A DNA stretch of 64,000 bases from an uncultured Paracoccaceae bacterium. GTDB taxonomy: Bacteria > Pseudomonadota > Alphaproteobacteria > Rhodobacterales > Rhodobacteraceae. A model generated the notes under the pieces. The model was not told where the DNA came from. It did not search any database and worked only from the letters and a program-made list of their open reading frames with translations. The DNA is taken from assembly GCA_947503935.1 (NCBI GenBank), contig CANNFR010000002.1:434001-498000 (forward strand). Reading direction: 5' to 3'. How positions within the stretch are numbered: position 1 is the first letter of the stretch; every line of letters starts with the position of its first letter. Shown here piece by piece: positions 1-64,000 of this stretch. Both the position numbers and the translations under genes were made by a program.

Positions 1-465
1 CAGAATGATCGCGTTTTCCAGGATCAGGTGTCGGCGTGCCTGGGACGCGAAGCGGGTGAGCGTCGCGAGGTCTTCATCAGAGATGCCCTGATCGCCGGAC
101 GAGATTCTCAGAAGGATTTCAAGGATGATGGGTGCTTGCTCGTCCGCATGGTCGTGGTCGGACGACAAGCGCCGTATGGCCTTGTCGATCTCGTCTTCCG
201 CCTCGCACCGTCGTTTAAGCAGTGGGAAGAGGTCTTCTTTCTCATCTTCCAGATGAAGCGGAAGTTCGTTTATCAGAAATGCCAGGACTTGATCTGCGAC
301 ATTCGGATCGGGGGCCTCTGATTGCGCCAATATATCCATTTTCGAACAGATCTCACGCTCGCGCAGATGGTCCTCGTGAATGAACTCAAGTGGGTTTCCA
401 AGAAGCTTGAGGTCCGTGGGCCCGAGGCATTCGCCTCGCTTCAGATCGCGTGCATGTTTGGTCAT
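1..465 (-). CDS. Hemerythrin HHE domain protein (3' end outside window)
   Basis: Reading the minus strand from the ATG at 465 gives an open frame that runs off the left edge, about 155 residues here. It carries the spaced His/Glu pattern of the HHE hemerythrin family: H30 and H33 near the N-terminus, then an HLEDE motif, then SDHDHADE. These residues normally bind a di-iron centre, used for O2 or NO sensing or handling. A purine-rich GGGAGGGCGG precedes the start. It follows the parvulin gene by 19 bases on the same strand and is probably the last visible gene of the nar operon. A role against nitrosative stress during nitrate respiration is inferred from position only. The C-terminus cannot be seen. 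Confidence 0.85.
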   Translation of the reverse strand, partial: MTKHARDLKRGECLGPTDLKLLGNPLEFIHEDHLREREICSKMDILAQSEAPDPNVADQVLAFLINELPLHLEDEKEDLFPLLKRRCEAEDEIDKAIRRLSSDHDHADEQAPIILEILLRISSGDQGISDEDLATLTRFASQARRHLILENAIIL

Positions 466-484
466 GGGTCCGCCCTCCCAGGGG

Positions 485-1282
485 CTAGCCCGATCGGAGG
501 TCCGCGCCGGAGATTTCGGCGGACGCGACCAGCTGGTTGACGAAGGATCGGGCCGCTTGGGCCCAGGACGCTTTCTCCATGGCGTCCGAGATTTTCTGGC
601 ATACGGCATCAAAGGGAAGGACGGCGCCGTCGGCCACCGCATCCATATGAATGATGTGCCAGCCGTGACGCGACAGAACCGGCTTGGGGGTGATCTGCCC
701 ATCCGAAAGCCGGCGCAAAGCCGCCTCGAACTCGGGCACGGTATCGCCCGGCCCCAGCTGGCCAAGCGCGCCGCCTGAGGTTTTTGATCCGCAATCGCTA
801 TGGTCCTTTGCCAGTTCTGGGAACCTGCGCGGGTTGCCAAGGGCCCGCGCGGTCAAGTCGAGTGCACGGGTGTAGGCCGCGCTTTTGGCTTTGTCGTCGC
901 GGGGATCGCAAGCGCAGAGGATATGCGACACCTCCCACAATGGCGGGGCTCGGAAGCGAGAAGGGTCACGCTCCCATTCCTGCCTGACGGCGGCGTCGCT
1001 GGGGGCTTCTACCTTGATGACGTCGTCGAGAAGTCCCCGGATCAGAGCCTCCTCATCTGTTTCGAACCGGCCTGGTTCGACCTCGGCGGGCTCTGGCTGC
1101 AGCCCCCTTGCGCGCGCGGCCTGCAGCAACAGGGTGCGGATCGCCACGGCATTTGCGGCCTTGCGCCAGGCGATGCCCGGCTTGCCTTTCGGCGCGGCAT
1201 GGTTCTGTGCCTCTGCGGCGATGACCGCATGTGGCACGGCCTCACCGTTGACAATCAGATCGGGGAAGAGAGCTGCATTCAT
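485..1282 (-). CDS. PpiC-type (parvulin) peptidyl-prolyl isomerase of the nar operon
   Basis: The protein has 265 residues. A parvulin domain covers roughly residues 113-215, with the recognisable SHILCA start, the GGALGQLGPGDTVPEFE stretch and the RHGWHIIHMD end. The first 110 residues resemble the helical N-terminal part of NifM/PpiC-like proteins. No convincing signal peptide is seen, so it is probably cytoplasmic. It starts 5 bases after narI, so it is co-transcribed with the reductase genes. A PpiC gene in this position is known from Pseudomonas nar operons; help in folding or maturation of NarGHI is the usual guess. The substrate cannot be read from sequence. Confidence 0.9.
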   Translation of the reverse strand: MNAALFPDLIVNGEAVPHAVIAAEAQNHAAPKGKPGIAWRKAANAVAIRTLLLQAARARGLQPEPAEVEPGRFETDEEALIRGLLDDVIKVEAPSDAAVRQEWERDPSRFRAPPLWEVSHILCACDPRDDKAKSAAYTRALDLTARALGNPRRFPELAKDHSDCGSKTSGGALGQLGPGDTVPEFEAALRRLSDGQITPKPVLSRHGWHIIHMDAVADGAVLPFDAVCQKISDAMEKASWAQAARSFVNQLVASAEISGADLRSG

Positions 1283-1287
1283 CTCGC

Positions 1288-2079
1288 CTACTCCGCCGGT
1301 TGCGCGCCCGGCGCCTTTTGGGGACCTGCTGCGCGAGCCTGAGGCGCAGCCGTACTCTTCCGCGATGGAAGAACCTCACTCCGCCGTGACCGTACGATCT
1401 GATAGCCGGATCGGAACAGGTACCGGAACGGAGCGACAAAGCCCGAGATCATGTGCACCAGCCGTGTAAACGGGAACAATATGGTGATCAGCAGACCCAG
1501 GAAGATATGCAGCTTGTAGAGCCAGTGGACATCGATGACCGTCGCCCAGGCGTTGATGTTCCAGGTCACGATGCTCTGTGACCACGTCATGAAGCGCACC
1601 ATCTCGGCGCCATCCATATGCTGCAGTGTCTGCGTGATGGTCAGCAGCCCGGTGGCCAGCTGTAGCCAGATCAGCACCATGATGATGATGTCAGGATAGC
1701 TGGATGTGACGCGGATGCGTGCGTCGAAGAGGCGTCGGTGCAAGAGCATGGTTGCACCGATCAGCGCCGCGATGCCTGCCGGGCCACCGATCAGCACCGC
1801 CATCCACTGTTTCAGCGCATAGGGAATACCGATCGCGTCCAGAACCCAGACCGGTGTGAAGAGGCCGACAAGGTGACCGAAGAACACCGTCAGGATGCCC
1901 ACGTGAAACAGGATGGACCCCCAGACCAGTTGCTTGCGCCGCAGAAGCTGGCTGGAGGAACTTTTCCAGGTGAAAGGGTCGCGCTCGTAGCGCGCGATGG
2001 AGCCTACCAGAAGCACCGTCAAGGCGACGTATGGCATGACGCCGAAGATGATGAAGTCGATATCGAGATTGGGGAACAT
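1288..2079 (-). CDS. narI: Respiratory nitrate reductase gamma subunit (cytochrome b)
   Basis: NarI is the membrane anchor that takes electrons from quinol through two b hemes and passes them to NarH. The 263-residue protein has five predicted membrane helices. Candidate heme ligands H59, H69, H191 and H209 sit about three to four residues beyond the E. coli NarI ligands (56, 66, 187, 205). The C-terminal tail, about residues 225-263, is Ala/Pro/Arg rich, cytoplasmic-looking and longer than in E. coli (225 aa). It starts 12 bases after narJ. Confidence 0.97.
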   Translation of the reverse strand: MFPNLDIDFIIFGVMPYVALTVLLVGSIARYERDPFTWKSSSSQLLRRKQLVWGSILFHVGILTVFFGHLVGLFTPVWVLDAIGIPYALKQWMAVLIGGPAGIAALIGATMLLHRRLFDARIRVTSSYPDIIIMVLIWLQLATGLLTITQTLQHMDGAEMVRFMTWSQSIVTWNINAWATVIDVHWLYKLHIFLGLLITILFPFTRLVHMISGFVAPFRYLFRSGYQIVRSRRSEVLPSRKSTAAPQARAAGPQKAPGAQPAE

Positions 2080-2091
2080 CTTGGTCTCTCC

Positions 2092-2796
2092 CTATTCGGC
2101 CGCGTGACGTGGGGTGGGATTTGCGGGCTGATCCATACGCGCGAGCATGTCGCGCACCTGCGGGCAGCCGGCATTGGGATCGGGGCCAAAGCGCACCTCG
2201 CTTTCCTCCCAGACCGCGTCGAGTGCCTCCAGATCGTTCGGATCGTCATCGGGCTGGTCAAGCAGCTCGGCCACTGCTGCGCGGTCGGCCTTTGCCCCGG
2301 CCAGTTGCAGCAAGGCGGCGAACGCGGCGTCATAGGGGCTTTCCCGCCGGACAAGCCGTGCGTTCAATGCCGCAAGGATATGCGCCGCGTCCGCAAGGAT
2401 GTCCTGCGCCTCGGTGAAGGGACGCGTCGCCAGGAACTCCAGCAGCACCGGAAGATGGTCGGGAAGCTCGCTCGTCGCCGGCTCAAAGCCCGCCTCGCGG
2501 TACATCTCGACCAGCGACACCATGGCGCCGCCCCGGTCCCGGCTTTCGCCGTGGACATGTTCGAAGAGGTTGAGTGACAGCGTGCGCGAGCGATCGAAGA
2601 GCGCCACATAGGTCTCCTCCAGCTCATAGATGTCGCGCCCGCCCAACTCGTCTACCAGTGGGCGTAGGGCCCGGCGGGTTGCCGCTGTCAGCCGCGTGTC
2701 CGAAGCCAGAACGCCGCCAATCTCCGGCATGGCCTGCTGCAACGCGCGTGTCGGGTAGCTGAGGATCAGCGAGAGTGCTTTCAGGGACCGGTCCAT
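2092..2796 (-). CDS. narJ: Nitrate reductase molybdenum cofactor assembly chaperone NarJ
   Basis: This 234-residue TorD/NarJ-family protein binds apo-NarG and holds it until the molybdenum cofactor is inserted and the enzyme docks on NarI. The all-helical N-terminus (LKALSLILSYPTRALQQAM) and the ELEETYVALFDRSRTLSLNL stretch are typical. I place the start at the ATG at 2796: it overlaps the narH stop as TGATG and has a GGAGG seven bases upstream. A GTG one codon earlier is possible. The length is normal for the family. Confidence 0.96.
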   Translation of the reverse strand: MDRSLKALSLILSYPTRALQQAMPEIGGVLASDTRLTAATRRALRPLVDELGGRDIYELEETYVALFDRSRTLSLNLFEHVHGESRDRGGAMVSLVEMYREAGFEPATSELPDHLPVLLEFLATRPFTEAQDILADAAHILAALNARLVRRESPYDAAFAALLQLAGAKADRAAVAELLDQPDDDPNDLEALDAVWEESEVRFGPDPNAGCPQVRDMLARMDQPANPTPRHAAE

Positions 2797-4316
2797 CACA
2801 TCACCTCCGGCATTTTGAGCGGGCGTTTGGCCTTGCCGAAGAGCGAGGTCTTGGACGTGCCGGTGGAGCAGCCGTTGCCGTCGGTGAAGCCACAGCCGCC
2901 CTTGAGGTCGTAGGCGACCTCGACCTGTTCGCGGTGTGTTGTCGGGATCACGAAGCGGTCCTCGTAATCCGCCAGCGCCATGATCTTGTACATGTCCTCG
3001 ATCACCCGCCCGGAGAGGCCGACACGGGCTGCGATCGCCTCGTCGTTGACGCCGTCCACCGTCTTGGCGCGCATGTAGGCCCGCATCGCCAACATGCGCT
3101 CGAGCGCGCTGACCACCGGGGCCTCATCGCCCGCCGTCAGCATGTTGGCGAGGTAGCGGACGGGGATGCGCAGGTCCTGGACATTCGGCATCATGCCATC
3201 GATGCCGATCTTGCCCGCCTCAGCGGCGTTCTGGATCGGAGAGAGCGGCGGGATGTACCACACCATCGGCAGCGTCCGGTATTCGGGATGCAGCGGGAAG
3301 GCGACCTTCCACTCCATCGCCATCTTCCAGATCGGGCTTTCCTGCGCGGCCTTGATCCAATCCTCGGGGATGCCATCGGCCCGCGCCGTTTCAATGACGA
3401 CCGGATCGTTGGGATCGAGGAACACGTCCAGTTGCGCGTCGTAAAGCTCTTGCTCGGTCGGCGCGTTGGCGGCTGTGTCGATCTTGTCGGCATCGTAGAG
3501 CATCACGCCCAGATACCGGATGCGGCCCACGCAGGTTTCCGAACAGACGGTCGGGTTACCGCTCTCGATGCGCGGATAGCACAGCGTGCATTTTTCCGAT
3601 TTGCCGGTCGACCAGTTGTAGTAGACCTTCTTGTAAGGGCAGCCCGAGACGCACATCCGCCAGCCCCGGCATTTTTCCTGATCGATCAGAACGATGCCGT
3701 CCTCTTCGCGCTTGTAGATCGCGCCCGAGGGGCACGACGCCGCGCAGGCCGGGTTCAGGCAGTGCTCGCAGAGCCGGGGAAGATACATCATGAAGGTGTT
3801 CTCGTATTCCCCGTAGATCTCCTTCTGGATGCCTTCGAAGTTGTAGTCCTGGCTTCGTTTCGAGAATTCGCCGCCCAGAATTTCCTCCCAGTTCGGGCCC
3901 TTTTCGATCTTCTCGATCCGCTCACCGGTGATTTTGGAATAGGGGCGCGCCGTGGGGAACGCCTCCATCTCTGGGGCGGATTTCAGGTGGTCGTGGTCGA
4001 AATCGAACGGCTCATAGTAGTCGTCGATTTCGGGCAGGTCGGGGTTGGCGAAGATGTTGGAGAGGATCCGCCACTTGCTGCCTTGCTTGGGCTGCAGCTT
4101 GCCGGATTTGGTCCGCTCCCATCCGCCTTTCCAGCGCGCCTGGTTTTCCCAGTCGGTCGGATAGCCGGTACCCGGCTTCGTCTCCACATTATTGAACCAG
4201 GCGTATTCGACCCCGTCCCGCGTGGTCCACACGTTCTTGCAGGTGACCGAGCAGGTGTGGCACCCGATGCATTTATCGAGGTTCAGCACCATGCCGATTT
4301 GTGCGCGCACTCTCAT
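2796..4316 (-). CDS. narH: Respiratory nitrate reductase beta subunit (iron-sulfur)
   Basis: NarH has 506 residues and relays electrons from NarI to NarG through three [4Fe-4S] clusters and one [3Fe-4S] cluster. Four cysteine groups are visible: C16/C19/C22/C26 (CIGCHTCSVTC), CEHCLNPACAASC, CRGWRMCVSGC and KCTLCYPR with a later CSETC. The Trp in CRGWRMC replaces a cysteine, as expected for the [3Fe-4S] site. The start overlaps the narG stop by four bases (ATGA), and the stop overlaps narJ. It is cytoplasmic and bound to NarG. Confidence 0.98.
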   Translation of the reverse strand: MRVRAQIGMVLNLDKCIGCHTCSVTCKNVWTTRDGVEYAWFNNVETKPGTGYPTDWENQARWKGGWERTKSGKLQPKQGSKWRILSNIFANPDLPEIDDYYEPFDFDHDHLKSAPEMEAFPTARPYSKITGERIEKIEKGPNWEEILGGEFSKRSQDYNFEGIQKEIYGEYENTFMMYLPRLCEHCLNPACAASCPSGAIYKREEDGIVLIDQEKCRGWRMCVSGCPYKKVYYNWSTGKSEKCTLCYPRIESGNPTVCSETCVGRIRYLGVMLYDADKIDTAANAPTEQELYDAQLDVFLDPNDPVVIETARADGIPEDWIKAAQESPIWKMAMEWKVAFPLHPEYRTLPMVWYIPPLSPIQNAAEAGKIGIDGMMPNVQDLRIPVRYLANMLTAGDEAPVVSALERMLAMRAYMRAKTVDGVNDEAIAARVGLSGRVIEDMYKIMALADYEDRFVIPTTHREQVEVAYDLKGGCGFTDGNGCSTGTSKTSLFGKAKRPLKMPEVM

Positions 4317-7300
4317 TCGGCTGCCTCCTTCTGGGTCGCTTCGCGGTCGAGCCAGTCGACCTTTTGCATTTTCCGCACGACGACGAATTCATCGCGGTTG
4401 CAGCCCACGGTGCCGTAGTAGTTGAAGCCGTAGCTTTGCTGCGCATAGCCGCCGATCATGTGGGTGGGTTTCAGAACCGCGCGGGTGACCGAGTTATGGA
4501 TGCCCCCGCGCTTGCCGGTCTTCTCCGAACCGGGCGTGTTCACGATCTTCTCCTGCGCGTGATACATGAAGGTCGTCCCGTCCCTCATGCGCTGGGACAC
4601 GACGGCCCGGGCGGTCAGCGCGCCGTTCACGTTGTAAAGCTCGACCCAGTCGTTATCGGCGATGCCGGCCTTCGCCGCGTCGTTCTCACTGATCCAGATC
4701 ACCGGACCGCCCCGGTTCAGCGTCAGCATCAAAAGGTTGTCGGAATAGGTCGAGTGGATGCCCCATTTCTGGTGCGGCGTGATGAAGTTCAGAACCACGT
4801 GGGGCTGCCCGTCGCGGGCGTCGGAATTGACCTCCTCCGTGATGGTCTTGAGGTCCACCGGAGGTCGGTAGGACATGAAGCCCTCGCCAAAGGCGCGCAT
4901 CCACAGGTGATCCTGATAAAGCTGTTGCCGCCCCGTCAGGGTCCGCCAGGGGATCAGCTCGTGCACGTTGGTATAGCCCGCATTGTAGCTGACCTTCTCG
5001 CTTTCGATGCCCGACCATGTGGGGCTGGAGATGATCTTGCGGGGCTGCGCCGCGATGTCATGGAAGCGGATCTTCTGGTGATGTTCGCCCTCGGCCAGGT
5101 GCGCGTGCTCGCGCCCTGTGTTCTGCTCGAGCGCCTCCCAAGCCTTGACGGCAACATTGCCGTTGGTCTCGGGCGCCAGCATCAAGATGACCTCGCAGGC
5201 GTCGATCGCCGTTTCGATCTTGGGCCGCCCTTTCGCGGGGCCGTCCTGTTTCACGCCATTCAGCGCGGCGAGGTTTTCGACCTCTTCCTCGGTGTTCCAG
5301 GTGATGCCCTTGCCGCCATTGCCGAGCTTTTCCATGAGAGGCCCAAGCGCCGTGAAGCGGTCATAGATCGCGGTATAGTCACGCTCCACCGGCACGAAGG
5401 CCGGCGCGGTCTTGCCCGGGATCAGATCGCATTCGCCTTTCTTCCAGTCGCGCACCTGATCCTGAGCGATCTCGGACGGCATGTCGTGCAGCAAAGGCAG
5501 GGAGACGATGTCGGTTTCCTTGCCGAGGATTTCGGGGGCCACCTCCTGCACCTTCTTGGCAATGGCCTTGAAGATCTCGAAGTCGGATTTGGACTCATAT
5601 GCCGGGTCTACCGCCGCCTGAAGCGGGTGGATGAACGGGTGCATGTCCGACGTGTTCAGGTCATCCTTTTCGTACCAAGAGGCCGTCGGCAGGACGATGT
5701 CGGAATAGACCGCCGTGGTCGACATGCGGAAGTCGATGGTGACCAGAAGGTCGAGTTTGCCCTCGGGGGCGGTCTCGTGCCACTTGGCCTCCTTGGGCAG
5801 CGCACGGCCCTCCTCGCCCAGATCGCGGCCGAGCACGCCGTGGTCGGTGCCCAGGAGGTGTTTGAGGAAGTACTCGTGGCCCTTGCCGGACGACCCGAGC
5901 AGGTTCGACCGCCAGACGAAGAGGTTGCGCGGCCAGTTCTCGGGCGCGTCGGGGTCTTCGCAAGCCATCTCTAGCTCGCCGGATTTCAGCTGCTGGGCGA
6001 CATAGGCAGGGATTTCCATTCCCGCCTCTTTCGCCTGCCTGGCCACCTCCAGCGGGTTGGTCTTGAGCTGCGGCGCGGATGGCAGCCAACCCATCCGTTC
6101 GGCGCGGATGTTGTAGTCGATCAGGCTGATGTCCCAGTCGCCTTCGGGTGCCGTGGGCGACAGGATCTCATCCGCTGTCAGCGTCTCATAGCGCCACTGA
6201 TCGGTATGCGCGTACCAGGCGGAGGTTGAGTTCATGTGCCGCGGCGGGCGGCCCCAATCCAGCGCGAAGGCCAAAGGGGCCCAGCCCGTCTGCGGGCGCA
6301 GCTTTTCCTGGCCCACATAATGCGCCCAGCCGCCGCCGGACTGGCCCACGCAACCGCACATCACCAGCATGTTGATGACGCCGCGATAGTTCATGTCCAT
6401 GTGGTACCAGTGGTTCATCGCCGCCCCGATGATGATCATGGACTTGCCTTGGGTCTTCTCGGCGGTGTCGGCGAATTCGCGTGCCACATGGGCGATCTTG
6501 TCGGCGGAAACGCCGGTGATCTTCTCGGCCCACGCGGGCGTGCCGGGCACATCCTCATCATAGGACTTGGCCACCCAGTCGCCGCCGAGGCCCCGGTCGA
6601 GGCCATAATTGGCGCAGAAGAGGTCGAAGACCGTGGCCACCAGAACCTCACCCTCCGCCGTCTGGACGCGCTTGACGGGCACGTTCTTCGTCAGGATGTC
6701 TGGGCGCGTGTCGCCTGTGGTGAAGGCTTCAGTCGCCGCGCCGCCGAAATAGGGGAAGTCGACGCCGCAGATATCGTCATGGTCATCCTCGAGGATCAGC
6801 GACATCTGCAGCTTGGCGTCTTTGCCATCTGCCTTCTCTTCGAGGTTCCATTCACCCTTCTCGCCCCAACGATAACCGATGGCGCCATTGGGCGAGACCA
6901 GCTTGCCGGACGCCTCATCAAAGGCGACCGTCTTCCATTCCGGGTTGTTGTCTTCGCCCAGCTTTCCGTCAAGGTCATCGGCCCGCAGGAAGCGACCGGG
7001 CACAAGGCGGCCGTCCCTTTCTTCCAGCCGGACCAGCATCGGCATGTCGGAATACTTGCGGCAGTAGTTTTCGAAATACTCGGCCTGCCGGTCGATGTGA
7101 AACTCGCGCAGGATGACGTGGCCGAAGGCCATGGCCAGCGCCGCGTCGGTGCCCTGCTTCACGTTCAGCCAGACGTCGGCGAATTTCGACGCCTCGGAAT
7201 AGTCGGGGCAGATGACGGCGGATTTGGTGCCCTTGTAGCGCACCTCGGTGTAGAAATGTGCGTCGGGCGTCCGCGTCTGCGGCACGTTCGAGCCCCAGAT

Positions 7301-8053
7301 CAGCAAGTAGCTGGAATTGTACCAGTCGGCACTTTCCGGCACGTCCGTCTGTTCGCCCCAGGTCATGGGCGAGGCGGGCGGCAGGTCGCAATACCAGTCG
7401 TAGAACGACATGCAGACGCCGCCCATCAGTGACAAATAACGGGATCCGGCGGCGTAGCTGACCATCGACATGGCCGGGATCGGCGAGAAGCCAAAGATGC
7501 GGTCGGGGCCGTAGGTCTTGGCGGTGTAGGCGTTGGCTGCTGCCGTGATCTCGGTCGCCTCGTCCCAGGTCGCCCGGACCAAGCCGCCCAGGCCGCGTTT
7601 GGAGGTGTAAGAGGCGCGCAGGATCGGGTCGGACTGGATCGCTCTCCACGCCTGGATCGGGGTCTTCGTCTTGCGCATCTCGCGCCAGATCTTCATCAGC
7701 CGCCCCCGAACGAGCGGGTTTTTCACCCGGTTCGCGGAATAGAGATACCAGCTGTAGGACGCCCCTCGCGCACAGCCGCGCGGTTCGTGGTTCGGCAGAT
7801 CGGGCCGCGTGCGGGGGTAATCCGTCTGCTGCGTCTCCCACGTCACGATGCCGGACTTGACGTAGATCTTCCAGCTGCAGGACCCGGTGCAGTTCACCCC
7901 ATGGGTTGAGCGGACGATCTTGTCGTGACGCCAGCGGTTTCTGTAGGTCTCCTCCCAGTCGCGGTCTTCGTTGGTGACCTGACCGTGGCCGCTGGCGAAC
8001 TCTTCCAGCTTGTTCGACTGGAGGAAGTTCAATCTGTCGAGCAGGTGGCTCAT
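4313..8053 (-). CDS. narG: Respiratory nitrate reductase alpha subunit (Mo-bisMGD)
   Basis: This 1246-residue catalytic subunit reduces nitrate to nitrite on the cytoplasmic face. H51, C55, C59 and C94 form the FS0 iron-sulfur site, each one residue beyond the E. coli positions. The motif SFYDWYCDLPPASPMTWGEQ contains the conserved Asp (D223 here) that ligates molybdenum. A longer open frame begins at 8107, but the ATG at 8053 has AGGAGA in good position and gives the family's MSHLLDRLNFLQ N-terminus, so I start there. No twin-arginine signal is seen; E. coli NarG keeps only a vestigial one. Narrow 61-base gap after narK2. Confidence 0.98.
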   Translation of the reverse strand: MSHLLDRLNFLQSNKLEEFASGHGQVTNEDRDWEETYRNRWRHDKIVRSTHGVNCTGSCSWKIYVKSGIVTWETQQTDYPRTRPDLPNHEPRGCARGASYSWYLYSANRVKNPLVRGRLMKIWREMRKTKTPIQAWRAIQSDPILRASYTSKRGLGGLVRATWDEATEITAAANAYTAKTYGPDRIFGFSPIPAMSMVSYAAGSRYLSLMGGVCMSFYDWYCDLPPASPMTWGEQTDVPESADWYNSSYLLIWGSNVPQTRTPDAHFYTEVRYKGTKSAVICPDYSEASKFADVWLNVKQGTDAALAMAFGHVILREFHIDRQAEYFENYCRKYSDMPMLVRLEERDGRLVPGRFLRADDLDGKLGEDNNPEWKTVAFDEASGKLVSPNGAIGYRWGEKGEWNLEEKADGKDAKLQMSLILEDDHDDICGVDFPYFGGAATEAFTTGDTRPDILTKNVPVKRVQTAEGEVLVATVFDLFCANYGLDRGLGGDWVAKSYDEDVPGTPAWAEKITGVSADKIAHVAREFADTAEKTQGKSMIIIGAAMNHWYHMDMNYRGVINMLVMCGCVGQSGGGWAHYVGQEKLRPQTGWAPLAFALDWGRPPRHMNSTSAWYAHTDQWRYETLTADEILSPTAPEGDWDISLIDYNIRAERMGWLPSAPQLKTNPLEVARQAKEAGMEIPAYVAQQLKSGELEMACEDPDAPENWPRNLFVWRSNLLGSSGKGHEYFLKHLLGTDHGVLGRDLGEEGRALPKEAKWHETAPEGKLDLLVTIDFRMSTTAVYSDIVLPTASWYEKDDLNTSDMHPFIHPLQAAVDPAYESKSDFEIFKAIAKKVQEVAPEILGKETDIVSLPLLHDMPSEIAQDQVRDWKKGECDLIPGKTAPAFVPVERDYTAIYDRFTALGPLMEKLGNGGKGITWNTEEEVENLAALNGVKQDGPAKGRPKIETAIDACEVILMLAPETNGNVAVKAWEALEQNTGREHAHLAEGEHHQKIRFHDIAAQPRKIISSPTWSGIESEKVSYNAGYTNVHELIPWRTLTGRQQLYQDHLWMRAFGEGFMSYRPPVDLKTITEEVNSDARDGQPHVVLNFITPHQKWGIHSTYSDNLLMLTLNRGGPVIWISENDAAKAGIADNDWVELYNVNGALTARAVVSQRMRDGTTFMYHAQEKIVNTPGSEKTGKRGGIHNSVTRAVLKPTHMIGGYAQQSYGFNYYGTVGCNRDEFVVVRKMQKVDWLDREATQKEAAE

Positions 8054-8114
8054 AAGGTTTTCTCCTATTGGCGACCTGGACGCGCGAGGCCGCGCGCCCG
8101 GTGGCATTGGTGGC

Positions 8115-9512
8115 TCAGCACGGAACGGGCGCGTTCTTGCGGCTGTAGAAGATCCAGGTGATCGCGACGCAGACCACGTAGAAGCTGAGGAATGCCCAGA
8201 GCGCGCCGTTGGGGGCCCCGGTCATGCTGATCGAGGTGCCGTAGGCCTTGGGGATGAAGAACGCCCCGTAGGCGGCAATGGCAGAGGTGAAGGCGATGAT
8301 GGCAGCACTTTCACGCTCGGACTGCTTCAGGGTCGCCGCTTCGTCCAGTTGCGGCATCAGACGTGGCACTTCCTGGCGCATGATCGATGGGATCATCTGG
8401 AAGGTCGACGCGTTGCCGACGCCGGTCAGGAAGAAAAGCGCCATGAAGCAGGCGAAAAAGCCCCAGAAATTGCCCGCAGGGTTCGCGTCGGATGGCAGGA
8501 ATTGCAGCACACCCCAGACCGCGACGATCATGCCGAGGAAGGTCCAGAAGGTGACGCGCCCGCCGCCGAACTTGTCGGACACCCAGCCGGTCGCGGCACG
8601 GCTCAGCGCGCCCACAAGTGGCCCGAGAAAGGCGTATTGCAGGACGTTCACGTCCGGGAATTGCGTCTTCATCAGCAGTGGAAAGCCCGCGGCGTAGCCG
8701 ATGAAGCTGCCGAAGGTGCCGGTATAAAGGATGCACATGATCCAGTTGTGGCGCCGGGAAAAGATGATCGACTGCTCTTTGAACGAAGCTTTGGCATCCG
8801 CGATATCGTTCATCCCGAACCACGCTGCGATGGCCGAAAGGGCGATGAACGGTACCCAGACGAAGCCCGCGTTCTGGATCCACAGCTGACTGCCGTCATC
8901 AAGCGTGACAGGCTCGCCACCGAGGGCGCCGAAGACGCCCGCGGTGATCACCATGGGCACGACGAATTGCATCACCGACACACCGAGGTTGCCCAGACCC
9001 GCGTTCAGGGCCAAAGCGTTGCCCTTGGTCTTCTTGGGGTAGAAGTAGGCGATGTTGGCCATGGATGAGGCGAAGTTGCCGCCGCCAAAGCCGCACATCA
9101 GGGCCAGCGCCAGGAACATCACGTAAGGTGTTTCGGGGTTCTGCACGGCGAAGCCGATGCCCAGAGCGGGCAGGAGGAGCGAGGCGGTGGAAATCGCCGT
9201 CCACTTCCGACCGCCGAAGATCGGGACCATGAAACTGTAGAAGATGCGAAGGGTCGCCCCCGAAAGGCCCGGCAGTGCTGCAAGCCAGAAAAGCTGGCCT
9301 GTCGAATATGCAAACCCGATCGCCGGCAGTTTTGCGACGACGACCGACCACACCATCCAGACCGAGAAGGCCAGAAGCAGGTTCGGGATCGAAATCCAGA
9401 GGTTGCGCGTCGCGATTGCGTGTCCGCGGTCTTGCCAGAATTGCGGATCCTCGGGGCGCCAGTCGGTCAGTGTGTGTCCCTGCTGGCCGGGATGTGTTGC
9501 TGTGGTCGCCAT
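8115..9512 (-). CDS. narK2: NarK2-type nitrate/nitrite antiporter (MFS)
   Basis: This major facilitator has 465 residues and about 12 membrane helices. The glycine-rich signature region around CGFGGGNFASSMANIAYFYP and the N-terminal extension (WRPEDPQFWQDRG) fit the NarK2 type, which exchanges nitrate for nitrite. It lies between narK1 and narG on the same strand, so it should be induced with the reductase. In Paracoccus the two transporters are fused into one protein; here they are separate genes. Confidence 0.93.
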   Translation of the reverse strand: MATTATHPGQQGHTLTDWRPEDPQFWQDRGHAIATRNLWISIPNLLLAFSVWMVWSVVVAKLPAIGFAYSTGQLFWLAALPGLSGATLRIFYSFMVPIFGGRKWTAISTASLLLPALGIGFAVQNPETPYVMFLALALMCGFGGGNFASSMANIAYFYPKKTKGNALALNAGLGNLGVSVMQFVVPMVITAGVFGALGGEPVTLDDGSQLWIQNAGFVWVPFIALSAIAAWFGMNDIADAKASFKEQSIIFSRRHNWIMCILYTGTFGSFIGYAAGFPLLMKTQFPDVNVLQYAFLGPLVGALSRAATGWVSDKFGGGRVTFWTFLGMIVAVWGVLQFLPSDANPAGNFWGFFACFMALFFLTGVGNASTFQMIPSIMRQEVPRLMPQLDEAATLKQSERESAAIIAFTSAIAAYGAFFIPKAYGTSISMTGAPNGALWAFLSFYVVCVAITWIFYSRKNAPVPC

Positions 9513-9541
9513 GGGAACCTCCCTTGCGGCGGGTTGGTTTG

Positions 9542-9566
9542 GCGGGCCGCGCCATTTGCGGCCCGC
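9542..9566 (-). terminator. Hairpin between narK1 and narK2
   Basis: A perfect 9-bp inverted repeat (9542-9550 with 9558-9566, GCGGGCCGC/GCGGCCCGC) with a 7-base loop lies in the 66-base gap between the two transporter genes. No U-tract follows in the direction of transcription (minus strand), so a classical intrinsic terminator is unlikely. It may instead act as an mRNA-processing or 3'-end stabilising structure. Confidence 0.5.
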
Positions 9567-9578
9567 AAGCTGTTCAGA

Positions 9579-10943
9579 TCATTCAGCTGGTTGCGCGGCC
9601 GAACCGGGTGCGCGCGGTGCACGAGGCGTGGGCGCGGGATGCGGTTCGTGCGGTACATCAGAGAGGTATTTCTCGTCTGCGAGAGCCGGGTGACGAGCCC
9701 GCTCCATCCGGCGGATTGCGACATGCATCCAGACGGTCGATACGGCGACAATCACGAAGAGCAGCATGAATGGAGCGGTCCAGACGCCGGTATAGTCCAG
9801 CAGGATCCCGAAAGAGATCGGCAGGAAGAAGCCGCCCAGGCCGCCGATCATGCCGACAAGCCCACCGACCGAGCCCACGTGATGCGGGTAGTAGACTGGG
9901 ATGTGCTTGTAGACGGCCGCCTTGCCGAGGCTCATCAGGAAGCCCAGGATGATCGTCATGGCCACGAAGAAGCCGACGCTGAGACCGAAGTTGAACTCGA
10001 TCGGGCCGGTGATGCCCTGCACGACATATGCGGTCTGCGGATAGCTCATCACGAAGAGGATGGCGAGCGAGCCGATAAACGTCAGATACATGACGAACCT
10101 GGCGCCCCATTTGTCGGACATCCAGCCGCCGAGCGCCCGGAACACCGAACCCGGCAGCGAATAGAGACCCGCGAAAACCCCGGCCGTCGTCAGCTCAAGC
10201 CCGTAGGCGCCCACGTAGTAGCGCGGCAGGAAGCTGGCGAGTGCGACGAAGGCACCGAAGACGAAGAAGTAGTAGGTGGCAAAGCGCCAGACCTGGATGT
10301 CCTTCAGCGGCTCAAGCATCGAGCCGGCCGAGACCGGGCGTGCGCCTGTGCGCTTGCGGTCTTCCTGAACGGGGTCAGTCTTGGCCAGCAGGTAGAAGAG
10401 AACGGCGACAATCGCCAGGACGATGGCGTAGACGCGGGCCGTCCCCTCCCAGCCGAGCGCAACCACAAGGAACGGTGCCGCGAAGTTGGTGACGGCTGCG
10501 CCGACGTTACCGGCCCCGAAGATGCCGAGGGCCGTGCCCTGATGTTCCTTTTCGAACCACCGCGAGGTATAGGCCACACCGACGATGAACGAGCCCCCCG
10601 CAAGGCCAAGGCCGAGCGCGGCCAGAAGAAAGACCTCGTAGGTTTGAACACTGGTCAGCAGCCAGACGGCCACAGCGGTGATCAGCATCTGTAGCGGGAA
10701 CATGATGCGCCCGCCGAACTGTTCGGTCCAGACGCCAAGAAAGATCCGGCTGATCGAACCGGTGAGGATCGGGGTGGCGACAAGCAAACCGAACTGCGTG
10801 TCGTTCAGGCCGAGGTCTTCCTTGATCTGAACCCCGATAATCGAAAAGATCGTCCACACTGCAAAGCAGACCGTGAACGCAAACGTGCTTAGCCCCAATG
10901 CTCGGTACTGGTCCGAGCGTGTGACACCATCGAGTGTGTGCAT
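9579..10943 (-). CDS. narK1: NarK1-type nitrate transporter (MFS)
   Basis: This major facilitator has 454 residues and about 12 helices. The N-terminal DQYRALGLSTFAFTVCFAVW and the AVYKHIPVYYPHHVGSVGGL segment are typical of the NarK1/NasA type, commonly described as nitrate:proton symport. The ORF is open to 10982, but the ATG at 10943 has GGAGGGAC about seven bases upstream and gives the usual N-terminus. It is the first gene of the nar operon, and a perfect FNR box lies about 86 bases upstream of the start. The C-terminal 35 residues are Pro/Ala-rich and cytoplasmic-looking. Confidence 0.93.
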   Translation of the reverse strand: MHTLDGVTRSDQYRALGLSTFAFTVCFAVWTIFSIIGVQIKEDLGLNDTQFGLLVATPILTGSISRIFLGVWTEQFGGRIMFPLQMLITAVAVWLLTSVQTYEVFLLAALGLGLAGGSFIVGVAYTSRWFEKEHQGTALGIFGAGNVGAAVTNFAAPFLVVALGWEGTARVYAIVLAIVAVLFYLLAKTDPVQEDRKRTGARPVSAGSMLEPLKDIQVWRFATYYFFVFGAFVALASFLPRYYVGAYGLELTTAGVFAGLYSLPGSVFRALGGWMSDKWGARFVMYLTFIGSLAILFVMSYPQTAYVVQGITGPIEFNFGLSVGFFVAMTIILGFLMSLGKAAVYKHIPVYYPHHVGSVGGLVGMIGGLGGFFLPISFGILLDYTGVWTAPFMLLFVIVAVSTVWMHVAIRRMERARHPALADEKYLSDVPHEPHPAPTPRAPRAPGSAAQPAE

Positions 10944-11028
10944 GTGCTGTCCCTCCACATCGCGGTGTTGGCTGAGCGCCACTCACCGGCTTGGCCGGAA
11001 GTCTGAAGGGTCATCTGGTGCTTTCAGC

Positions 11029-11042
11029 TTGATCCAAGTCAA
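11029..11042. promoter_or_regulatory. FNR-type box for narK1
   Basis: TTGATCCAAGTCAA matches TTGA-N6-TCAA exactly. Its centre is about 92 bases from the narK1 ATG. If it sits at -41.5, as in FNR class II promoters, transcription would start near 10994 with a leader of about 50 bases. FnrP, Dnr or NarR could bind it; the sequence does not tell which. Confidence 0.8.
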
Positions 11043-11143
11043 AAAGGAGGGAAAAGTGCGGCAAAATAAATGGCTTGCGGAAAATTGTCATGATTGAGCG
11101 CGCAGGCTATCAATGGCAGGGGAAACATCCATCATACACTATG

Positions 11144-11157
11144 TTGACTTTTGTCAA
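11144..11157. promoter_or_regulatory. FNR-type box upstream of narR
   Basis: TTGACTTTTGTCAA matches TTGA-N6-TCAA exactly and lies 36 bases upstream of the narR start. It is 22 bases (about two helical turns) from the next box at 11166, so two dimers could sit on the same face of the DNA. Confidence 0.8.
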
Positions 11158-11165
11158 TTAGGTGT

Positions 11166-11179
11166 TTGATAAATATCAA
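11166..11179. promoter_or_regulatory. FNR-type box overlapping the narR ribosome-binding region
   Basis: TTGATAAATATCAA matches TTGA-N6-TCAA exactly. Its right end runs into the AAGGGG that is the best Shine-Dalgarno candidate for the GTG at 11193. A protein bound here would lie across or just beyond the narR start region, so the site is more likely to repress narR than to activate it. Confidence 0.75.
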
Positions 11180-11192
11180 GGGGATGAAATAG

Positions 11193-11903
11193 GTGCGGTT
11201 AGGGATGCCTGAGTCGGACTACCCGGATATCCGGGGACTCCACCTTTTTAAGGATATGGCGGATGAGCATTTCCTGTCGCTCACGCGTGGCGCCTACGTG
11301 CAAAACTTTCCGCCGCAGATAGAGCTGATCACCGAGGGTGATCCCAGCGACTTCCTGCATATCTTGCTGTCAGGATCAGTGGACCTGTTCTCGACATGGA
11401 ACGGTCGCGAAACCAGCATGGCAACCGTACGCCCGATCTCAACCTTCATTCTGGCGGCAACAATCCGCGATGCGCCTTACCTGATGTCGGCTCGTACGCT
11501 TGAGAAAAGCCGGATCGCGCTGATCCCCAGCCAGGACGTCCGATCCGTATTCGACGGCGACAACAGCTTTGCACGCGCCATCGTGACAGAGCTTGCCCAG
11601 TGCTACCGATCCGTTGTGAAAAACACGAAAGATCTAAAGCTGCGAACATCTCTGGAACGTCTTGCCAACTACATCCTAAGGCAACAAAACCGCAGAGGCG
11701 GTGCGTCTGAATTTGATCTCGACTTCGAAAAGCGCCGCCTCGCCTCTTTTCTTGGCATGACACCGGAAAACCTGAGCCGCGCTTTCAAGGGCCTCCAACC
11801 CTATGGCGTGACCGTGAATGGAAATCGCATATCCATAGACAATCAGAAAGACCTGGAGCGGTTTGCGAAACCCAGCCCGCTGATCGATGACGTCTCAACA
11901 TGA
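11193..11903 (+). CDS. narR: CRP/FNR-family regulator, NarR-like
   Basis: The protein has 236 residues. A cyclic-nucleotide-binding-type beta roll covers about residues 15-130, followed by a long dimer helix and a CRP-type helix-turn-helix near residues 175-210. The recognition helix reads MTPENLSRAFK, with the E-x-x-S-R pattern that reads TTGA half sites. The N-terminal cysteine cluster of true FNR is absent, so it should not bind an oxygen-labile iron-sulfur centre; this fits NarR (nitrate/nitrite response) or Dnr (NO). The GTG start at 11193 has AAGGGG about nine bases upstream; an ATG at 11205 is the alternative. Divergence from narK1 supports control of the nar operon. Confidence 0.82.
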   Translation: MRLGMPESDYPDIRGLHLFKDMADEHFLSLTRGAYVQNFPPQIELITEGDPSDFLHILLSGSVDLFSTWNGRETSMATVRPISTFILAATIRDAPYLMSARTLEKSRIALIPSQDVRSVFDGDNSFARAIVTELAQCYRSVVKNTKDLKLRTSLERLANYILRQQNRRGGASEFDLDFEKRRLASFLGMTPENLSRAFKGLQPYGVTVNGNRISIDNQKDLERFAKPSPLIDDVST

Positions 11904-11971
11904 GGACCGAATGATGACAAAAGCAATGCCCGGCGCCAAGACAAGCGCGGAGGTTGCATCTGTCTTGAAAT

Positions 11972-12013
11972 CGAAAATCTGATAGAGATTTTCGGAATTT
12001 CGCTTCAAGCGAA
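11972..12013 (+). terminator. Two adjacent hairpins after narR
   Basis: The first hairpin (11972-11994) has a perfect 9-bp stem CGAAAATCT/AGATTTTCG around GATAG. Five bases on, TTCGCTTCAAGCGAA (11999-12013) forms a second short hairpin. They begin 69 bases after the narR stop. No long T run follows, so termination is likely but not proven; the first stem ends in TTTTCG. Confidence 0.5.
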
Positions 12014-12212
12014 CCCTGGCAAAGCGACAGCGGATAACCCGATGAGCGCCAAGGGAGAACCATTCTGTTCCGCAGTTCTAACTGATCTGTCGATGAGCAA
12101 TCTCAGGACATATTGGAGGCATCCTGCAAAAGTATAGCGCCCCAAATGGGAACTCAGGAGGTTTTCTGCGGAGTATTTCTTGGTAGGATTGTCTTATCCG
12201 ACGTCCAGAATC
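12014..12212. other. Non-coding stretch between narR and a convergent gene
   Basis: Together with the hairpins before it, this makes a gap of about 309 bases. No reading frame looks like a protein and no transposase remnant or tRNA was recognised. GC is lower than in the neighbouring genes, which fits an intergenic region. Confidence 0.5.
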
Positions 12213-12764
12213 TCACTCTTCACCAAAGATGCCGGTAGGGTGGCCGTCGATGCTCTGTGTGTTTTTGCGTCTCCAGTAATCGCGCACGCCATCTGGCCCC
12301 ATCTCTTCGTAGAACGGCACCAGCTCGGTCTCGGCGCGGCTGGCTTTGAAGTCCATCAGGGGTACGCCCGTTCCGCAGGAGGTTTGGACAAGGTCGATGC
12401 ACAGGTCAAAGATCTGGCGGCTTCCGGCGATCTGGGGGAAGTCTGCAATGGCCTCGTCCCATTCCTTGTCATGCGGATGCAAGGCGCTGGCCTGGCCGTA
12501 GACCCGCAGGATCATCGCGTCGCCCTCAAACGCGCAGAACATCAGCGTCATCCGGGGCGTGTCGCGCAGGTGGGCTGCCGTCTCATTCCCGCTGCCGCTG
12601 AGGTTCAGCCAGACGATGCGGGTGTCATCCACGATCCGCAGTGTATCCATGCCCTTGGGCGAAACGTTCACCCGTCCGTCCCGCGCCGCGGTCGCCACGA
12701 AGAACATCCGCTGGCGCTGAATGAACTTGCGCAGGGTGCCGTTCAGTTTCGGTCCGGTGGCCAT
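12213..12764 (-). CDS. Pyridoxamine 5'-phosphate oxidase-family protein
   Basis: The protein has 183 residues and a split-barrel flavin-binding fold: FIQRQRMFFVATAARDGRVN near the N-terminus, then NVSPKGMDTLRIVDDTRIVWLN and TAAHLRDTPRMTLMFCAF. These are typical of PNPOx-like proteins that bind FMN, F420 or heme; the exact substrate is unknown. The frame extends to 12911, but the ATG at 12764 has AAAGGAAC upstream and begins right before the domain. It is not part of the vitamin B6 pathway by context. It diverges from the EamA transporter. Confidence 0.88.
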   Translation of the reverse strand: MATGPKLNGTLRKFIQRQRMFFVATAARDGRVNVSPKGMDTLRIVDDTRIVWLNLSGSGNETAAHLRDTPRMTLMFCAFEGDAMILRVYGQASALHPHDKEWDEAIADFPQIAGSRQIFDLCIDLVQTSCGTGVPLMDFKASRAETELVPFYEEMGPDGVRDYWRRKNTQSIDGHPTGIFGEE

Positions 12765-12895
12765 GGCTGTTCCTTTCGATTGAAGGTACAGGAACACAAA
12801 GAGAACATGTAGGTCAAGCATTCGCAGGCGACAGGTCCCGTCAACTGCGGTAGGAGGAGTCAAGCGGCGCCACAGCCGTAGGCCAAGGGGCAGGA

Positions 12896-13765
12896 ATGGA
12901 CATTCGCGCAATTCTGATGGGGCTGGCCTTCGCCTTCATGTGGTCGTCGGCCTTTACCTCGGCCCGGATCATCGTGGCCGATGCGCCGCCGCTTACGGCT
13001 CTTGCGATCCGGTTTGCGGTGTCGGGCCTGATTGCGATCGGCATTGCAGTGGCGATGGGGCAGTCTTGGCGGCTGACCCGGCCGCAATGGCGCGCGACGA
13101 TCATATTCGGGCTCTGCCAGAACGCGCTCTATCTGGGCCTGAACTTCGTTGCGATGCAGACGATCGAGGCGTCGCTGGCGGCGATCATCGCCTCGGCCAT
13201 GCCGCTTTTGGTGGCGCTGGCCGGTTGGCTGATCTTCGGCGAGAAGGTGCGTGCAATGGGGGTGGCGGGCCTGATTGCGGGTCTGGCCGGGGTGACGATA
13301 ATCATGGGCGCGCGGCTGTCCGGCGGGGTCGATCCGGTGGGTCTGGTCTTCTGCGGCATCGGCGTGTTGGCCCTGACATTCGCGACCCTGGCGGTGCGCG
13401 GCGCCACCTCGGGCGGTAACGTGCTGATGATCGTCGGTCTTCAGATGCTGGTCGGGTCCGTCGTTCTGGCCGGTCCCGCACTCGGGCTTGAGACGTGGGA
13501 GGTGCGGTGGAGCTGGCAGCTGATCGCCGCGTTCGCCTATACAACATTGATCCCAGGGCTGGCGGCGACCTGGGTCTGGTTCCTCCTCGTCAACCGGATC
13601 GGGGCGGTGCGGGCAGCTACATTCCACTTCCTGAACCCATTCCTGGGCGTGGCCATCGCCGCGCTTTTGCTGGGGGAGCAATTGGGGGCATTGGATATAT
13701 TGGGGGTTCTGGTCATCATGGCCGGCATCCTGGCGGTGCAAACGGCAAAGATTTCACCGCGTTGA
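12896..13765 (+). CDS. EamA-family (DMT) transporter
   Basis: The protein has 289 residues and ten predicted membrane helices in two EamA repeats (about residues 5-140 and 148-285). Each repeat ends in the usual pattern, for example LLVALAGWLIFGEKVRAMG and GVAIAALLLGEQLGALDILG. It is an inner-membrane metabolite or amino-acid exporter by family; the substrate cannot be inferred. Start ATG 12896 follows GGCAGGA. Confidence 0.92.
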   Translation: MDIRAILMGLAFAFMWSSAFTSARIIVADAPPLTALAIRFAVSGLIAIGIAVAMGQSWRLTRPQWRATIIFGLCQNALYLGLNFVAMQTIEASLAAIIASAMPLLVALAGWLIFGEKVRAMGVAGLIAGLAGVTIIMGARLSGGVDPVGLVFCGIGVLALTFATLAVRGATSGGNVLMIVGLQMLVGSVVLAGPALGLETWEVRWSWQLIAAFAYTTLIPGLAATWVWFLLVNRIGAVRAATFHFLNPFLGVAIAALLLGEQLGALDILGVLVIMAGILAVQTAKISPR

Positions 13766-13834
13766 CAGCAACGTGACCCACCGCGACAGGCTTGTCAGAT
13801 GACATGCGCCTGACGCCGGGGCAGGTTGCGCGGG

Positions 13835-14548
13835 ATGGACGTGATCTTTGCATATGGTGCCGGGCTGCTGACCCTGATCAACCCCTGCGTTCTGCCGGTC
13901 TTGCCGATCGTTCTTGCGACGGCGCTGCAGGCCAGCCGCTGGGGACCGGTGGCATTGGCCGCCGGGATGAGCCTGTCTTTTGTCGCCCTCGGCCTGCTTG
14001 TCACCGCTGCGGGGCGGTCGTTGGGGCTGGACACCGACACGCTCTCGCAAGCCGGGGCCGTGGTGATGATTGGTTTCGGTCTGGTTCTGCTGGTGCCCGC
14101 TTTCAACCGCGGATTCGCCTTGGCGACTGCCGGGGTGTCCGCGCGCGCCGATGCGGGCATCGATGCGATTGACCGTCGGGGCGTTGCCGGCCAGTTTCTG
14201 GGCGGCGCACTTTTGGGTGCGGTCTGGTCGCCTTGCATCGGTCCGACCTTGGGGGCCGCGATTTCGCTTGCATCGCAAGGCGAAAGCCTGGGTCAGGCCG
14301 GCGCCGTCATGGTCGGGTTTGCGGCCGGTGTCAGCACGATCATCGTGGTTTTGGGCTATGGTGCGCGCTCGCTTCTGTCGCGCAATCGCGCACTGATGCA
14401 AAAGCTGGCCGCCCGCGCCCGACCCATTCTGGGCGCCGTATTCGTGCTGGTCGGCCTTGCCATTCTCTTCCGCCTTCATCACGTCGCCGAAGCCTGGCTG
14501 CTGCAAACCTTGCCGCCCTGGCTGATCGACCTGTCTGTGTCCCTCTGA
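13835..14548 (+). CDS. ccdA: CcdA-type thiol:disulfide membrane protein
   Basis: The protein has 237 residues and six membrane helices, which is the size of the minimal DsbD transmembrane domain. The two redox cysteines sit in NPCVLPVLP (helix 1) and SPCIGPTLG (helix 4). It moves reducing equivalents from cytoplasmic thioredoxin to periplasmic partners, for example for cytochrome c heme ligation or SoxW-type thioredoxins. The ATG at 13835 is preferred over an upstream TTG; GGGGCAGG lies about ten bases before it. A thioredoxin gene follows after 15 bases, which is the likely partner. Confidence 0.9.
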   Translation: MDVIFAYGAGLLTLINPCVLPVLPIVLATALQASRWGPVALAAGMSLSFVALGLLVTAAGRSLGLDTDTLSQAGAVVMIGFGLVLLVPAFNRGFALATAGVSARADAGIDAIDRRGVAGQFLGGALLGAVWSPCIGPTLGAAISLASQGESLGQAGAVMVGFAAGVSTIIVVLGYGARSLLSRNRALMQKLAARARPILGAVFVLVGLAILFRLHHVAEAWLLQTLPPWLIDLSVSL

Positions 14549-14563
14549 AAAGGAGTTTCTTCC

Positions 14564-14977
14564 ATGCATCGCCGCGATTTTCTTGCTCTGACAGCCGCTG
14601 TGACCGTCGCCTTGCCTCTGAAGGCGCGGGCCGAAACGCTCAGCTATACCCCGGGCCTGGTCGAGAAACACCTGGCGGCGGGGGAAACCGTTTTCCTCGA
14701 CTTCAAGGCCAGCTGGTGTTCCACCTGTGCAGCGCAAGAGCGTGTGCTCAACGCCCTGAAATCCGAAAATCCCGACTACGAGCAAGCGATCACCTTTATC
14801 GATGTCGATTGGGACACGTATAAGAACGATGCTCTGACCGAGGCCTTGAACATCCCGCGCCGGTCGACCCTTGTGGTCCTGAAGGGCGATGAGGAATTGG
14901 GCCGTATCGTGGCCGGCACATCCCGCGATCAGATCAAGGCGTTGATGGATACGGCTTTGGGGGCTGCAACTGCCTGA
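14564..14977 (+). CDS. Periplasmic thioredoxin-like protein
   Basis: The protein has 137 residues. Residues 1-23 form a signal peptide ending in KARA. The mature part is a thioredoxin fold with the active site WCSTC in FKASWCSTCAAQE, as in the C-terminal domain of DsbD. Its start, 15 bases after the ccdA stop with AAAGGAG upstream, implies an operon in which CcdA keeps this protein reduced. Targets such as apo-cytochromes are inferred only. Confidence 0.9.
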   Translation: MHRRDFLALTAAVTVALPLKARAETLSYTPGLVEKHLAAGETVFLDFKASWCSTCAAQERVLNALKSENPDYEQAITFIDVDWDTYKNDALTEALNIPRRSTLVVLKGDEELGRIVAGTSRDQIKALMDTALGAATA

Positions 14978-14984
14978 GCAGTGC

Positions 14985-15094
14985 GATTTTTCTGCGAAAA
15001 ATCAGGGAAGCGCCAAGCCTTCTGGAATAACTATTCTGCGAAAAGTCAGATCTTTCGCAGAAAGATCGAATAGCGAATTCTTCGCAGAAGAATT
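14985..15094. repeat. Array of four related hairpins with CTGCG/CGCAG loops
   Basis: Three perfect 7-bp hairpins lie at 14985-15003 (GATTTTT-CTGCG-AAAAATC), 15049-15067 (GATCTTT-CGCAG-AAAGATC) and 15076-15094 (AATTCTT-CGCAG-AAGAATT). A fourth, imperfect one (15029-15047) has the loop CTGCG. The loops of units 1-2 and 3-4 are reverse complements, so the units come in opposite orientations. CTATTC (15031) and GAATAG (15068) also pair around units 2-3. The array fills the gap between convergent thioredoxin and idi genes and probably ends transcription from both sides. Confidence 0.8.
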
Positions 15095-15100
15095 GGTTTT

Positions 15101-15631
15101 TCAAGCGCGCATCAGCGCACCGAAAATCTGGTCCTTATGTTTGTCCAGATAGATCCGCAGCCACGGAGTGAAACGCTCAGGGTGTCGGGCAACTTCGGCT
15201 GTCAGATCGTAGAAATCGACCCACCTTGTATCCATCACCTCATCGGGGTTCGGCGTGATCCTCAGCGATTTCCCAGCTGTCGCGACAAAGATGTCGACCA
15301 CCTCATGCTCGACAAGGCCTCCACCGACATCGGCGCGATATTCGACCTGATCCCGAAACACGGGTGACAGGCCGCTGATCCCCAATTCCTCCTGCAAGCG
15401 TCGCACAGCACAATCCTGCGGCGCCTCATTCCAGTCAGGATGCGTGCAGCAGGTATTCGCCCACAGACCGGGTGTGTGATACTTGCCCATCGCGCGCTGC
15501 TGGATCAGCACCTCGTCACCGCGCAGAACAAAGACCGACACCGCCTTATGGCGAAGGCCGCGCTGATGCACCTCCAGCTTGTCCATCGGGGTCAATGTGC
15601 CGTTCACCCAGGCCGGGATCAAAGTGCTCAT
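15101..15631 (-). CDS. idi: Isopentenyl-diphosphate delta-isomerase, type 1
   Basis: This 176-residue Nudix-fold enzyme interconverts IPP and DMAPP in the cytoplasm. The catalytic cysteine lies in NTCCTHPDW and the catalytic glutamate in the RRLQEELGI Nudix-like stretch. It is the usual size of bacterial type 1 Idi. Its ATG overlaps the bchP stop by four bases (ATGA), so it is co-translated with bchP and supplies precursor for the phytyl tail and carotenoids. Confidence 0.96.
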   Translation of the reverse strand: MSTLIPAWVNGTLTPMDKLEVHQRGLRHKAVSVFVLRGDEVLIQQRAMGKYHTPGLWANTCCTHPDWNEAPQDCAVRRLQEELGISGLSPVFRDQVEYRADVGGGLVEHEVVDIFVATAGKSLRITPNPDEVMDTRWVDFYDLTAEVARHPERFTPWLRIYLDKHKDQIFGALMRA

Positions 15632-16809
15632 GTCGAGGTCGGCGAGAGGAGTCCTGTCAGATGTCCAAGGTTCTTCAGCCCGATCCTGAGATGCGCCATC
15701 GGGCGCGCCCGGACCAGGCGTTTGTTCATATAAGCCTCAAATGTCAGCTTTTGCACGTCGACATCATGACACAGCGACACGAACCGCTCACGCCGGTCAT
15801 CCGACTTATAATAAGCGTTCTGCATCGCGCCCAGCACCTTGAAGACGGTTTTGTGTTCTTTCATGAAGAGTTTACGGGCCAGTTGCAGGTCTTTGACCCG
15901 GCCCGATGCCAAGCACGCCGCCGCCGCCGTGGCCGCCACGCGCCCGCCCACCATCGCATAGTAAATCCCCTCACCGGATGAGGGCGCGACAACCCCCGCC
16001 GCATCGCCTGCCAGCACCACATCACGCCCGTTATCCCAGCGGTCGAGCGGCTTCAGCGGGATCGGCGCGCCTTCCTTGCGGATCGTCTCGCACTCGGCCA
16101 AGCCCGAGGCGGCGCGCAGATCGGCAGTGGCTTTCTTCAGATCGATCCCGTTGATGCCGGTGCCCATGCCCACGCTGGCCGAGCTGCCATGGGGAAAGAC
16201 CCAACCGTAGAAATCGGGGCTGATCGTGCCGTCATAGATCACGTCGCAGCGCCCGGGGTCGTAGCTGCCGACCTTGCCTGGGGCCTTGATGATCTCGTGA
16301 TAGGCAATCACGTAAGGGATCTTGTCGCCGCCGGGCACTTCATCGCGCGCCACATCCGACCGTGCGCCATCCGCGCCCACGATTATTCGGGTGCGGAGCG
16401 CCATCTCCTGACGGGTGGCCTTGTCGCGGTAGATCAGCCGAGTGGCGTCTTCTTCCCGCTCGATCCGCAGATAGGTGCCGGTAAAGCGATGCGCGCCTGC
16501 CTTTTCGGCGCGGACCCGCAGGAATTCGTCGAAATGCTCGCGGTCGACCATGCCGACAAAGCCGTTCTCGATCGGAATATCTACCTGCCGGTGGGTGGGC
16601 GAGATCATGCGTGCGGTGTTGATCTTGGCCACGATCTGAGCCTCAGGAATATCGAAGTCCTCGATCAGACGGGGCGGGATGGCGCCGCCGCAGGGTTTGA
16701 TCCGGCCTGCGCGGTCGATCATCGCGACGGTCTTACCCGAGCGCGCCAGATCTTCGGCGGCCGTTGCGCCTGCGGGTCCGCCGCCCACTACCACCACATC
16801 GTAGATCAT
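15628..16809 (-). CDS. bchP: Geranylgeranyl reductase of bacteriochlorophyll synthesis
   Basis: This 393-residue flavoprotein reduces the geranylgeranyl group to phytyl, on bacteriochlorophyll a or on the free diphosphate. The N-terminal dinucleotide motif VVVGGGPAGATAAEDLARSG and the second FAD motif VVLAGDAAGVVAPSSGEGIY are present. It lies between the pucC-like gene and idi in the same order as in Rhodobacter. It starts four bases after the upstream stop. Confidence 0.97.
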   Translation of the reverse strand: MIYDVVVVGGGPAGATAAEDLARSGKTVAMIDRAGRIKPCGGAIPPRLIEDFDIPEAQIVAKINTARMISPTHRQVDIPIENGFVGMVDREHFDEFLRVRAEKAGAHRFTGTYLRIEREEDATRLIYRDKATRQEMALRTRIIVGADGARSDVARDEVPGGDKIPYVIAYHEIIKAPGKVGSYDPGRCDVIYDGTISPDFYGWVFPHGSSASVGMGTGINGIDLKKATADLRAASGLAECETIRKEGAPIPLKPLDRWDNGRDVVLAGDAAGVVAPSSGEGIYYAMVGGRVAATAAAACLASGRVKDLQLARKLFMKEHKTVFKVLGAMQNAYYKSDDRRERFVSLCHDVDVQKLTFEAYMNKRLVRARPMAHLRIGLKNLGHLTGLLSPTST

Positions 16810-16813
16810 AGCT

Positions 16814-18097
16814 TCATTCCCCCGCTATCAGGCCGTGGCGCATCCGCGTGGGCGCCCGGCCTTGCATGACTTTCAGCGCCATCAACGCGGCGCCCAGAAA
16901 CAGCACGGCCTCGATCTCAAAGACCAGACCGAAGGCGGCTGCGTCGTTCATCGCCCCGCGGAACAGATCGACAAGGGCGGCACCGGCCAACCCGCCGAAC
17001 CCGGCTGCAATCGCCTGCGCCGCGCCCCAAAGGCCCATCCGCGTGCCCTCGCGCGCCGCGCGTCCCTCGCCGGCCAGCGCCATCATTGATCCGATGGCGG
17101 CGACCGCGAACATGCCGTTGAAGAACCCCAGCAGAACCACAGCCGGCACCAGCGGCCCACCGGTACGTCCCAGCGCCATGATCAGCAGAAGTGCAGCCGC
17201 CGATCCGATGCAGCCCGCCACGACCCAGGCGCGCAGCGACCCGATGCGTAGCCCCGTGGCCATCACACCCACCAGCACCATGCCAAGAAACACGCCGCCG
17301 TTTTGCGCGCCGGACAGCTTGGTGCTTTCGCCCGGGGTGAAGCCGAAGACGAGGCCGGCATATGGCTCAAGGATCAGCTCCTGCATGAAATAGGCGGTCA
17401 TCGACAGGAAGACGAAGATGGTGAAATTGCGTGCTTTCCGTTCGGCCCAGATCTCGGCCAGGCCCTGCAGGAACGGCATCGCATCAGGCTCGGGCACCGC
17501 ATCGACGCCGCGCTCAACCCCCCAGACGGCCAGCGTGGTCAGCGCCACTGCGCCCAGCGTGACGATCAGCACGATCTTCATCAGAAGGGCCGGTGTGTAG
17601 GGGTCGAGAAAGCTGCCCACCACGCCGGCGGTGATCGCGATGCCCGCGATCATCATCAGCCAGGTGATCGTGGCGGCCGCCGCGCGGCGATGGGGCGCGG
17701 TGGCGGTGGCCAGCAACGCCAGAAGCGAGGTGCCCGAGGCGCCCACGCCCAGCCCGATCAGCGCATAGGCCACAATCGACAGGCCAAGGCCCAGTCCGAA
17801 CGCAGCCCCCATCACCGTCACCGCGTATGAGGCCAGGCTGGCGCCCGCGGCCAGGGCCGCCATGCCGCCGATGATCCAGCGGGTGCGATGGCCGCTCGTG
17901 TCGCTGAGAAAGCCCCAGTTCGGCCGGGTGATCTGGATGCCGTAATGCAGCGCGACCAGGGCGCCGGGTAGAACGGCGGGCAAGGCCAGCTCAACCACCA
18001 TTAGCCGGTTCAGGGTTGAGGTCGTCAGCACGACGATGGCGCCAAGACACATCTGCACAAGGCCAAGCCGGACGATTGAAACCCAGGAAAGTGTCAT
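16814..18097 (-). CDS. PucC/LhaA-related membrane protein (BCD family MFS)
   Basis: The protein has 427 residues and about 12 helices. This length matches the ORF known as orf428 between bchG and bchP in Rhodobacter. Family members are thought to shuttle or shield bacteriochlorophyll for light-harvesting assembly; the precise job of this one is unclear. An upstream in-frame extension to 18271 lies inside bchG in another frame and is rejected. The ATG at 18097 overlaps the bchG stop by four bases and begins a hydrophobic segment (MTLSWVSIVRLG). Confidence 0.92.
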   Translation of the reverse strand: MTLSWVSIVRLGLVQMCLGAIVVLTTSTLNRLMVVELALPAVLPGALVALHYGIQITRPNWGFLSDTSGHRTRWIIGGMAALAAGASLASYAVTVMGAAFGLGLGLSIVAYALIGLGVGASGTSLLALLATATAPHRRAAAATITWLMMIAGIAITAGVVGSFLDPYTPALLMKIVLIVTLGAVALTTLAVWGVERGVDAVPEPDAMPFLQGLAEIWAERKARNFTIFVFLSMTAYFMQELILEPYAGLVFGFTPGESTKLSGAQNGGVFLGMVLVGVMATGLRIGSLRAWVVAGCIGSAAALLLIMALGRTGGPLVPAVVLLGFFNGMFAVAAIGSMMALAGEGRAAREGTRMGLWGAAQAIAAGFGGLAGAALVDLFRGAMNDAAAFGLVFEIEAVLFLGAALMALKVMQGRAPTRMRHGLIAGE

Positions 18098-18996
18098 GTC
18101 ATCCCCCGTAATGCGAAGGCCGCGATCATCATGCCGGTGACGTAAAGGCCGACGCCCGTTGCGTTGTACCAGGGCGCCTTGCCCTTGGGGTCGCGCATCA
18201 GAACCCGCATTGCGGCCCCTTGGGCGGCCAGTGATGCGGCGATGGCCAATGCGAAGATCGGGCGGTCCCACATCACCAGCAAAACGATCACCGCCACCTG
18301 CGGCAGCGCCATGATCCAGCAGGCCAGCCGCGCGGCGCGCTCAGGCCCCAGTGTGACGGGGAGGGAGTTGACGCCCGTCTGCCGGTCCCCCTCCAACGCC
18401 TTGAAATCGTTGAGTGTCATGATGCCATGGGCGCCGATCCCATAGAGCACGGCGATGATCACAACCTCGGCCCGCGGCGCGCCTGCGGCCAGAACGGCGG
18501 CACCGGTGAACCAGGGCAGCGATTCGTAGGACAGGCCCACCAGGCCCGGCCCCCACCAGCCCGATCGTTTCAGCCGCACCGGCTCGGCCGAATAGGCCCA
18601 GGCGGCGGCCACGCCCAGAACGGTTGCCCCGAAGCCCCAGGGGCCCAGGGCCGATCCAACCGCTAATGACAGGACCGACATGATCAGCGCGACATAGAGG
18701 CCCCAGCGTCCCGGCACCCGGCCCGACGGAATGGGGCGGCCCGGCTCGTTGATCGCGTCGACGTGGCGGTCGCACCAATCATTGGCGGCCTGGCTCATCC
18801 CGCAGACAATGGGACCGGCCAGCAAAATGCCCAGGATCACCCAGGGCCATTGCCCGACAGGCGAAACCCCCGAGGACACCGCGCCGCACAGATAGGCCCA
18901 CATCGGGGGGAACCAGGTGATCGGCTTGATCAGCTCAAGCAGCGCCGACGGCTCGGGCAGCTTTCTGTCTAAGTGTAAGTTTTCCGTGACACTCAT
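18094..18996 (-). CDS. bchG: Bacteriochlorophyll synthase (geranylgeranyl transferase)
   Basis: This 300-residue UbiA-family membrane prenyltransferase attaches geranylgeranyl or phytyl diphosphate to bacteriochlorophyllide a. The prenyl-diphosphate motif is NDWCDRHVDAINEP, and the second Asp-rich site lies around LNDFKALEGDRQ. About eight helices are predicted. The ATG at 18996 (MSVTENLHL) is favoured over a start 12 codons earlier because related BchG proteins begin MSV and because PEPSALLELIKPITWFPPMW follows at the family position. A PpsR-type site covers codons 2-8, and two rare TTA leucine codons occur there. Confidence 0.96.
   Translation of the reverse strand: MSVTENLHLDRKLPEPSALLELIKPITWFPPMWAYLCGAVSSGVSPVGQWPWVILGILLAGPIVCGMSQAANDWCDRHVDAINEPGRPIPSGRVPGRWGLYVALIMSVLSLAVGSALGPWGFGATVLGVAAAWAYSAEPVRLKRSGWWGPGLVGLSYESLPWFTGAAVLAAGAPRAEVVIIAVLYGIGAHGIMTLNDFKALEGDRQTGVNSLPVTLGPERAARLACWIMALPQVAVIVLLVMWDRPIFALAIAASLAAQGAAMRVLMRDPKGKAPWYNATGVGLYVTGMMIAAFALRGMT
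18974..18991. promoter_or_regulatory. PpsR/CrtJ-type site within the 5' end of bchG
   Basis: This is an exact TGT-N12-ACA palindrome, lying within the first codons of bchG. It pairs with the site at 19073, 99 bases away centre to centre, close to the spacing used for cooperative or looped PpsR binding. Confidence 0.65.
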
Positions 18997-19072
18997 GGTG
19001 TCTACAGAATAGCACAAGTCGGCCGCTGGCAACTATGATTTTATGAGGTTTGGCGTCTGACGAGCAGAAAAG

Positions 19073-19090
19073 TGTCAATTTCACTAGACA
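19073..19090. promoter_or_regulatory. PpsR/CrtJ-type site between ppsR and bchG
   Basis: An exact TGT-N12-ACA site (TGTCAATTTCACTAGACA) lies in the 103-base gap after the ppsR stop and 77 bases upstream of bchG. It suggests a separate promoter for bchG-orf-bchP-idi that is repressed by PpsR in air. Confidence 0.8.
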
Positions 19091-19099
19091 GCAGGGCGG

Positions 19100-20521
19100 T
19101 TAGCTGTCGCCGTCTTTCCCGACAAGCCCGAATTTGCGCAGTTTGACATAGAGGCTCTGCCGCGACAGGCCCAGCATCTCAGCCGCCGCGACCCGGTTGT
19201 TGCGGGTCAGATCAATGGCGGTCTCGATGCACATCTTTTCCACCACATCCGTGGTCTCCGCCACGATATCCTTCAGGCTGGCAGACCCCACCAACTCCAT
19301 CACGCTTTTCACCGCGTCGTCCGAGACAGGTGCGCCCGACATGCGCACGGCTTCGGCGCGGCTGGCATCGCGAATCACGAAAACATAGGCGGGATGGAGG
19401 GCGTCTTTCAGGTAGGTTGCCGACAACTCAACCAGGGTCTGGCCGCCAAACTCGCCGATCAGGTTGGTCGCGTAGACGCGCATACGCCCGGTGCGGGCGG
19501 TATTTTCCAGAAGCACCTTCAGGTCGACCGACCCGCGCGCCAGATATTCCCCCAGGCTCTTGCCCTTGACCACCGTGATATGCGCGGCGTCGACAAGGTT
19601 CAGAAAGCTCTCATTGGCGGCGCGGATGGTGCCGTCGGCATCAGTGAAGAGGATCGCGTCGACGCCTTCCTGATAAAGCGCCGACAGGCTGTCGGTCAGT
19701 TCATCGGCAACCATCTCGGCTTCTTCGGAGGGATCGATCCGGCACAGCAATATCCGCTCGCCGCCCGCGCGGAACACCTTTGGCGTCAGGCGCAGCTTGC
19801 GGCCCGACCGGCGGGCCTGCAATTCAAGGCGCTCGCCCGCATTGCTCAGTGCGCTGGCCGACAGGTTTTCCAGGAACTCGCCGCGTCTGCGCCCCTCGAA
19901 TTCCTGCGCAAAAGCCGATCCGACCAGATCGGCGCGCGCGCCGCCAAGCAAAACGGCAGCCGGCCCGTTCAGGTCGATGATCCGGCCGCTTTGCATGCTG
20001 ACGAACGCCATCGCATCGCGGCCTGCATCCATCAAAACCCGATAGCGCGTATCGAATTCCTTCTGCGCTTCGTAATCCCGCTCAATCGCCATCTGCGCCT
20101 TGACCAGCTGCTGCTGTGCCTCGGCGATGGGCCGCAGATCGCGCCCCATCATCAAAACCGTCCCGTCGCTGCTGATCTTCTGCATGGAATACCGAACGGG
20201 CAGCTCCCAATCGCCACTTTTGTCGCTGTGGTTCAGTTCAATCGGGTTGGATTTCGCCTTGCCGGCCGCGATGGCGCTGAGGCGCATATCGAGCTTGGGG
20301 ACGCTTTCGCGCGTCAGGAACTCGCGCAAATCGCGGCCCTCCCAGCGATTTACGTCATCCAGCCCGCGGCTATGGGGGTTGATCAGAACAGACAGAACGG
20401 TGCCTTCAGCCGATACGACCAGTGTAAGGTCCGAGGCCGAAGCAATGATGTCGCCCAGCATGTCGGGCGCGATAAGCGGGATTGCCCCGCTGGACCAATG
20501 CTTTGTGCCACGTGATGTCAC
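19100..20521 (-). CDS. ppsR: PpsR/CrtJ transcriptional repressor of photosynthesis genes
   Basis: This 473-residue repressor binds TGT-N12-ACA sites under oxygen. It has an N-terminal PAS-like domain (about 20-130), a glutamine-rich helix (QQQLVKAQ), two PAS domains (about 155-265 and 280-385) and a Fis-type helix-turn-helix at the end (NRVAAAEMLGLSRQSLYVKL). C260 and C431 match the two redox-active cysteines described in Rhodobacter. The start is a GTG with GGGAG about nine bases upstream. It lies between ppaA and bchG, as in Rhodobacter sphaeroides. Confidence 0.97.
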   Translation of the reverse strand: MTSRGTKHWSSGAIPLIAPDMLGDIIASASDLTLVVSAEGTVLSVLINPHSRGLDDVNRWEGRDLREFLTRESVPKLDMRLSAIAAGKAKSNPIELNHSDKSGDWELPVRYSMQKISSDGTVLMMGRDLRPIAEAQQQLVKAQMAIERDYEAQKEFDTRYRVLMDAGRDAMAFVSMQSGRIIDLNGPAAVLLGGARADLVGSAFAQEFEGRRRGEFLENLSASALSNAGERLELQARRSGRKLRLTPKVFRAGGERILLCRIDPSEEAEMVADELTDSLSALYQEGVDAILFTDADGTIRAANESFLNLVDAAHITVVKGKSLGEYLARGSVDLKVLLENTARTGRMRVYATNLIGEFGGQTLVELSATYLKDALHPAYVFVIRDASRAEAVRMSGAPVSDDAVKSVMELVGSASLKDIVAETTDVVEKMCIETAIDLTRNNRVAAAEMLGLSRQSLYVKLRKFGLVGKDGDS

Positions 20522-20568
20522 GGGGCCATGCTCCCGCTATCTTTTCGTCTAATCATCTGTCTTTCGGC

Positions 20569-21420
20569 TTAACCGTAAGCCCTGCTCTGGTTTCGCGGCG
20601 CCCATTCACACAAGTCGAGAACCCGGCCGGGATCTGACGTTGCGTGATCGACACCACTTAACATTTCCGCTTCCGGCTCAACCTCCAGCAAAGTACCGCC
20701 CAGAATAATCGGTGGGCAGCGGAGAACCGTGCGTCTGATGTTCTTTACTAGATTTTGGACCTTTTCAAGGCATTCCGCACTAGATGCCGATATCATGATC
20801 GCGTCGAAACGGCCGTTGCGCAGGACGCCAATCAGATCAGCGCGTGATTGACCCAGCGAAATCCGGACCGAGCACCCCTTCCGGCGCAATTGCGCGGCGG
20901 CCACCATGGCGCCCAGCGTGTGATGACAATCAGACATGACGATCAGCAACAGATCCGGAGCATCGAGGCCCGGCGCCACCGCATCGGGCCATTCAGGCGC
21001 AAGCTCGTGCAGCATGGCCTGAAGGCGCGCCGTTCCGATTGAAACATCGGCAAAGCTCAGTTCGTCCTCGCACCAAGCCTCGCCCAGCTTGCGCGCGGCC
21101 TCGGGAATATAGTGATCGATGATGTCAGGCCAGCCGATGCCGGCCCGCTGCATTTCGGCCATGACCGCCTGGCGCCTTCTGCCGTCAGCCTCAAGAACCG
21201 CGTCGCGCAGTTTTCGTGCTAGGCGGGGCTGAAATTCAGGTGCGGGTCGCTCTGCGCCAGGCGGAACGATCGAAAAACCGCCCCCTCGCAGGACATCCGA
21301 TCTGTCGGAGTCGGAGGTGTCAGTTGTCAGACTGGCCTTGCGCGTTCCATCAGACAATGCCCTGATCCTTCTGGCTGGGCGCCAGTGCCGCAGGGTTTGA
21401 TCTTGCGTAGCTGGGGCCAC
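20569..21420 (-). CDS. ppaA: PpaA/AerR antirepressor (B12-binding-like)
   Basis: The protein has 283 residues. A cobalamin-binding-type domain fills about residues 150-270; the motif SDCHHTLGAMVAAAQLRRKG contains the histidines where AerR of Rhodobacter capsulatus holds B12. It counteracts PpsR/CrtJ in response to light. The first 65 residues are low-complexity and polar. The start is a GTG at 21420; an internal start cannot be excluded. A PpsR site lies 40 bases upstream, so the antirepressor is probably itself under PpsR control. Confidence 0.93.
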   Translation of the reverse strand: MAPATQDQTLRHWRPARRIRALSDGTRKASLTTDTSDSDRSDVLRGGGFSIVPPGAERPAPEFQPRLARKLRDAVLEADGRRRQAVMAEMQRAGIGWPDIIDHYIPEAARKLGEAWCEDELSFADVSIGTARLQAMLHELAPEWPDAVAPGLDAPDLLLIVMSDCHHTLGAMVAAAQLRRKGCSVRISLGQSRADLIGVLRNGRFDAIMISASSAECLEKVQNLVKNIRRTVLRCPPIILGGTLLEVEPEAEMLSGVDHATSDPGRVLDLCEWAPRNQSRAYG

Positions 21421-21459
21421 TGGCAGACCCTGCTTCTACCTTGTCACGTTCCGAATAAA

Positions 21460-21477
21460 TGTCAAATCCAATTGACA
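21460..21477. promoter_or_regulatory. PpsR/CrtJ-type site near ppaA
   Basis: An exact TGT-N12-ACA site (TGTCAAATCCAATTGACA) in the 258-base divergent region between ppaA and bchF, close to the ppaA start. With the site at 21605 it gives a pair 145 bases apart. Confidence 0.8.
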
Positions 21478-21604
21478 CTCTGCTTCTGGGTCGCCGGATT
21501 TCGGACAAACGCATCGGCGAGAAACCCCATTATCCTGCGGTGTGACATGTTTCCCGCGACTCACATGCGGGCTTCTTTCCCGCTCGATGTGTAAACTAAC
21601 AATG

Positions 21605-21622
21605 TGTAAATTTCAATTGACA
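21605..21622. promoter_or_regulatory. PpsR/CrtJ-type site upstream of bchF
   Basis: An exact TGT-N12-ACA site (TGTAAATTTCAATTGACA) 57 bases before the bchF start. It probably represses the long bchF-to-hemA transcription unit. The flanking TGTGTAAACTAACA at 21588-21601 looks like a degenerate extra half-site. Confidence 0.8.
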
Positions 21623-21678
21623 CTTTTGGCGGGGCGGCGATATCGTTCCTGTAATTGGACTGCAGCAGGGAGTCGGCA

Positions 21679-23450
<1,772 letters not shown>

Positions 23451-23466
23451 CCGGCTCCGGCTTCAT

Positions 23467-23511
23467 TCTGTCAAAAATACCTCAGGGGTCCGGGGACAGC
23501 GTCCCCGGCGG
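23467..23511 (-). repeat. Repeat-like element with hairpin between bchN and bchB
   Basis: This 67-base gap holds a perfect 8-bp hairpin (23490-23497 with 23501-23508). Read on the minus strand, it continues with GGACCCC and an A/T-rich tail. The same order of hairpin, GGACCCC and tail occurs at 35059-35118 on the plus strand, so both belong to one family. Its position inside an operon suggests mRNA processing or stabilisation rather than termination. Confidence 0.65.
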
Positions 23512-23517
23512 CCGGCC

Positions 23518-25096
23518 ATGAAGCTGACCGTCTGGACATATGAGGGCCCGCCCCATGTCGGCGCCATGCGTGTCGCCACGGGCATGAAGGGGCTGCATTA
23601 CGTCCTCCACGCCCCCCAGGGCGACACCTATGCCGACCTCCTCTTCACGATGATCGAACGCCGCGGCCACCGCCCGCCGGTCACCTACACCACCTTCCAG
23701 GCCCGTGACCTCGGCGCCGATACGGCGAACCTCTTCAAGCAGGCCTGCCAGGACGCCTATGACCGCTTCAAGCCCGAGGCGCTGATCGTCGGCGCCTCCT
23801 GCACGGCCGAGCTCATCCAGGACGATCCCGGCGGGCTGGCCGAGACGATGGACCTGCCCGTTCCGGTCATCGCCCTGGAACTGCCCAGCTACCAGCGCAA
23901 GGAAAACTTCGGCACCGACGAGACCTTCTTCCAGATCGTCCGCGCGCTTGCTCGCCCGATGGAGCGCACGGCTGAGATCACCGCAAACCTGATCGGCCCC
24001 ACCGGCCTCGGCTTCCGCCACCGCGACGATATCGAAGAGGTGACGGCGCTGCTGCATGAGATGGGTATCGGCGTGAACCTCGTGGCCCCGATGGGCGCGG
24101 CGCCGTCCGATATCGCCCGCATGGGGGCTGCGCATTTCAACGTGCTGATGTACCCCGAACATGCCGAGGCGGCAGCCCGCTGGGCAGAGCGCGAACTCGG
24201 CCAACCGTTCACGAAGACCATACCGATCGGCGTTCGCGCCACCGAGAATTTCCTGGCCGAAGTCGCTGAGATCACCGGTTTGCCAGTACGCGCTGACCGG
24301 TCACGTCTGCGCCTACCCTGGTGGACGCAGTCGGTCGATTCGACCTACCTCACGGGCAAGCGCGTGTTCCTCTTCGGCGACGCAACCCATGTGAAAGCCG
24401 CAGCCCATGTGGCGCGGGATGAGATGGGGTTCGAAGTGGTGGGCCTCGGCTGCTACAACCGCGAATTCGCCCGCCCGATCCGTGCCTTGGCCAAGGAGTT
24501 CGGGCTTGAGGCGCTGATCACCGACGATTACCTCGAGGTCGAGCAGGCCATCGAGGCCGCGAGCCCAGAGATGATCCTCGGCACCCAGATGGAGCGCCAT
24601 ATCGGCAAGCGCCTCGGCATCCCCTGCGCGGTGATCTCGGCCCCGGTCCATGTGCAGGACTTCCCCGCCCGATATTCCCCGCAGATGGGGTGGGAGGGCG
24701 CCAACGTCCTTTTCGACACCTGGATCCATCCCCTGGTGATGGGGCTTGAGGAACATCTCCTGCACATGTTCCGAGACGATTTCGAGTTCCACGACGAGGC
24801 CGGCCCCTCGCACCATGGCGGCCATGCGCCGGTGGCGGCGAAGGCCGCCGCGGCCGAGGGGGGCTCGATGCCCCCTGAGGGCGCGCCTGTTCAACGGTCG
24901 GATGCCTCCGGCGGGGATATTTCTGAACGGGAAAGAACGGGCATTGAGGTTGTCTGGCTGCCCGCCGCCGAGGACGAGCTAAAGAAGATCCCCTTCTTCG
25001 TGCGCGGCAAGGCGCGCCGCAACACCGAGAAATTCGCGGCCGAGAAGGGCGTGGCCGAGATCAGTGTTGAGACGCTCTACGAAGCGAAGGCCCATT

Positions 25097-25107
<11 letters not shown>
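23518..25107 (+). CDS. bchB: Dark protochlorophyllide reductase subunit B
   Basis: This 529-residue catalytic partner of BchN reduces the D ring of protochlorophyllide without light. The nitrogenase-like domain (about 1-440) includes [15 protein letters not shown] with a cluster-proximal cysteine region. The C-terminal PCP_red-type domain begins near residue 478 ([20 protein letters not shown]) and is joined by a linker. The linker, about residues 447-472, is encoded by a repeat-like element (separate entry). No good Shine-Dalgarno precedes the ATG. The 3' end overlaps bchH by 11 bases. Confidence 0.97.
24857..24935 (+). repeat. Repeat-like element read in frame inside bchB
   Basis: A near-perfect hairpin (AGGGGGGC with GCCCCCT, 24857-24876) is followed, 40 bases on, by GATATTTCTGAACGGGAAAG (24916-24935). 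That tail matches 16 of 20 bases of the tail at 35097-35116. The element codes for the linker between the two domains of BchB without breaking the frame. Confidence 0.6.
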
Positions 25108-29560
<4,453 letters not shown>

Positions 29561-29561
<1 letters not shown>

Positions 29562-30241
29562 TGAGTTATGAGGTCACAAAGGCAAGGTTAGAGACGTATT
29601 TCGACCGCACCGCGTCGAAAACCTGGGAGCGGCTGACCTCGGACGCGCCGGTCTCGCGTATCCGTCAGACGGTGCGCGAGGGGCGCGATACTATGCGCGC
29701 GGCGATTTTGGCGCGGCTGCCGGAGGATTTGCACGGCGCCCGGGTGCTGGATGCGGGCTGTGGTGCGGGACCGATGACCGAAGAGTTGGCGCTCCGTGGG
29801 GCTGAGGTGGTCGCCGTGGATATCTCGCCCTCGCTTCTTGACGTGGCGCGGCGGCGGATACCGGAACATCTGCACGGCCAGATCACCTTTCACGCGGGCG
29901 ACATGCTGGACGAGGCGCATGGGTCTTTCGACCATGTCGTCGCGATGGACAGTCTGATCCATTATGCCGCGCCCGATATCGGCGCGGCGCTGGCGCGACT
30001 CGGCCAACGGTGCACGTCGACCATTCTGTTCACCATCGCGCCCAGCACGCCGTTTCTGATGGCGTTTTGGGGTGTCGGGCAGATCTTTCCCCGGTCGGAC
30101 CGGTCGCCTGCGATCATCCCGCATTCCGATGCCGCGATCCGGCGGGCTGTCTCGCGCGCCGGGATGGCGGGCGACCTGACCCGCGTTCAGCGGGTGTCGC
30201 GTGGGTTCTACATCAGCCAGGCGATGGAGCTTCGCCCATGA
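29561..30241 (+). CDS. bchM: Mg-protoporphyrin IX methyltransferase
   Basis: This 226-residue class I SAM methyltransferase methylates the 13-propionate of Mg-protoporphyrin IX. The SAM-binding loop VLDAGCGAGPMTEELALRGA lies near residue 63. It shares bases with the bchL stop and with the lhaA start (ATGA), a sign of coupled translation. It supplies the substrate of AcsF, encoded 3.7 kb downstream. Confidence 0.97.
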
Positions 30242-31674
30242 GCCAGCGCAGCCCCCTGATGCACCTGACGACGCGGTTTCTGCCTTTCGCAGACGCCGCC
30301 TCGGAGGGTCTGCCGGTGGGGCAATTGCTGCGGCTGTCGCTGTTCCAGGTGTCGGTCGGCATGGCCACGGTGATGCTTCTGGGCACGCTGAACCGGGTGA
30401 TGATTGTTGAGCTTTCGGTGCCCGCGATGATCGTGGCGGCGATGATCGCCTTGCCCGTTCTGGCCGCACCGTTCCGCGCGCTTCTGGGGCATAAGTCCGA
30501 CAATTACCGCTCGGCCATCGGGTGGAAGCGGGTGCCTTACCTTTGGTTCGGGACGCTGTGGCAGATGGGCGGGCTGGCGATCATGCCGTCCTGCCTGCTG
30601 GTCTTGGGCGGCAATGCCACCTACCAGATCCCCTTCGCGGGCGAGGTGTTGGCGGCGCTGGCGTTCCTGATGACCGGCATCGGCATGCATATGACCCAGA
30701 CGGCCGGCCTGGCGCTGGCCTCGGACCGCGCGACGGACGAGACGCGACCACGGGTGGTGGCCCTGCTTTATGTGATGTTCCTGATCGGCATGGCGGTGTC
30801 GGCCATCGTGATCGGCACGCTATTGCGCGATTTCGACGGCATCCGGCTGATCCAGGTGGTGCAGGGCACCGCCGTGGTCACGGTGATCCTGAACCTCACC
30901 GCCCTTTGGAAGCAGGAGAAGGTGCGCCCGATGTCGCGCGAGGAACGCGCAGCACCTGTGCCGCATCTGCGCGATGCCTGGGCCGATCTGGCGGCTGGCG
31001 GGCAGGCGGGGCGGCTTCTCGCGGTGGTGTTTCTGGGAACGATGGCTTTCAACATGCAGGACGTGCTGCTTGAGCCCTATGGCGGCGAGGTTCTGGGCCT
31101 GTCGGTCTCTGCCACGACGCTGCTGACGGCGGTCTGGGCCCTTGGCGCCTTGGTCGCGTTCGGGCTGGCGGCAAAGTGGCTGGCGGGGGGCATGAACCCA
31201 TACCGGATGGGCGCGCGCGGGATCCTCTTTGGGCTTGCGGCCTTCTCGGCGGTGATCTTTTCGGCGCCGCTGAATTCGGCCGTCGTCTTCTTCGCGGGCG
31301 CCACGCTGATCGGGTTTGGCGGGGGGCTTTTCGCCGTCTCCACCCTGACGGCGGCGATGACGATGCCGGCCGAGGGGCTGGCGGGGCGCGGCCTGGCGCT
31401 GGGCGCCTGGGGTGCGGCACAAGCCACCGCCGCCGGGGTCGCCACGCTGATCGGGGGTACCTTGCGCGACGTGGTCAATGCCGCGGCAGAGGCGGGCGCC
31501 CTTGGCGCCGCGATGCAGGCCCCGTCAATCGGATATTCGGTCGTCTACCACCTGGAGATCGGCCTTCTTTTCGCAACGCTCATCGCGCTGGCACCACTTG
31601 TGCGGCACCGGCGCATTCCACCCACTCACGACAGGGAGGCGGCCGGACTCGGGCTGGCCGACTTCCCGACCTAA
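30238..31674 (+). CDS. lhaA: Light-harvesting 1 assembly protein LhaA (BCD family MFS)
   Basis: This 478-residue PucC-family protein has about 12 helices and helps insert LH1 with its bacteriochlorophyll. The ATG at 30238 overlaps the bchM stop; the longer open frame upstream is inside bchM in another frame. The LLGTLNRVMIVELSVPAMIV region is typical. Its place between bchM and puhA is conserved in purple bacteria. Confidence 0.95.
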   Translation: MSQRSPLMHLTTRFLPFADAASEGLPVGQLLRLSLFQVSVGMATVMLLGTLNRVMIVELSVPAMIVAAMIALPVLAAPFRALLGHKSDNYRSAIGWKRVPYLWFGTLWQMGGLAIMPSCLLVLGGNATYQIPFAGEVLAALAFLMTGIGMHMTQTAGLALASDRATDETRPRVVALLYVMFLIGMAVSAIVIGTLLRDFDGIRLIQVVQGTAVVTVILNLTALWKQEKVRPMSREERAAPVPHLRDAWADLAAGGQAGRLLAVVFLGTMAFNMQDVLLEPYGGEVLGLSVSATTLLTAVWALGALVAFGLAAKWLAGGMNPYRMGARGILFGLAAFSAVIFSAPLNSAVVFFAGATLIGFGGGLFAVSTLTAAMTMPAEGLAGRGLALGAWGAAQATAAGVATLIGGTLRDVVNAAAEAGALGAAMQAPSIGYSVVYHLEIGLLFATLIALAPLVRHRRIPPTHDREAAGLGLADFPT

Positions 31675-31698
31675 CCGCCGGTAAGAGGAGATATCTCA

Positions 31699-32469
31699 AT
31701 GACTGAACCGTTCTTTGGCACTTTCGATCTGGCCAGCCTGTCGATCTGGCTGTTCTGGGTCTTCTTCGCCCTCTTGATCTATTACCTGCAGACCGAAAAC
31801 ATGCGCGAGGGCTATCCGCTTGAGGATGATGACGGCCTGGCCGCGGCCAACCAGGGGCCGTTTCCGGTGCCCAAGCCCAAGACCTTCACGCTGCCCCATG
31901 GCCGGGGCGAGGTGACCGTACCGGGCCCCGACCGCCAGGCGCGCAGCGATCTGGCGCTGGAGAAGACGGCGGCGGGCAACGGCTTTCCCTTCGTGCCCAC
32001 CGGCAACCCGCTGGTCGATGGTGTGGGCCCGGCCAGCTGGGCCAACCGCCGCGACGTGCCCGAGCTTGACGGCAAGGGCCACCCCAAGATCGTGCCGATG
32101 GCCGCGCATGAGGGCTTTCACGTCTCGGCCGGGCGCGACCCGCGCGGTCTGCCTGTGCAGGCGGGCGACGATGCGATTGTCGGCGTGATCACCGACATGT
32201 GGATTGATGAGCCCGAGCAGCTGGTGCGGTTTCTGGAAATGGAACTGGACGCCGAGCATGGCGGCGGCACACGACTGGTGCCGATCCAGTTGACCAAGAT
32301 CAAATCGGACCGGGTGAAAATCAGGTCAATCTTCGGCCATCACTTCGCCGATGTGCCGCAAATCAAGACCCCCGGGCAGGTGACGATGCTCGAAGAGGAA
32401 AAGATCGCCGCCTACTACGCGGGCGGCAAGCTTTATGCCTCGGCTGAACGGCTAGAGCCGCAGCTCTGA
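31699..32469 (+). CDS. puhA: Photosynthetic reaction centre H subunit
   Basis: The 256-residue H subunit has a single N-terminal membrane helix (about residues 12-30, [20 protein letters not shown]), then a cytoplasmic PRC-barrel domain with the [20 protein letters not shown] region. It caps the L/M core and shapes proton entry to QB. L and M (puf genes) are not in this window. AAGAGGAG precedes the ATG. Confidence 0.98.
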
Positions 32470-32497
32470 CAAGACGGGAACCGAAAGGAGGGGGCCG

Positions 32498-33136
32498 ATG
32501 TCCCACGACCACGACGATTTCGCAGTCGAACCGATCCGGGGCCTGCCCGAGCTGCTGCCGAAGGGTGAGGAGATCCTCTGGCAGGGGCAGCCCAACTGGT
32601 GGGAGCTTGCGAAGGACGCGCTGAACGTGCGCTGGGTCGCGGCCTATTTCGTGGGGTTCGCGATCTGGCGGGCGGTGGTCGCGGGCGAAACCCAGCCCTT
32701 CTGGGAGGCGGTGCGCACCGGATCGCCCTTCCTGATCCTGGGGGCTGTGGCCTGCGGGATTTTGTGCATCATCGCGCTGATCCAGGCCAAGGCCACGGTC
32801 TACACCATCACCAACCGGCGGGTGGCGATGCGGATCGGGGCGGCGCTGACCATGACGCTGAACCTGCCTTACACCTGGATCGGCACGGCCAGCCTGGCGC
32901 TCCGCAAGAACGGCACCGGCACGATCGCGCTGAACCTTCTGGGCGAGACGCGGCTGTCATACCTCAACACCTGGCCTCATGTGCGGCCCTGGCGGATGAA
33001 GCGGACCGAACCGGCTTTGCGCTGCATCCCCGATGCCGCCAAGGTGGCCAGCCTTTTGTCCGACGCCGCTGAAACCCGGGTGGCCGAGCCGGTGATCACG
33101 CGCGCGGCACCCGCATCGGCGATGGCGGCGGAGTGA
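32498..33136 (+). CDS. puhB: Photosynthetic complex assembly protein PuhB
   Basis: The protein has 212 residues, with two to three membrane helices around residues 40-95 and a bacterial PH-like domain behind them (ATVYTITNRRVAMRIGAAL). In Rhodobacter it acts as a dimer in reaction-centre assembly. AAAGGAGG lies before the ATG. The stop overlaps the puhC start (TGATG). Confidence 0.94.
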   Translation: MSHDHDDFAVEPIRGLPELLPKGEEILWQGQPNWWELAKDALNVRWVAAYFVGFAIWRAVVAGETQPFWEAVRTGSPFLILGAVACGILCIIALIQAKATVYTITNRRVAMRIGAALTMTLNLPYTWIGTASLALRKNGTGTIALNLLGETRLSYLNTWPHVRPWRMKRTEPALRCIPDAAKVASLLSDAAETRVAEPVITRAAPASAMAAE

Positions 33137-33612
33137 TGGCGATGAACGTTCTGACCCCCGAACAGAAACTGCGCGAACGGGATCGCGAGATGATCCCGAC
33201 CGTGCTGATCCGCGCGATGTTCGCACTGGTCATGGCCAGTTTGGTGATCGTAACCTTTGCGCGGGTCACCGATCGCCCTCTTGAGGCGTCGCCCCCCACC
33301 GGCGTGGCGGTGTTCAAGGAACGCCAGATCATATTGGAAGGCAGCATGTCGGGCGCGGCCCGGGTGCTGGACACGAACGGCAACGTCATTGCCGATCTCG
33401 ATGCGACAGAGGGCGGCTTTATCGCCGGCGTCTGGCGTGTATTGCAGCGCGAGCGGTCGCAGAACCGTGTGGCGCTGGACGCTCCTGTGCGGCTTGTCTT
33501 GTGGAAGGACGGCCGGCTGTCATTGCAGGACGAAACCACCGGCTGGCGCGCCGAGCTGACGGGCTTTGGCGCCACCAATCTGGACGCCTTCGCGCGCCTG
33601 CTGGACGGATGA
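33136..33612 (+). CDS. puhC: Photosynthetic complex assembly protein PuhC
   Basis: The protein has 158 residues, one N-terminal membrane helix (about residues 22-42) and a periplasmic domain. It is needed for LH1 and reaction-centre organisation in Rhodobacter. The ATG at 33136 shares a base with the puhB stop; a second ATG at 33142 is also possible. Length fits the orf162b family. Confidence 0.9.
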   Translation: MAMNVLTPEQKLRERDREMIPTVLIRAMFALVMASLVIVTFARVTDRPLEASPPTGVAVFKERQIILEGSMSGAARVLDTNGNVIADLDATEGGFIAGVWRVLQRERSQNRVALDAPVRLVLWKDGRLSLQDETTGWRAELTGFGATNLDAFARLLDG

Positions 33613-33630
33613 AAACGAAAGGGAACCAAG

Positions 33631-33927
33631 ATGGGATTGTTTACCAAGGAACGCGAGACCGCGCCCTGTACGGTCGAGGTTTCGCACAAGTTCGAAGCAC
33701 TTCATGCGCATGTGAAGTTCAACAATGGCGCCGTGATCCACCCTGGTGACGAGGTGCTGGTCGAAGGCCCGCCGGTGATGGCGCCCTACGGCGAAGTGGT
33801 GATCGAGGATCGCGTCGCCCGCATCACCCGCGCCAGCGCGGTTGAGCGGCTCTGGACCCGGATGACCGGAGATTTCGAGTTCATGGAATTGTGCGAGTTC
33901 TCATTCTCTGAGGAGGCCACGCTATGA
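33631..33927 (+). CDS. Small conserved photosynthesis-cluster protein of unknown function
   Basis: The protein has 98 residues, no signal peptide and no membrane helix. It has two cysteines (C13 and C87) and a conserved-looking [20 protein letters not shown] core that resembles a small beta barrel. It lies between puhC and acsF, with four bases overlapping acsF, at the place where Rhodobacter has a small ORF. The tight coupling to acsF hints at a role with the cyclase. No biochemical function can be assigned. Confidence 0.8.
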
Positions 33928-35048
33928 ATGTGCAAGCTGCCCACACCGCCGATGCGAAGACCGTCGAAGAAGGTCTGGCCATTCAGGAACGTCAGTCGAA
34001 ATACGACAGCGAGGCGGCCACCGCGCTCGCGATGCAGAACACCTTGCTGACGCCGCGCTTTTACACCACCGATTTCGATGAGATGGACAAGATCGATGTG
34101 ACCCCCGTGCGCGCCGATTGGGACAAGCTGATCGCGCAGATGAAAAGCGACCCTAACAAAGGGCATTTCAAGAAAAACGAAGATTGGGATAAGGTCGATT
34201 GGGACGGGATGGAGCCCGAGCTGAAAAAAGAGTTCATCGATTTTCTGGTCTCGTCCTGCACCGCCGAATTCTCGGGCTGCGTGCTGTATAAAGAGATGAA
34301 GCGCCGCGGCAATAACCCCGATATCTGCGAGCTCTTCAGCTATATGAGCCGCGATGAGGCGCGCCATGCGGGCTTTATCAACGACGCCCTGCGCGAGGCC
34401 GGAATCGCGGTGAATCTGGGCTTTCTGACGAAGGCGAAGAAATACACCTATTTCCGCCCGAAATTCATCTACTACGCGACCTATCTGTCGGAAAAGATCG
34501 GCTATGCCCGCTATATCACGATCTTCCGCCACCTCGAGGCGCATCCCGAGCATCGGTTCCACCCGATCTTCAAGTGGTTCAAGGAGTGGTGCAATGACGA
34601 GTTCAGCCATGGCGAGGCCTTCGCGCTTTTGATGAAGACCGATCCCAAGCTGACCTCGGGCGTCAATGTGCTGTGGATCAAGTTCTTCCTGACGGCGGTC
34701 TATTCCACGATGTGGGTGCGCGACCATCAGCGCCCAGCCTTTCATGAGGCGCTGGGCGTGGACACCACCTGGTATGGGCAGGAAGTGTTCCGCAAGACCT
34801 CCGAGATCTCGAAACAGGTCTTCCCGATCACGCTGGATATCGACCATCCGCGCTGGCGCAAGAACCTCGACCGGCTCGAGCGTGCGTCGCGCGACATCGA
34901 TGCCGCCAAGAAGCGCGGCGGTGTGAGCGGGTTTCTGAGCCGGGTTGGCGGGATGGCGACGGCGGCGTTCGCGTTTGCCTCTCTTTATACAATTCCTGCC
35001 ATCAAGCACCGGGTGCCGGCCACGACAAGGCTGGAACCGGCTTACTGA
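33924..35048 (+). CDS. acsF: Aerobic Mg-protoporphyrin IX monomethyl ester cyclase
   Basis: This 374-residue di-iron oxygenase builds ring E of bacteriochlorophyll with O2. Ferritin-like iron motifs are visible: [28 protein letters not shown] and [14 protein letters not shown]. The length is normal. Its presence means pigment synthesis can run in air; no O2-independent cyclase (bchE) is seen in the window. ATGA overlap with the preceding small gene. Confidence 0.98.
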
Positions 35049-35058
35049 GTTGAAAGCG

Positions 35059-35118
35059 CCGGGGGGATTTCGCATCCCCCCGGACCCCCCCTGCGGGATA
35101 CTTGAGAACAGGAAAGGA
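35059..35118 (+). repeat. Repeat-like element with hairpin before puhE
   Basis: A perfect 10-bp hairpin (35059-35068 with 35074-35083, loop TTCGC) is followed by GGACCCCCC and the tail GATACTTGAGAACAGGAAAG (35097-35116). The purine-rich end of the tail serves as the Shine-Dalgarno of puhE, whose ATG is at 35124. It resembles the elements at 23467-23511 and inside bchB. Confidence 0.7.
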
Positions 35119-35123
35119 CGAAG

Positions 35124-35924
35124 ATGCACAGCCCCTGGATCGCCGCGCTGATCGCGCTTTTCCTCTGGTGGTTCGCCACCGGGGCGATCCTGATGGTGGT
35201 CAGGCGCGCCGACCGCGCCGGGGGCCGCGCGCATCTTTGGTCGACGCTGTGGGCCTTGCCGATGCTGGGCCTCGGCATGGCGGGGATCTGGCTGACGCTG
35301 GGCTCGCAGACACCGGGGGCCGTTTACATCGCGTTCATCTCGGCCCTGCTGCTCTGGGGCTGGGTTGAGCTTGCGTTTCTCTCAGGCGTGATCACCGGGC
35401 CGAACGCCCGGCCCGCCCGCGCCTCTGCCCCGGAATGGGAGCGTTTCTTGCGCGCCTGGGGCACGATCGCCTATCACGAAGTGCTGCTTGTGGGGCTGCT
35501 GATTGCGCTGTGGCTCGCCTCGGCCGGAGCGGCGAATGCGTTCGGCTTCTGGACCTTCGCGGTGCTGTTTTTCGCGCGCATCTCGGCCAAGCTGAACCTC
35601 TATCTGGGGGTGCGCAAGATCAATACCGAGTTTCTGCCATCGCCGCTTTTGCACCTGTCCAGCCACTTCCGTATTCGCCAGATGAACTGGCTGTTTCCGA
35701 TCTCGGTCACCGCGCTGTCCTTCGCCATTGCCTGCTGGCTTGAGCGGCTTTGGGTGGCCGAGAGTGCTGCCGATGCGGTGGGCTTTGCGTTGCTGACCGC
35801 GCTGACGGCGCTTGCGCTGCTTGAACACTGGCTGATGGTTCTGCCATTGCCTGACGAAAAACTCTGGCGCTGGATGCTGCCCGCGCCGAAACAGACCCGA
35901 GGGGGAGATGCCCATGGATTATGA
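35124..35924 (+). CDS. puhE: Photosynthetic complex assembly protein PuhE
   Basis: The protein (266 residues) has about seven to eight membrane helices and belongs to the DUF3623 family. In Rhodobacter it modulates bacteriochlorophyll production or complex assembly. Characteristic segments include [20 protein letters not shown] and [16 protein letters not shown]. Its 3' end overlaps hemA by 11 bases. The start codon follows the tail of a repeat-like element. Confidence 0.93.
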
Positions 35925-37128
35925 TGCCCTGTTCCAGAGCCAGCTGGATGACCTCAAGCGCGAAGGGAACTACCGTATCTTCGCCGAAATGGGCCGCCGC
36001 TGCGGGGCCTTCCCCAAGGCCGACAATTATCATGAGGGCGAGACGCGCGAGGTCACCGTCTGGTGCTCGAACGATTACCTCGGGATGGGCCAGCACCCCA
36101 ATGTGGTTGAGGCGATGGCCGAGACGGTGCGCGAATGCGGGACCGGCGCGGGCGGGACGCGCAACATCTCAGGCACCGCGCATCATCATCTGGTGCTTGA
36201 GCGTGAGCTGGCCGATCTGCACGGCAAGGAAGCCGCGCTGATGTTCACCAGCGGCTATGTCTCGAACTGGGCGGCCCTGTCGACCCTGGGGTCACGCCTG
36301 CCCAATGCCGTGATCCTGTCGGATGCGCTGAACCATGCCAGCATGATCGAGGGCATTCGCCATTCCCGCGCCGACAAGGTGATCTGGACCCATAACGACC
36401 CCGAAGATCTGAACCGCAAGCTGGCCGCCATCGGCCCGGATCGGCCCAAGATCGTGGCGTTTGAGAGCGTTTATTCGATGGATGGCGACATTGCCCCAAT
36501 CGCCGAGATCCTCGACGTGGCCGAGGCCCATGGCGCGATGACCTATATCGACGAAGTGCATGCCGTGGGCATGTACGGCCCGCGCGGCGGTGGCGTGGCC
36601 GAAGAGCTGGGCTTGATGGACCGGATCGACCTGATCGAGGGGACTCTGGGCAAAGCCTACGGCGTCATGGGGGGCTACATCACCGGATCGACCGCTTTGT
36701 GTGATTTCATCCGGTCCTTCGCCAGCGGCTTCATTTTCACCACAGCGCTGCCGCCCGCGGTGGCCGCCGCCGCCACGGCCTCGATCCGGCACCTGAAGGG
36801 CAGCCAGATCGAACGGGCGCGGCAAAAGCGCCAGGTGGCGAAACTCCGCGCGGAACTGGACCGGGTGGGTATCCCGCATCTGGACAATCCCAGCCACATC
36901 ATTCCGGTGATGATCAAGGACCCGGTCAAATGCCGCGAGATTTCCGATATCCTCATGGATCGTTACGGAATTTACGTGCAGCCGATCAACTATCCGACCG
37001 TTCCGAAGGGGACTGAGCGGTTGCGCATCACCCCCGGCCCGCTGCATTCCGACGCCGATATTGCACATCTCGTGAGGGCGCTTAGCGAACTCTGGAGCCA
37101 TTGCGCGCTGTCGCGCGCCGTTGCATAA
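35914..37128 (+). CDS. hemA: 5-aminolevulinate synthase
   Basis: This 404-residue PLP enzyme condenses glycine and succinyl-CoA, the first step of tetrapyrrole synthesis by the Shemin route. The PLP lysine is in [14 protein letters not shown]; the glycine-rich and histidine contacts [17 protein letters not shown] and [20 protein letters not shown] are present. An ATG six bases earlier is too near GGGGGAG, so 35914 (MDYDALF) is chosen, as in Rhodobacter HemA. No ATG/TGA coupling to cycA downstream. Confidence 0.97.
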
Positions 37129-37148
37129 AGCGAACTGATCGCGCGAAT

Positions 37149-37177
37149 TTGACCTGGAACAAAACGTGCTAGGTATA
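37149..37177 (+). promoter_or_regulatory. Candidate promoter of cycA
   Basis: TTGACC (37149-37154) and GGTATA (37172-37177) are 17 bases apart and lie 36 bases before the cycA ATG. The -10 match is weak. Confidence 0.4.
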
Positions 37178-37212
37178 GGTTCCGTCTCAGCCAATTGGAA
37201 TGGGAGCAGACA

Positions 37213-37695
37213 ATGAGCTTGAGAGTCCTGACAACCGCCGCCGTCCTGGCCGCGCCCTTTATGATCGCCGCACCCGTCTTCGCGCAGGATGCCGAGGTCG
37301 ATCTGACCGCATCAGGTGATGCCGAAGCCGGTGAGCGCGCCTTCCGCCAATGCGTCGCCTGCCACGTGGTGGTGAATGACGAAGGTGAAACCCTTGCAGG
37401 CCGCGCGGCCCGAACTGGCCCGAATCTCTATGGCGTCGTCGGCCGGACGGCCGGCTCGGTTGAGGATTTCCGTTATTCCGATGGGATGGTCGCGGCTGGG
37501 GAAGCCGGTCTGATCTGGGATGAAGCCGCGTTCGTGGCCTATTCGCAGGACCCGACCGGGTATCTGCGCGAATACCTTGGCGATAGCTCGGTCCGTGGCA
37601 ACATGACCTTCCGGGTTCGCCAGGAAGAGGATGCCATTAACCTTTATGCCTATCTGCAGTCGCTTGCGCCTGCGGCGGAAGAAACGACCAACTGA
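37213..37695 (+). CDS. cycA: CycA-type soluble cytochrome c (c2/c551)
   Basis: The protein has 160 residues with a signal peptide of about 22 residues (ending APVFA). The heme motif is CVACH in FRQCVACHVV, and the sixth ligand is probably the Met in RGNMTFRV. It carries electrons between the bc1 complex and the reaction centre or oxidases in the periplasm. GGGAG lies in front of the ATG. Its place after hemA fits the cycA found at this end of roseobacter photosynthesis clusters. Confidence 0.92.
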   Translation: MSLRVLTTAAVLAAPFMIAAPVFAQDAEVDLTASGDAEAGERAFRQCVACHVVVNDEGETLAGRAARTGPNLYGVVGRTAGSVEDFRYSDGMVAAGEAGLIWDEAAFVAYSQDPTGYLREYLGDSSVRGNMTFRVRQEEDAINLYAYLQSLAPAAEETTN

Positions 37696-37717
37696 TCACA
37701 CCGATCAGCTTGAGTTT

Positions 37718-37753
37718 AAGGCCGTCGGGTTATCCGGCGGCCTTTCGTTTTTT
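37718..37753 (+). terminator. Intrinsic terminator of cycA
   Basis: An 11-bp stem (37718-37728 with 37734-37744, one G-T pair) with loop GTTAT is followed by TTCGTTTTTT. It is a good rho-independent terminator on the plus strand. The T run reaches the stop codon of the convergent bchO. Confidence 0.9.
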
Positions 37754-38615
37754 AAGGCGCGGTGATGCCAACCTCGGCGGCGAAGGCGCGTATGTGGTTG
37801 GCGATGTCGCCGGGCGCCTCTTCATGGGCCAGATGACCAAGGCCCGCCAAGTGAAGCACCTGGGCCTTCGGCATGTGGCTTGCGGCCTCGTCGCTGACAC
37901 TTGGCGGTACGGCTTTGTCCCTATCCCCCACGATCAGCAGCACCGGCAGGGCAATCGTCGGCAAGTCGGCCATCAACCGGTCTAACCGCCACTGCGCCAT
38001 CATGGCCAGCGTGCCATCGACATGGGCGGGATCGGCGATCAGTCGGCGATAGAGCGCGACGGCCTCGGTATCCACCTGGCTGCCCGTGCCCCGCAACAGC
38101 GCACGGACGCTGGCTTCGGACGACGACAAGCGCGAGAAGGCGTGCGCCGTCAACGGGTTCAGCGACAGCATCTTGGCCATCGCCGGAAAGAGCCACCCCG
38201 CCATGCCCTTGAAGTTCCCCAACGCGGCATTGATCCCGACAACGCCCTTGGGCGGGGTGTCCAGCAAACCGGCAAGCCTCAGCGCCACGGCGGCGCCAGC
38301 GGAATGCCCGACAATCAGATCGGGGCGGATGTTCTCGGCTGTAAGCAGGGACGCCAGATCAGTGCTCATCTGGTCCAGCCCCTGCCGTTGTCGCGTGCCC
38401 ATGCGGGTCAGGGCGTGGCCGGGCAGGTCCATCGCTACGGTGCGAAAATCCTCAGCGAGATCGGGCAGGACGTCGCGAAAGCTCATCAAGCCGCCGCCCG
38501 CGCCATGGATCAGCACGATTGTCTGGCCGCTGCCTGCCTCTTGCAGGTGCCAACGATGGGGGCGGCTGTCGACGAACCGCGAATGGCGCGCATTGGGCCA
38601 GCCCTCCCACTCCAC
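37752..38615 (-). CDS. bchO: BchO, alpha/beta hydrolase of the Mg-chelatase operon
   Basis: This 287-residue alpha/beta hydrolase has the nucleophile motif VGHSAGAAVALRLAG and the oxyanion/His regions (LIHGAGGG, GLGHLAHEEAP). BchO is linked to Mg-chelatase genes in all purple bacteria; a substrate is not established. The GTG start (VEWEGWPN) matches the usual MNW..WPN beginning. It starts one base after the bchD stop. Confidence 0.95.
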   Translation of the reverse strand: MEWEGWPNARHSRFVDSRPHRWHLQEAGSGQTIVLIHGAGGGLMSFRDVLPDLAEDFRTVAMDLPGHALTRMGTRQRQGLDQMSTDLASLLTAENIRPDLIVGHSAGAAVALRLAGLLDTPPKGVVGINAALGNFKGMAGWLFPAMAKMLSLNPLTAHAFSRLSSSEASVRALLRGTGSQVDTEAVALYRRLIADPAHVDGTLAMMAQWRLDRLMADLPTIALPVLLIVGDRDKAVPPSVSDEAASHMPKAQVLHLAGLGHLAHEEAPGDIANHIRAFAAEVGITAP

Positions 38616-38616
38616 C

Positions 38617-40287
38617 TCAGGGCTCCAGCGCCGCTGAAACGGCCGAGGCTAGGCGGCCTGCATCGGCGCGCGGCAGGGGAATGTATGGCGCATCCAGCAG
38701 GCGCGCCAGATCGGCCAGCGCGCGTTCGGGCCGCGCGCCCATGTCGATCACCAGGCCCGGCATGCCGCGGTCGCAGAGCGCGCGGGCCAGGGCGGCGGCA
38801 TCCTCGGCGGCGGCCTTGCGGTCGGCGCGGCCATCCAGCGCGATATTGGCGCGGCCATCTGTCAGCAGGATCGCGGTCGGTGTCATGCCACGTTTGCGCG
38901 CCGTGTCGCCCAGATCGAAGGCGGCTTTCAGCCCGGCGGCCAGTGGCGTCGCGCCGCCGCCGGGCAGGCCGGCGAGACGCCGTTTGGTCTGGACGAGCGA
39001 CCGTGTGGGGGGCAGCAAAAGCTCGGCCTCGGTCCCGCGGAAGGCCACCAGCGCCACGTGGTCGCGGCGCGCATAGGCCTCGGCCAGCAGCAATTCGACC
39101 GCGCCCTTGGCCTCGTTCAGGCGGTTCAGCGCGGCCGAACCTGAGGCGTCGACCACGAAGATCAACAGCCGGTCGGATTTTTCCTCATAGCGCTTGATGC
39201 GGATATCGGCGGGGCGGATCTGCAGGCCGTCGCGATGCGGCGCGGCCCGCTTGCGCACCGCCTGCCAAGGGGCGGCGGCGCGTAAGGTCGCGATCAGGTC
39301 GATCCGCGCGGTCCCGTCCAGCCGCCCGGCGCGCGGGGGCATCGGCCGCCCGCGTCGGTTGCTTTTCTGCTTGGCGCCGTGGCCCGCCCCCTTGGCCGCC
39401 TTGGCGGCGCGGCCCGCGGCCATCTGGGCCAGCATGTCGGCGGGCAGGACGGCCTTTACGGCATCCAGCAAAAGCTCGTCAGGCAGGCGTAGATCCTCTG
39501 GCTGAACCTCGCCCTCGCTTTCGGTTCTGTCGTCCGTTGGTGGTTCGGGGGGCGCAGGGTCCTCTGCCTCAGGCAGTACCGTCGCTCGTGGCACCAGAAC
39601 CAGCTCAACCGCTGCGATCAGATCATCGGATTCGACCCTATTCCGGCCCAAAAGCGCTGCATTCGCCTTCGCGGCCCTCAGCGCGAAAAGCGGCGCGCGC
39701 AGGCTGTCGATGTCCAGGCGGTGGGCCAGGCGGGTCAGATCCGCCAGGGCGTCAGGCGCGGCTTTCAGGCCCGGCAAAGCCGCTCTCGCCGTCTCCAGCA
39801 CGGCCGCGTCAAGTCGAGTCGGCGGGGCGTCCGACACGCCCAGCTCGGTCAGGTCGAGATGGAAGGCCAACCTGTCGGTCAGCGTTGCCGCCAAAGCCTC
39901 ATCCGGCTCGGCGCCCTCGTCCAGCGCGATCAGGCAATGGCCTGACTGGCTATCCAGCGCCAGGGCCAGCCGTGCGGCCAGACCGGCCGGGGCCCTCTCG
40001 GCCATCGGCAGGATCAGCGCCGCGGGCGTGCCGAGGAGGCCTTGGGTCTCAACAGCGCGGCCGGTGGCCAGCGTCGCTGTCAGATCGACACCGCCGAACA
40101 GCTGGTCATCGCCAATCGCGGGGTGCAGACGGCGGAGCGGTAGGGGCAAGGCGGGCAGGACCTCACTCAGCCGGTTTCGCACGGGGCCCGACCGCGCCCG
40201 CAGCCAAAGGCCGCCAAGCCCCGCCGGATCGACCGCCAAGAGCGACAGCGCCAGGCGCGCCCGCGCCCAGAGGGGCGCCTCGCTCAC
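38617..40287 (-). CDS. bchD: Magnesium chelatase subunit D
   Basis: The 556-residue subunit has a degenerate AAA+ domain at the N-terminus (no intact Walker A), an acidic/proline-rich linker (about residues 240-275) and a C-terminal integrin I domain with the MIDAS motif DASGSAA near residue 378. It couples BchI ATP hydrolysis to BchH. The GTG start overlaps the bchI stop by four bases. Confidence 0.97.
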   Translation of the reverse strand: MSEAPLWARARLALSLLAVDPAGLGGLWLRARSGPVRNRLSEVLPALPLPLRRLHPAIGDDQLFGGVDLTATLATGRAVETQGLLGTPAALILPMAERAPAGLAARLALALDSQSGHCLIALDEGAEPDEALAATLTDRLAFHLDLTELGVSDAPPTRLDAAVLETARAALPGLKAAPDALADLTRLAHRLDIDSLRAPLFALRAAKANAALLGRNRVESDDLIAAVELVLVPRATVLPEAEDPAPPEPPTDDRTESEGEVQPEDLRLPDELLLDAVKAVLPADMLAQMAAGRAAKAAKGAGHGAKQKSNRRGRPMPPRAGRLDGTARIDLIATLRAAAPWQAVRKRAAPHRDGLQIRPADIRIKRYEEKSDRLLIFVVDASGSAALNRLNEAKGAVELLLAEAYARRDHVALVAFRGTEAELLLPPTRSLVQTKRRLAGLPGGGATPLAAGLKAAFDLGDTARKRGMTPTAILLTDGRANIALDGRADRKAAAEDAAALARALCDRGMPGLVIDMGARPERALADLARLLDAPYIPLPRADAGRLASAVSAALEP

Positions 40288-41288
40288 CCCAACACCTCAT
40301 CCACGACACGGCCGACGCGCACAGTGCTGCCCGCCTCGTCCAGCGGGTCGCGCCGGAGGCGATGCCTGAGCGCGGGCGCGGCGACGCGGCGCAGATGCGC
40401 GCGGTCGACCTTATCCGCCTTCTCGAACGCGGCCAGAGCACGGGCGGCGCGCAGCAAGGTCAGCTCTCCCCGCAGCCCGTCCGAACCCAACGCGACGCAG
40501 AGTTCGGCACAATCCCGCAAGATCAGTTTTGGCGTTTTCAGCCCGGTTAGAGCCTCTTTTGCTGCAATAATGCGGTTGCGCAGCTTGGTATCCTCACCCT
40601 TCCAGCGCCGCATGAACTTGGCATTGTCGCTTTCATAGGCGTCGCGCCGCTGGATCACCTCGATCCGGTGGTCGATATCCTTGGGCGAGGCGACCTCAAC
40701 CGACAGGCCGAACCGGTCGAGCAATTGCGGCCTGAGCTCACCCTCCTCGGGGTTGCCCGAGCCGACCAGAACGAAGCGCGCGGGGTGGCGGATCGACAGC
40801 CCCTCACGCTCAACCACGTTCTCGCCTGATTGCGCGACGTCCAACAACAGATCGACGATGTGGTCCTCAAGCAGGTTCACCTCGTCGATATAAAGATATC
40901 CCCGGTTGGCGCGGGCCAGCAGGCCCGGCTCAAACGCCTTCTCGCCCTGGGTCAGGGCACGTTCGATATCCAAAGCGCCGACGACACGGTCCTCGGTCGC
41001 GCCCAGGGGCAGGTCGATGACGGGTGTCGGCTTGGTGACGATCTTTTTCGACCCTAACACGGCCCAATCTGGCGTTTCCTTCAGCGTCGCCGCATTGGTC
41101 GGGCATCCCTCAACCGCCTGGATCGGCGGCAGCAAAGCCGCCAGAGCGCGCACGGCCGTCGACTTGCCGGTGCCCCGGTCGCCGAAGACCAGAACGCCGC
41201 CGATCTTAGGGTCGATGGCCGTCAGGATCATCGCCAGTTTCATCTCGTCCTGACCGACGATGGCAGAAAACGGAAAAGGTTGGGTCAT
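40284..41288 (-). CDS. bchI: Magnesium chelatase subunit I (AAA+ ATPase)
   Basis: The 334-residue motor subunit shows the Walker A site FGDRGTGKSTAVRAL near residue 36 and Walker B YLYIDEVNLLEDHIVDLLLD. The open frame reaches 41384, but the ATG at 41288 overlaps the crtA stop (ATGA) and gives the family start MTQPFPFSAIVGQDEMKLA. The order crtA-bchI-bchD-bchO is as in Rhodobacter. Confidence 0.98.
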   Translation of the reverse strand: MTQPFPFSAIVGQDEMKLAMILTAIDPKIGGVLVFGDRGTGKSTAVRALAALLPPIQAVEGCPTNAATLKETPDWAVLGSKKIVTKPTPVIDLPLGATEDRVVGALDIERALTQGEKAFEPGLLARANRGYLYIDEVNLLEDHIVDLLLDVAQSGENVVEREGLSIRHPARFVLVGSGNPEEGELRPQLLDRFGLSVEVASPKDIDHRIEVIQRRDAYESDNAKFMRRWKGEDTKLRNRIIAAKEALTGLKTPKLILRDCAELCVALGSDGLRGELTLLRAARALAAFEKADKVDRAHLRRVAAPALRHRLRRDPLDEAGSTVRVGRVVDEVLG

Positions 41289-41992
41289 GCAGCGGACCTG
41301 TGTTGCGCAAGAGGGCTTCGGCCTTCCCATGTACCTGCATCGCCGAGGACGCGAAAGCGGGCATAAAGCTCTTCGCGGAACCAATGGCCCTGTCGCACGG
41401 CGTTTATCGCCTGGGCGTGGGGCCCGTCCTTGCGGGCGAAGGCCGCCATGGCTTGCGCGTCGGGCCAGATGGAGAAGGTGACCTGATGCAAAAGCGGTAC
41501 CTCGCCGATGCCGATCTTGAAAAGGACGTTCGGGTCGTCGCCGATCATGGCCGAGATCGACGGCACCCGCCGCCAGAATTTCAGCGCGACCGAGGGCTTG
41601 ATCGTCGCGCGGGTCAGCGCCGCCAGAGGGCCGGTGCCGGGGTCAGCATCGGCCAAAAAAGGCTCTGTTCCGGCCCATTTGCCCCTTGTGGAGGTGGTGG
41701 AGAGGTAGACGCTCCACGCCTCGGACGCCCGCGCGCGCCATCGGCGAAAGACCGGCGCGTCAGCGGTTTGCGCCCGTGCCGTCGCCTGATCCGGCCAGGT
41801 CGCCAGGATCGCCCAGACCTGCGTGTTGGGCACCGGCGTGAACCCCTCGCCCATGCCCGAACCGCATAGCTTCCACGCGCCGATGCCCGGCGTTTCTGGC
41901 AGAGAAAACCGCGCCGCGCCCATCTGGCCCAGCACCCAAAGGCGCGCCGCGACCGAGGGGAAGCGGAACAGGCTGAGGCTGACGCATTGCAA
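41285..41992 (-). CDS. crtA: Spheroidene monooxygenase
   Basis: This 235-residue enzyme adds the keto group that turns spheroidene into spheroidenone in air. Conserved blocks are WKLCGSGMGEGFTPVPNT and DPNVLFKIGIGEVPLLHQVT. The start is a TTG with AAGGAG ten bases upstream; an in-frame stop lies just before it, so no longer start is possible. It is the first gene of crtA-bchI-bchD-bchO, behind a PpsR site. Confidence 0.95.
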   Translation of the reverse strand: MQCVSLSLFRFPSVAARLWVLGQMGAARFSLPETPGIGAWKLCGSGMGEGFTPVPNTQVWAILATWPDQATARAQTADAPVFRRWRARASEAWSVYLSTTSTRGKWAGTEPFLADADPGTGPLAALTRATIKPSVALKFWRRVPSISAMIGDDPNVLFKIGIGEVPLLHQVTFSIWPDAQAMAAFARKDGPHAQAINAVRQGHWFREELYARFRVLGDAGTWEGRSPLAQHRSAA

Positions 41993-42014
41993 GAAAGGGA
42001 TACTCCTTCACATG

Positions 42015-42032
42015 TGTAAGATTATCCTGACA
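42015..42032. promoter_or_regulatory. PpsR/CrtJ-type site near crtA
   Basis: An exact TGT-N12-ACA site (TGTAAGATTATCCTGACA) 22 bases from the crtA start. It is one of a pair in the crtA/crtI divergent region, 78 bases centre to centre. Confidence 0.8.
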
Positions 42033-42092
42033 CATCCGCATTGAAATGCAAAGATTTCTGGACGCTCAAGGCAGAGTGGCTTAGCCTGCTTG

Positions 42093-42110
42093 TGTAAATC
42101 TAACTGGACA
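42093..42110. promoter_or_regulatory. PpsR/CrtJ-type site near crtI
   Basis: An exact TGT-N12-ACA site (TGTAAATCTAACTGGACA) 16 bases before the crtI ATG. Binding here would cover the crtI start region. Confidence 0.8.
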
Positions 42111-42126
42111 GAGTGGCGACTCACCG

Positions 42127-43677
42127 ATGCAACAGGACACTCAAGCAGAGGGGCCGGGCTGCCGGGCGGTGGTTGTCGGCGCGGGGTTCGGCGGGTTGGC
42201 CGCTGCGATGCGGCTGGGCGCCAATGGGTATCGCGTGACGGTCATCGACCGGCTGGATATGCCCGGCGGGCGCGGATCGGCGCTGTGGCGCGACGGGCAC
42301 CGGTTTGATCTGGGTCCGACGATTGTGACCGTGCCGCAGCTGTTTCGCGAGCTTTGGGCCGAGTGTGGGCGCGATTTCGACAAGGATGTTGATCTGCGCG
42401 CCCTCGATCCATTCTACCAGATCCGCTGGCCCGACGGGTCACATTTCACCGCCAGCCAATCGACCGAGGCGATGCGGGCCGAGGTAACGCGCCTCTCGCC
42501 CGGCGACCTGAAGGGTTACGACCGCTTTCTGAAAGATAGCGAGCGGCGCTATGCCTTTGGCTTCGAAGACCTTGGCCGCCGATCGATGCATCGCTTCGCC
42601 GACCTTCTGAAGGTGCTGCCGACCTTCGGGATGCTGCGCGCCGACAAATCGGTCTATGCCCATGCCGCCGCCCGCGTGAAGGATGAGAGGCTGCGCATGG
42701 CGCTGTCGTTTCATCCGCTTTTCATCGGCGGTGATCCGTTCCACGTGACGTCGATGTATATCCTTGTCAGCTACCTTGAGAAAGAGTTCGGGGTGCATTA
42801 CGCGATGGGCGGCACCCAGGCGATTGCGGGCGCCATGGCCAGAGTGATCGAAGGGCAGGGCGGACGGTTGATGTTCAACGCCGAGGTCGATGAGATCGTT
42901 GAAAAGAAAGGTCGCGCGGCGGGCGTAAAGCTGAAAGATGGCGAACGGATCGGCGCAGATATCGTGGTGTCGAATGCCGATGCCGGGCACACTTATGCGC
43001 ATCTTCTCAAGCGGCGGAAAAAGCGCTGGACCGGGCGCAAGCTGAACCGTGCGCGCTGGTCGATGGGGTTGTTCGTTTGGTATTTCGGGACGCAGGGGAC
43101 GTGCGATATGTGGCGCGATGTCGGGCACCACACGATCCTCAGCGGGCCGCGCTACAAGGGCTTGCTGCGCGACATCTTCCTCAAGGGCAAACTGGCCGAC
43201 GATATGAGCCTTTATGTCCACCGCCCCTCGGTGACCGACCCAAGCGTCGCGCCGGAGGGGGGCGATACGTTCTATGCGCTGTCACCTGTGCCGCATCTGG
43301 GCCATGACGACCCGGTCGACTGGACGCAGGAGGCCGAGGGCTACCGCGAAAAAGTGCAAAATGTGCTGGAAGAGAGACTGTTACCGGGGCTCGGCGCCCA
43401 TCTGACGGCCTCGGAGGTATTCACGCCCGAGACGTTCAAAAGCCGCTACCTCTCGCCCCACGGATCTGCCTTCTCGATTGAGCCGCGCATCCTGCAATCG
43501 GCCTGGTTCCGGCCTCACAATGTCAGCGAAGAGATACCGGGGCTCTATCTGGTGGGCGCGGGCACGCATCCCGGGGCCGGATTGCCGGGCGTTGTCGCCT
43601 CGGCCGAAGTGTTGGGCAAGCTGGTGCCCGATGCGCCGGCCCGAGCCGAGGCCCCGCTGCCGATGGCCGCCGAATGA
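42127..43677 (+). CDS. crtI: Phytoene desaturase
   Basis: This 516-residue FAD enzyme desaturates phytoene to neurosporene or lycopene. The Rossmann motif VVVGAGFGGLAAAMRLGA is at residue 15 and the C-terminal flavin motif GLYLVGAGTHPGAGLPGV is intact. It overlaps crtB by four bases (ATGA). Whether it makes three or four desaturations cannot be told; crtC/crtD are not in the window. Confidence 0.97.
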   Translation: MQQDTQAEGPGCRAVVVGAGFGGLAAAMRLGANGYRVTVIDRLDMPGGRGSALWRDGHRFDLGPTIVTVPQLFRELWAECGRDFDKDVDLRALDPFYQIRWPDGSHFTASQSTEAMRAEVTRLSPGDLKGYDRFLKDSERRYAFGFEDLGRRSMHRFADLLKVLPTFGMLRADKSVYAHAAARVKDERLRMALSFHPLFIGGDPFHVTSMYILVSYLEKEFGVHYAMGGTQAIAGAMARVIEGQGGRLMFNAEVDEIVEKKGRAAGVKLKDGERIGADIVVSNADAGHTYAHLLKRRKKRWTGRKLNRARWSMGLFVWYFGTQGTCDMWRDVGHHTILSGPRYKGLLRDIFLKGKLADDMSLYVHRPSVTDPSVAPEGGDTFYALSPVPHLGHDDPVDWTQEAEGYREKVQNVLEERLLPGLGAHLTASEVFTPETFKSRYLSPHGSAFSIEPRILQSAWFRPHNVSEEIPGLYLVGAGTHPGAGLPGVVASAEVLGKLVPDAPARAEAPLPMAAE

Positions 43678-44702
43678 TCGCGCCCGCCGATCTGGCCGCC
43701 TGCCGCGAGGCGATCCGCACGGGGTCACTGTCGTTTCATACCGCGTCAAAGCTGCTGCCGGCCAAGGTGCGCGACCCGGCCCTGGCGCTCTATGCGTTTT
43801 GCCGGCTGGCCGATGATGCGGTCGACCTGCAGACCGAGAAGGCGGCTGCGGTGCTGCGCCTGCGGGACCGGCTGGACCGGGTCTATGCCGGCAGGCCCGA
43901 AAACGCGGCACCCGACCGGGCCTTTGCCGCCGTGGTCGAGGATTTCGAGATGCCGCGTGCTTTGCCCGAGGCTTTGCTCGAGGGGCTGGCCTGGGACGCG
44001 GTCGGGCGGCGCTATTCGACATTGTCCGAACTGCTGGACTATTCTGCCCGTGTCGCGTCAGCCGTGGGTGCGATGATGTGCGTTCTTATGCGCGTGCGCG
44101 ATGCCGACGCCTTGGCGCGGGCTTGCGACCTGGGCGCTGCGATGCAGCTGACCAATATCGCCCGCGATGTGGGCGAGGATGCGGCTGAGGGGCGGCTTTA
44201 TCTGCCGACCGCCTGGCTGGAAGAGGCGGGGGTCGATACCGACGCTTTTCTCGCGCACCCTGAGGCCACACCCGAAATCCGCCGCGTGGTGCGGCGCCTT
44301 CTGGCCGAGGCGCAGCGCCTCTATTTCCGGGCCGAGGCCGGGGTCGGCGCGTTGCCGCGCGGGTGCCGCCCAGGCATCTATGCCGCGCGCCATATCTATG
44401 CCGGTATCGGCGGCAGCATCGCGCGCGCCGGGCATGACAGCGTCACCCGGCGCGCCCGGACGAATGCCGCCCAGAAAGCGGGCTGGCTGGGCCTGGCCCT
44501 GGTGCAGACGGGCGTGACGATGGTCATGCCGCAATCGGCGGTGATCTATGCGCGTCCCTTGCCAGAGGTGGCGTTTCTGGTTGAGGCCGCCGCCCGCGCC
44601 CCTCTGCGTGCCGAGGGACGGACGGCGGCGTTGCTCTCTGTCCTGGCCGAGTTGGAGGCGCGCGAGCGCACCCGCGGGGGATTGGAACAAAGCCGCGCAT
44701 AG
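43674..44702 (+). CDS. crtB: Phytoene synthase
   Basis: This 342-residue prenyl synthase joins two geranylgeranyl diphosphates. The two Asp-rich motifs are LADDAVDLQ and NIARDVGEDAAEG. The length is normal. It is coupled to crtI and precedes tspO by 34 bases, an order known from Rhodobacter sphaeroides. Confidence 0.97.
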   Translation: MIAPADLAACREAIRTGSLSFHTASKLLPAKVRDPALALYAFCRLADDAVDLQTEKAAAVLRLRDRLDRVYAGRPENAAPDRAFAAVVEDFEMPRALPEALLEGLAWDAVGRRYSTLSELLDYSARVASAVGAMMCVLMRVRDADALARACDLGAAMQLTNIARDVGEDAAEGRLYLPTAWLEEAGVDTDAFLAHPEATPEIRRVVRRLLAEAQRLYFRAEAGVGALPRGCRPGIYAARHIYAGIGGSIARAGHDSVTRRARTNAAQKAGWLGLALVQTGVTMVMPQSAVIYARPLPEVAFLVEAAARAPLRAEGRTAALLSVLAELEARERTRGGLEQSRA

Positions 44703-44736
44703 CGTAGTTAACCGCTTGAATTGGAGGCGTGCGCTC

Positions 44737-45201
44737 ATGGATTGGGGTTTGTTCATCATCTTTCTCGCCTCGTGCGGGGCGGCGGCTGCGACCGGCGCGA
44801 TGTTTTCGCCCGGCAAGTGGTACGAAGACCTCTCAAAACCCGCCTGGACCCCGCCGAACTGGCTGTTTCCGATCGCCTGGACCGCGCTTTACATTTCAAT
44901 CGCAGTGGCCGCCGCCCGCGTCGCGCCGCTGGAGGGCAACGCCTATGCGATGGCTTTTTGGGCGATGCAGATCGCGTTCAACGCGCTCTGGACGCCGGTT
45001 TTCTTTGGGTTGCAAAATATCCGCGGGGCGCTGGTTGTCATCGGTATATTATGGGTCGCGGTGCTGGGCACTCTGATCACCATGTGGCCGCTGGATGCCC
45101 TGGCGGGCTGGCTGATCGTGCCGTATCTGATCTGGGTCAGCTATGCGGGCGCGCTGAACGCGTCCATTGCGTTGCGCAACCCCGCTGAGGCGACAGCCTA
45201 G
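44737..45201 (+). CDS. tspO: TspO tryptophan-rich sensory protein
   Basis: This 154-residue outer-membrane or membrane tetrapyrrole-binding protein has five helices. The family signature WYEDLSKPAWTPPNWLFPIAW lies near residue 28 and WTPVFFGLQN further on. In Rhodobacter it damps photosynthesis-gene expression in air, apparently by exporting porphyrins. TTGGAGGCG is the Shine-Dalgarno. The stop codon overlaps that of the convergent DUF2794 gene (CTAG). Confidence 0.95.
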   Translation: MDWGLFIIFLASCGAAAATGAMFSPGKWYEDLSKPAWTPPNWLFPIAWTALYISIAVAAARVAPLEGNAYAMAFWAMQIAFNALWTPVFFGLQNIRGALVVIGILWVAVLGTLITMWPLDALAGWLIVPYLIWVSYAGALNASIALRNPAEATA

Positions 45202-45539
45202 TCAACCGGACGGATCAGCTTGCGTTCCAGCACGCCGATGACATTGCGCAGGTCATTGCCGCGTTTCAGGATGCGGCCATCCATACCGACCACCGAATAA
45301 AGGCTTTGTTTCTGGCGCAGCTTGGGGCGCTTTTCGATCCGGTAGAGGGGGTTTTCGGCCGTGCGGCGAAAGACCGCGAAAACCGCCAGATCCCGCAAGG
45401 TCGAGATGCCGTAATCGCGCCATTCGCCCGCCGCCACCATGCGACCATAGAGCGACAGGATGACCGAAAGCTCTTTGCGATCAAAGCTGATCTGTTCGGG
45501 GACAGGGCCGGATGCGTTCGGCAGGAATGAAACATTCAT
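45198..45539 (-). CDS. DUF2794 family protein
   Basis: This 113-residue conserved alphaproteobacterial protein has no membrane helix. The stretch ISTLRDLAVFAVFRRTAENP and the RQKQSLYSVVGMDGRILKRG block are typical. The frame is open to 45674, but the ATG at 45539 (MNVSFLPNASG) fits homologues. Function unknown. Confidence 0.88.
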   Translation of the reverse strand: MNVSFLPNASGPVPEQISFDRKELSVILSLYGRMVAAGEWRDYGISTLRDLAVFAVFRRTAENPLYRIEKRPKLRQKQSLYSVVGMDGRILKRGNDLRNVIGVLERKLIRPVD

Positions 45540-45585
45540 AGCCCAACTCTGCCGCCTCGCACGCAACTTCGCAAGCGTCCCGTCA

Positions 45586-46056
45586 TCAGGATTTTTCTGA
45601 AGGTTTCGGTTTGAAGGGCGCCATGCCCGCGCGCGCCAGCTCATCCGCGCGCTCATTCTCGGGGTGGCCGGCATGGCCCTTGATCCACTCCCACGTCACG
45701 TTGTGGCGGGCCTGCGCGGCATCAAGCCGTTGCCATAACTCGGCATTTTTTACGGGCTTCTTGCCGCCGGTGCGCCAGCCATTGCGCTTCCAGGCATGGA
45801 TCCACTTGGTGATGCCGTCCTTCACATAGGCACTGTCGGTGACAACCGTGATGTCAGAGGCGCGCGACAAGCTTTCCAGCGCCGAGATCGCGGCCATCAG
45901 CTCCATTCGGTTGTTCGTGGTCTCGGCCTCACCGCCCGAAAGCGTGCGCTCTTTCACCACGCGGCCGTCCTCCTTCGCCAGAAGCAGTACCCCCCAGCCG
46001 CCGGGGCCGGGGTTGCCGCTGCACGCGCCGTCGGTATAGGCGAAAAGCTCAGGCAT
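45586..46056 (-). CDS. rnhA: Ribonuclease HI
   Basis: This 156-residue enzyme cuts RNA in RNA-DNA hybrids. The catalytic acids lie in [26 protein letters not shown] and NERADELA. The length and the basic handle [16 protein letters not shown] match E. coli RNase HI. It overlaps the upstream DUF3429 gene by eight bases. Confidence 0.97.
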
Positions 46057-46501
46057 AGATCACGAAAAGCAGCAAGATGGCGACGATCCCGGTCAGGAGG
46101 ATGCGTAATTGCATCCACCACCAGGGTGCCAAACCCTGTTTCCAGAACACCCAATCCAGCACCAGAAGCCCGGTGAAACCGACGATCAGGAAGATGGCGG
46201 AGGATGCCGCGCCGCCGCCCACGAAGAAGAACGCCCAGAGCGCCGGCACCACGGACAGCGCGTAGCCCATGGCGGCTCTGCGCCCTTCGGCCCTGGTGGC
46301 GAACCCCCAGAGCACGCCCGACATGAACGACAGAATGATCGTGCCATAGGCCAAACTGATATGCGGGCCGATGAACCGGGGGCCCAGCGTCTGCTGACCC
46401 CACAAGGCGGCGCCGTCGGACACAAGCGTCACCGCACCCCAGAGAAACGGGATCAGCCCCGACAGGCCGAGGACAAGGGCAGAGCGTGGGATCTGCGTCA
46501 T
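46049..46501 (-). CDS. DUF3429 membrane protein
   Basis: This 150-residue protein has five predicted helices. The segment [20 protein letters not shown] and the following VLWGFA are typical of DUF3429. It sits in a tight four-gene group (lysE-type, methyltransferase, DUF3429, rnhA), all with overlapping ends. Function unknown. Confidence 0.88.
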
Positions 46502-47106
46502 GCAGGGGCCTCCGCCCAGCGGGCGACGATCGCCGCGAAGGAGGAGATCTCGCCTGACAGGCCCGCCCCCTCGCCCTCTTCGACGGACAGGATTGTGAAC
46601 CCCGCCGCCTGCATCAGCGCGCGCAGTTCGGCGACGGTGACGTACGTGTAAAAGCGCCCGAGCTTGTCGCGGCCCTCACCCTCGCCGGTCTTCATCGCGA
46701 CGTAGAGAAATCCGTCTGGGCGGAGAGCGCGGCAGAGCGCGGCGAAGATCTCCGGCAGATCGACGCGGCGCGCATGCAGCAGCGAAAAGCTGGCCCAGAC
46801 GCCATCATAGGCCGCCTCGGCTTTGATACCGTCGAAGGTGCCGACGCGCGCCGGAAGCCCGTGTAGCCGCTGGGCCAGCGCCACCATCTCGGGCGAGGCA
46901 TCGACCGGATCGGGCCTGAGCCCCGCCGCGCGCATCAGCGCCGATTCCCGGCCCGGCCCGCAGCCCAGGTCCAGCACCGCACCGCCGGGGGGCAGCAATT
47001 CCATGAAACCAGCAAGGCGCGCATCGGCGCTGTCGGCGCGAAACCGTTCGGCATACTCCGCGCCATGGGCCGCATAGGCGGCAAGCGTGGCGGCGTCGGC
47101 ACTCAT
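46498..47106 (-). CDS. Class I SAM-dependent methyltransferase
   Basis: This 202-residue protein has the SAM loop VLDLGCGPGRESALMRAAG near residue 44 and the acidic VDASPEM after it. The substrate is unknown; the fold resembles small-molecule or tellurite-type methyltransferases. It overlaps both neighbours by four bases. Confidence 0.9.
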   Translation of the reverse strand: MSADAATLAAYAAHGAEYAERFRADSADARLAGFMELLPPGGAVLDLGCGPGRESALMRAAGLRPDPVDASPEMVALAQRLHGLPARVGTFDGIKAEAAYDGVWASFSLLHARRVDLPEIFAALCRALRPDGFLYVAMKTGEGEGRDKLGRFYTYVTVAELRALMQAAGFTILSVEEGEGAGLSGEISSFAAIVARWAEAPA

Positions 47107-47717
47107 GCGCGCTCAAAAGCCAGCCTGAGGCCGAGGCCCGCGAAGACCGCCGCAAAGGTCCTGTTCAGCCAGCGCATGGCCGTTTCGCTTGCAAGGACAG
47201 CGTCGCGCGCGGCCGAGGCGAAGAGCGCGTAGGCGACGAAGACCGCGAAGGTCATCGCCATGAAGATGCCACCCAGCATGGCCATCTCGGCCGTGGCCGT
47301 GCCGGCGTTCCCAGACAGGAACGGTGGCAGCAGCGCCAGGAAGAAGATCGAAAGCTTGGGGTTCAGGATGTTGATCAGCGCCCCCCGGCGTGCGATCCGC
47401 CACGGATGCTCGACGGCCGCGCGTTTCTCGATGCGCAGCGCCCCGCCCGAGCGCAGCGCCTGCCACGCGAGATAGAGCAGGTAGGCGACGCCCGCGAACT
47501 TCACGACCTGAAAGAGGACCGCGCTGGTATGGAGCAGGGCCGCGAGGCCGAGCGTGGCCGCCAACAGATGCGGCACGATGCCGAAGGTACACCCCAGCGC
47601 CGCCCAGAGCCCGGCCCGCCATCCCTGCCCGAGTGCCAGCGCGAGCGTATAGACGACACCTGTGCCCGGTGCGACGACCACGACGAAAGCGGTCAGGAGA
47701 AACTGGAGCGATAGCAT
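47103..47717 (-). CDS. LysE/RhtB-family exporter
   Basis: This 204-residue inner-membrane protein has about six helices. The motif VVVAPGTGVVYTLALALGQG near the N-terminus and NILNPKLSIFFLALLPPF are diagnostic. The frame is open to 47813, but the ATG at 47717 (MLSLQFLL) is the natural start. It probably exports an amino acid or its analogue. A second paralogue lies at 55674. Confidence 0.92.
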   Translation of the reverse strand: MLSLQFLLTAFVVVVAPGTGVVYTLALALGQGWRAGLWAALGCTFGIVPHLLAATLGLAALLHTSAVLFQVVKFAGVAYLLYLAWQALRSGGALRIEKRAAVEHPWRIARRGALINILNPKLSIFFLALLPPFLSGNAGTATAEMAMLGGIFMAMTFAVFVAYALFASAARDAVLASETAMRWLNRTFAAVFAGLGLRLAFERA

Positions 47718-47730
47718 GGGTAGGACCCTC

Positions 47731-48681
47731 CTAGGCCGGCTCGCGCAGGACGCGAGGAACCTTGAATTCGACGTTCTCGACGGCGGTTTCGACCTTTTCG
47801 ACCGTGACGTCAAAGTGGTCGCGAACGGCGTCGATCACCTCGTTCACCAGCACTTCCGGCGCACTGGCGCCTGCTGTCAGACCGAGGGCGCGGATGCCGT
47901 CGAGCGCGCGCCAGTCGATATCGGCGGCGCGTTGGACCAGTTGCGCGTAAGCGCAGCCCGCCGCGCGGCCCACCTCTACAAGCCGCTTGGAGTTCGACGA
48001 ATTGGGCGCTCCGATCACCAGTAGCGCGTCGATCTTGGGCGCCATCGCCTTGACCGCTTCCTGCCGGTTGGTCGTGGCATAGCAGATGTCCTCGCGACCC
48101 GGCCCGACGATGGCGGGAAAGCGGGCCTTCAGCGCGGCCACAACGGCGGCAGTGTCATCGACGCTGAGCGTCGTCTGCGTGACGAAGGCCAGCTTCTCGG
48201 GGTTGCGCACCTGCACATGAGCCACGTCCTCGACCGTTTCGACCAGCAGAACCTCGCCCGGCGGCAGCTGGCCCATGGTGCCCACCGTCTCGGGGTGGCC
48301 CTCATGGCCGATCATCACCATCTGCAGGCCGTTCTCGTGGTGCCGCTTGGCCTCGTTATGGACCTTGGTGACCAAGGGGCAGGTGGCATCGACCGCGATC
48401 ATCTCGCGCCGCGCGGCCTCGGCCGGCACCGCTTTCGGCACGCCATGGGCCGAGAACACGACGGGGCGATCGGGCGGACATTCGTCAAGCTCTTCGACGA
48501 AGACGGCGCCTTGGGCGCGCAGGCCGTCGACCACGTATTTGTTGTGCACGATCTCGTGGCGCACATAGACCGGCGCACCCCATTTCTGCAGCGCCATCTC
48601 GACGATCTTGATCGCCCGGTCGACGCCCGCGCAGAACCCGCGCGGCGCGGCAAGGTAAAGGGTGAGGGGGGATTTCGACAT
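47731..48681 (-). CDS. ispH: 4-hydroxy-3-methylbut-2-enyl diphosphate reductase
   Basis: This 316-residue iron-sulfur enzyme performs the last step of the MEP isoprenoid pathway, giving IPP and DMAPP. The cluster cysteines are in [25 protein letters not shown] and [12 protein letters not shown]-type positions; H-E-G ([15 protein letters not shown]) and NSSNSKRL are present. Of two possible ATGs, 48681 has AGGAG at a proper distance; 48687 touches it. It feeds both Idi and the carotenoid/bacteriochlorophyll branches. Confidence 0.96.
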
Positions 48682-48719
48682 CGGCATCTCCTGTCACGCC
48701 TCAGAGGTAAGCCCTCCGG

Positions 48720-48739
48720 CGGGGGGCGTCTACCCCCCG
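48720..48739. terminator. Hairpin over the yqaA stop codon
   Basis: CGGGGGG (48720-48726) pairs with CCCCCCG (48733-48739) around six bases that hold the stop codon of the yqaA-like gene. No T run follows on the minus strand. Confidence 0.4.
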
Positions 48740-49170
48740 ACAACCCGCGCCGTGGCCCAGGCCAGTGCGACATAGCGGCCCGTCTTGGCAATGGCCACCA
48801 GCGTGACGAAAAGCCAAAAGGGGGTGCGCATCACGCCCGCGATCACGGTGACCGCATCGCCGAGCGGCGCCCAGCTGAGCAAAAGGGTCCAGACGCCATA
48901 GCGCTGATACCAGGCTTGCGCCTTGGCCAATTGCGCATCGGTGACCGGAAACCAGCGCCGGCCCTTGAAATGCTCAAGCCAGATGCCAAGAAAGTAATTC
49001 AGCACCGATCCCAGCGTGTTGCCGACCGACGCCACGAGGATGATCAGCGGCAGCGACACACGCCCGTCGGCCTGAACCGCCACAAAAATGATTTCCGATT
49101 GGAACGGCAGGATCGTCGCGGCGCCGAACGCCGCGGCGAACAAGCCCAGCAGAGACAGAAATTCAGCCAT
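48730..49170 (-). CDS. YqaA-family (SNARE-associated/DedA-like) membrane protein
   Basis: This 146-residue protein has three to four helices and the VASVGNTLGSVLNYFLGIWL and YQRYGVWTLLLSWAPLGD blocks of the YqaA family. Distant relatives (DedA) move undecaprenyl phosphate or lipids; the role of this subgroup is not known. The stop codon lies inside a hairpin. Confidence 0.88.
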   Translation of the reverse strand: MAEFLSLLGLFAAAFGAATILPFQSEIIFVAVQADGRVSLPLIILVASVGNTLGSVLNYFLGIWLEHFKGRRWFPVTDAQLAKAQAWYQRYGVWTLLLSWAPLGDAVTVIAGVMRTPFWLFVTLVAIAKTGRYVALAWATARVVGG

Positions 49171-49210
49171 CAGACGAAAGCGCCGGGGCGATCAGCCGCC
49201 CCGGACGCGA

Positions 49211-49786
49211 TCATTCCTGATCGACTGTTTCAATCTGGTCCGGCTCGGGGCGCGGTTCACGCGGAGGGCGTCCGATGACTTCGCGCAGTTCGTCGAGCTC
49301 GATGAAATTGTCGGCCTGGCGGCGCAATTCATCGGCGATCATGGGCGGTTGACTGCGGATGGTCGAGACCACCGAAACCCGCACCCCCTGCCTTTGCAGA
49401 CTTTCCACCAGAGGCCGGAAATCGCCATCGCCCGAGAACAGCACGATATGATCGACACGGGGCGCAAGCTCCATGGCATCGACGCAAAGCTCGATATCCA
49501 TGTTGCCCTTCACCTTCCGGCGGCCCTGGCTGTCAGTGTATTCCTTGGCCGGTTTGGTGACCATGGAAAAGCCGTTATAGTTCAACCAGTCGACCAGCGG
49601 CCGGATCGGCGAGTATTCCTCACTCTCCAGAAGAGCGGTGTAGTAGAAGGCGCGCAGCAACTTGCCCCGGCGCATGAACTCCTGTCGTAGAAGCTTGTAG
49701 TCGATGTCGAAGCCAAGCGATTTGGCTGCGGCATATAGATTGGACCCATCAATGAAGAGCGCCAATCGTTCGTCGCGGTAAAACAT
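49211..49786 (-). CDS. NYN-domain (LabA-like) putative RNase
   Basis: The 191-residue protein shows the PIN-like NYN pattern with acidic residues in LALFIDGSNLYAAAK, NMDIELCVDAME and VLFSGDGDFRPLVESLQ. Such proteins are Mg-dependent nucleases or regulators; the target is unknown. The C-terminal 25 residues are Pro/Glu-rich. The frame is open to 49924, but the ATG at 49786 has AAAGGAC upstream and begins the domain. Confidence 0.9.
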   Translation of the reverse strand: MFYRDERLALFIDGSNLYAAAKSLGFDIDYKLLRQEFMRRGKLLRAFYYTALLESEEYSPIRPLVDWLNYNGFSMVTKPAKEYTDSQGRRKVKGNMDIELCVDAMELAPRVDHIVLFSGDGDFRPLVESLQRQGVRVSVVSTIRSQPPMIADELRRQADNFIELDELREVIGRPPREPRPEPDQIETVDQE

Positions 49787-49886
49787 AAATAGTCCTTTCA
49801 ATTGGCAGCCAAGCTTGCAGTCATCCGTGAGTGGATGGATGGTGCGGCAAAGCAGCCCAATGCGATGAAGATAGAGGTTTTTGTGT

Positions 49887-50477
49887 ATGCCGCAAGGTAC
49901 CCCGCCCCATGGCAAAGTCAGCATCAGCCTGGTTGCGCTGGGCAGTAACCTCTCAACCGGGCTCGGGCCGCCGGAAATTAACGTGGAATCAGCGATTTCC
50001 AGGCTTTCGGGTGAGGGGTTCTACCTATTGGCGAAAAGCCGCCTCTATAAAACACCCTGTTTTCCGCCGGGTGCCGGCCCCGATTATGTGAATGCCGCCG
50101 TGGCGTTGGAGAGCGAGATTGATGCGCGGCAGATGCTTGCGGTGTTGCACCGCATCGAGGCCGATTTCGGGCGCGAGCGGGCCCAGCGGTGGGGCAGCCG
50201 CACGCTGGATCTGGACCTTTTGGATCATGGCGGGGCGATCTTGCCCGATCAGGCGAGTGTGCAGCACTGGATGGAGATCGGCGCCGAGGCGCAGCGGCGC
50301 GACGCGCCCGACCGGTTGATCCTGCCGCATCCGCGCCTGCATGAGCGCGCCTTCGTGCTGGTGCCGCTGGCCGAGATCGCGCCGGATTGGCGGCACCCCG
50401 TTCTGGGCCGGACGACGGCGGACCTGCTGGCCGCCTTGCCTGCCGCCGACCGCGCCGAGATCACACCGCTCACATGA
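49887..50477 (+). CDS. folK: 2-amino-4-hydroxy-6-hydroxymethyldihydropteridine pyrophosphokinase
   Basis: This 196-residue enzyme transfers pyrophosphate in folate synthesis. HPPK motifs are [12 protein letters not shown] near the start, [12 protein letters not shown] with the metal-binding aspartates, and [20 protein letters not shown]. Start ATG 49887; a TTG two codons earlier is possible. It diverges from the NYN gene. Confidence 0.95.
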
Positions 50478-50480
50478 CCC

Positions 50481-50510
50481 GCCGGGCGCCGTCCCATCAA
50501 CGCGCCCGGC
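50481..50510. terminator. Bidirectional hairpin between folK and the cupin gene
   Basis: GCCGGGCGC (50481-50489) pairs perfectly with GCGCCCGGC (50502-50510). It fills the short gap between two convergent genes, so it could stop transcription from both sides, though no T run is present. Confidence 0.5.
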
Positions 50511-50520
50511 AGGCCAGGGA

Positions 50521-50958
50521 TCAGTCGGAAAACACCGTTGCCGATGGCCCCGCGCCGATCTCGATCACCCGCACATCGCCATCGCGCGAGATCATATAGT
50601 GCATCGTGCCCGGCGGTGTCAGCGCGACGCTGCCCGCCTCGAACGCCTGCTCGTTCGCCGGATCGATCGCGTCGCCGACGCCCAGATACATGGTGCCCGA
50701 AACGACGACGGTCAGGCGTTGGTCAGGATGGCTGTGGGGCGGAAAGACCGCGCCCTGCCGCATTACGGAGTTCGCGGCATAAAGTCCCTCCTCCGAGAAT
50801 GCGCCGGTCATCATTGCCGCCGAAACTCCGTCAAACTGTGGGTGCGCGTTCAACGCCATATCCTCAAGCGTCAGCTTGGTGACGCCCGCATCCTGCGCGA
50901 ACGCGCCACCTGTGGTCAGTACGACGGCAAGGCTTGCGGCCATCAGGTTTCTCAGCAT
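50521..50958 (-). CDS. Secreted cupin-domain protein
   Basis: The protein has 145 residues. A signal peptide of about 21 residues (ending GGAFA) is followed by a cupin barrel with FPPHSHPDQRLTVVVSGTMY and GSVALTPPGTMHYM, containing the metal-binding histidines. The frame is open to 51042, but the ATG at 50958 has GGGAGA upstream. The divergent TetR gene is 74 bases away and is the likely regulator. The enzymatic role is unknown. Confidence 0.9.
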   Translation of the reverse strand: MLRNLMAASLAVVLTTGGAFAQDAGVTKLTLEDMALNAHPQFDGVSAAMMTGAFSEEGLYAANSVMRQGAVFPPHSHPDQRLTVVVSGTMYLGVGDAIDPANEQAFEAGSVALTPPGTMHYMISRDGDVRVIEIGAGPSATVFSD

Positions 50959-51032
50959 CTGTTGTCTCCCTGTCTTGTTCCGTGTATTTGTGTACTTACC
51001 AGTCTCAAATTTGAAAAGAGAATAATAGACCA

Positions 51033-51644
51033 ATGAGTTCACAAAAAAGCGAGGACGTGAAACGTGGCCGGGGGCGCCCCCGGAATTTCGCCGAGGCCGA
51101 GGTGCTGGATGCGCTGACCGATACGTTCTGGCGGAACGGCTACGCGGCGACCTCGCTGGATGATCTTACCCAGGCGACCGGGGCGGCACGCGCCAGCCTC
51201 TACAAGCTTTTCGGTGACAAGGACGCTCTGCTGGTCGCGGCGATTGATCATTATGCGGCCCGGTTCGACACGCGGGTCGATGCGACATGCGCCAGCGCCG
51301 GAACGGCGCGCGAGGCTATCGCCCAGACCTTGCGTGCCAGCGCCGACAGGCTGTCGGCGGGTCAAGCTCCGCCAGGCTGTCTGCGCTGCCGGATCACGTT
51401 GGATCGGCACGGTCAATCGCCGGCAATCGGCGCGGCGCTGGACCGCGCGAATGACAAGTTCCGCCATAATATGGAACGCCTGCTTGCGGTCGGAACCGAC
51501 CCTGCCGCCCTCCACATCCCGAAAACGGCGCTGTTTCTGACAACCATTGTGAACGGCATGGTCATTCTGGCCGAGGCAGGCGCCAGCCGCGATGATCTTG
51601 AGGATGTCATCACCACCGCACTTGCCAACGTGCCCGAGACCTGA
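51033..51644 (+). CDS. TetR-family transcriptional regulator
   Basis: This 203-residue regulator has an N-terminal HTH (about residues 20-65: FWRNGYAATSLDDLTQATGA, SLYKLFGDKDALL) and a TetR C-terminal ligand domain. C110 and C113 (PPGCLRCR) lie in the ligand domain at a place where some members sense electrophiles. It diverges from the cupin gene. An operator between them is expected but no clear palindrome was found. Confidence 0.93.
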   Translation: MSSQKSEDVKRGRGRPRNFAEAEVLDALTDTFWRNGYAATSLDDLTQATGAARASLYKLFGDKDALLVAAIDHYAARFDTRVDATCASAGTAREAIAQTLRASADRLSAGQAPPGCLRCRITLDRHGQSPAIGAALDRANDKFRHNMERLLAVGTDPAALHIPKTALFLTTIVNGMVILAEAGASRDDLEDVITTALANVPET

Positions 51645-51675
51645 CGTTTTCTGCCGATTATTGCCTGAAAACAGG

Positions 51676-51704
51676 TTGTCAACAGCAAATAAAGGTCATA
51701 AGTA
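51676..51704 (+). promoter_or_regulatory. Candidate promoter of rpoZ-rsh
   Basis: TTGTCA (51676-51681) and TAAGTA (51699-51704) are 17 bases apart, 36 bases upstream of the rpoZ ATG. A CCTG-AAAA-CAGG hairpin lies just before it. Confidence 0.5.
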
Positions 51705-51740
51705 CAGCCTTCGTATTTCCTGACCTGACTGGAGACGGCT

Positions 51741-52094
51741 ATGGCCCGCGTGACGGTTGAAGACGTTGTAGACAAAGTCCCGAACCGCTTCGAGATCGTG
51801 CTGCTTGCCGCGCATCGCGCGCGTGAGATCGCATCCGGCGCGCCGATCACCATCGATCGCGACAACGACAAGAACCCTGTCGTCGCCCTGCGGGAAATCG
51901 GTGATGAGACGCAAGGCGCCGAAGATCTGCGTGAGCGAATGATCGCCTCGCATCAGACCCAGATCGAGGTCGATGAGCCTGAGGAAGACGCCATGGCGCT
52001 GTTGATGAGCGCCGAGGCCGACCGCCCCAGCCAGGACGACATGTCGGAAGAGAAACTGCTGCGCGCCCTGATGGAAGCGCAGGAAATGAAGTAA
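51741..52094 (+). CDS. rpoZ: RNA polymerase omega subunit
   Basis: The 117-residue small subunit starts [20 protein letters not shown] and has [20 protein letters not shown], the RNA polymerase assembly region. The acidic C-terminus is longer than in E. coli, as usual for alphaproteobacteria. Followed by rsh, as in E. coli (rpoZ-spoT). Confidence 0.97.
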
Positions 52095-52113
52095 GGCCGC
52101 AGGCGCGGCCTTT
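52094..52113 (+). terminator. Hairpin between rpoZ and rsh
   Basis: AGGCCGC (52094-52100) pairs with GCGGCCT (52105-52111) around AGGC, followed by TT. It starts at the last base of the rpoZ stop. With so few T residues it may only reduce read-through into rsh. Confidence 0.45.
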
Positions 52114-52127
52114 CAGGCGGGTGAGGG

Positions 52128-54245
52128 ATGATCGACGTCGACGACCTGATCGCCCTCGTCCACAACTACAATCCCAGGACGAATGAAGCGCTGATCCGCG
52201 AGGCTTATGCCTACGGGATGCGCATGCATGAGGGGCAGACACGCCATTCGGGCGAGCCCTATTTCTCGCACCCTGTCGCGGTGGCGGCCATTCTGACCGA
52301 ACAGCAGCTGGATGACAGCACGCTGATCACCGCCCTTCTGCACGACACGATCGAGGACACCAAAAGCACCTATTCCGAGGTCGAGCGTCTGTTCGGGACC
52401 GAGATCGCCGAGCTGGTCGATGGCGTGACCAAGCTGACCAATCTGCAATTGTCCTCGTCGGAGACCAAGCAGGCCGAGAACTTCCGCAAGCTTTTCATGG
52501 CGATGTCCAAGGATCTGCGCGTGATCCTGGTCAAGCTGGCCGACCGGCTGCACAACATGCGCACGATCCGGTCGCTGCCGCCCGAAAAGCAGGCCCGCAA
52601 GGCGCGCGAGACGATGGAAATCTATGCGCCGCTGGCCGGCCGCATGGGGATGCAATGGATGCGCGAGGAACTTGAGGACCTGTCCTTCCGGGTTCTGAAC
52701 TCCGATGCGCGCAATTCCATCATCCGCCGCTTCATCACGCTGCAGCGCGAATCGGGCGATGTGATCCACAAGATCACAAATGACATCCGCACCGAGCTGG
52801 ACCGCGAGGGGATCGAGGCCGAGGTGTTCGGCCGCGCCAAGAAACCCCATTCGATCTGGCGCAAGATGCAGGAGAAGGATCAGGGCTTTTCGCGCCTGTC
52901 CGACATCTACGGCTTTCGCATCATCACCGGGAGTGAGCAGGATTGCTATCGCGTCCTCGGCGCCATCCATCGCCGTTGGCGCGCGGTGCCGGGGCGGTTC
53001 AAGGATTACATCAGCCAGCCGAAATCGAACGGCTACCGGTCAATCCACACCACGGTCTCGGGCCGTGACGGCAAGCGGGTCGAGGTGCAGATCCGCACCC
53101 GCCAGATGCACGAGGTGGCCGAGGCGGGCGTGGCCGCGCATTGGGCGTATCGCGACGGCGTGCGGGCGCAGAACCCCTTTGCCGTCGATCCCGCGCGCTG
53201 GATCGCCTCGCTGACCGAGCGCTTCGATACCGAGGATCACGACGAGTTTCTCGAGCATGTGAAGCTTGAGATGTATTCCGATCAGGTCTTCTGCTTCACG
53301 CCCAAGGGCGAGGTCATCCAGCTGCCCAAGGGTGCCACGCCGCTCGACTACGCCTATTCGATCCACACCCGCATCGGCGACAGCTGCGTGGGCGCCAAGG
53401 TTGATGGTATTCGCGTGCCGCTCTGGACGCGGCTGCGCAACGGTCAGTCGGTTGAGATCATCACAGCCGAGGGCCAGCGCCCGCAGGCGACCTGGCTGGA
53501 TATCGTGGTGACAGGCCGGGCCAAGGCGGCGATCCGCAGAAGCTTGCGCGAGGAAGATCGCGAGCGGTTCATCAAGCTGGGCCGTGAACTGGCCCGCGTG
53601 GCGTTCGAGAATGCTGGCAAGAAGGCCACCGACAAGGCGCTCCGCACGGCCGCGCGGACCCTCGGCCTGGCCGATGGGGATGAGCTGTTGGCGCGTCTCG
53701 GCAGCGCCGAGATCGCCTCGCGCCATGTGCTGGAGACGCTTTACCCCGAACTGGCGCTTGGCAAGGGCGAAGAGGTTGAACCGGGCCGCGCGGTGGTGGG
53801 CCTGGAACCCGGCCAGGGTTTTGACCGCGCGCCCTGTTGCCAGCCCGTTCCGGGCGAGCGGATTGTCGGGATCAGTTGGCGGGGTCGCGGCGTTGTGGTG
53901 CATGCGATCGATTGTCCGTCCCTTGTCGAGTTCGAAGACCAGCCCGAACGCTGGGTCGACCTCGCCTGGCAGGGCGGGCGCCATCCGGCGGTGCACACGA
54001 TCCGCCTGATGTTAACGATCCGTAACGATGCTGGTGTACTGGGACGTATTTGCACATTGATCGGAGAGCAGAAGGCCAATATCTCGGACCTACATTTTGT
54101 CGACAGAAAGCCAGATTTCTATCGTCTGTTGATAGAAGTTGATTTGCGGGACGCTGAACACCTGCACACGGTGATGACAGCGCTTGAGGCGGAAAGTGAT
54201 GTAGCGGCCATCGAACGGCATCGGGAGCCTGGCCGAAAACCCTGA
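52128..54245 (+). CDS. rsh: Bifunctional (p)ppGpp synthetase/hydrolase
   Basis: This 705-residue RelA/SpoT homologue makes and degrades the stringent-response alarmone. Domains in order: HD hydrolase (about 40-190, ALLHDTIEDT), synthetase (about 230-350, HSIWRKMQEKD, GFRIITG), TGS (about 385-445), a helical part with a conserved Cys region, and ACT (about 630-703). The RFKDYISQPKSNGYRS stretch carries RxKD, the form found in bifunctional rather than synthesis-only enzymes. Confidence 0.96.
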   Translation: MIDVDDLIALVHNYNPRTNEALIREAYAYGMRMHEGQTRHSGEPYFSHPVAVAAILTEQQLDDSTLITALLHDTIEDTKSTYSEVERLFGTEIAELVDGVTKLTNLQLSSSETKQAENFRKLFMAMSKDLRVILVKLADRLHNMRTIRSLPPEKQARKARETMEIYAPLAGRMGMQWMREELEDLSFRVLNSDARNSIIRRFITLQRESGDVIHKITNDIRTELDREGIEAEVFGRAKKPHSIWRKMQEKDQGFSRLSDIYGFRIITGSEQDCYRVLGAIHRRWRAVPGRFKDYISQPKSNGYRSIHTTVSGRDGKRVEVQIRTRQMHEVAEAGVAAHWAYRDGVRAQNPFAVDPARWIASLTERFDTEDHDEFLEHVKLEMYSDQVFCFTPKGEVIQLPKGATPLDYAYSIHTRIGDSCVGAKVDGIRVPLWTRLRNGQSVEIITAEGQRPQATWLDIVVTGRAKAAIRRSLREEDRERFIKLGRELARVAFENAGKKATDKALRTAARTLGLADGDELLARLGSAEIASRHVLETLYPELALGKGEEVEPGRAVVGLEPGQGFDRAPCCQPVPGERIVGISWRGRGVVVHAIDCPSLVEFEDQPERWVDLAWQGGRHPAVHTIRLMLTIRNDAGVLGRICTLIGEQKANISDLHFVDRKPDFYRLLIEVDLRDAEHLHTVMTALEAESDVAAIERHREPGRKP

Positions 54246-54276
54246 GACCCCTCAGGGGGTACGAGGAGGAAAGGCG

Positions 54277-54924
54277 TTGGTTTTCAAGCGCCGCGATAGG
54301 CGGGGTCTCTGGCAGATCGTCAGAGAGGCGATCTACCCCAAGGGCGGGTGGGCGCGGGCGTTTCACTATGTGAAGCACCGGGTCCGTCGCCTGCCCGATA
54401 CGCCCGAGAAGATCGCGCGTGGGGTGGCGGCGGGCGTCTTTGCCGCCTTCACCCCGTTTTACGGCTTTCATTTCATCACGGCAGCCATTTGCGCCTGGAT
54501 TGCACGTGGCAACGTGATTGCGGCGCTTCTGGGCACGTTCTTCGGCAACCCGCTGACCTATGTGCCGATCGGCGTGGTGGTTCTGCAAACCGGCCATTTC
54601 ATCCTCGGCAGCCGGTTTGAGGAAACCCAGCATGGGTCGTTCCTGGGCAGCTTCGTGGCCGCCGGGCGCGACCTCAAAGAAAACTTCCTCGCTATCTTTA
54701 ATGATGACACTGCCGATTGGGCCGGGCTGACACAGTTTTATTACGACGTGTTTCTGCCCTACCTTGTCGGCGGCGTGATTCCCGGACTTCTCACAGCGTT
54801 CATCGTCTACAAACTGAGTGTGCCGCTGATTCGGGTCTACCAGAACCGTCGCAAGGGGCGGCTGAAGGCAAAGCTGGCAGAACTGCGGCGAAAGGCGGCC
54901 AAGAAGTCTGACAACGCGCATTAA
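54277..54924 (+). CDS. DUF2062 membrane protein
   Basis: This 215-residue protein has three helices and the ARGVAAGVFAAFTPFYGFHF and GNPLTYVPIGVVVLQTGHFI segments of DUF2062. It starts with TTG behind AGGAGGAAAGG. The place between rsh and pdxJ is common in the family. Function unknown. Confidence 0.9.
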   Translation: MVFKRRDRRGLWQIVREAIYPKGGWARAFHYVKHRVRRLPDTPEKIARGVAAGVFAAFTPFYGFHFITAAICAWIARGNVIAALLGTFFGNPLTYVPIGVVVLQTGHFILGSRFEETQHGSFLGSFVAAGRDLKENFLAIFNDDTADWAGLTQFYYDVFLPYLVGGVIPGLLTAFIVYKLSVPLIRVYQNRRKGRLKAKLAELRRKAAKKSDNAH

Positions 54925-54936
54925 GGATTGGGCGAG

Positions 54937-55677
54937 ATGGCGAAGCTGAGGTTAGGTGTAAACATCGATCATGTGGCGACTGTCCGCAATGCGCGGGGCG
55001 GTGATGTGCCCGACCCGGTGCGCGCAGCCAAGATCGCCGAAGAGGCCGGGGCCGACGGCATCACCGCCCATCTGCGCGAAGACCGGCGCCATATCTCGGA
55101 CGAGGATATCGACCGGCTGATGGCAGCACTCAGCCTGCCCCTGAATTTCGAGATGGCCGCGACGGATGAGATGCAGGCCATCGCGCTCCGCCACAAGCCG
55201 CACGCCGTCTGCATCGTGCCCGAACGGCGCGAAGAACGCACGACCGAAGGCGGGCTTGAGGTTGCGCGTGAGGAGAACAAGCTGGCCCATTTCATCGCCC
55301 CCCTGCGCGAGGCGGGCTGCCGCGTGTCGATCTTCATCGCCGCCGATCAGCGTCAGATCGAGGCGGCGCATCGCATCGGCGCCCAGGTGATCGAGCTGCA
55401 TACCGGCGCCTATTGCGATGCCCATGCCGAGGGCCGCTTTGACGACCGCGATGCCGAGCTGGAAAAGCTGCGCCGGATGGCCACCTTCGCCCATGATAAG
55501 GGGTTGGAGGTGCATGCCGGTCATGGCCTGACCTATGACACAGTCAGCCCCGTCGCCGCCCTGCCCGAAGTGATCGAGTTGAATATCGGCCATTTTCTGA
55601 TCGGCGAGGCGATTTTCATGGGTCTGACACCGGCCATCGCCGAGATGCGCCGCCTGATGGACGCGGCGCGCGCGTGA
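54937..55677 (+). CDS. pdxJ: Pyridoxine 5'-phosphate synthase
   Basis: This 246-residue TIM-barrel enzyme makes pyridoxine 5'-phosphate from deoxyxylulose phosphate and aminoacetone phosphate. Motifs are [17 protein letters not shown] at the start, [28 protein letters not shown] and [11 protein letters not shown]. The ATG at 54937 is preferred to a TTG three codons upstream. It overlaps the LysE gene (GTGA). Confidence 0.97.
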
Positions 55678-56300
55678 TCGACCTGGCCTCGCTTGCCGCC
55701 ACTGCCGCCGCCTTCTTCCTTGTCACCGTCTCTCCCGGCCCCGCCAATATCGGCTGTGCCTCGGTCGCGATGAGCCTGGGGCGCCCGGCTGGCCTCCGCT
55801 TTGCACTGGGCTTGGCGCTTGGTCTGACGTTCTGGGGGCTGCTGGCGGCAACCGGCATGGGCGCCGTTTTGCAAGCCTCGGAAACCGCGCTGATCGGGAT
55901 GAAATTGCTGGGAGCGGCGTATCTGCTGTGGCTGGCCTATGCGTCGGCCCGTTCGGCGACCAGACCGCAAAAGATGGACCAAGCCACAACCGGGCATGGG
56001 CATTGGCTATGGCGCGGTCTTTTGCTGAACCTGACAAACCCCAAGGCGGTCTTCGCCTGGATGGCGGCGCTGGCTGTCGGTCTTGATCCGACTGACGGCA
56101 TCGCCGCAGTCGCGCTGGCAACGGTTATCTGCGCAGGTCTGGGCTTGGTAAACTACATTGCTTGGGCAATGCTGTTTTCACTGGACGGCGTCATGGCACT
56201 TTATGCCAGATCAAGGCGCGCCATCGATGCCGCGGTCGCGGCTCTTTTTGCAATTGCCGGGCTTGGCTTGATCAAATCTGCGCTATCGCGTGCCGCCTAG
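55674..56300 (+). CDS. LysE/RhtB-family exporter
   Basis: This 208-residue inner-membrane protein has about six helices. [20 protein letters not shown] and [19 protein letters not shown] are family marks. The start is a GTG overlapping the pdxJ stop. It stands between pdxJ and acpS, where the core order is usually uninterrupted, so it is likely a later insertion. Confidence 0.91.
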
Positions 56301-56313
56301 CAAAGCCGAAGTG

Positions 56314-56817
56314 TCAGCGCACCTCGAACGGCAATTCGAAAGAGGCGGTCTTGTCGGACGCAATGTCGTTGATGATCAGCGTCAGGAGGAAAGCGCCTTT
56401 CGGGAATGTCGTCAGGGTGATGGTGAGATTGCCGAAGAAATCCGTCGGCTTTTCCAGGGATGACGTCTCAAGCGCCATGAAGTCGTCCTGCTCCAGCATC
56501 GCCACGCCGTCCTGCGTGCCGATGCGCAGATCGACCGTAAAGCCAAACCGGTTGCCGTCTGCGCTTTCCAGCCATCCATACCCCTCGGGCTGGAGGTAGA
56601 TCAGCAAGGGCTCACCCTGGGCGAAGACATTCGAGGCCCGTTGGCTGTACATCCCATAGCCAACGGCCGGACGCTCAACAAACATCGCGTTGCGGATCGT
56701 CATCGGCGCGGCCTGCCAGGCCTCGATATAGGCGGCCCTGGCCTCTTCCAGCGGATCGGCGGATGCGGGCAGGCCGCCCACAGCTAAGGCAAACGCCAGT
56801 GAAATCGGTCTAATCAC
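56314..56817 (-). CDS. Secreted protein of unknown function
   Basis: The 167-residue protein has a signal peptide of about 19 residues (IRPISLAFALAVGGLPASA) and a mature part rich in beta strands, with AQGEPLLIYLQPEGYGW, GFTVDLRIGTQDG and a C-terminal TASFELPFEV. The start is a GTG with GAGGGGA upstream; the frame is open much further but overlaps acpS. It lies on the opposite strand to its neighbours. No family recognised. Confidence 0.8.
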   Translation of the reverse strand: MIRPISLAFALAVGGLPASADPLEEARAAYIEAWQAAPMTIRNAMFVERPAVGYGMYSQRASNVFAQGEPLLIYLQPEGYGWLESADGNRFGFTVDLRIGTQDGVAMLEQDDFMALETSSLEKPTDFFGNLTITLTTFPKGAFLLTLIINDIASDKTASFELPFEVR

Positions 56818-56956
56818 CTCAAATCCCCTCGAAAATCCGGCCCTCTGATTTGAGTGTATCGCGGAACCAACGGATAGACCAAGGGTCAAGCGGCCCTCGC
56901 CTCTGGTGCCGCGCGCGGATAGCATCGCGTCGAGAACAACTGTAATGGACAAAGAC

Positions 56957-57361
56957 ATGATCCTTGGCATCGGCACAGACCTTGCGAATATCGAGCGGAT
57001 CCAGGGCACGCTGGACCGCTTTGGCGACCGCTTCCGCAACCGCGTCTTCACCGATATCGAACAGCGCAAGGCTGAACGCCGCAAGGACAAAGCCGGCACT
57101 TATGCCAAACGCTGGGCCGCGAAAGAGGCGTGTTCAAAGGCGCTGGGCACCGGCTTGCGCATGGGCATCTCGTGGAAGGACATGGCCGTGTCGAACCTGC
57201 GCACCGGCCAGCCGGTGATGCACCTGACCGGCTGGGCGGCCGAGCGTCTGGCCCAGCTGACGCCCGAGGGGCACGAGGCGATTGTCCATGTCACGCTGAC
57301 CGACGATCATCCCTGGGCACAAGCTTTCGTGCTGATCGAGGCGCGGCCCTTGGCGTCATAA
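56957..57361 (+). CDS. acpS: Holo-acyl carrier protein synthase
   Basis: This 134-residue phosphopantetheinyl transferase activates acyl carrier protein. [16 protein letters not shown] and [16 protein letters not shown] with the Mg-binding Asp/Glu are present. The ATG at 56957 gives the family start; the one at 56945 would add MDKD. It precedes lepB, rnc and era, the standard alphaproteobacterial order. Confidence 0.95.
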
Positions 57362-57438
57362 GCGCGTGTGCCTCTCTTGACTCCACCCAAGCCCGCCCGC
57401 AAGAACCCCCGAAACTCTCAAGAGGCAGGACAAGCAGC

Positions 57439-58230
57439 ATGGCCGATAGCGCCGAGACCAAAGAAGGCTTCATGGAGACGGTCAAGACGGTCGTCTATGC
57501 CCTGCTGATCGCAGGCGTGTTCCGGACCCTGTTCTTTCAGCCGTTCTGGATCCCGTCGGGATCGATGAAGGACACGCTGCTGATCGGCGATTTCCTGTTC
57601 GTCAACAAGATGGCCTACGGCTATTCGCGCCATTCCTGCCCGTTTTCCCTGTGCACTTTTATCGATGGGCGCTGGTTCCCGTCCGAGCCTGAGCGCGGCG
57701 ATGTCGTCGTCTTCCGCCATCCGGTCACGGGGCAGGATTTCATCAAGCGGCTGATCGGCTTGCCCGGCGACCAGGTCCAGATGCAAAATGGGCGGCTTTC
57801 TCTGAACGGGGAGCCTGTCCCGACAATTGCGGTGGCCGATTTTATCGAGGTCTATGAGCGCCAGGGCCCCGCGGGCAATTACCCCGCGTGCGAAACCCGC
57901 GGCGGGGTGTCGGGGTCGAGCTGCATCAAGTCACGGTTTCGCGAAGAACTGCCAGGCGGCGTCGGGCACAGCATCCTGAATATCCAGGACGGCGGGCGTG
58001 GCGACGATACGGCCGTCTTCACGGTGCCCGAGGGACATTACTTTTTCATGGGCGACAACCGCGACAACAGCCAGGACAGCCGCTTTCCGCAGACGGCGGG
58101 CGGCGTCGGCATGGTGCCCGCCGAATACCTGATCGGCCGCGCCGACCGCATCATGTTCTCGTCCGCAGGCCGGTCAATGTTCTTCTTCTGGACGTGGCGG
58201 GCAGACCGGTTCTTCAAGGCGGTCGAGTGA
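57439..58230 (+). CDS. lepB: Signal peptidase I
   Basis: The 263-residue protease removes signal peptides at the periplasmic face. One N-terminal helix (about 15-35) is followed by the catalytic S42 in PSGSMKDTL and K103 in FIKRLIGLPGD; the GDNRDNSQDSR box is intact. Two cysteines near residue 67-72 (CPFSLC) and two near 160 could form disulfides. The true start follows GCAGGACAAGC. Confidence 0.96.
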   Translation: MADSAETKEGFMETVKTVVYALLIAGVFRTLFFQPFWIPSGSMKDTLLIGDFLFVNKMAYGYSRHSCPFSLCTFIDGRWFPSEPERGDVVVFRHPVTGQDFIKRLIGLPGDQVQMQNGRLSLNGEPVPTIAVADFIEVYERQGPAGNYPACETRGGVSGSSCIKSRFREELPGGVGHSILNIQDGGRGDDTAVFTVPEGHYFFMGDNRDNSQDSRFPQTAGGVGMVPAEYLIGRADRIMFSSAGRSMFFFWTWRADRFFKAVE

Positions 58231-58258
58231 CACGGTTTTTGAGGCAAGAGTTTAGCCG

Positions 58259-59296
58259 GTGACTGACCGGAAACGCGTCCGCTGGTTTCGGCTGTCCGGC
58301 ACGGCCTCCCGCAAGGAGGTCTGGGCTTGGTTTGCCCTGTTTCTTTGGTCCATCCTCCTCCTCGCGGCCGTCGATGTGCTGGTTGCCGTCCCCGGCATCG
58401 AGTTGCGGCTTCTGACTTACGGCTTTTTGGGCGGCTCCTATGTGGGCTGGTCTACTGCGCTGGTGCGACGTCTGCATGCGTCCAATCGCTCGGGCTGGTG
58501 GTTCTTGCTGACAGCTGTTCCGGGGCTCGGGCTTCTTGCGACATTGTTCTTCATGCTCGCCCGTCCGCGGCAGTCGCGCCGTGGGCGCTGGGCGCCAAAA
58601 GCACGATATGCGTTCGGACTGGCGGGGCTCATGGTGGTCGGGCTGTTTTTGGCGTCCCGCGCCTTTTGGGCGCCTTACATCATAACCGCTGGCAGCATGA
58701 AGCCGACATTGCATGTCGGTGACTTCATGATCGCGCAGACCCTTGGGGCATACCAACCCGCGCGTGGCGATGTCGTCGTCTTTCGCCATCCAAGAAACGG
58801 CATGGATACGGTAAAGCGCATCATTGGCCTGCCAGGGGATCAAGTTCAAATGGCCGGTGGCCGACTGCTTCTGAACGGGCGCGTGCTCGAGATCGCGTCA
58901 TTGGGAAATTTCTATGAAATCTATCGGCCACAGGGCGCTATGGGCCTCAGGCCGATTTGTGTGAACGGCCCGCTGGCTGATGGCGATTTTTGCCTCAAAC
59001 CTCTTTTTCGTGAGACCATGGCAGATGGGCGCAGCTATAGAATACTGGACTTCGAAGAGGGCTTCGCCGACAGCACCGATGTTTTCGAGGTGCCTGCGGA
59101 TCAGCTTTTCATGATGGGCGACAATCGTGATAACAGCAATGACAGCCGATGGCCGGTAATCTGGGGTGGCATGGGGTTTGTGCCGATTGAAAATGTTTAT
59201 GGTCGGGCACGCCTGGTTGTGTTCTCAGCCGGCGGGCGCAGTCTGTTTGATTTCGATGCCTGGCGCGGCAACCGGTATCTGGTGGTTTTGGAATGA
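58259..59296 (+). CDS. Second signal peptidase I with N-terminal DUF805-like membrane region
   Basis: The 345-residue protein has about 110 extra N-terminal residues with three to four helices and the DUF805-like signs [20 protein letters not shown] and [15 protein letters not shown]. The signal-peptidase part follows, with S146 in [10 protein letters not shown]186 in [11 protein letters not shown] and [11 protein letters not shown], so it should be active. The start is a GTG. It lies 28 bases after lepB and overlaps rnc by four bases. Its GC and codon use look somewhat less extreme than in lepB. Confidence 0.9.
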
Positions 59297-59982
59297 AACT
59301 GTCTTCCGATCTCACTGCGTTTTCTGCCCGGATCGGTCACAGCTTTGCGCGGCCCGAATTGCTGGTGCGTGCGGTGACCCATGCCTCGATCTCGGGGCCG
59401 ACGCGGCCTGACAATCAGCGGCTCGAGTTTCTGGGCGACCGCGTGTTGGGGCTGGTGATGGCCGAGGCTTTGCTGCTGGCCGACAAGACCGCGTCCGAGG
59501 GGCAGTTGGCCCCGCGCTACAACGCGCTGGTCCGCAAGGAAACCTGCGCCGATGTCGCGCGTGAGGTTGATCTGGGCGCGGTGCTGAAACTCGGCCGGTC
59601 CGAGATGCTGTCGGGCGGGCGCCGGAAAGAGGCTCTGTTGGGCGACGCGATGGAGGCGGTGATCGCCGCCGTCTATCTGGATGGCGGGTTCGAGGCCGCG
59701 CGTGATATGGTGCGCCGCCTCTGGGCCGACCGCATCGGCGCGGTTGAGGCCGATGCCCGTGACGCAAAAACCGCGCTGCAGGAATGGGCGCAGGCCCGTG
59801 GCTTGCAGCCCCCGGCTTACGAGGAAATCGCCCGCGAAGGCCCCGACCACGCGCCGGTTTTCACCATTGAAGCGCGGCTTTCGACGGGCGAGGCCGCACG
59901 TGCCAGCGCCGGGGCCAAGAGACAGGCGGAACAGGCGGCAGCCAAAGCGTTGCTCGACCGGATGGAGGCGAAAGATGGCTGA
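59293..59982 (+). CDS. rnc: Ribonuclease III
   Basis: This 229-residue double-stranded RNA nuclease processes rRNA precursors. The catalytic [18 protein letters not shown] motif is near residue 43, with the C-terminal dsRBD at about 155-225. It overlaps lepB2 (ATGA) and era (eight bases). Confidence 0.97.
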
Positions 59983-60883
59983 GAAACGCGCGGGCTTTGT
60001 CGCCCTGATCGGCGAGCCGAATGCCGGCAAATCGACCCTTTTGAACCGCATGGTGGGGGCCAAGGTCTCGATCGTCACGCATAAGGTGCAAACGACGCGG
60101 GCAAGGATCAGAGGGGTCGCGATCGAGGGGGACGCGCAGATCGTCTTCGTCGACACGCCGGGCCTGTTTCGCCCGCGCCGCCGTCTGGACCGCGCGATGG
60201 TCGCCGCGGCGTGGAGCGGGGCGTCGGATGCCGATGTGGTCGTTCTGATGATCGAGGCGCATCGCGGGTTGACCGAAGGTGTGCAGGCCATCCTTGACGG
60301 GCTGCGCGAGCGGATCGGTGACCGGCCCGTGGCGCTGGTGTTGAACAAGATCGACCGGGTCAAGGCCGAGGCGCTTCTGGGCCTCTCTGCCGAGATGAAC
60401 GAGGCGTTTCCCTTTACCGAGACCTTCATGATTTCGGCCGAAAAGGGCCACGGCGTCGATGATCTGCGCGTTTGGCTCGCCGCGCGGATGCCCGAGGGGC
60501 ATTGGCTTTACCCCGAAGACCAGATCGCCGATCTGCCGCTGAGGATGATCGCGGCCGAGACGACACGCGAAAAGCTGACGCTGCGCCTACATCAGGAGCT
60601 GCCCTACGAGCTGACGGTCGAGACCGAGGGCTGGGAGGAACGGGACGATGGCTCGGCCCGGATCGATCAGATCGTCTATGTGGCGCGGGACGGGCACAAG
60701 GGGATCGTGCTGGGCAAGAAAGGCGAGACGATCAAGGCGGTGGGCCAACTGGCGCGCAAGGATATCGAGGAGTTCCTGGATCGCCGCGTGCATCTTTTCC
60801 TGACCGTTAAGGTGCGCCCGAATTGGCTGGACGAGTCGGAGCGGTATTCCGAAATGGGCCTCGATTTCCGCGACGGGGGTTAG
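59975..60883 (+). CDS. era: GTPase Era
   Basis: The 302-residue GTPase helps 30S ribosome assembly at 16S rRNA. G motifs: [13 protein letters not shown] (G1), VDTPGLF (G3) and NKID (G4); the KH domain follows, with [23 protein letters not shown] 59975 overlaps the rnc end; the open frame before it lies in rnc. Confidence 0.97.
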
Positions 60884-60887
60884 GGCC

Positions 60888-61220
60888 ATGGCGCGGCTGG
60901 CCACGGGGGTCTGGGTGTCGGCCTACCTGGCGCGGCTACAGGCCGAGGGCATCGCGGTTTACGTCACGGCCAGGGGCGACAAGACGGCCGGCGCGGTGAT
61001 CGTGAAACTGGCGACGATGGACGGGCAGGCAAAAGCGTTCCAGCGCAGCTTCGACCTGATGAGCGGCGCGCGCGCCTGGGTGGTGCTGTCGGAAGGCCCC
61101 GAAGCCGAGGTGGACGCGGCGCTGGCCCGGCAGCGAGGTTTCGACCCCGACCTCTGGATCGTCGAAGTGGAAGACCGGCAAGGCCGCCATATGCTGGACA
61201 CACCGGGGTTTGAGGCGTAA
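60888..61220 (+). CDS. DUF1491 family protein
   Basis: The 110-residue protein is common downstream of era in Rhodobacterales. LATGVWVSAYLARLQAEGI and GFDPDLWIVEVEDRQGRHML are typical. It is cytoplasmic and of unknown function. recO, which usually comes next, is not found here. Confidence 0.88.
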   Translation: MARLATGVWVSAYLARLQAEGIAVYVTARGDKTAGAVIVKLATMDGQAKAFQRSFDLMSGARAWVVLSEGPEAEVDAALARQRGFDPDLWIVEVEDRQGRHMLDTPGFEA

Positions 61221-61260
61221 TGGCCTGACGTGGATGCTGGCTGCGGCTCTCTTGTGCGGC

Positions 61261-61275
61261 TTAGAACAGTTCTAA
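61261..61275. promoter_or_regulatory. Irr-type iron control element before nfuA
   Basis: TTAGAACAGTTCTAA is a perfect palindrome (TTAGAA-N3-TTCTAA) of the kind bound by the heme/iron-status regulator Irr in alphaproteobacteria. It ends three bases before the candidate -35 box. Confidence 0.65.
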
Positions 61276-61278
61276 ACC

Positions 61279-61308
61279 TTGACAGCTCCGCCCCCGAGGC
61301 GCATATCC
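61279..61308 (+). promoter_or_regulatory. Candidate promoter of nfuA
   Basis: TTGACA (61279-61284) is a consensus -35; CATATC/ATATCC starting at 61302-61303 follows at 17-18 bases. The start codon is 27-28 bases further on. Confidence 0.6.
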
Positions 61309-61335
61309 GAGTGGAACGCTCAGGAGGGCGCAGCC

Positions 61336-61899
61336 ATGTTCATCCAGACCGAATCCACGCCGAACCCGGCAACGCTGAAGTTTCTGCCCGGCCAGACCGT
61401 GCTTGAAGCGGGCACCGCCGATTTTCCGACGCCCGATGCGGGCAAGAAATCGCCGCTGGCGCGCCGCATCTTCGCGGTCGATGGCGTGACGGGCGTGTTC
61501 CTCGGTACCGATTTCGTGACCGTCACCAAGTCTGACGCGGTCGCCTGGGACCACATCAAGCCCGCCATCCTCGGCGCGGTGATGGAGCATTACCAGTCGG
61601 GCCAGCCCGCCATTGAAGGCGAGGCTGATGGCGGCGACGGACACGCCGCCCATGATGGTCCGGATGGTGAGATCGTCGATCAGATCAAGCAATTGCTGGA
61701 TACCCGCGTGCGGCCCGCCGTGGCGCAAGATGGTGGCGACATCACGTTCCATGGCTTTGACCGCGGCATCGTCTACCTGCACATGCAGGGCGCCTGTGCC
61801 GGCTGCCCGTCATCGACGCTGACGCTGAAGATGGGCATTGAAAACCTGCTGCGGCACTACATCCCCGAAGTGATCGAGGTGCGCCCCGTCGCGGCCTGA
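61336..61899 (+). CDS. nfuA: NfuA-type iron-sulfur carrier
   Basis: The 187-residue protein has an N-terminal Nfu_N domain (MFIQTESTPNPATLKFLPGQ) and a C-terminal NifU-like domain with CAGCPSS, which binds a [4Fe-4S] cluster for delivery to apo-proteins. The linker (residues 95-110) is Gly/Asp/His rich. It sits behind an Irr-type palindrome. Demand for iron-sulfur clusters from NarGH, BchL/N/B and IspH makes the regulation relevant. Confidence 0.95.
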   Translation: MFIQTESTPNPATLKFLPGQTVLEAGTADFPTPDAGKKSPLARRIFAVDGVTGVFLGTDFVTVTKSDAVAWDHIKPAILGAVMEHYQSGQPAIEGEADGGDGHAAHDGPDGEIVDQIKQLLDTRVRPAVAQDGGDITFHGFDRGIVYLHMQGACAGCPSSTLTLKMGIENLLRHYIPEVIEVRPVAA

Positions 61900-61903
61900 C
61901 GAT

Positions 61904-62338
61904 ATGGCCGAGACGATCACCGGCCAGTGCTATTGCGGTGCTGTATCGTTGGCCGCGGACGGCCCGCCAGAGGTGGTGTCCTATTGTCATTGTGACGATT
62001 GCAGGCGCGTGACGGGCGCGCCGGTGGCCGCCTTTGCAGCCTTCGCGACGGATGCTTTGCATGTCACCCCGGCACTTGGGGCGCCAATCTCGGCCAATCC
62101 AGGCGTTAACCGCTGGTTCTGTCATCAATGCGGGTCGCCCCTGGCGGCCACGTTTGATTATCTGCCCGGTCAGGTCTATGTGCCCCTCGGTCTGCTGGAT
62201 CAGGCTGATATCCTGCCTCCCAAACTGCACAGTCACGCGGATAAATGTCTGCCGTGGCTGCAGATCAAGGATGATCTGCCGCGCGAACATGGCAGCGCCC
62301 GCGACAGCCTTCGGCCAAAGCCTGCGGGCAAAGTGTGA
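61904..62338 (+). CDS. GFA/CENP-V-family zinc protein
   Basis: This 144-residue protein has the zinc pattern CYCGAVS, CHCDDCRR and CHQCGSPLA. The family was named after glutathione-dependent formaldehyde activation, but many members have other or unknown roles. It overlaps tsaB by one base. Confidence 0.92.
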   Translation: MAETITGQCYCGAVSLAADGPPEVVSYCHCDDCRRVTGAPVAAFAAFATDALHVTPALGAPISANPGVNRWFCHQCGSPLAATFDYLPGQVYVPLGLLDQADILPPKLHSHADKCLPWLQIKDDLPREHGSARDSLRPKPAGKV

Positions 62339-62988
62339 TGACCAAGACCGTTCTGGCCTTCGACACGTCCGCAGCGCATTGCGCGGCCGCTCTTCTGTCC
62401 GGTGATCGCCTGATCGAGGCCCGAACGGAAGAGATGCCGCGTGGGCAGGCCGAGCGGCTGATGCCGATGCTGGAGGAGATGTTGGCCCGCGCCGATCTGG
62501 GCTGGCGCGACATCGACCTGATCGGCGTCGGGACGGGCCCCGGCAATTTCACCGGCGTGCGTCTGTCGGTGGCCGCCGCGCGGGGGCTTGCCCTGTCGCT
62601 TGGCGTTCCGGCTATCGGGGTCACGTCGCTGGAGGCCGCGGCGCATGACCTTCCCTGGCCGCTGCTGGTGGCGCTGGACGCGAGACGGGGGCAGGTCTAT
62701 CTGCAGCTGTTCGCCGAAGGGGCCGCGCCCGAGCCTTTGCTGGCCGAGGCCGAGGCTCTGCCCGTTTGGGCGTTTGAGGCCCACCATCTGACGGGTAGCG
62801 CGGCCGACGCCCTTGCGCCGCTCTTGCGGAACCGCGACGTTCTGCCCCCCGCCTTACCGCTGGCCGAGGCGACGGCACGGATCGCTCTGGCGCGGATCGC
62901 GGCCCCGCAACCCAGACCTGCGCCCCTTTACCTGCGTGCCGCAGATGCCGCCCCGCCGCGCGACCCGGCGCCTGAGCTTTTGCCATGA
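62338..62988 (+). CDS. tsaB: tRNA t6A synthesis protein TsaB
   Basis: The 216-residue protein of the ASKHA fold works with TsaD, TsaE and TsaC in N6-threonylcarbamoyl-adenosine formation on tRNA. The N-terminal VLAFDTSAAHCAAALLSGDR and GVGTGPGNFTGVRLSVAAA are typical. The ATG at 62338 shares a base with the preceding stop. rimI follows with ATGA overlap, a classical pair. Confidence 0.95.
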   Translation: MTKTVLAFDTSAAHCAAALLSGDRLIEARTEEMPRGQAERLMPMLEEMLARADLGWRDIDLIGVGTGPGNFTGVRLSVAAARGLALSLGVPAIGVTSLEAAAHDLPWPLLVALDARRGQVYLQLFAEGAAPEPLLAEAEALPVWAFEAHHLTGSAADALAPLLRNRDVLPPALPLAEATARIALARIAAPQPRPAPLYLRAADAAPPRDPAPELLP

Positions 62989-63404
62989 CGCCGCAGGCTT
63001 TGGCGCTTCTGCACGCGCAGGCCTTCACCTCGCCCCGGCCCTGGACGGAAACAGAATTCGCCGACGTACTTGGCGGGCCGGGCGCGTTCCTGCTGACCGA
63101 GGGCGAGGGGTTTGCCGTTGGCCGCGCGATTGCGGGCGAGGCCGAGCTTTTGACATTGGCCGTCCCCCAAGCGGCCCGCCGCCAGGGTGTCGGGCGCCGC
63201 CTTCTGGCCCGTTTTGAGGCCAAGGCGGCCGAACGGGGGGCGGCCACGGCCTATCTTGAGGTCGCCGCCGACAATACCGCCGCTCTGGCCCTTTATGCCA
63301 AGGCCGGATGGTACGAGGCCGGGCGGCGCGCGGGTTACTATGCGCGACAGGGGGCGCCCTCGGTGGATGCTCTGGTTCTGACCAAAGCCCTGGGCCCTGC
63401 CTAA
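62985..63404 (+). CDS. rimI: RimI-type ribosomal protein N-acetyltransferase
   Basis: The 139-residue GNAT enzyme acetylates the N-terminus of ribosomal protein S18. The acetyl-CoA motif is AVPQAARRQGVGRRLLARFE and the C-terminal VAADNTAALALYAKAGWYEA is intact. The stop of tsaB overlaps the start. Confidence 0.93.
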   Translation: MTPQALALLHAQAFTSPRPWTETEFADVLGGPGAFLLTEGEGFAVGRAIAGEAELLTLAVPQAARRQGVGRRLLARFEAKAAERGAATAYLEVAADNTAALALYAKAGWYEAGRRAGYYARQGAPSVDALVLTKALGPA

Positions 63405-63472
63405 CCCAACGTCAGTTGTATTTATCCACAGGCAAGATACCGGTTCTGGCCGACAAAGGGTTAAAATGCCTA

Positions 63473-63589
63473 TTGACCCTCTGCGGCTGCTCGGCCCTAA
63501 TCCTGCCCGTGATCCGAAAGAGATCAGGTCCATTCAGGGCTGGAGGGGCATTTGCCCCGGCGGCCGCACACCAACCGGGAGACGACCCT
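63473..63589 (+). promoter_or_regulatory. Candidate promoter and structured leader of the BMP gene
   Basis: TTGACC (63473-63478) and CCTAAT (63496-63501) are 17 bases apart. The roughly 80-base leader has two hairpins: TGATC/GATCA (63510-63526) and GGGGCA/TGCCCC (63545-63558). It does not match a riboswitch I know. Confidence 0.4.
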
Positions 63590-64000
63590 ATGACCTCCAT
63601 CCAAAAAATCCTCGGCGCGACAGCCGTGCTTGCCCTGTCGGCGGGCACAGCGCTGGCCGATCCCGCCGTTGTCTTCGACCTTGGCGGCAAGTTCGACAAA
63701 TCATTCAACGAGTCCGCCTTTAACGGGGCCGAGCGCTGGGCGACCGAGACCGGCGGCAGCTATCGCGAGCTTGAGATGCAATCCGAGGCCCAGCGCGAAC
63801 AGGCGCTGCGCCGTCTGGCTGAAAGCGGATCGAACCCGATCGTGATGACGGGCTTCGCCTTCAGCTCGGTCCTGGAAGAAGTGGCGCCGGATTACCCTGA
63901 CACCAAGTTTGCCATCGTCGACGGCTTCGTCGATGCGCCGAACGTGCGCACGATCCTGTTCTCGGAACATGAGGGCAGCTATCTTGTGGGCATGATGGCG
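63590..64000 (+). CDS. BMP-family ABC transporter substrate-binding protein (5' part)
   Basis: The first 137 residues are visible and run off the right edge. A signal peptide of about 21 residues (ending GTALA) is followed by the BMP/Med pattern VVFDLGGKFDKSFNESAFNG, GSNPIVMTGFAFSSVLEEVA and KFAIVDGFVDAPNVRTILF. Members bind nucleosides for an ABC importer. GGGAG lies 12 bases before the ATG. Confidence 0.93.
   Translation, partial: MTSIQKILGATAVLALSAGTALADPAVVFDLGGKFDKSFNESAFNGAERWATETGGSYRELEMQSEAQREQALRRLAESGSNPIVMTGFAFSSVLEEVAPDYPDTKFAIVDGFVDAPNVRTILFSEHEGSYLVGMMA

Follow-up and report, generated by a model that had tools for sequence, protein, structure and literature searches.

What purpose might be served by four small hairpins that share a loop, differ in their stems and fill the space between two convergent genes? 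The array that raises this question is located at positions 14985–15094 of the window (the whole 64,000-nucleotide stretch of DNA that was analysed), and it is separated by 7 nt from the stop codon of the upstream gene and by 6 nt from that of idi. The upstream gene (14564–14977, forward strand; from the open reading frame (ORF) list and the gene call) encodes a 137 amino acid thioredoxin-like protein that is assigned to the SoxW/DsbE type by its WCSTC motif. The opposing gene, idi (15101–15631, reverse strand; from the ORF list), encodes the 176 amino acid isopentenyl-diphosphate isomerase, and the array lies on its stop side. Both genes were named by inspection.

The hairpin array in the window

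Hairpin H1 (14985–15003, forward strand) has the form GATTTTTC-TGC-GAAAAATC, wherein an 8-bp stem is closed by a TGC loop, and it scores 37.6 bits with a covariance model. H2 (15029–15047, forward strand; AACTATTC-TGC-GAAAAGTC) has the same loop and forms only six of its eight pairs (24.8 bits, E 0.002). H3 (15049–15067, reverse strand; GATCTTTC-GCA-GAAAGATC, 34.0 bits) follows H2 after a single nucleotide, a spacing that is also present in other arrays, and H4 (15076–15094, reverse strand; AATTCTTC-GCA-GAAGAATT, 34.9 bits) is located 8 nt past H3. Both of these carry a GCA loop, and H1, H3 and H4 are perfect 8-bp stems with 3-base loops. All four copies of the 9-base core TTCTGCGAA in the window reside within the array, as compared with 0.49 expected, and four copies were reached in only 1 of 100 shuffles of the window.

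A preliminary description of this DNA had reported three perfect hairpins and one imperfect one at these coordinates, and they are indeed present. It had given each a 7-bp stem and a 5-base loop. The stems are real, but they are 8 bp long and enclose 3-base loops, as the outer C and G of the presumed loop also pair. A larger cruciform, proposed to form by pairing of CTATTC with GAATAG, is rejected. This pairing exists, but it is at chance level, since 62% of shuffles of the stretch contain at least one 6-nt complementary pair. No extra pairing of this type was seen in another array.

Copies and array architecture in the genome of origin

The genome from which the window derives (G000; 4,475,435 bases, or 4.48 Mb, in 27 contigs) contains 152 copies of the core, as compared with 34 for its reversed control, and they are strongly clustered. 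This number implies about 60 clusters per genome. The suggestion that the unit is a palindromic element amplified in this lineage is thus borne out, and the absence of other copies, which had been named as grounds for discarding it, is not what was found.

Arrays are composed of two to four hairpins. The typical array has four in the order + + − −, which reads the same from both sides, and + strictly precedes − in 31 of the 32 arrays that hold both orientations. A core followed after 22–52 nt by its reverse core occurs 30 times per strand in G000 and never in the control; because this pattern is its own reverse complement, 30 per strand corresponds to about 30 places. The typical spacing is 8–11 nt between H1 and H2 and again between H3 and H4, with 1 nt (or about 13 nt) separating H2 from H3, and the inner hairpins occasionally exhibit mismatches or 4-base loops. 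A common form in G000 is AATTC+, GATCC+, GATTT−, GAATY−, found in either orientation, and that in the genome G091 is AAGTC+, GATCT+, GYGTT−, GGATT−. Two G091 arrays (L251:2199–2317 and L255:1964–2107) carry one stem four times in the order + − + −, resembling a duplicated + − pair. In G000, arrays seem to avoid repeating a stem (8 identical pairs versus 13.8 expected, P 0.04), but this tendency is reversed in G091, which has tandem duplicates, and it is not claimed.

Covariation and loop identity

The unit comprises exactly 19 nt, with an 8-bp stem, a 3-base TGC/GCA loop and the consensus C-RAWYYTTC-TGC-GAARRWTY-NG. Among 108 clustered G000 cores, picked solely for having a second core nearby and blind to pairing, the five positions outside the core pair at frequencies of 0.99, 0.97, 1.00, 0.98 and 0.95, and the sixth at 0.26. 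The stem is assigned a length of exactly 8 bp because pairing is high at the five outer positions and then drops. Across the same five positions, the 28 solitary cores of this genome pair at only 0.18–0.43. There are 23 fully paired outer-stem types in G000, and wobbles are rare (two T-G and four A-C among 540 cells). The base on the 5′ side of the unit is C in 99 of the 108 cases, and the second base on the 3′ side is mainly G.

For 68 distinct units drawn from G000, G091 and G077, 97.6% of cells are paired. Double-change cells number 108, as compared with 30.7 ± 3.9 after shuffling, and the covariation score is 0.550 versus 0.182 for shuffled units and 0.03–0.15 for slid controls. These comparisons of sequence support the proposal, already made in the preliminary description on the basis of compensatory change, that the structure of the stems rather than their sequence is kept. 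Conservation without covariation, which would have spoken against it, is not observed, and further compensated changes are found at the orthologous ftsB-pdhA site discussed below. Such claims for palindromic repeats usually derive from few, related copies. Here, a single genome provides more than 100 units that combine a constant loop, a fixed length, variable paired stems and saturated spacers.

The loop is GCA or its complement TGC in 280 of 309 perfect hairpins closed by TTC/GAA, a share that is biased upward since the loci were fetched by that core; the excess of the core (152 versus 34) is nevertheless genome-wide. Hairpins of the same stem type with a GGC or GAC loop in place of TGC are present at L044:3373–3424, L006:1468, L019:1525 and L026:1525, and these possibly represent a second loop class or decay. 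The sequences d(cGNNAg) and d(cGNABg) are stable DNA loop motifs. All 11 four-base loops fit them, as compared with 21% of random four-base loops, but single insertions into GCA would mostly fit as well. As support for a DNA loop rule, these variants are only suggestive.

Arrays are located behind stop codons

Of the 42 clusters in the fetched G000 stretches, 20 are flanked by convergent genes, 18 by tandem genes and 3 by divergent genes, and the remaining one lies within a called ORF. A stop codon faces 38 of 41 clusters at a median distance of about 10 nt, where gene context was derived from fetched stretches with a simple ORF caller, such that a few distances (e.g. −21 or several hundred nucleotides) are miscalled. 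Relative to G000 gaps of 90 nt or longer taken from unbiased stretches, convergent positions are enriched (20/41 versus 25/178, P 5e-6), as had been anticipated for an intergenic element favouring convergent genes, and divergent positions are depleted (3/41 versus 49/178, P 0.004). At loci from other Rhodobacteraceae, which mostly hold solitary hairpins a few nucleotides past stop codons, 30 of 60 are convergent (P 7e-8) and none of 60 is divergent (P 1e-7), a comparison that is approximate because the baseline comes from G000 alone.

Within tandem gaps, arrays sit next to the upstream stop codon and are not scattered along the gap (median relative positions 0.14 and 0.09; KS P 6e-6 and 1e-6), and placement is tight, at 2–16 nt past stops. 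The adjacent genes are, by inspection, ordinary housekeeping genes (dnaJ, tkt, purF, ispG, metK, uvrA and others), and the element is present at just a few percent of gene ends. One perfect solitary hairpin (L032:14666–14684) resides within a called 1.5-kb ORF, the sole such case in G000, and this ORF call may be wrong.

An array shared between two genera

There are about 16 comparable gene ends that are orthologous between G000 and G077 or G091, and an array is common only to the ftsB-pdhA gap. Thus, no particular gene requires an array. A second shared site, at L254/L240, was considered and rejected because the two arrays are located on different sides of the gene.

In the ftsB-pdhA gap, G000 and G091 each hold an array about 70 nt past ftsB in identical orientation, and their alignment spans all four hairpins with order and places kept. 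In three of the four stems, one or more positions differ on both arms (AATTC/AAGTC, GATTT/GCGTT and GACTT/GGATT, given as G000/G091), and the fourth (b) shows incipient decay in G000. Two genera carry independent compensating changes at one site. Among six like-oriented arrays within G091, matched stems are 81% identical and spacers are 28% identical, as compared with 31% expected from composition. With spacers at the random level, these arrays are not fresh copies, even though their stems remain paired.

The gap measures 283 and 295 nt with the array and mostly 92–167 nt without it, with several longer examples, among genera in which ftsB is adjacent. No array is present upstream of pdhA in the other 27 genera examined. 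From these sequences, the array may be ancestral and often lost, may have been gained twice, or may have been transferred. All 29 Rhodobacteraceae genera examined also carry a separate palindrome resembling AATAGTTTAACGCTAAACTATT shortly 5′ of the pdhA start (L320–L348; e.g. near position 199450 of G000:C6), which probably serves the pyruvate dehydrogenase operon as a conserved operator.

Distribution and the case for mobility

The strict 19-base pattern has matches in 38 of 295 Rhodobacteraceae genera and none in the remaining 257. Most are in G000 (91), G077 (64), G216 (32), G070 (26), G091 (24) and G274 (20), with few elsewhere. The pattern itself makes no demand for pairing, and nearly all of the matches listed are perfect palindromes. 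Carriers among the matches listed include Gemmobacter, Tabrizicola, Cypionkella, Rhodobacter, Pseudorhodobacter, Roseovarius, Loktanella, Rhodovulum, Mameliella and Salipiger. Stem sets differ from genus to genus. In a sample of 385 genomes from the class, just three matches fall outside Rhodobacteraceae, and these are non-palindromic and attributable to chance. A phage origin is rejected, with matches in only 6 and 8 viral contigs. In Poribacteria, the identical 19-mer GATTTTTCTGCGAAAAATC occurs within a different, fixed dispersed repeat (AGTAC...TTTCAGTTATCAGTT) at loci L100, L103–L106, L119, L121, L128, L130, L133, L139, L160, L161, L164 and L165, an identity that may reflect shared descent, convergence or coincidence. 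Relatives of idi are found in 207 of the 295 genera with up to 78% identity, and no array lies behind idi in the best 29 of them.

Such patchiness, with 91 strict matches in G000 and a complete lack of them in 257 genera, together with the possession of a distinct stem set by each genus, might be produced by a non-autonomous, REP/BIME-like mobile repeat. Its transposase would be one that is not recognised, its insertions would be tolerated past stop codons where they do least harm, and its hairpin would be kept for the transposase. One asymmetric four-hairpin unit does occur in either orientation in G091 and G000, and gaps that are about 90–170 nt in most relatives measure 283–295 nt with the array. 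However, RAYT transposases (Y1_Tnp, PF01797, IS200/IS605 type) are absent from G000, G077 and G091 in a search that detected controls such as E. coli, and RAYT is therefore rejected as the driver in these genomes. In addition, no two arrays share spacers, which implies that there are no recent copies, the hairpins are still about 98% paired, which is unexpected of decaying insertions, and placement is confined to 2–16 nt past stops rather than extending anywhere in non-promoter gaps. We consider a mobile repeat maintained in this manner to be possible but doubtful. The earlier suggestion of a mobile unit is only partly sustained, by the patchy distribution and by empty sites in neighbouring genera, but not by the arrays themselves, no two of which are alike. 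A mobile origin is likely, and the element probably arrived or spread long ago as a non-autonomous repeat, whereas recent mobility is not supported.

Possible functions

The fixed length, the invariant core, the stems that are free to vary as long as they pair and the saturated spacers suggest that the cell uses the hairpin itself rather than a linear sequence. Position behind stop codons points to a role at the 3′ ends of genes, in both directions where genes converge, so that an array would act on transcript ends from both sides. In addition, G-T wobbles are nearly absent, which suggests that each strand must be able to pair well, as would be required if both strands were transcribed or if the hairpin functioned as DNA. 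Most simply, the arrays might mark or protect transcript ends, by blocking exonucleases or by factor-assisted termination, and might keep converging transcription apart. We therefore read the arrays, with conviction and doubt in about equal measure, as a REP/BIME-like gene-end element of Rhodobacteraceae that is kept for its hairpin shape and that probably operates in two directions at transcript ends by a mechanism that we infer. As judged from sequence features, the choice between this two-way function and a mobile element kept for its transposase is about evenly balanced.

Several observations do not favour the gene-end model. Folded as isolated RNA, the window array favours an extended H1-H3 duplex, leaving H4 on its own, over four hairpins (z about −3 for each strand); in the DNA centroid fold, H1 remains a local hairpin. 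Moreover, the stems are A+T-rich and lack a U-tract, avoidance of divergent gaps is equally expected of harmless junk, and the element is missing from 257 of 295 genera and from all but a few percent of gene ends.

Palindromes of fixed length with few wobbles, at both dispersed and clustered sites, could also be bound as double-stranded DNA by a host nucleoid or boundary protein, wherein symmetry would reflect a protein dimer and not a hairpin. However, linear reading of this kind needs a fixed half-site, and the five outer bases vary freely yet remain complementary; the TGC centre and the flanking C...NG are asymmetric, and array order is fixed. This makes binding by a dimer improbable. Even less credible is neutral upkeep through quasi-palindrome correction, wherein the replication machinery would switch templates between the arms and so copy mutations across the hairpin with no selection involved. 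Pairing would then be perfect, changes would come in pairs and wobble intermediates would be few, but this process leaves unexplained the sharp end of the stem at 8 bp (with the sixth position at background), the invariant core, the position-specific stems and the fixed place past stops. A more speculative reading, which we regard as a long shot, is that the arrays are chromosomal DNA mini-cruciforms that would extrude C-GNA-G hairpins; a host protein would recognise the shape of these hairpins and mark gene ends from either direction. If true, the mini-cruciform would be a structure-coded boundary whose stems are free to drift while they pair.

The element points to a putative partner that reads the C-GCA-G hairpin. 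Whether it is functional, and in RNA or DNA form, is testable in culturable Rhodobacteraceae, among which Gemmobacter, Tabrizicola, Rhodobacter, Pseudorhodobacter and Roseovarius carry hairpins.

Comparison with known systems

Searches of Rfam 15 returned no match above the gathering score, and the best sub-threshold hits are eukaryotic microRNAs that reflect chance. In the literature, the core sequence was found only in primers and unrelated matches, and no paper on such Rhodobacteraceae repeats was found. The arrays do not resemble intrinsic terminators, as the stems are mostly A+T and no T-run follows the hairpins. A search for a hairpin plus T-run identified 4 of 20 gaps with arrays and 5 of 41 without, and simple canonical termination is rejected because this is no clear difference.

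The uptake sequences of Neisseria and Pasteurellaceae have a short constant core and often form inverted pairs behind genes, at terminators. By comparison, the present element has about 150 copies rather than thousands, and its conserved part is a core joined to a freely varying paired stem. Rhizobium intergenic mosaic elements (RIME and ABC elements) are alphaproteobacterial intergenic elements of about 100 bp made of several palindromes. By description, their palindromes are larger and typically conserved in sequence.

Promoter hairpins for the phage N4 virion RNA polymerase have a C:G closing pair and a loop with a 5′ G and a 3′ A, and they extrude at physiological supercoiling (PMC4496689). 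Similarly, the element has a short stem with variable and conserved bases and, on one strand, a 3-base C-GCA-G loop, so that its sequence has the C:G closing pair and G-N-A triloop of the N4 type, with extrusion being predicted. Unlike the N4 hairpins, it is chromosomal, is located in arrays at gene 3′ ends and lacks any sign of promoters or an N4-type polymerase.

The closest resemblance is to REP, REPIN and BIME sequences, which are short multicopy palindromes, often opposed and clustered, located past coding regions, between convergent or tandem genes and close to stop codons (PMC3733652, PMC2817692, PMC3116915). In Stenotrophomonas REPs, palindromy is preserved despite sequence change (PMC2817692). 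The element likewise consists of many short palindromes that are clustered, opposed and near stop codons, and its dispersed intergenic arrays in both orientations form a BIME-like mosaic in the broad sense. It departs from REPs and REPINs in its unit of only 19 nt, whose 8-bp stem is perfect and whose loop is constant, in its lack of a RAYT in the genome and in having no GTAG or CGTC tag at the hairpin foot among the 108 clustered G000 cores. Furthermore, stem sequence is not conserved within the genome, where the 23 paired types are partly position-specific, and whereas G-T pairs are frequent in REPs (PMC3733652), the element has nearly none. On these sequence comparisons, the element is, as tested, not a member of the RAYT-associated REPs but a variant of the REP/BIME kind of dispersed palindrome.
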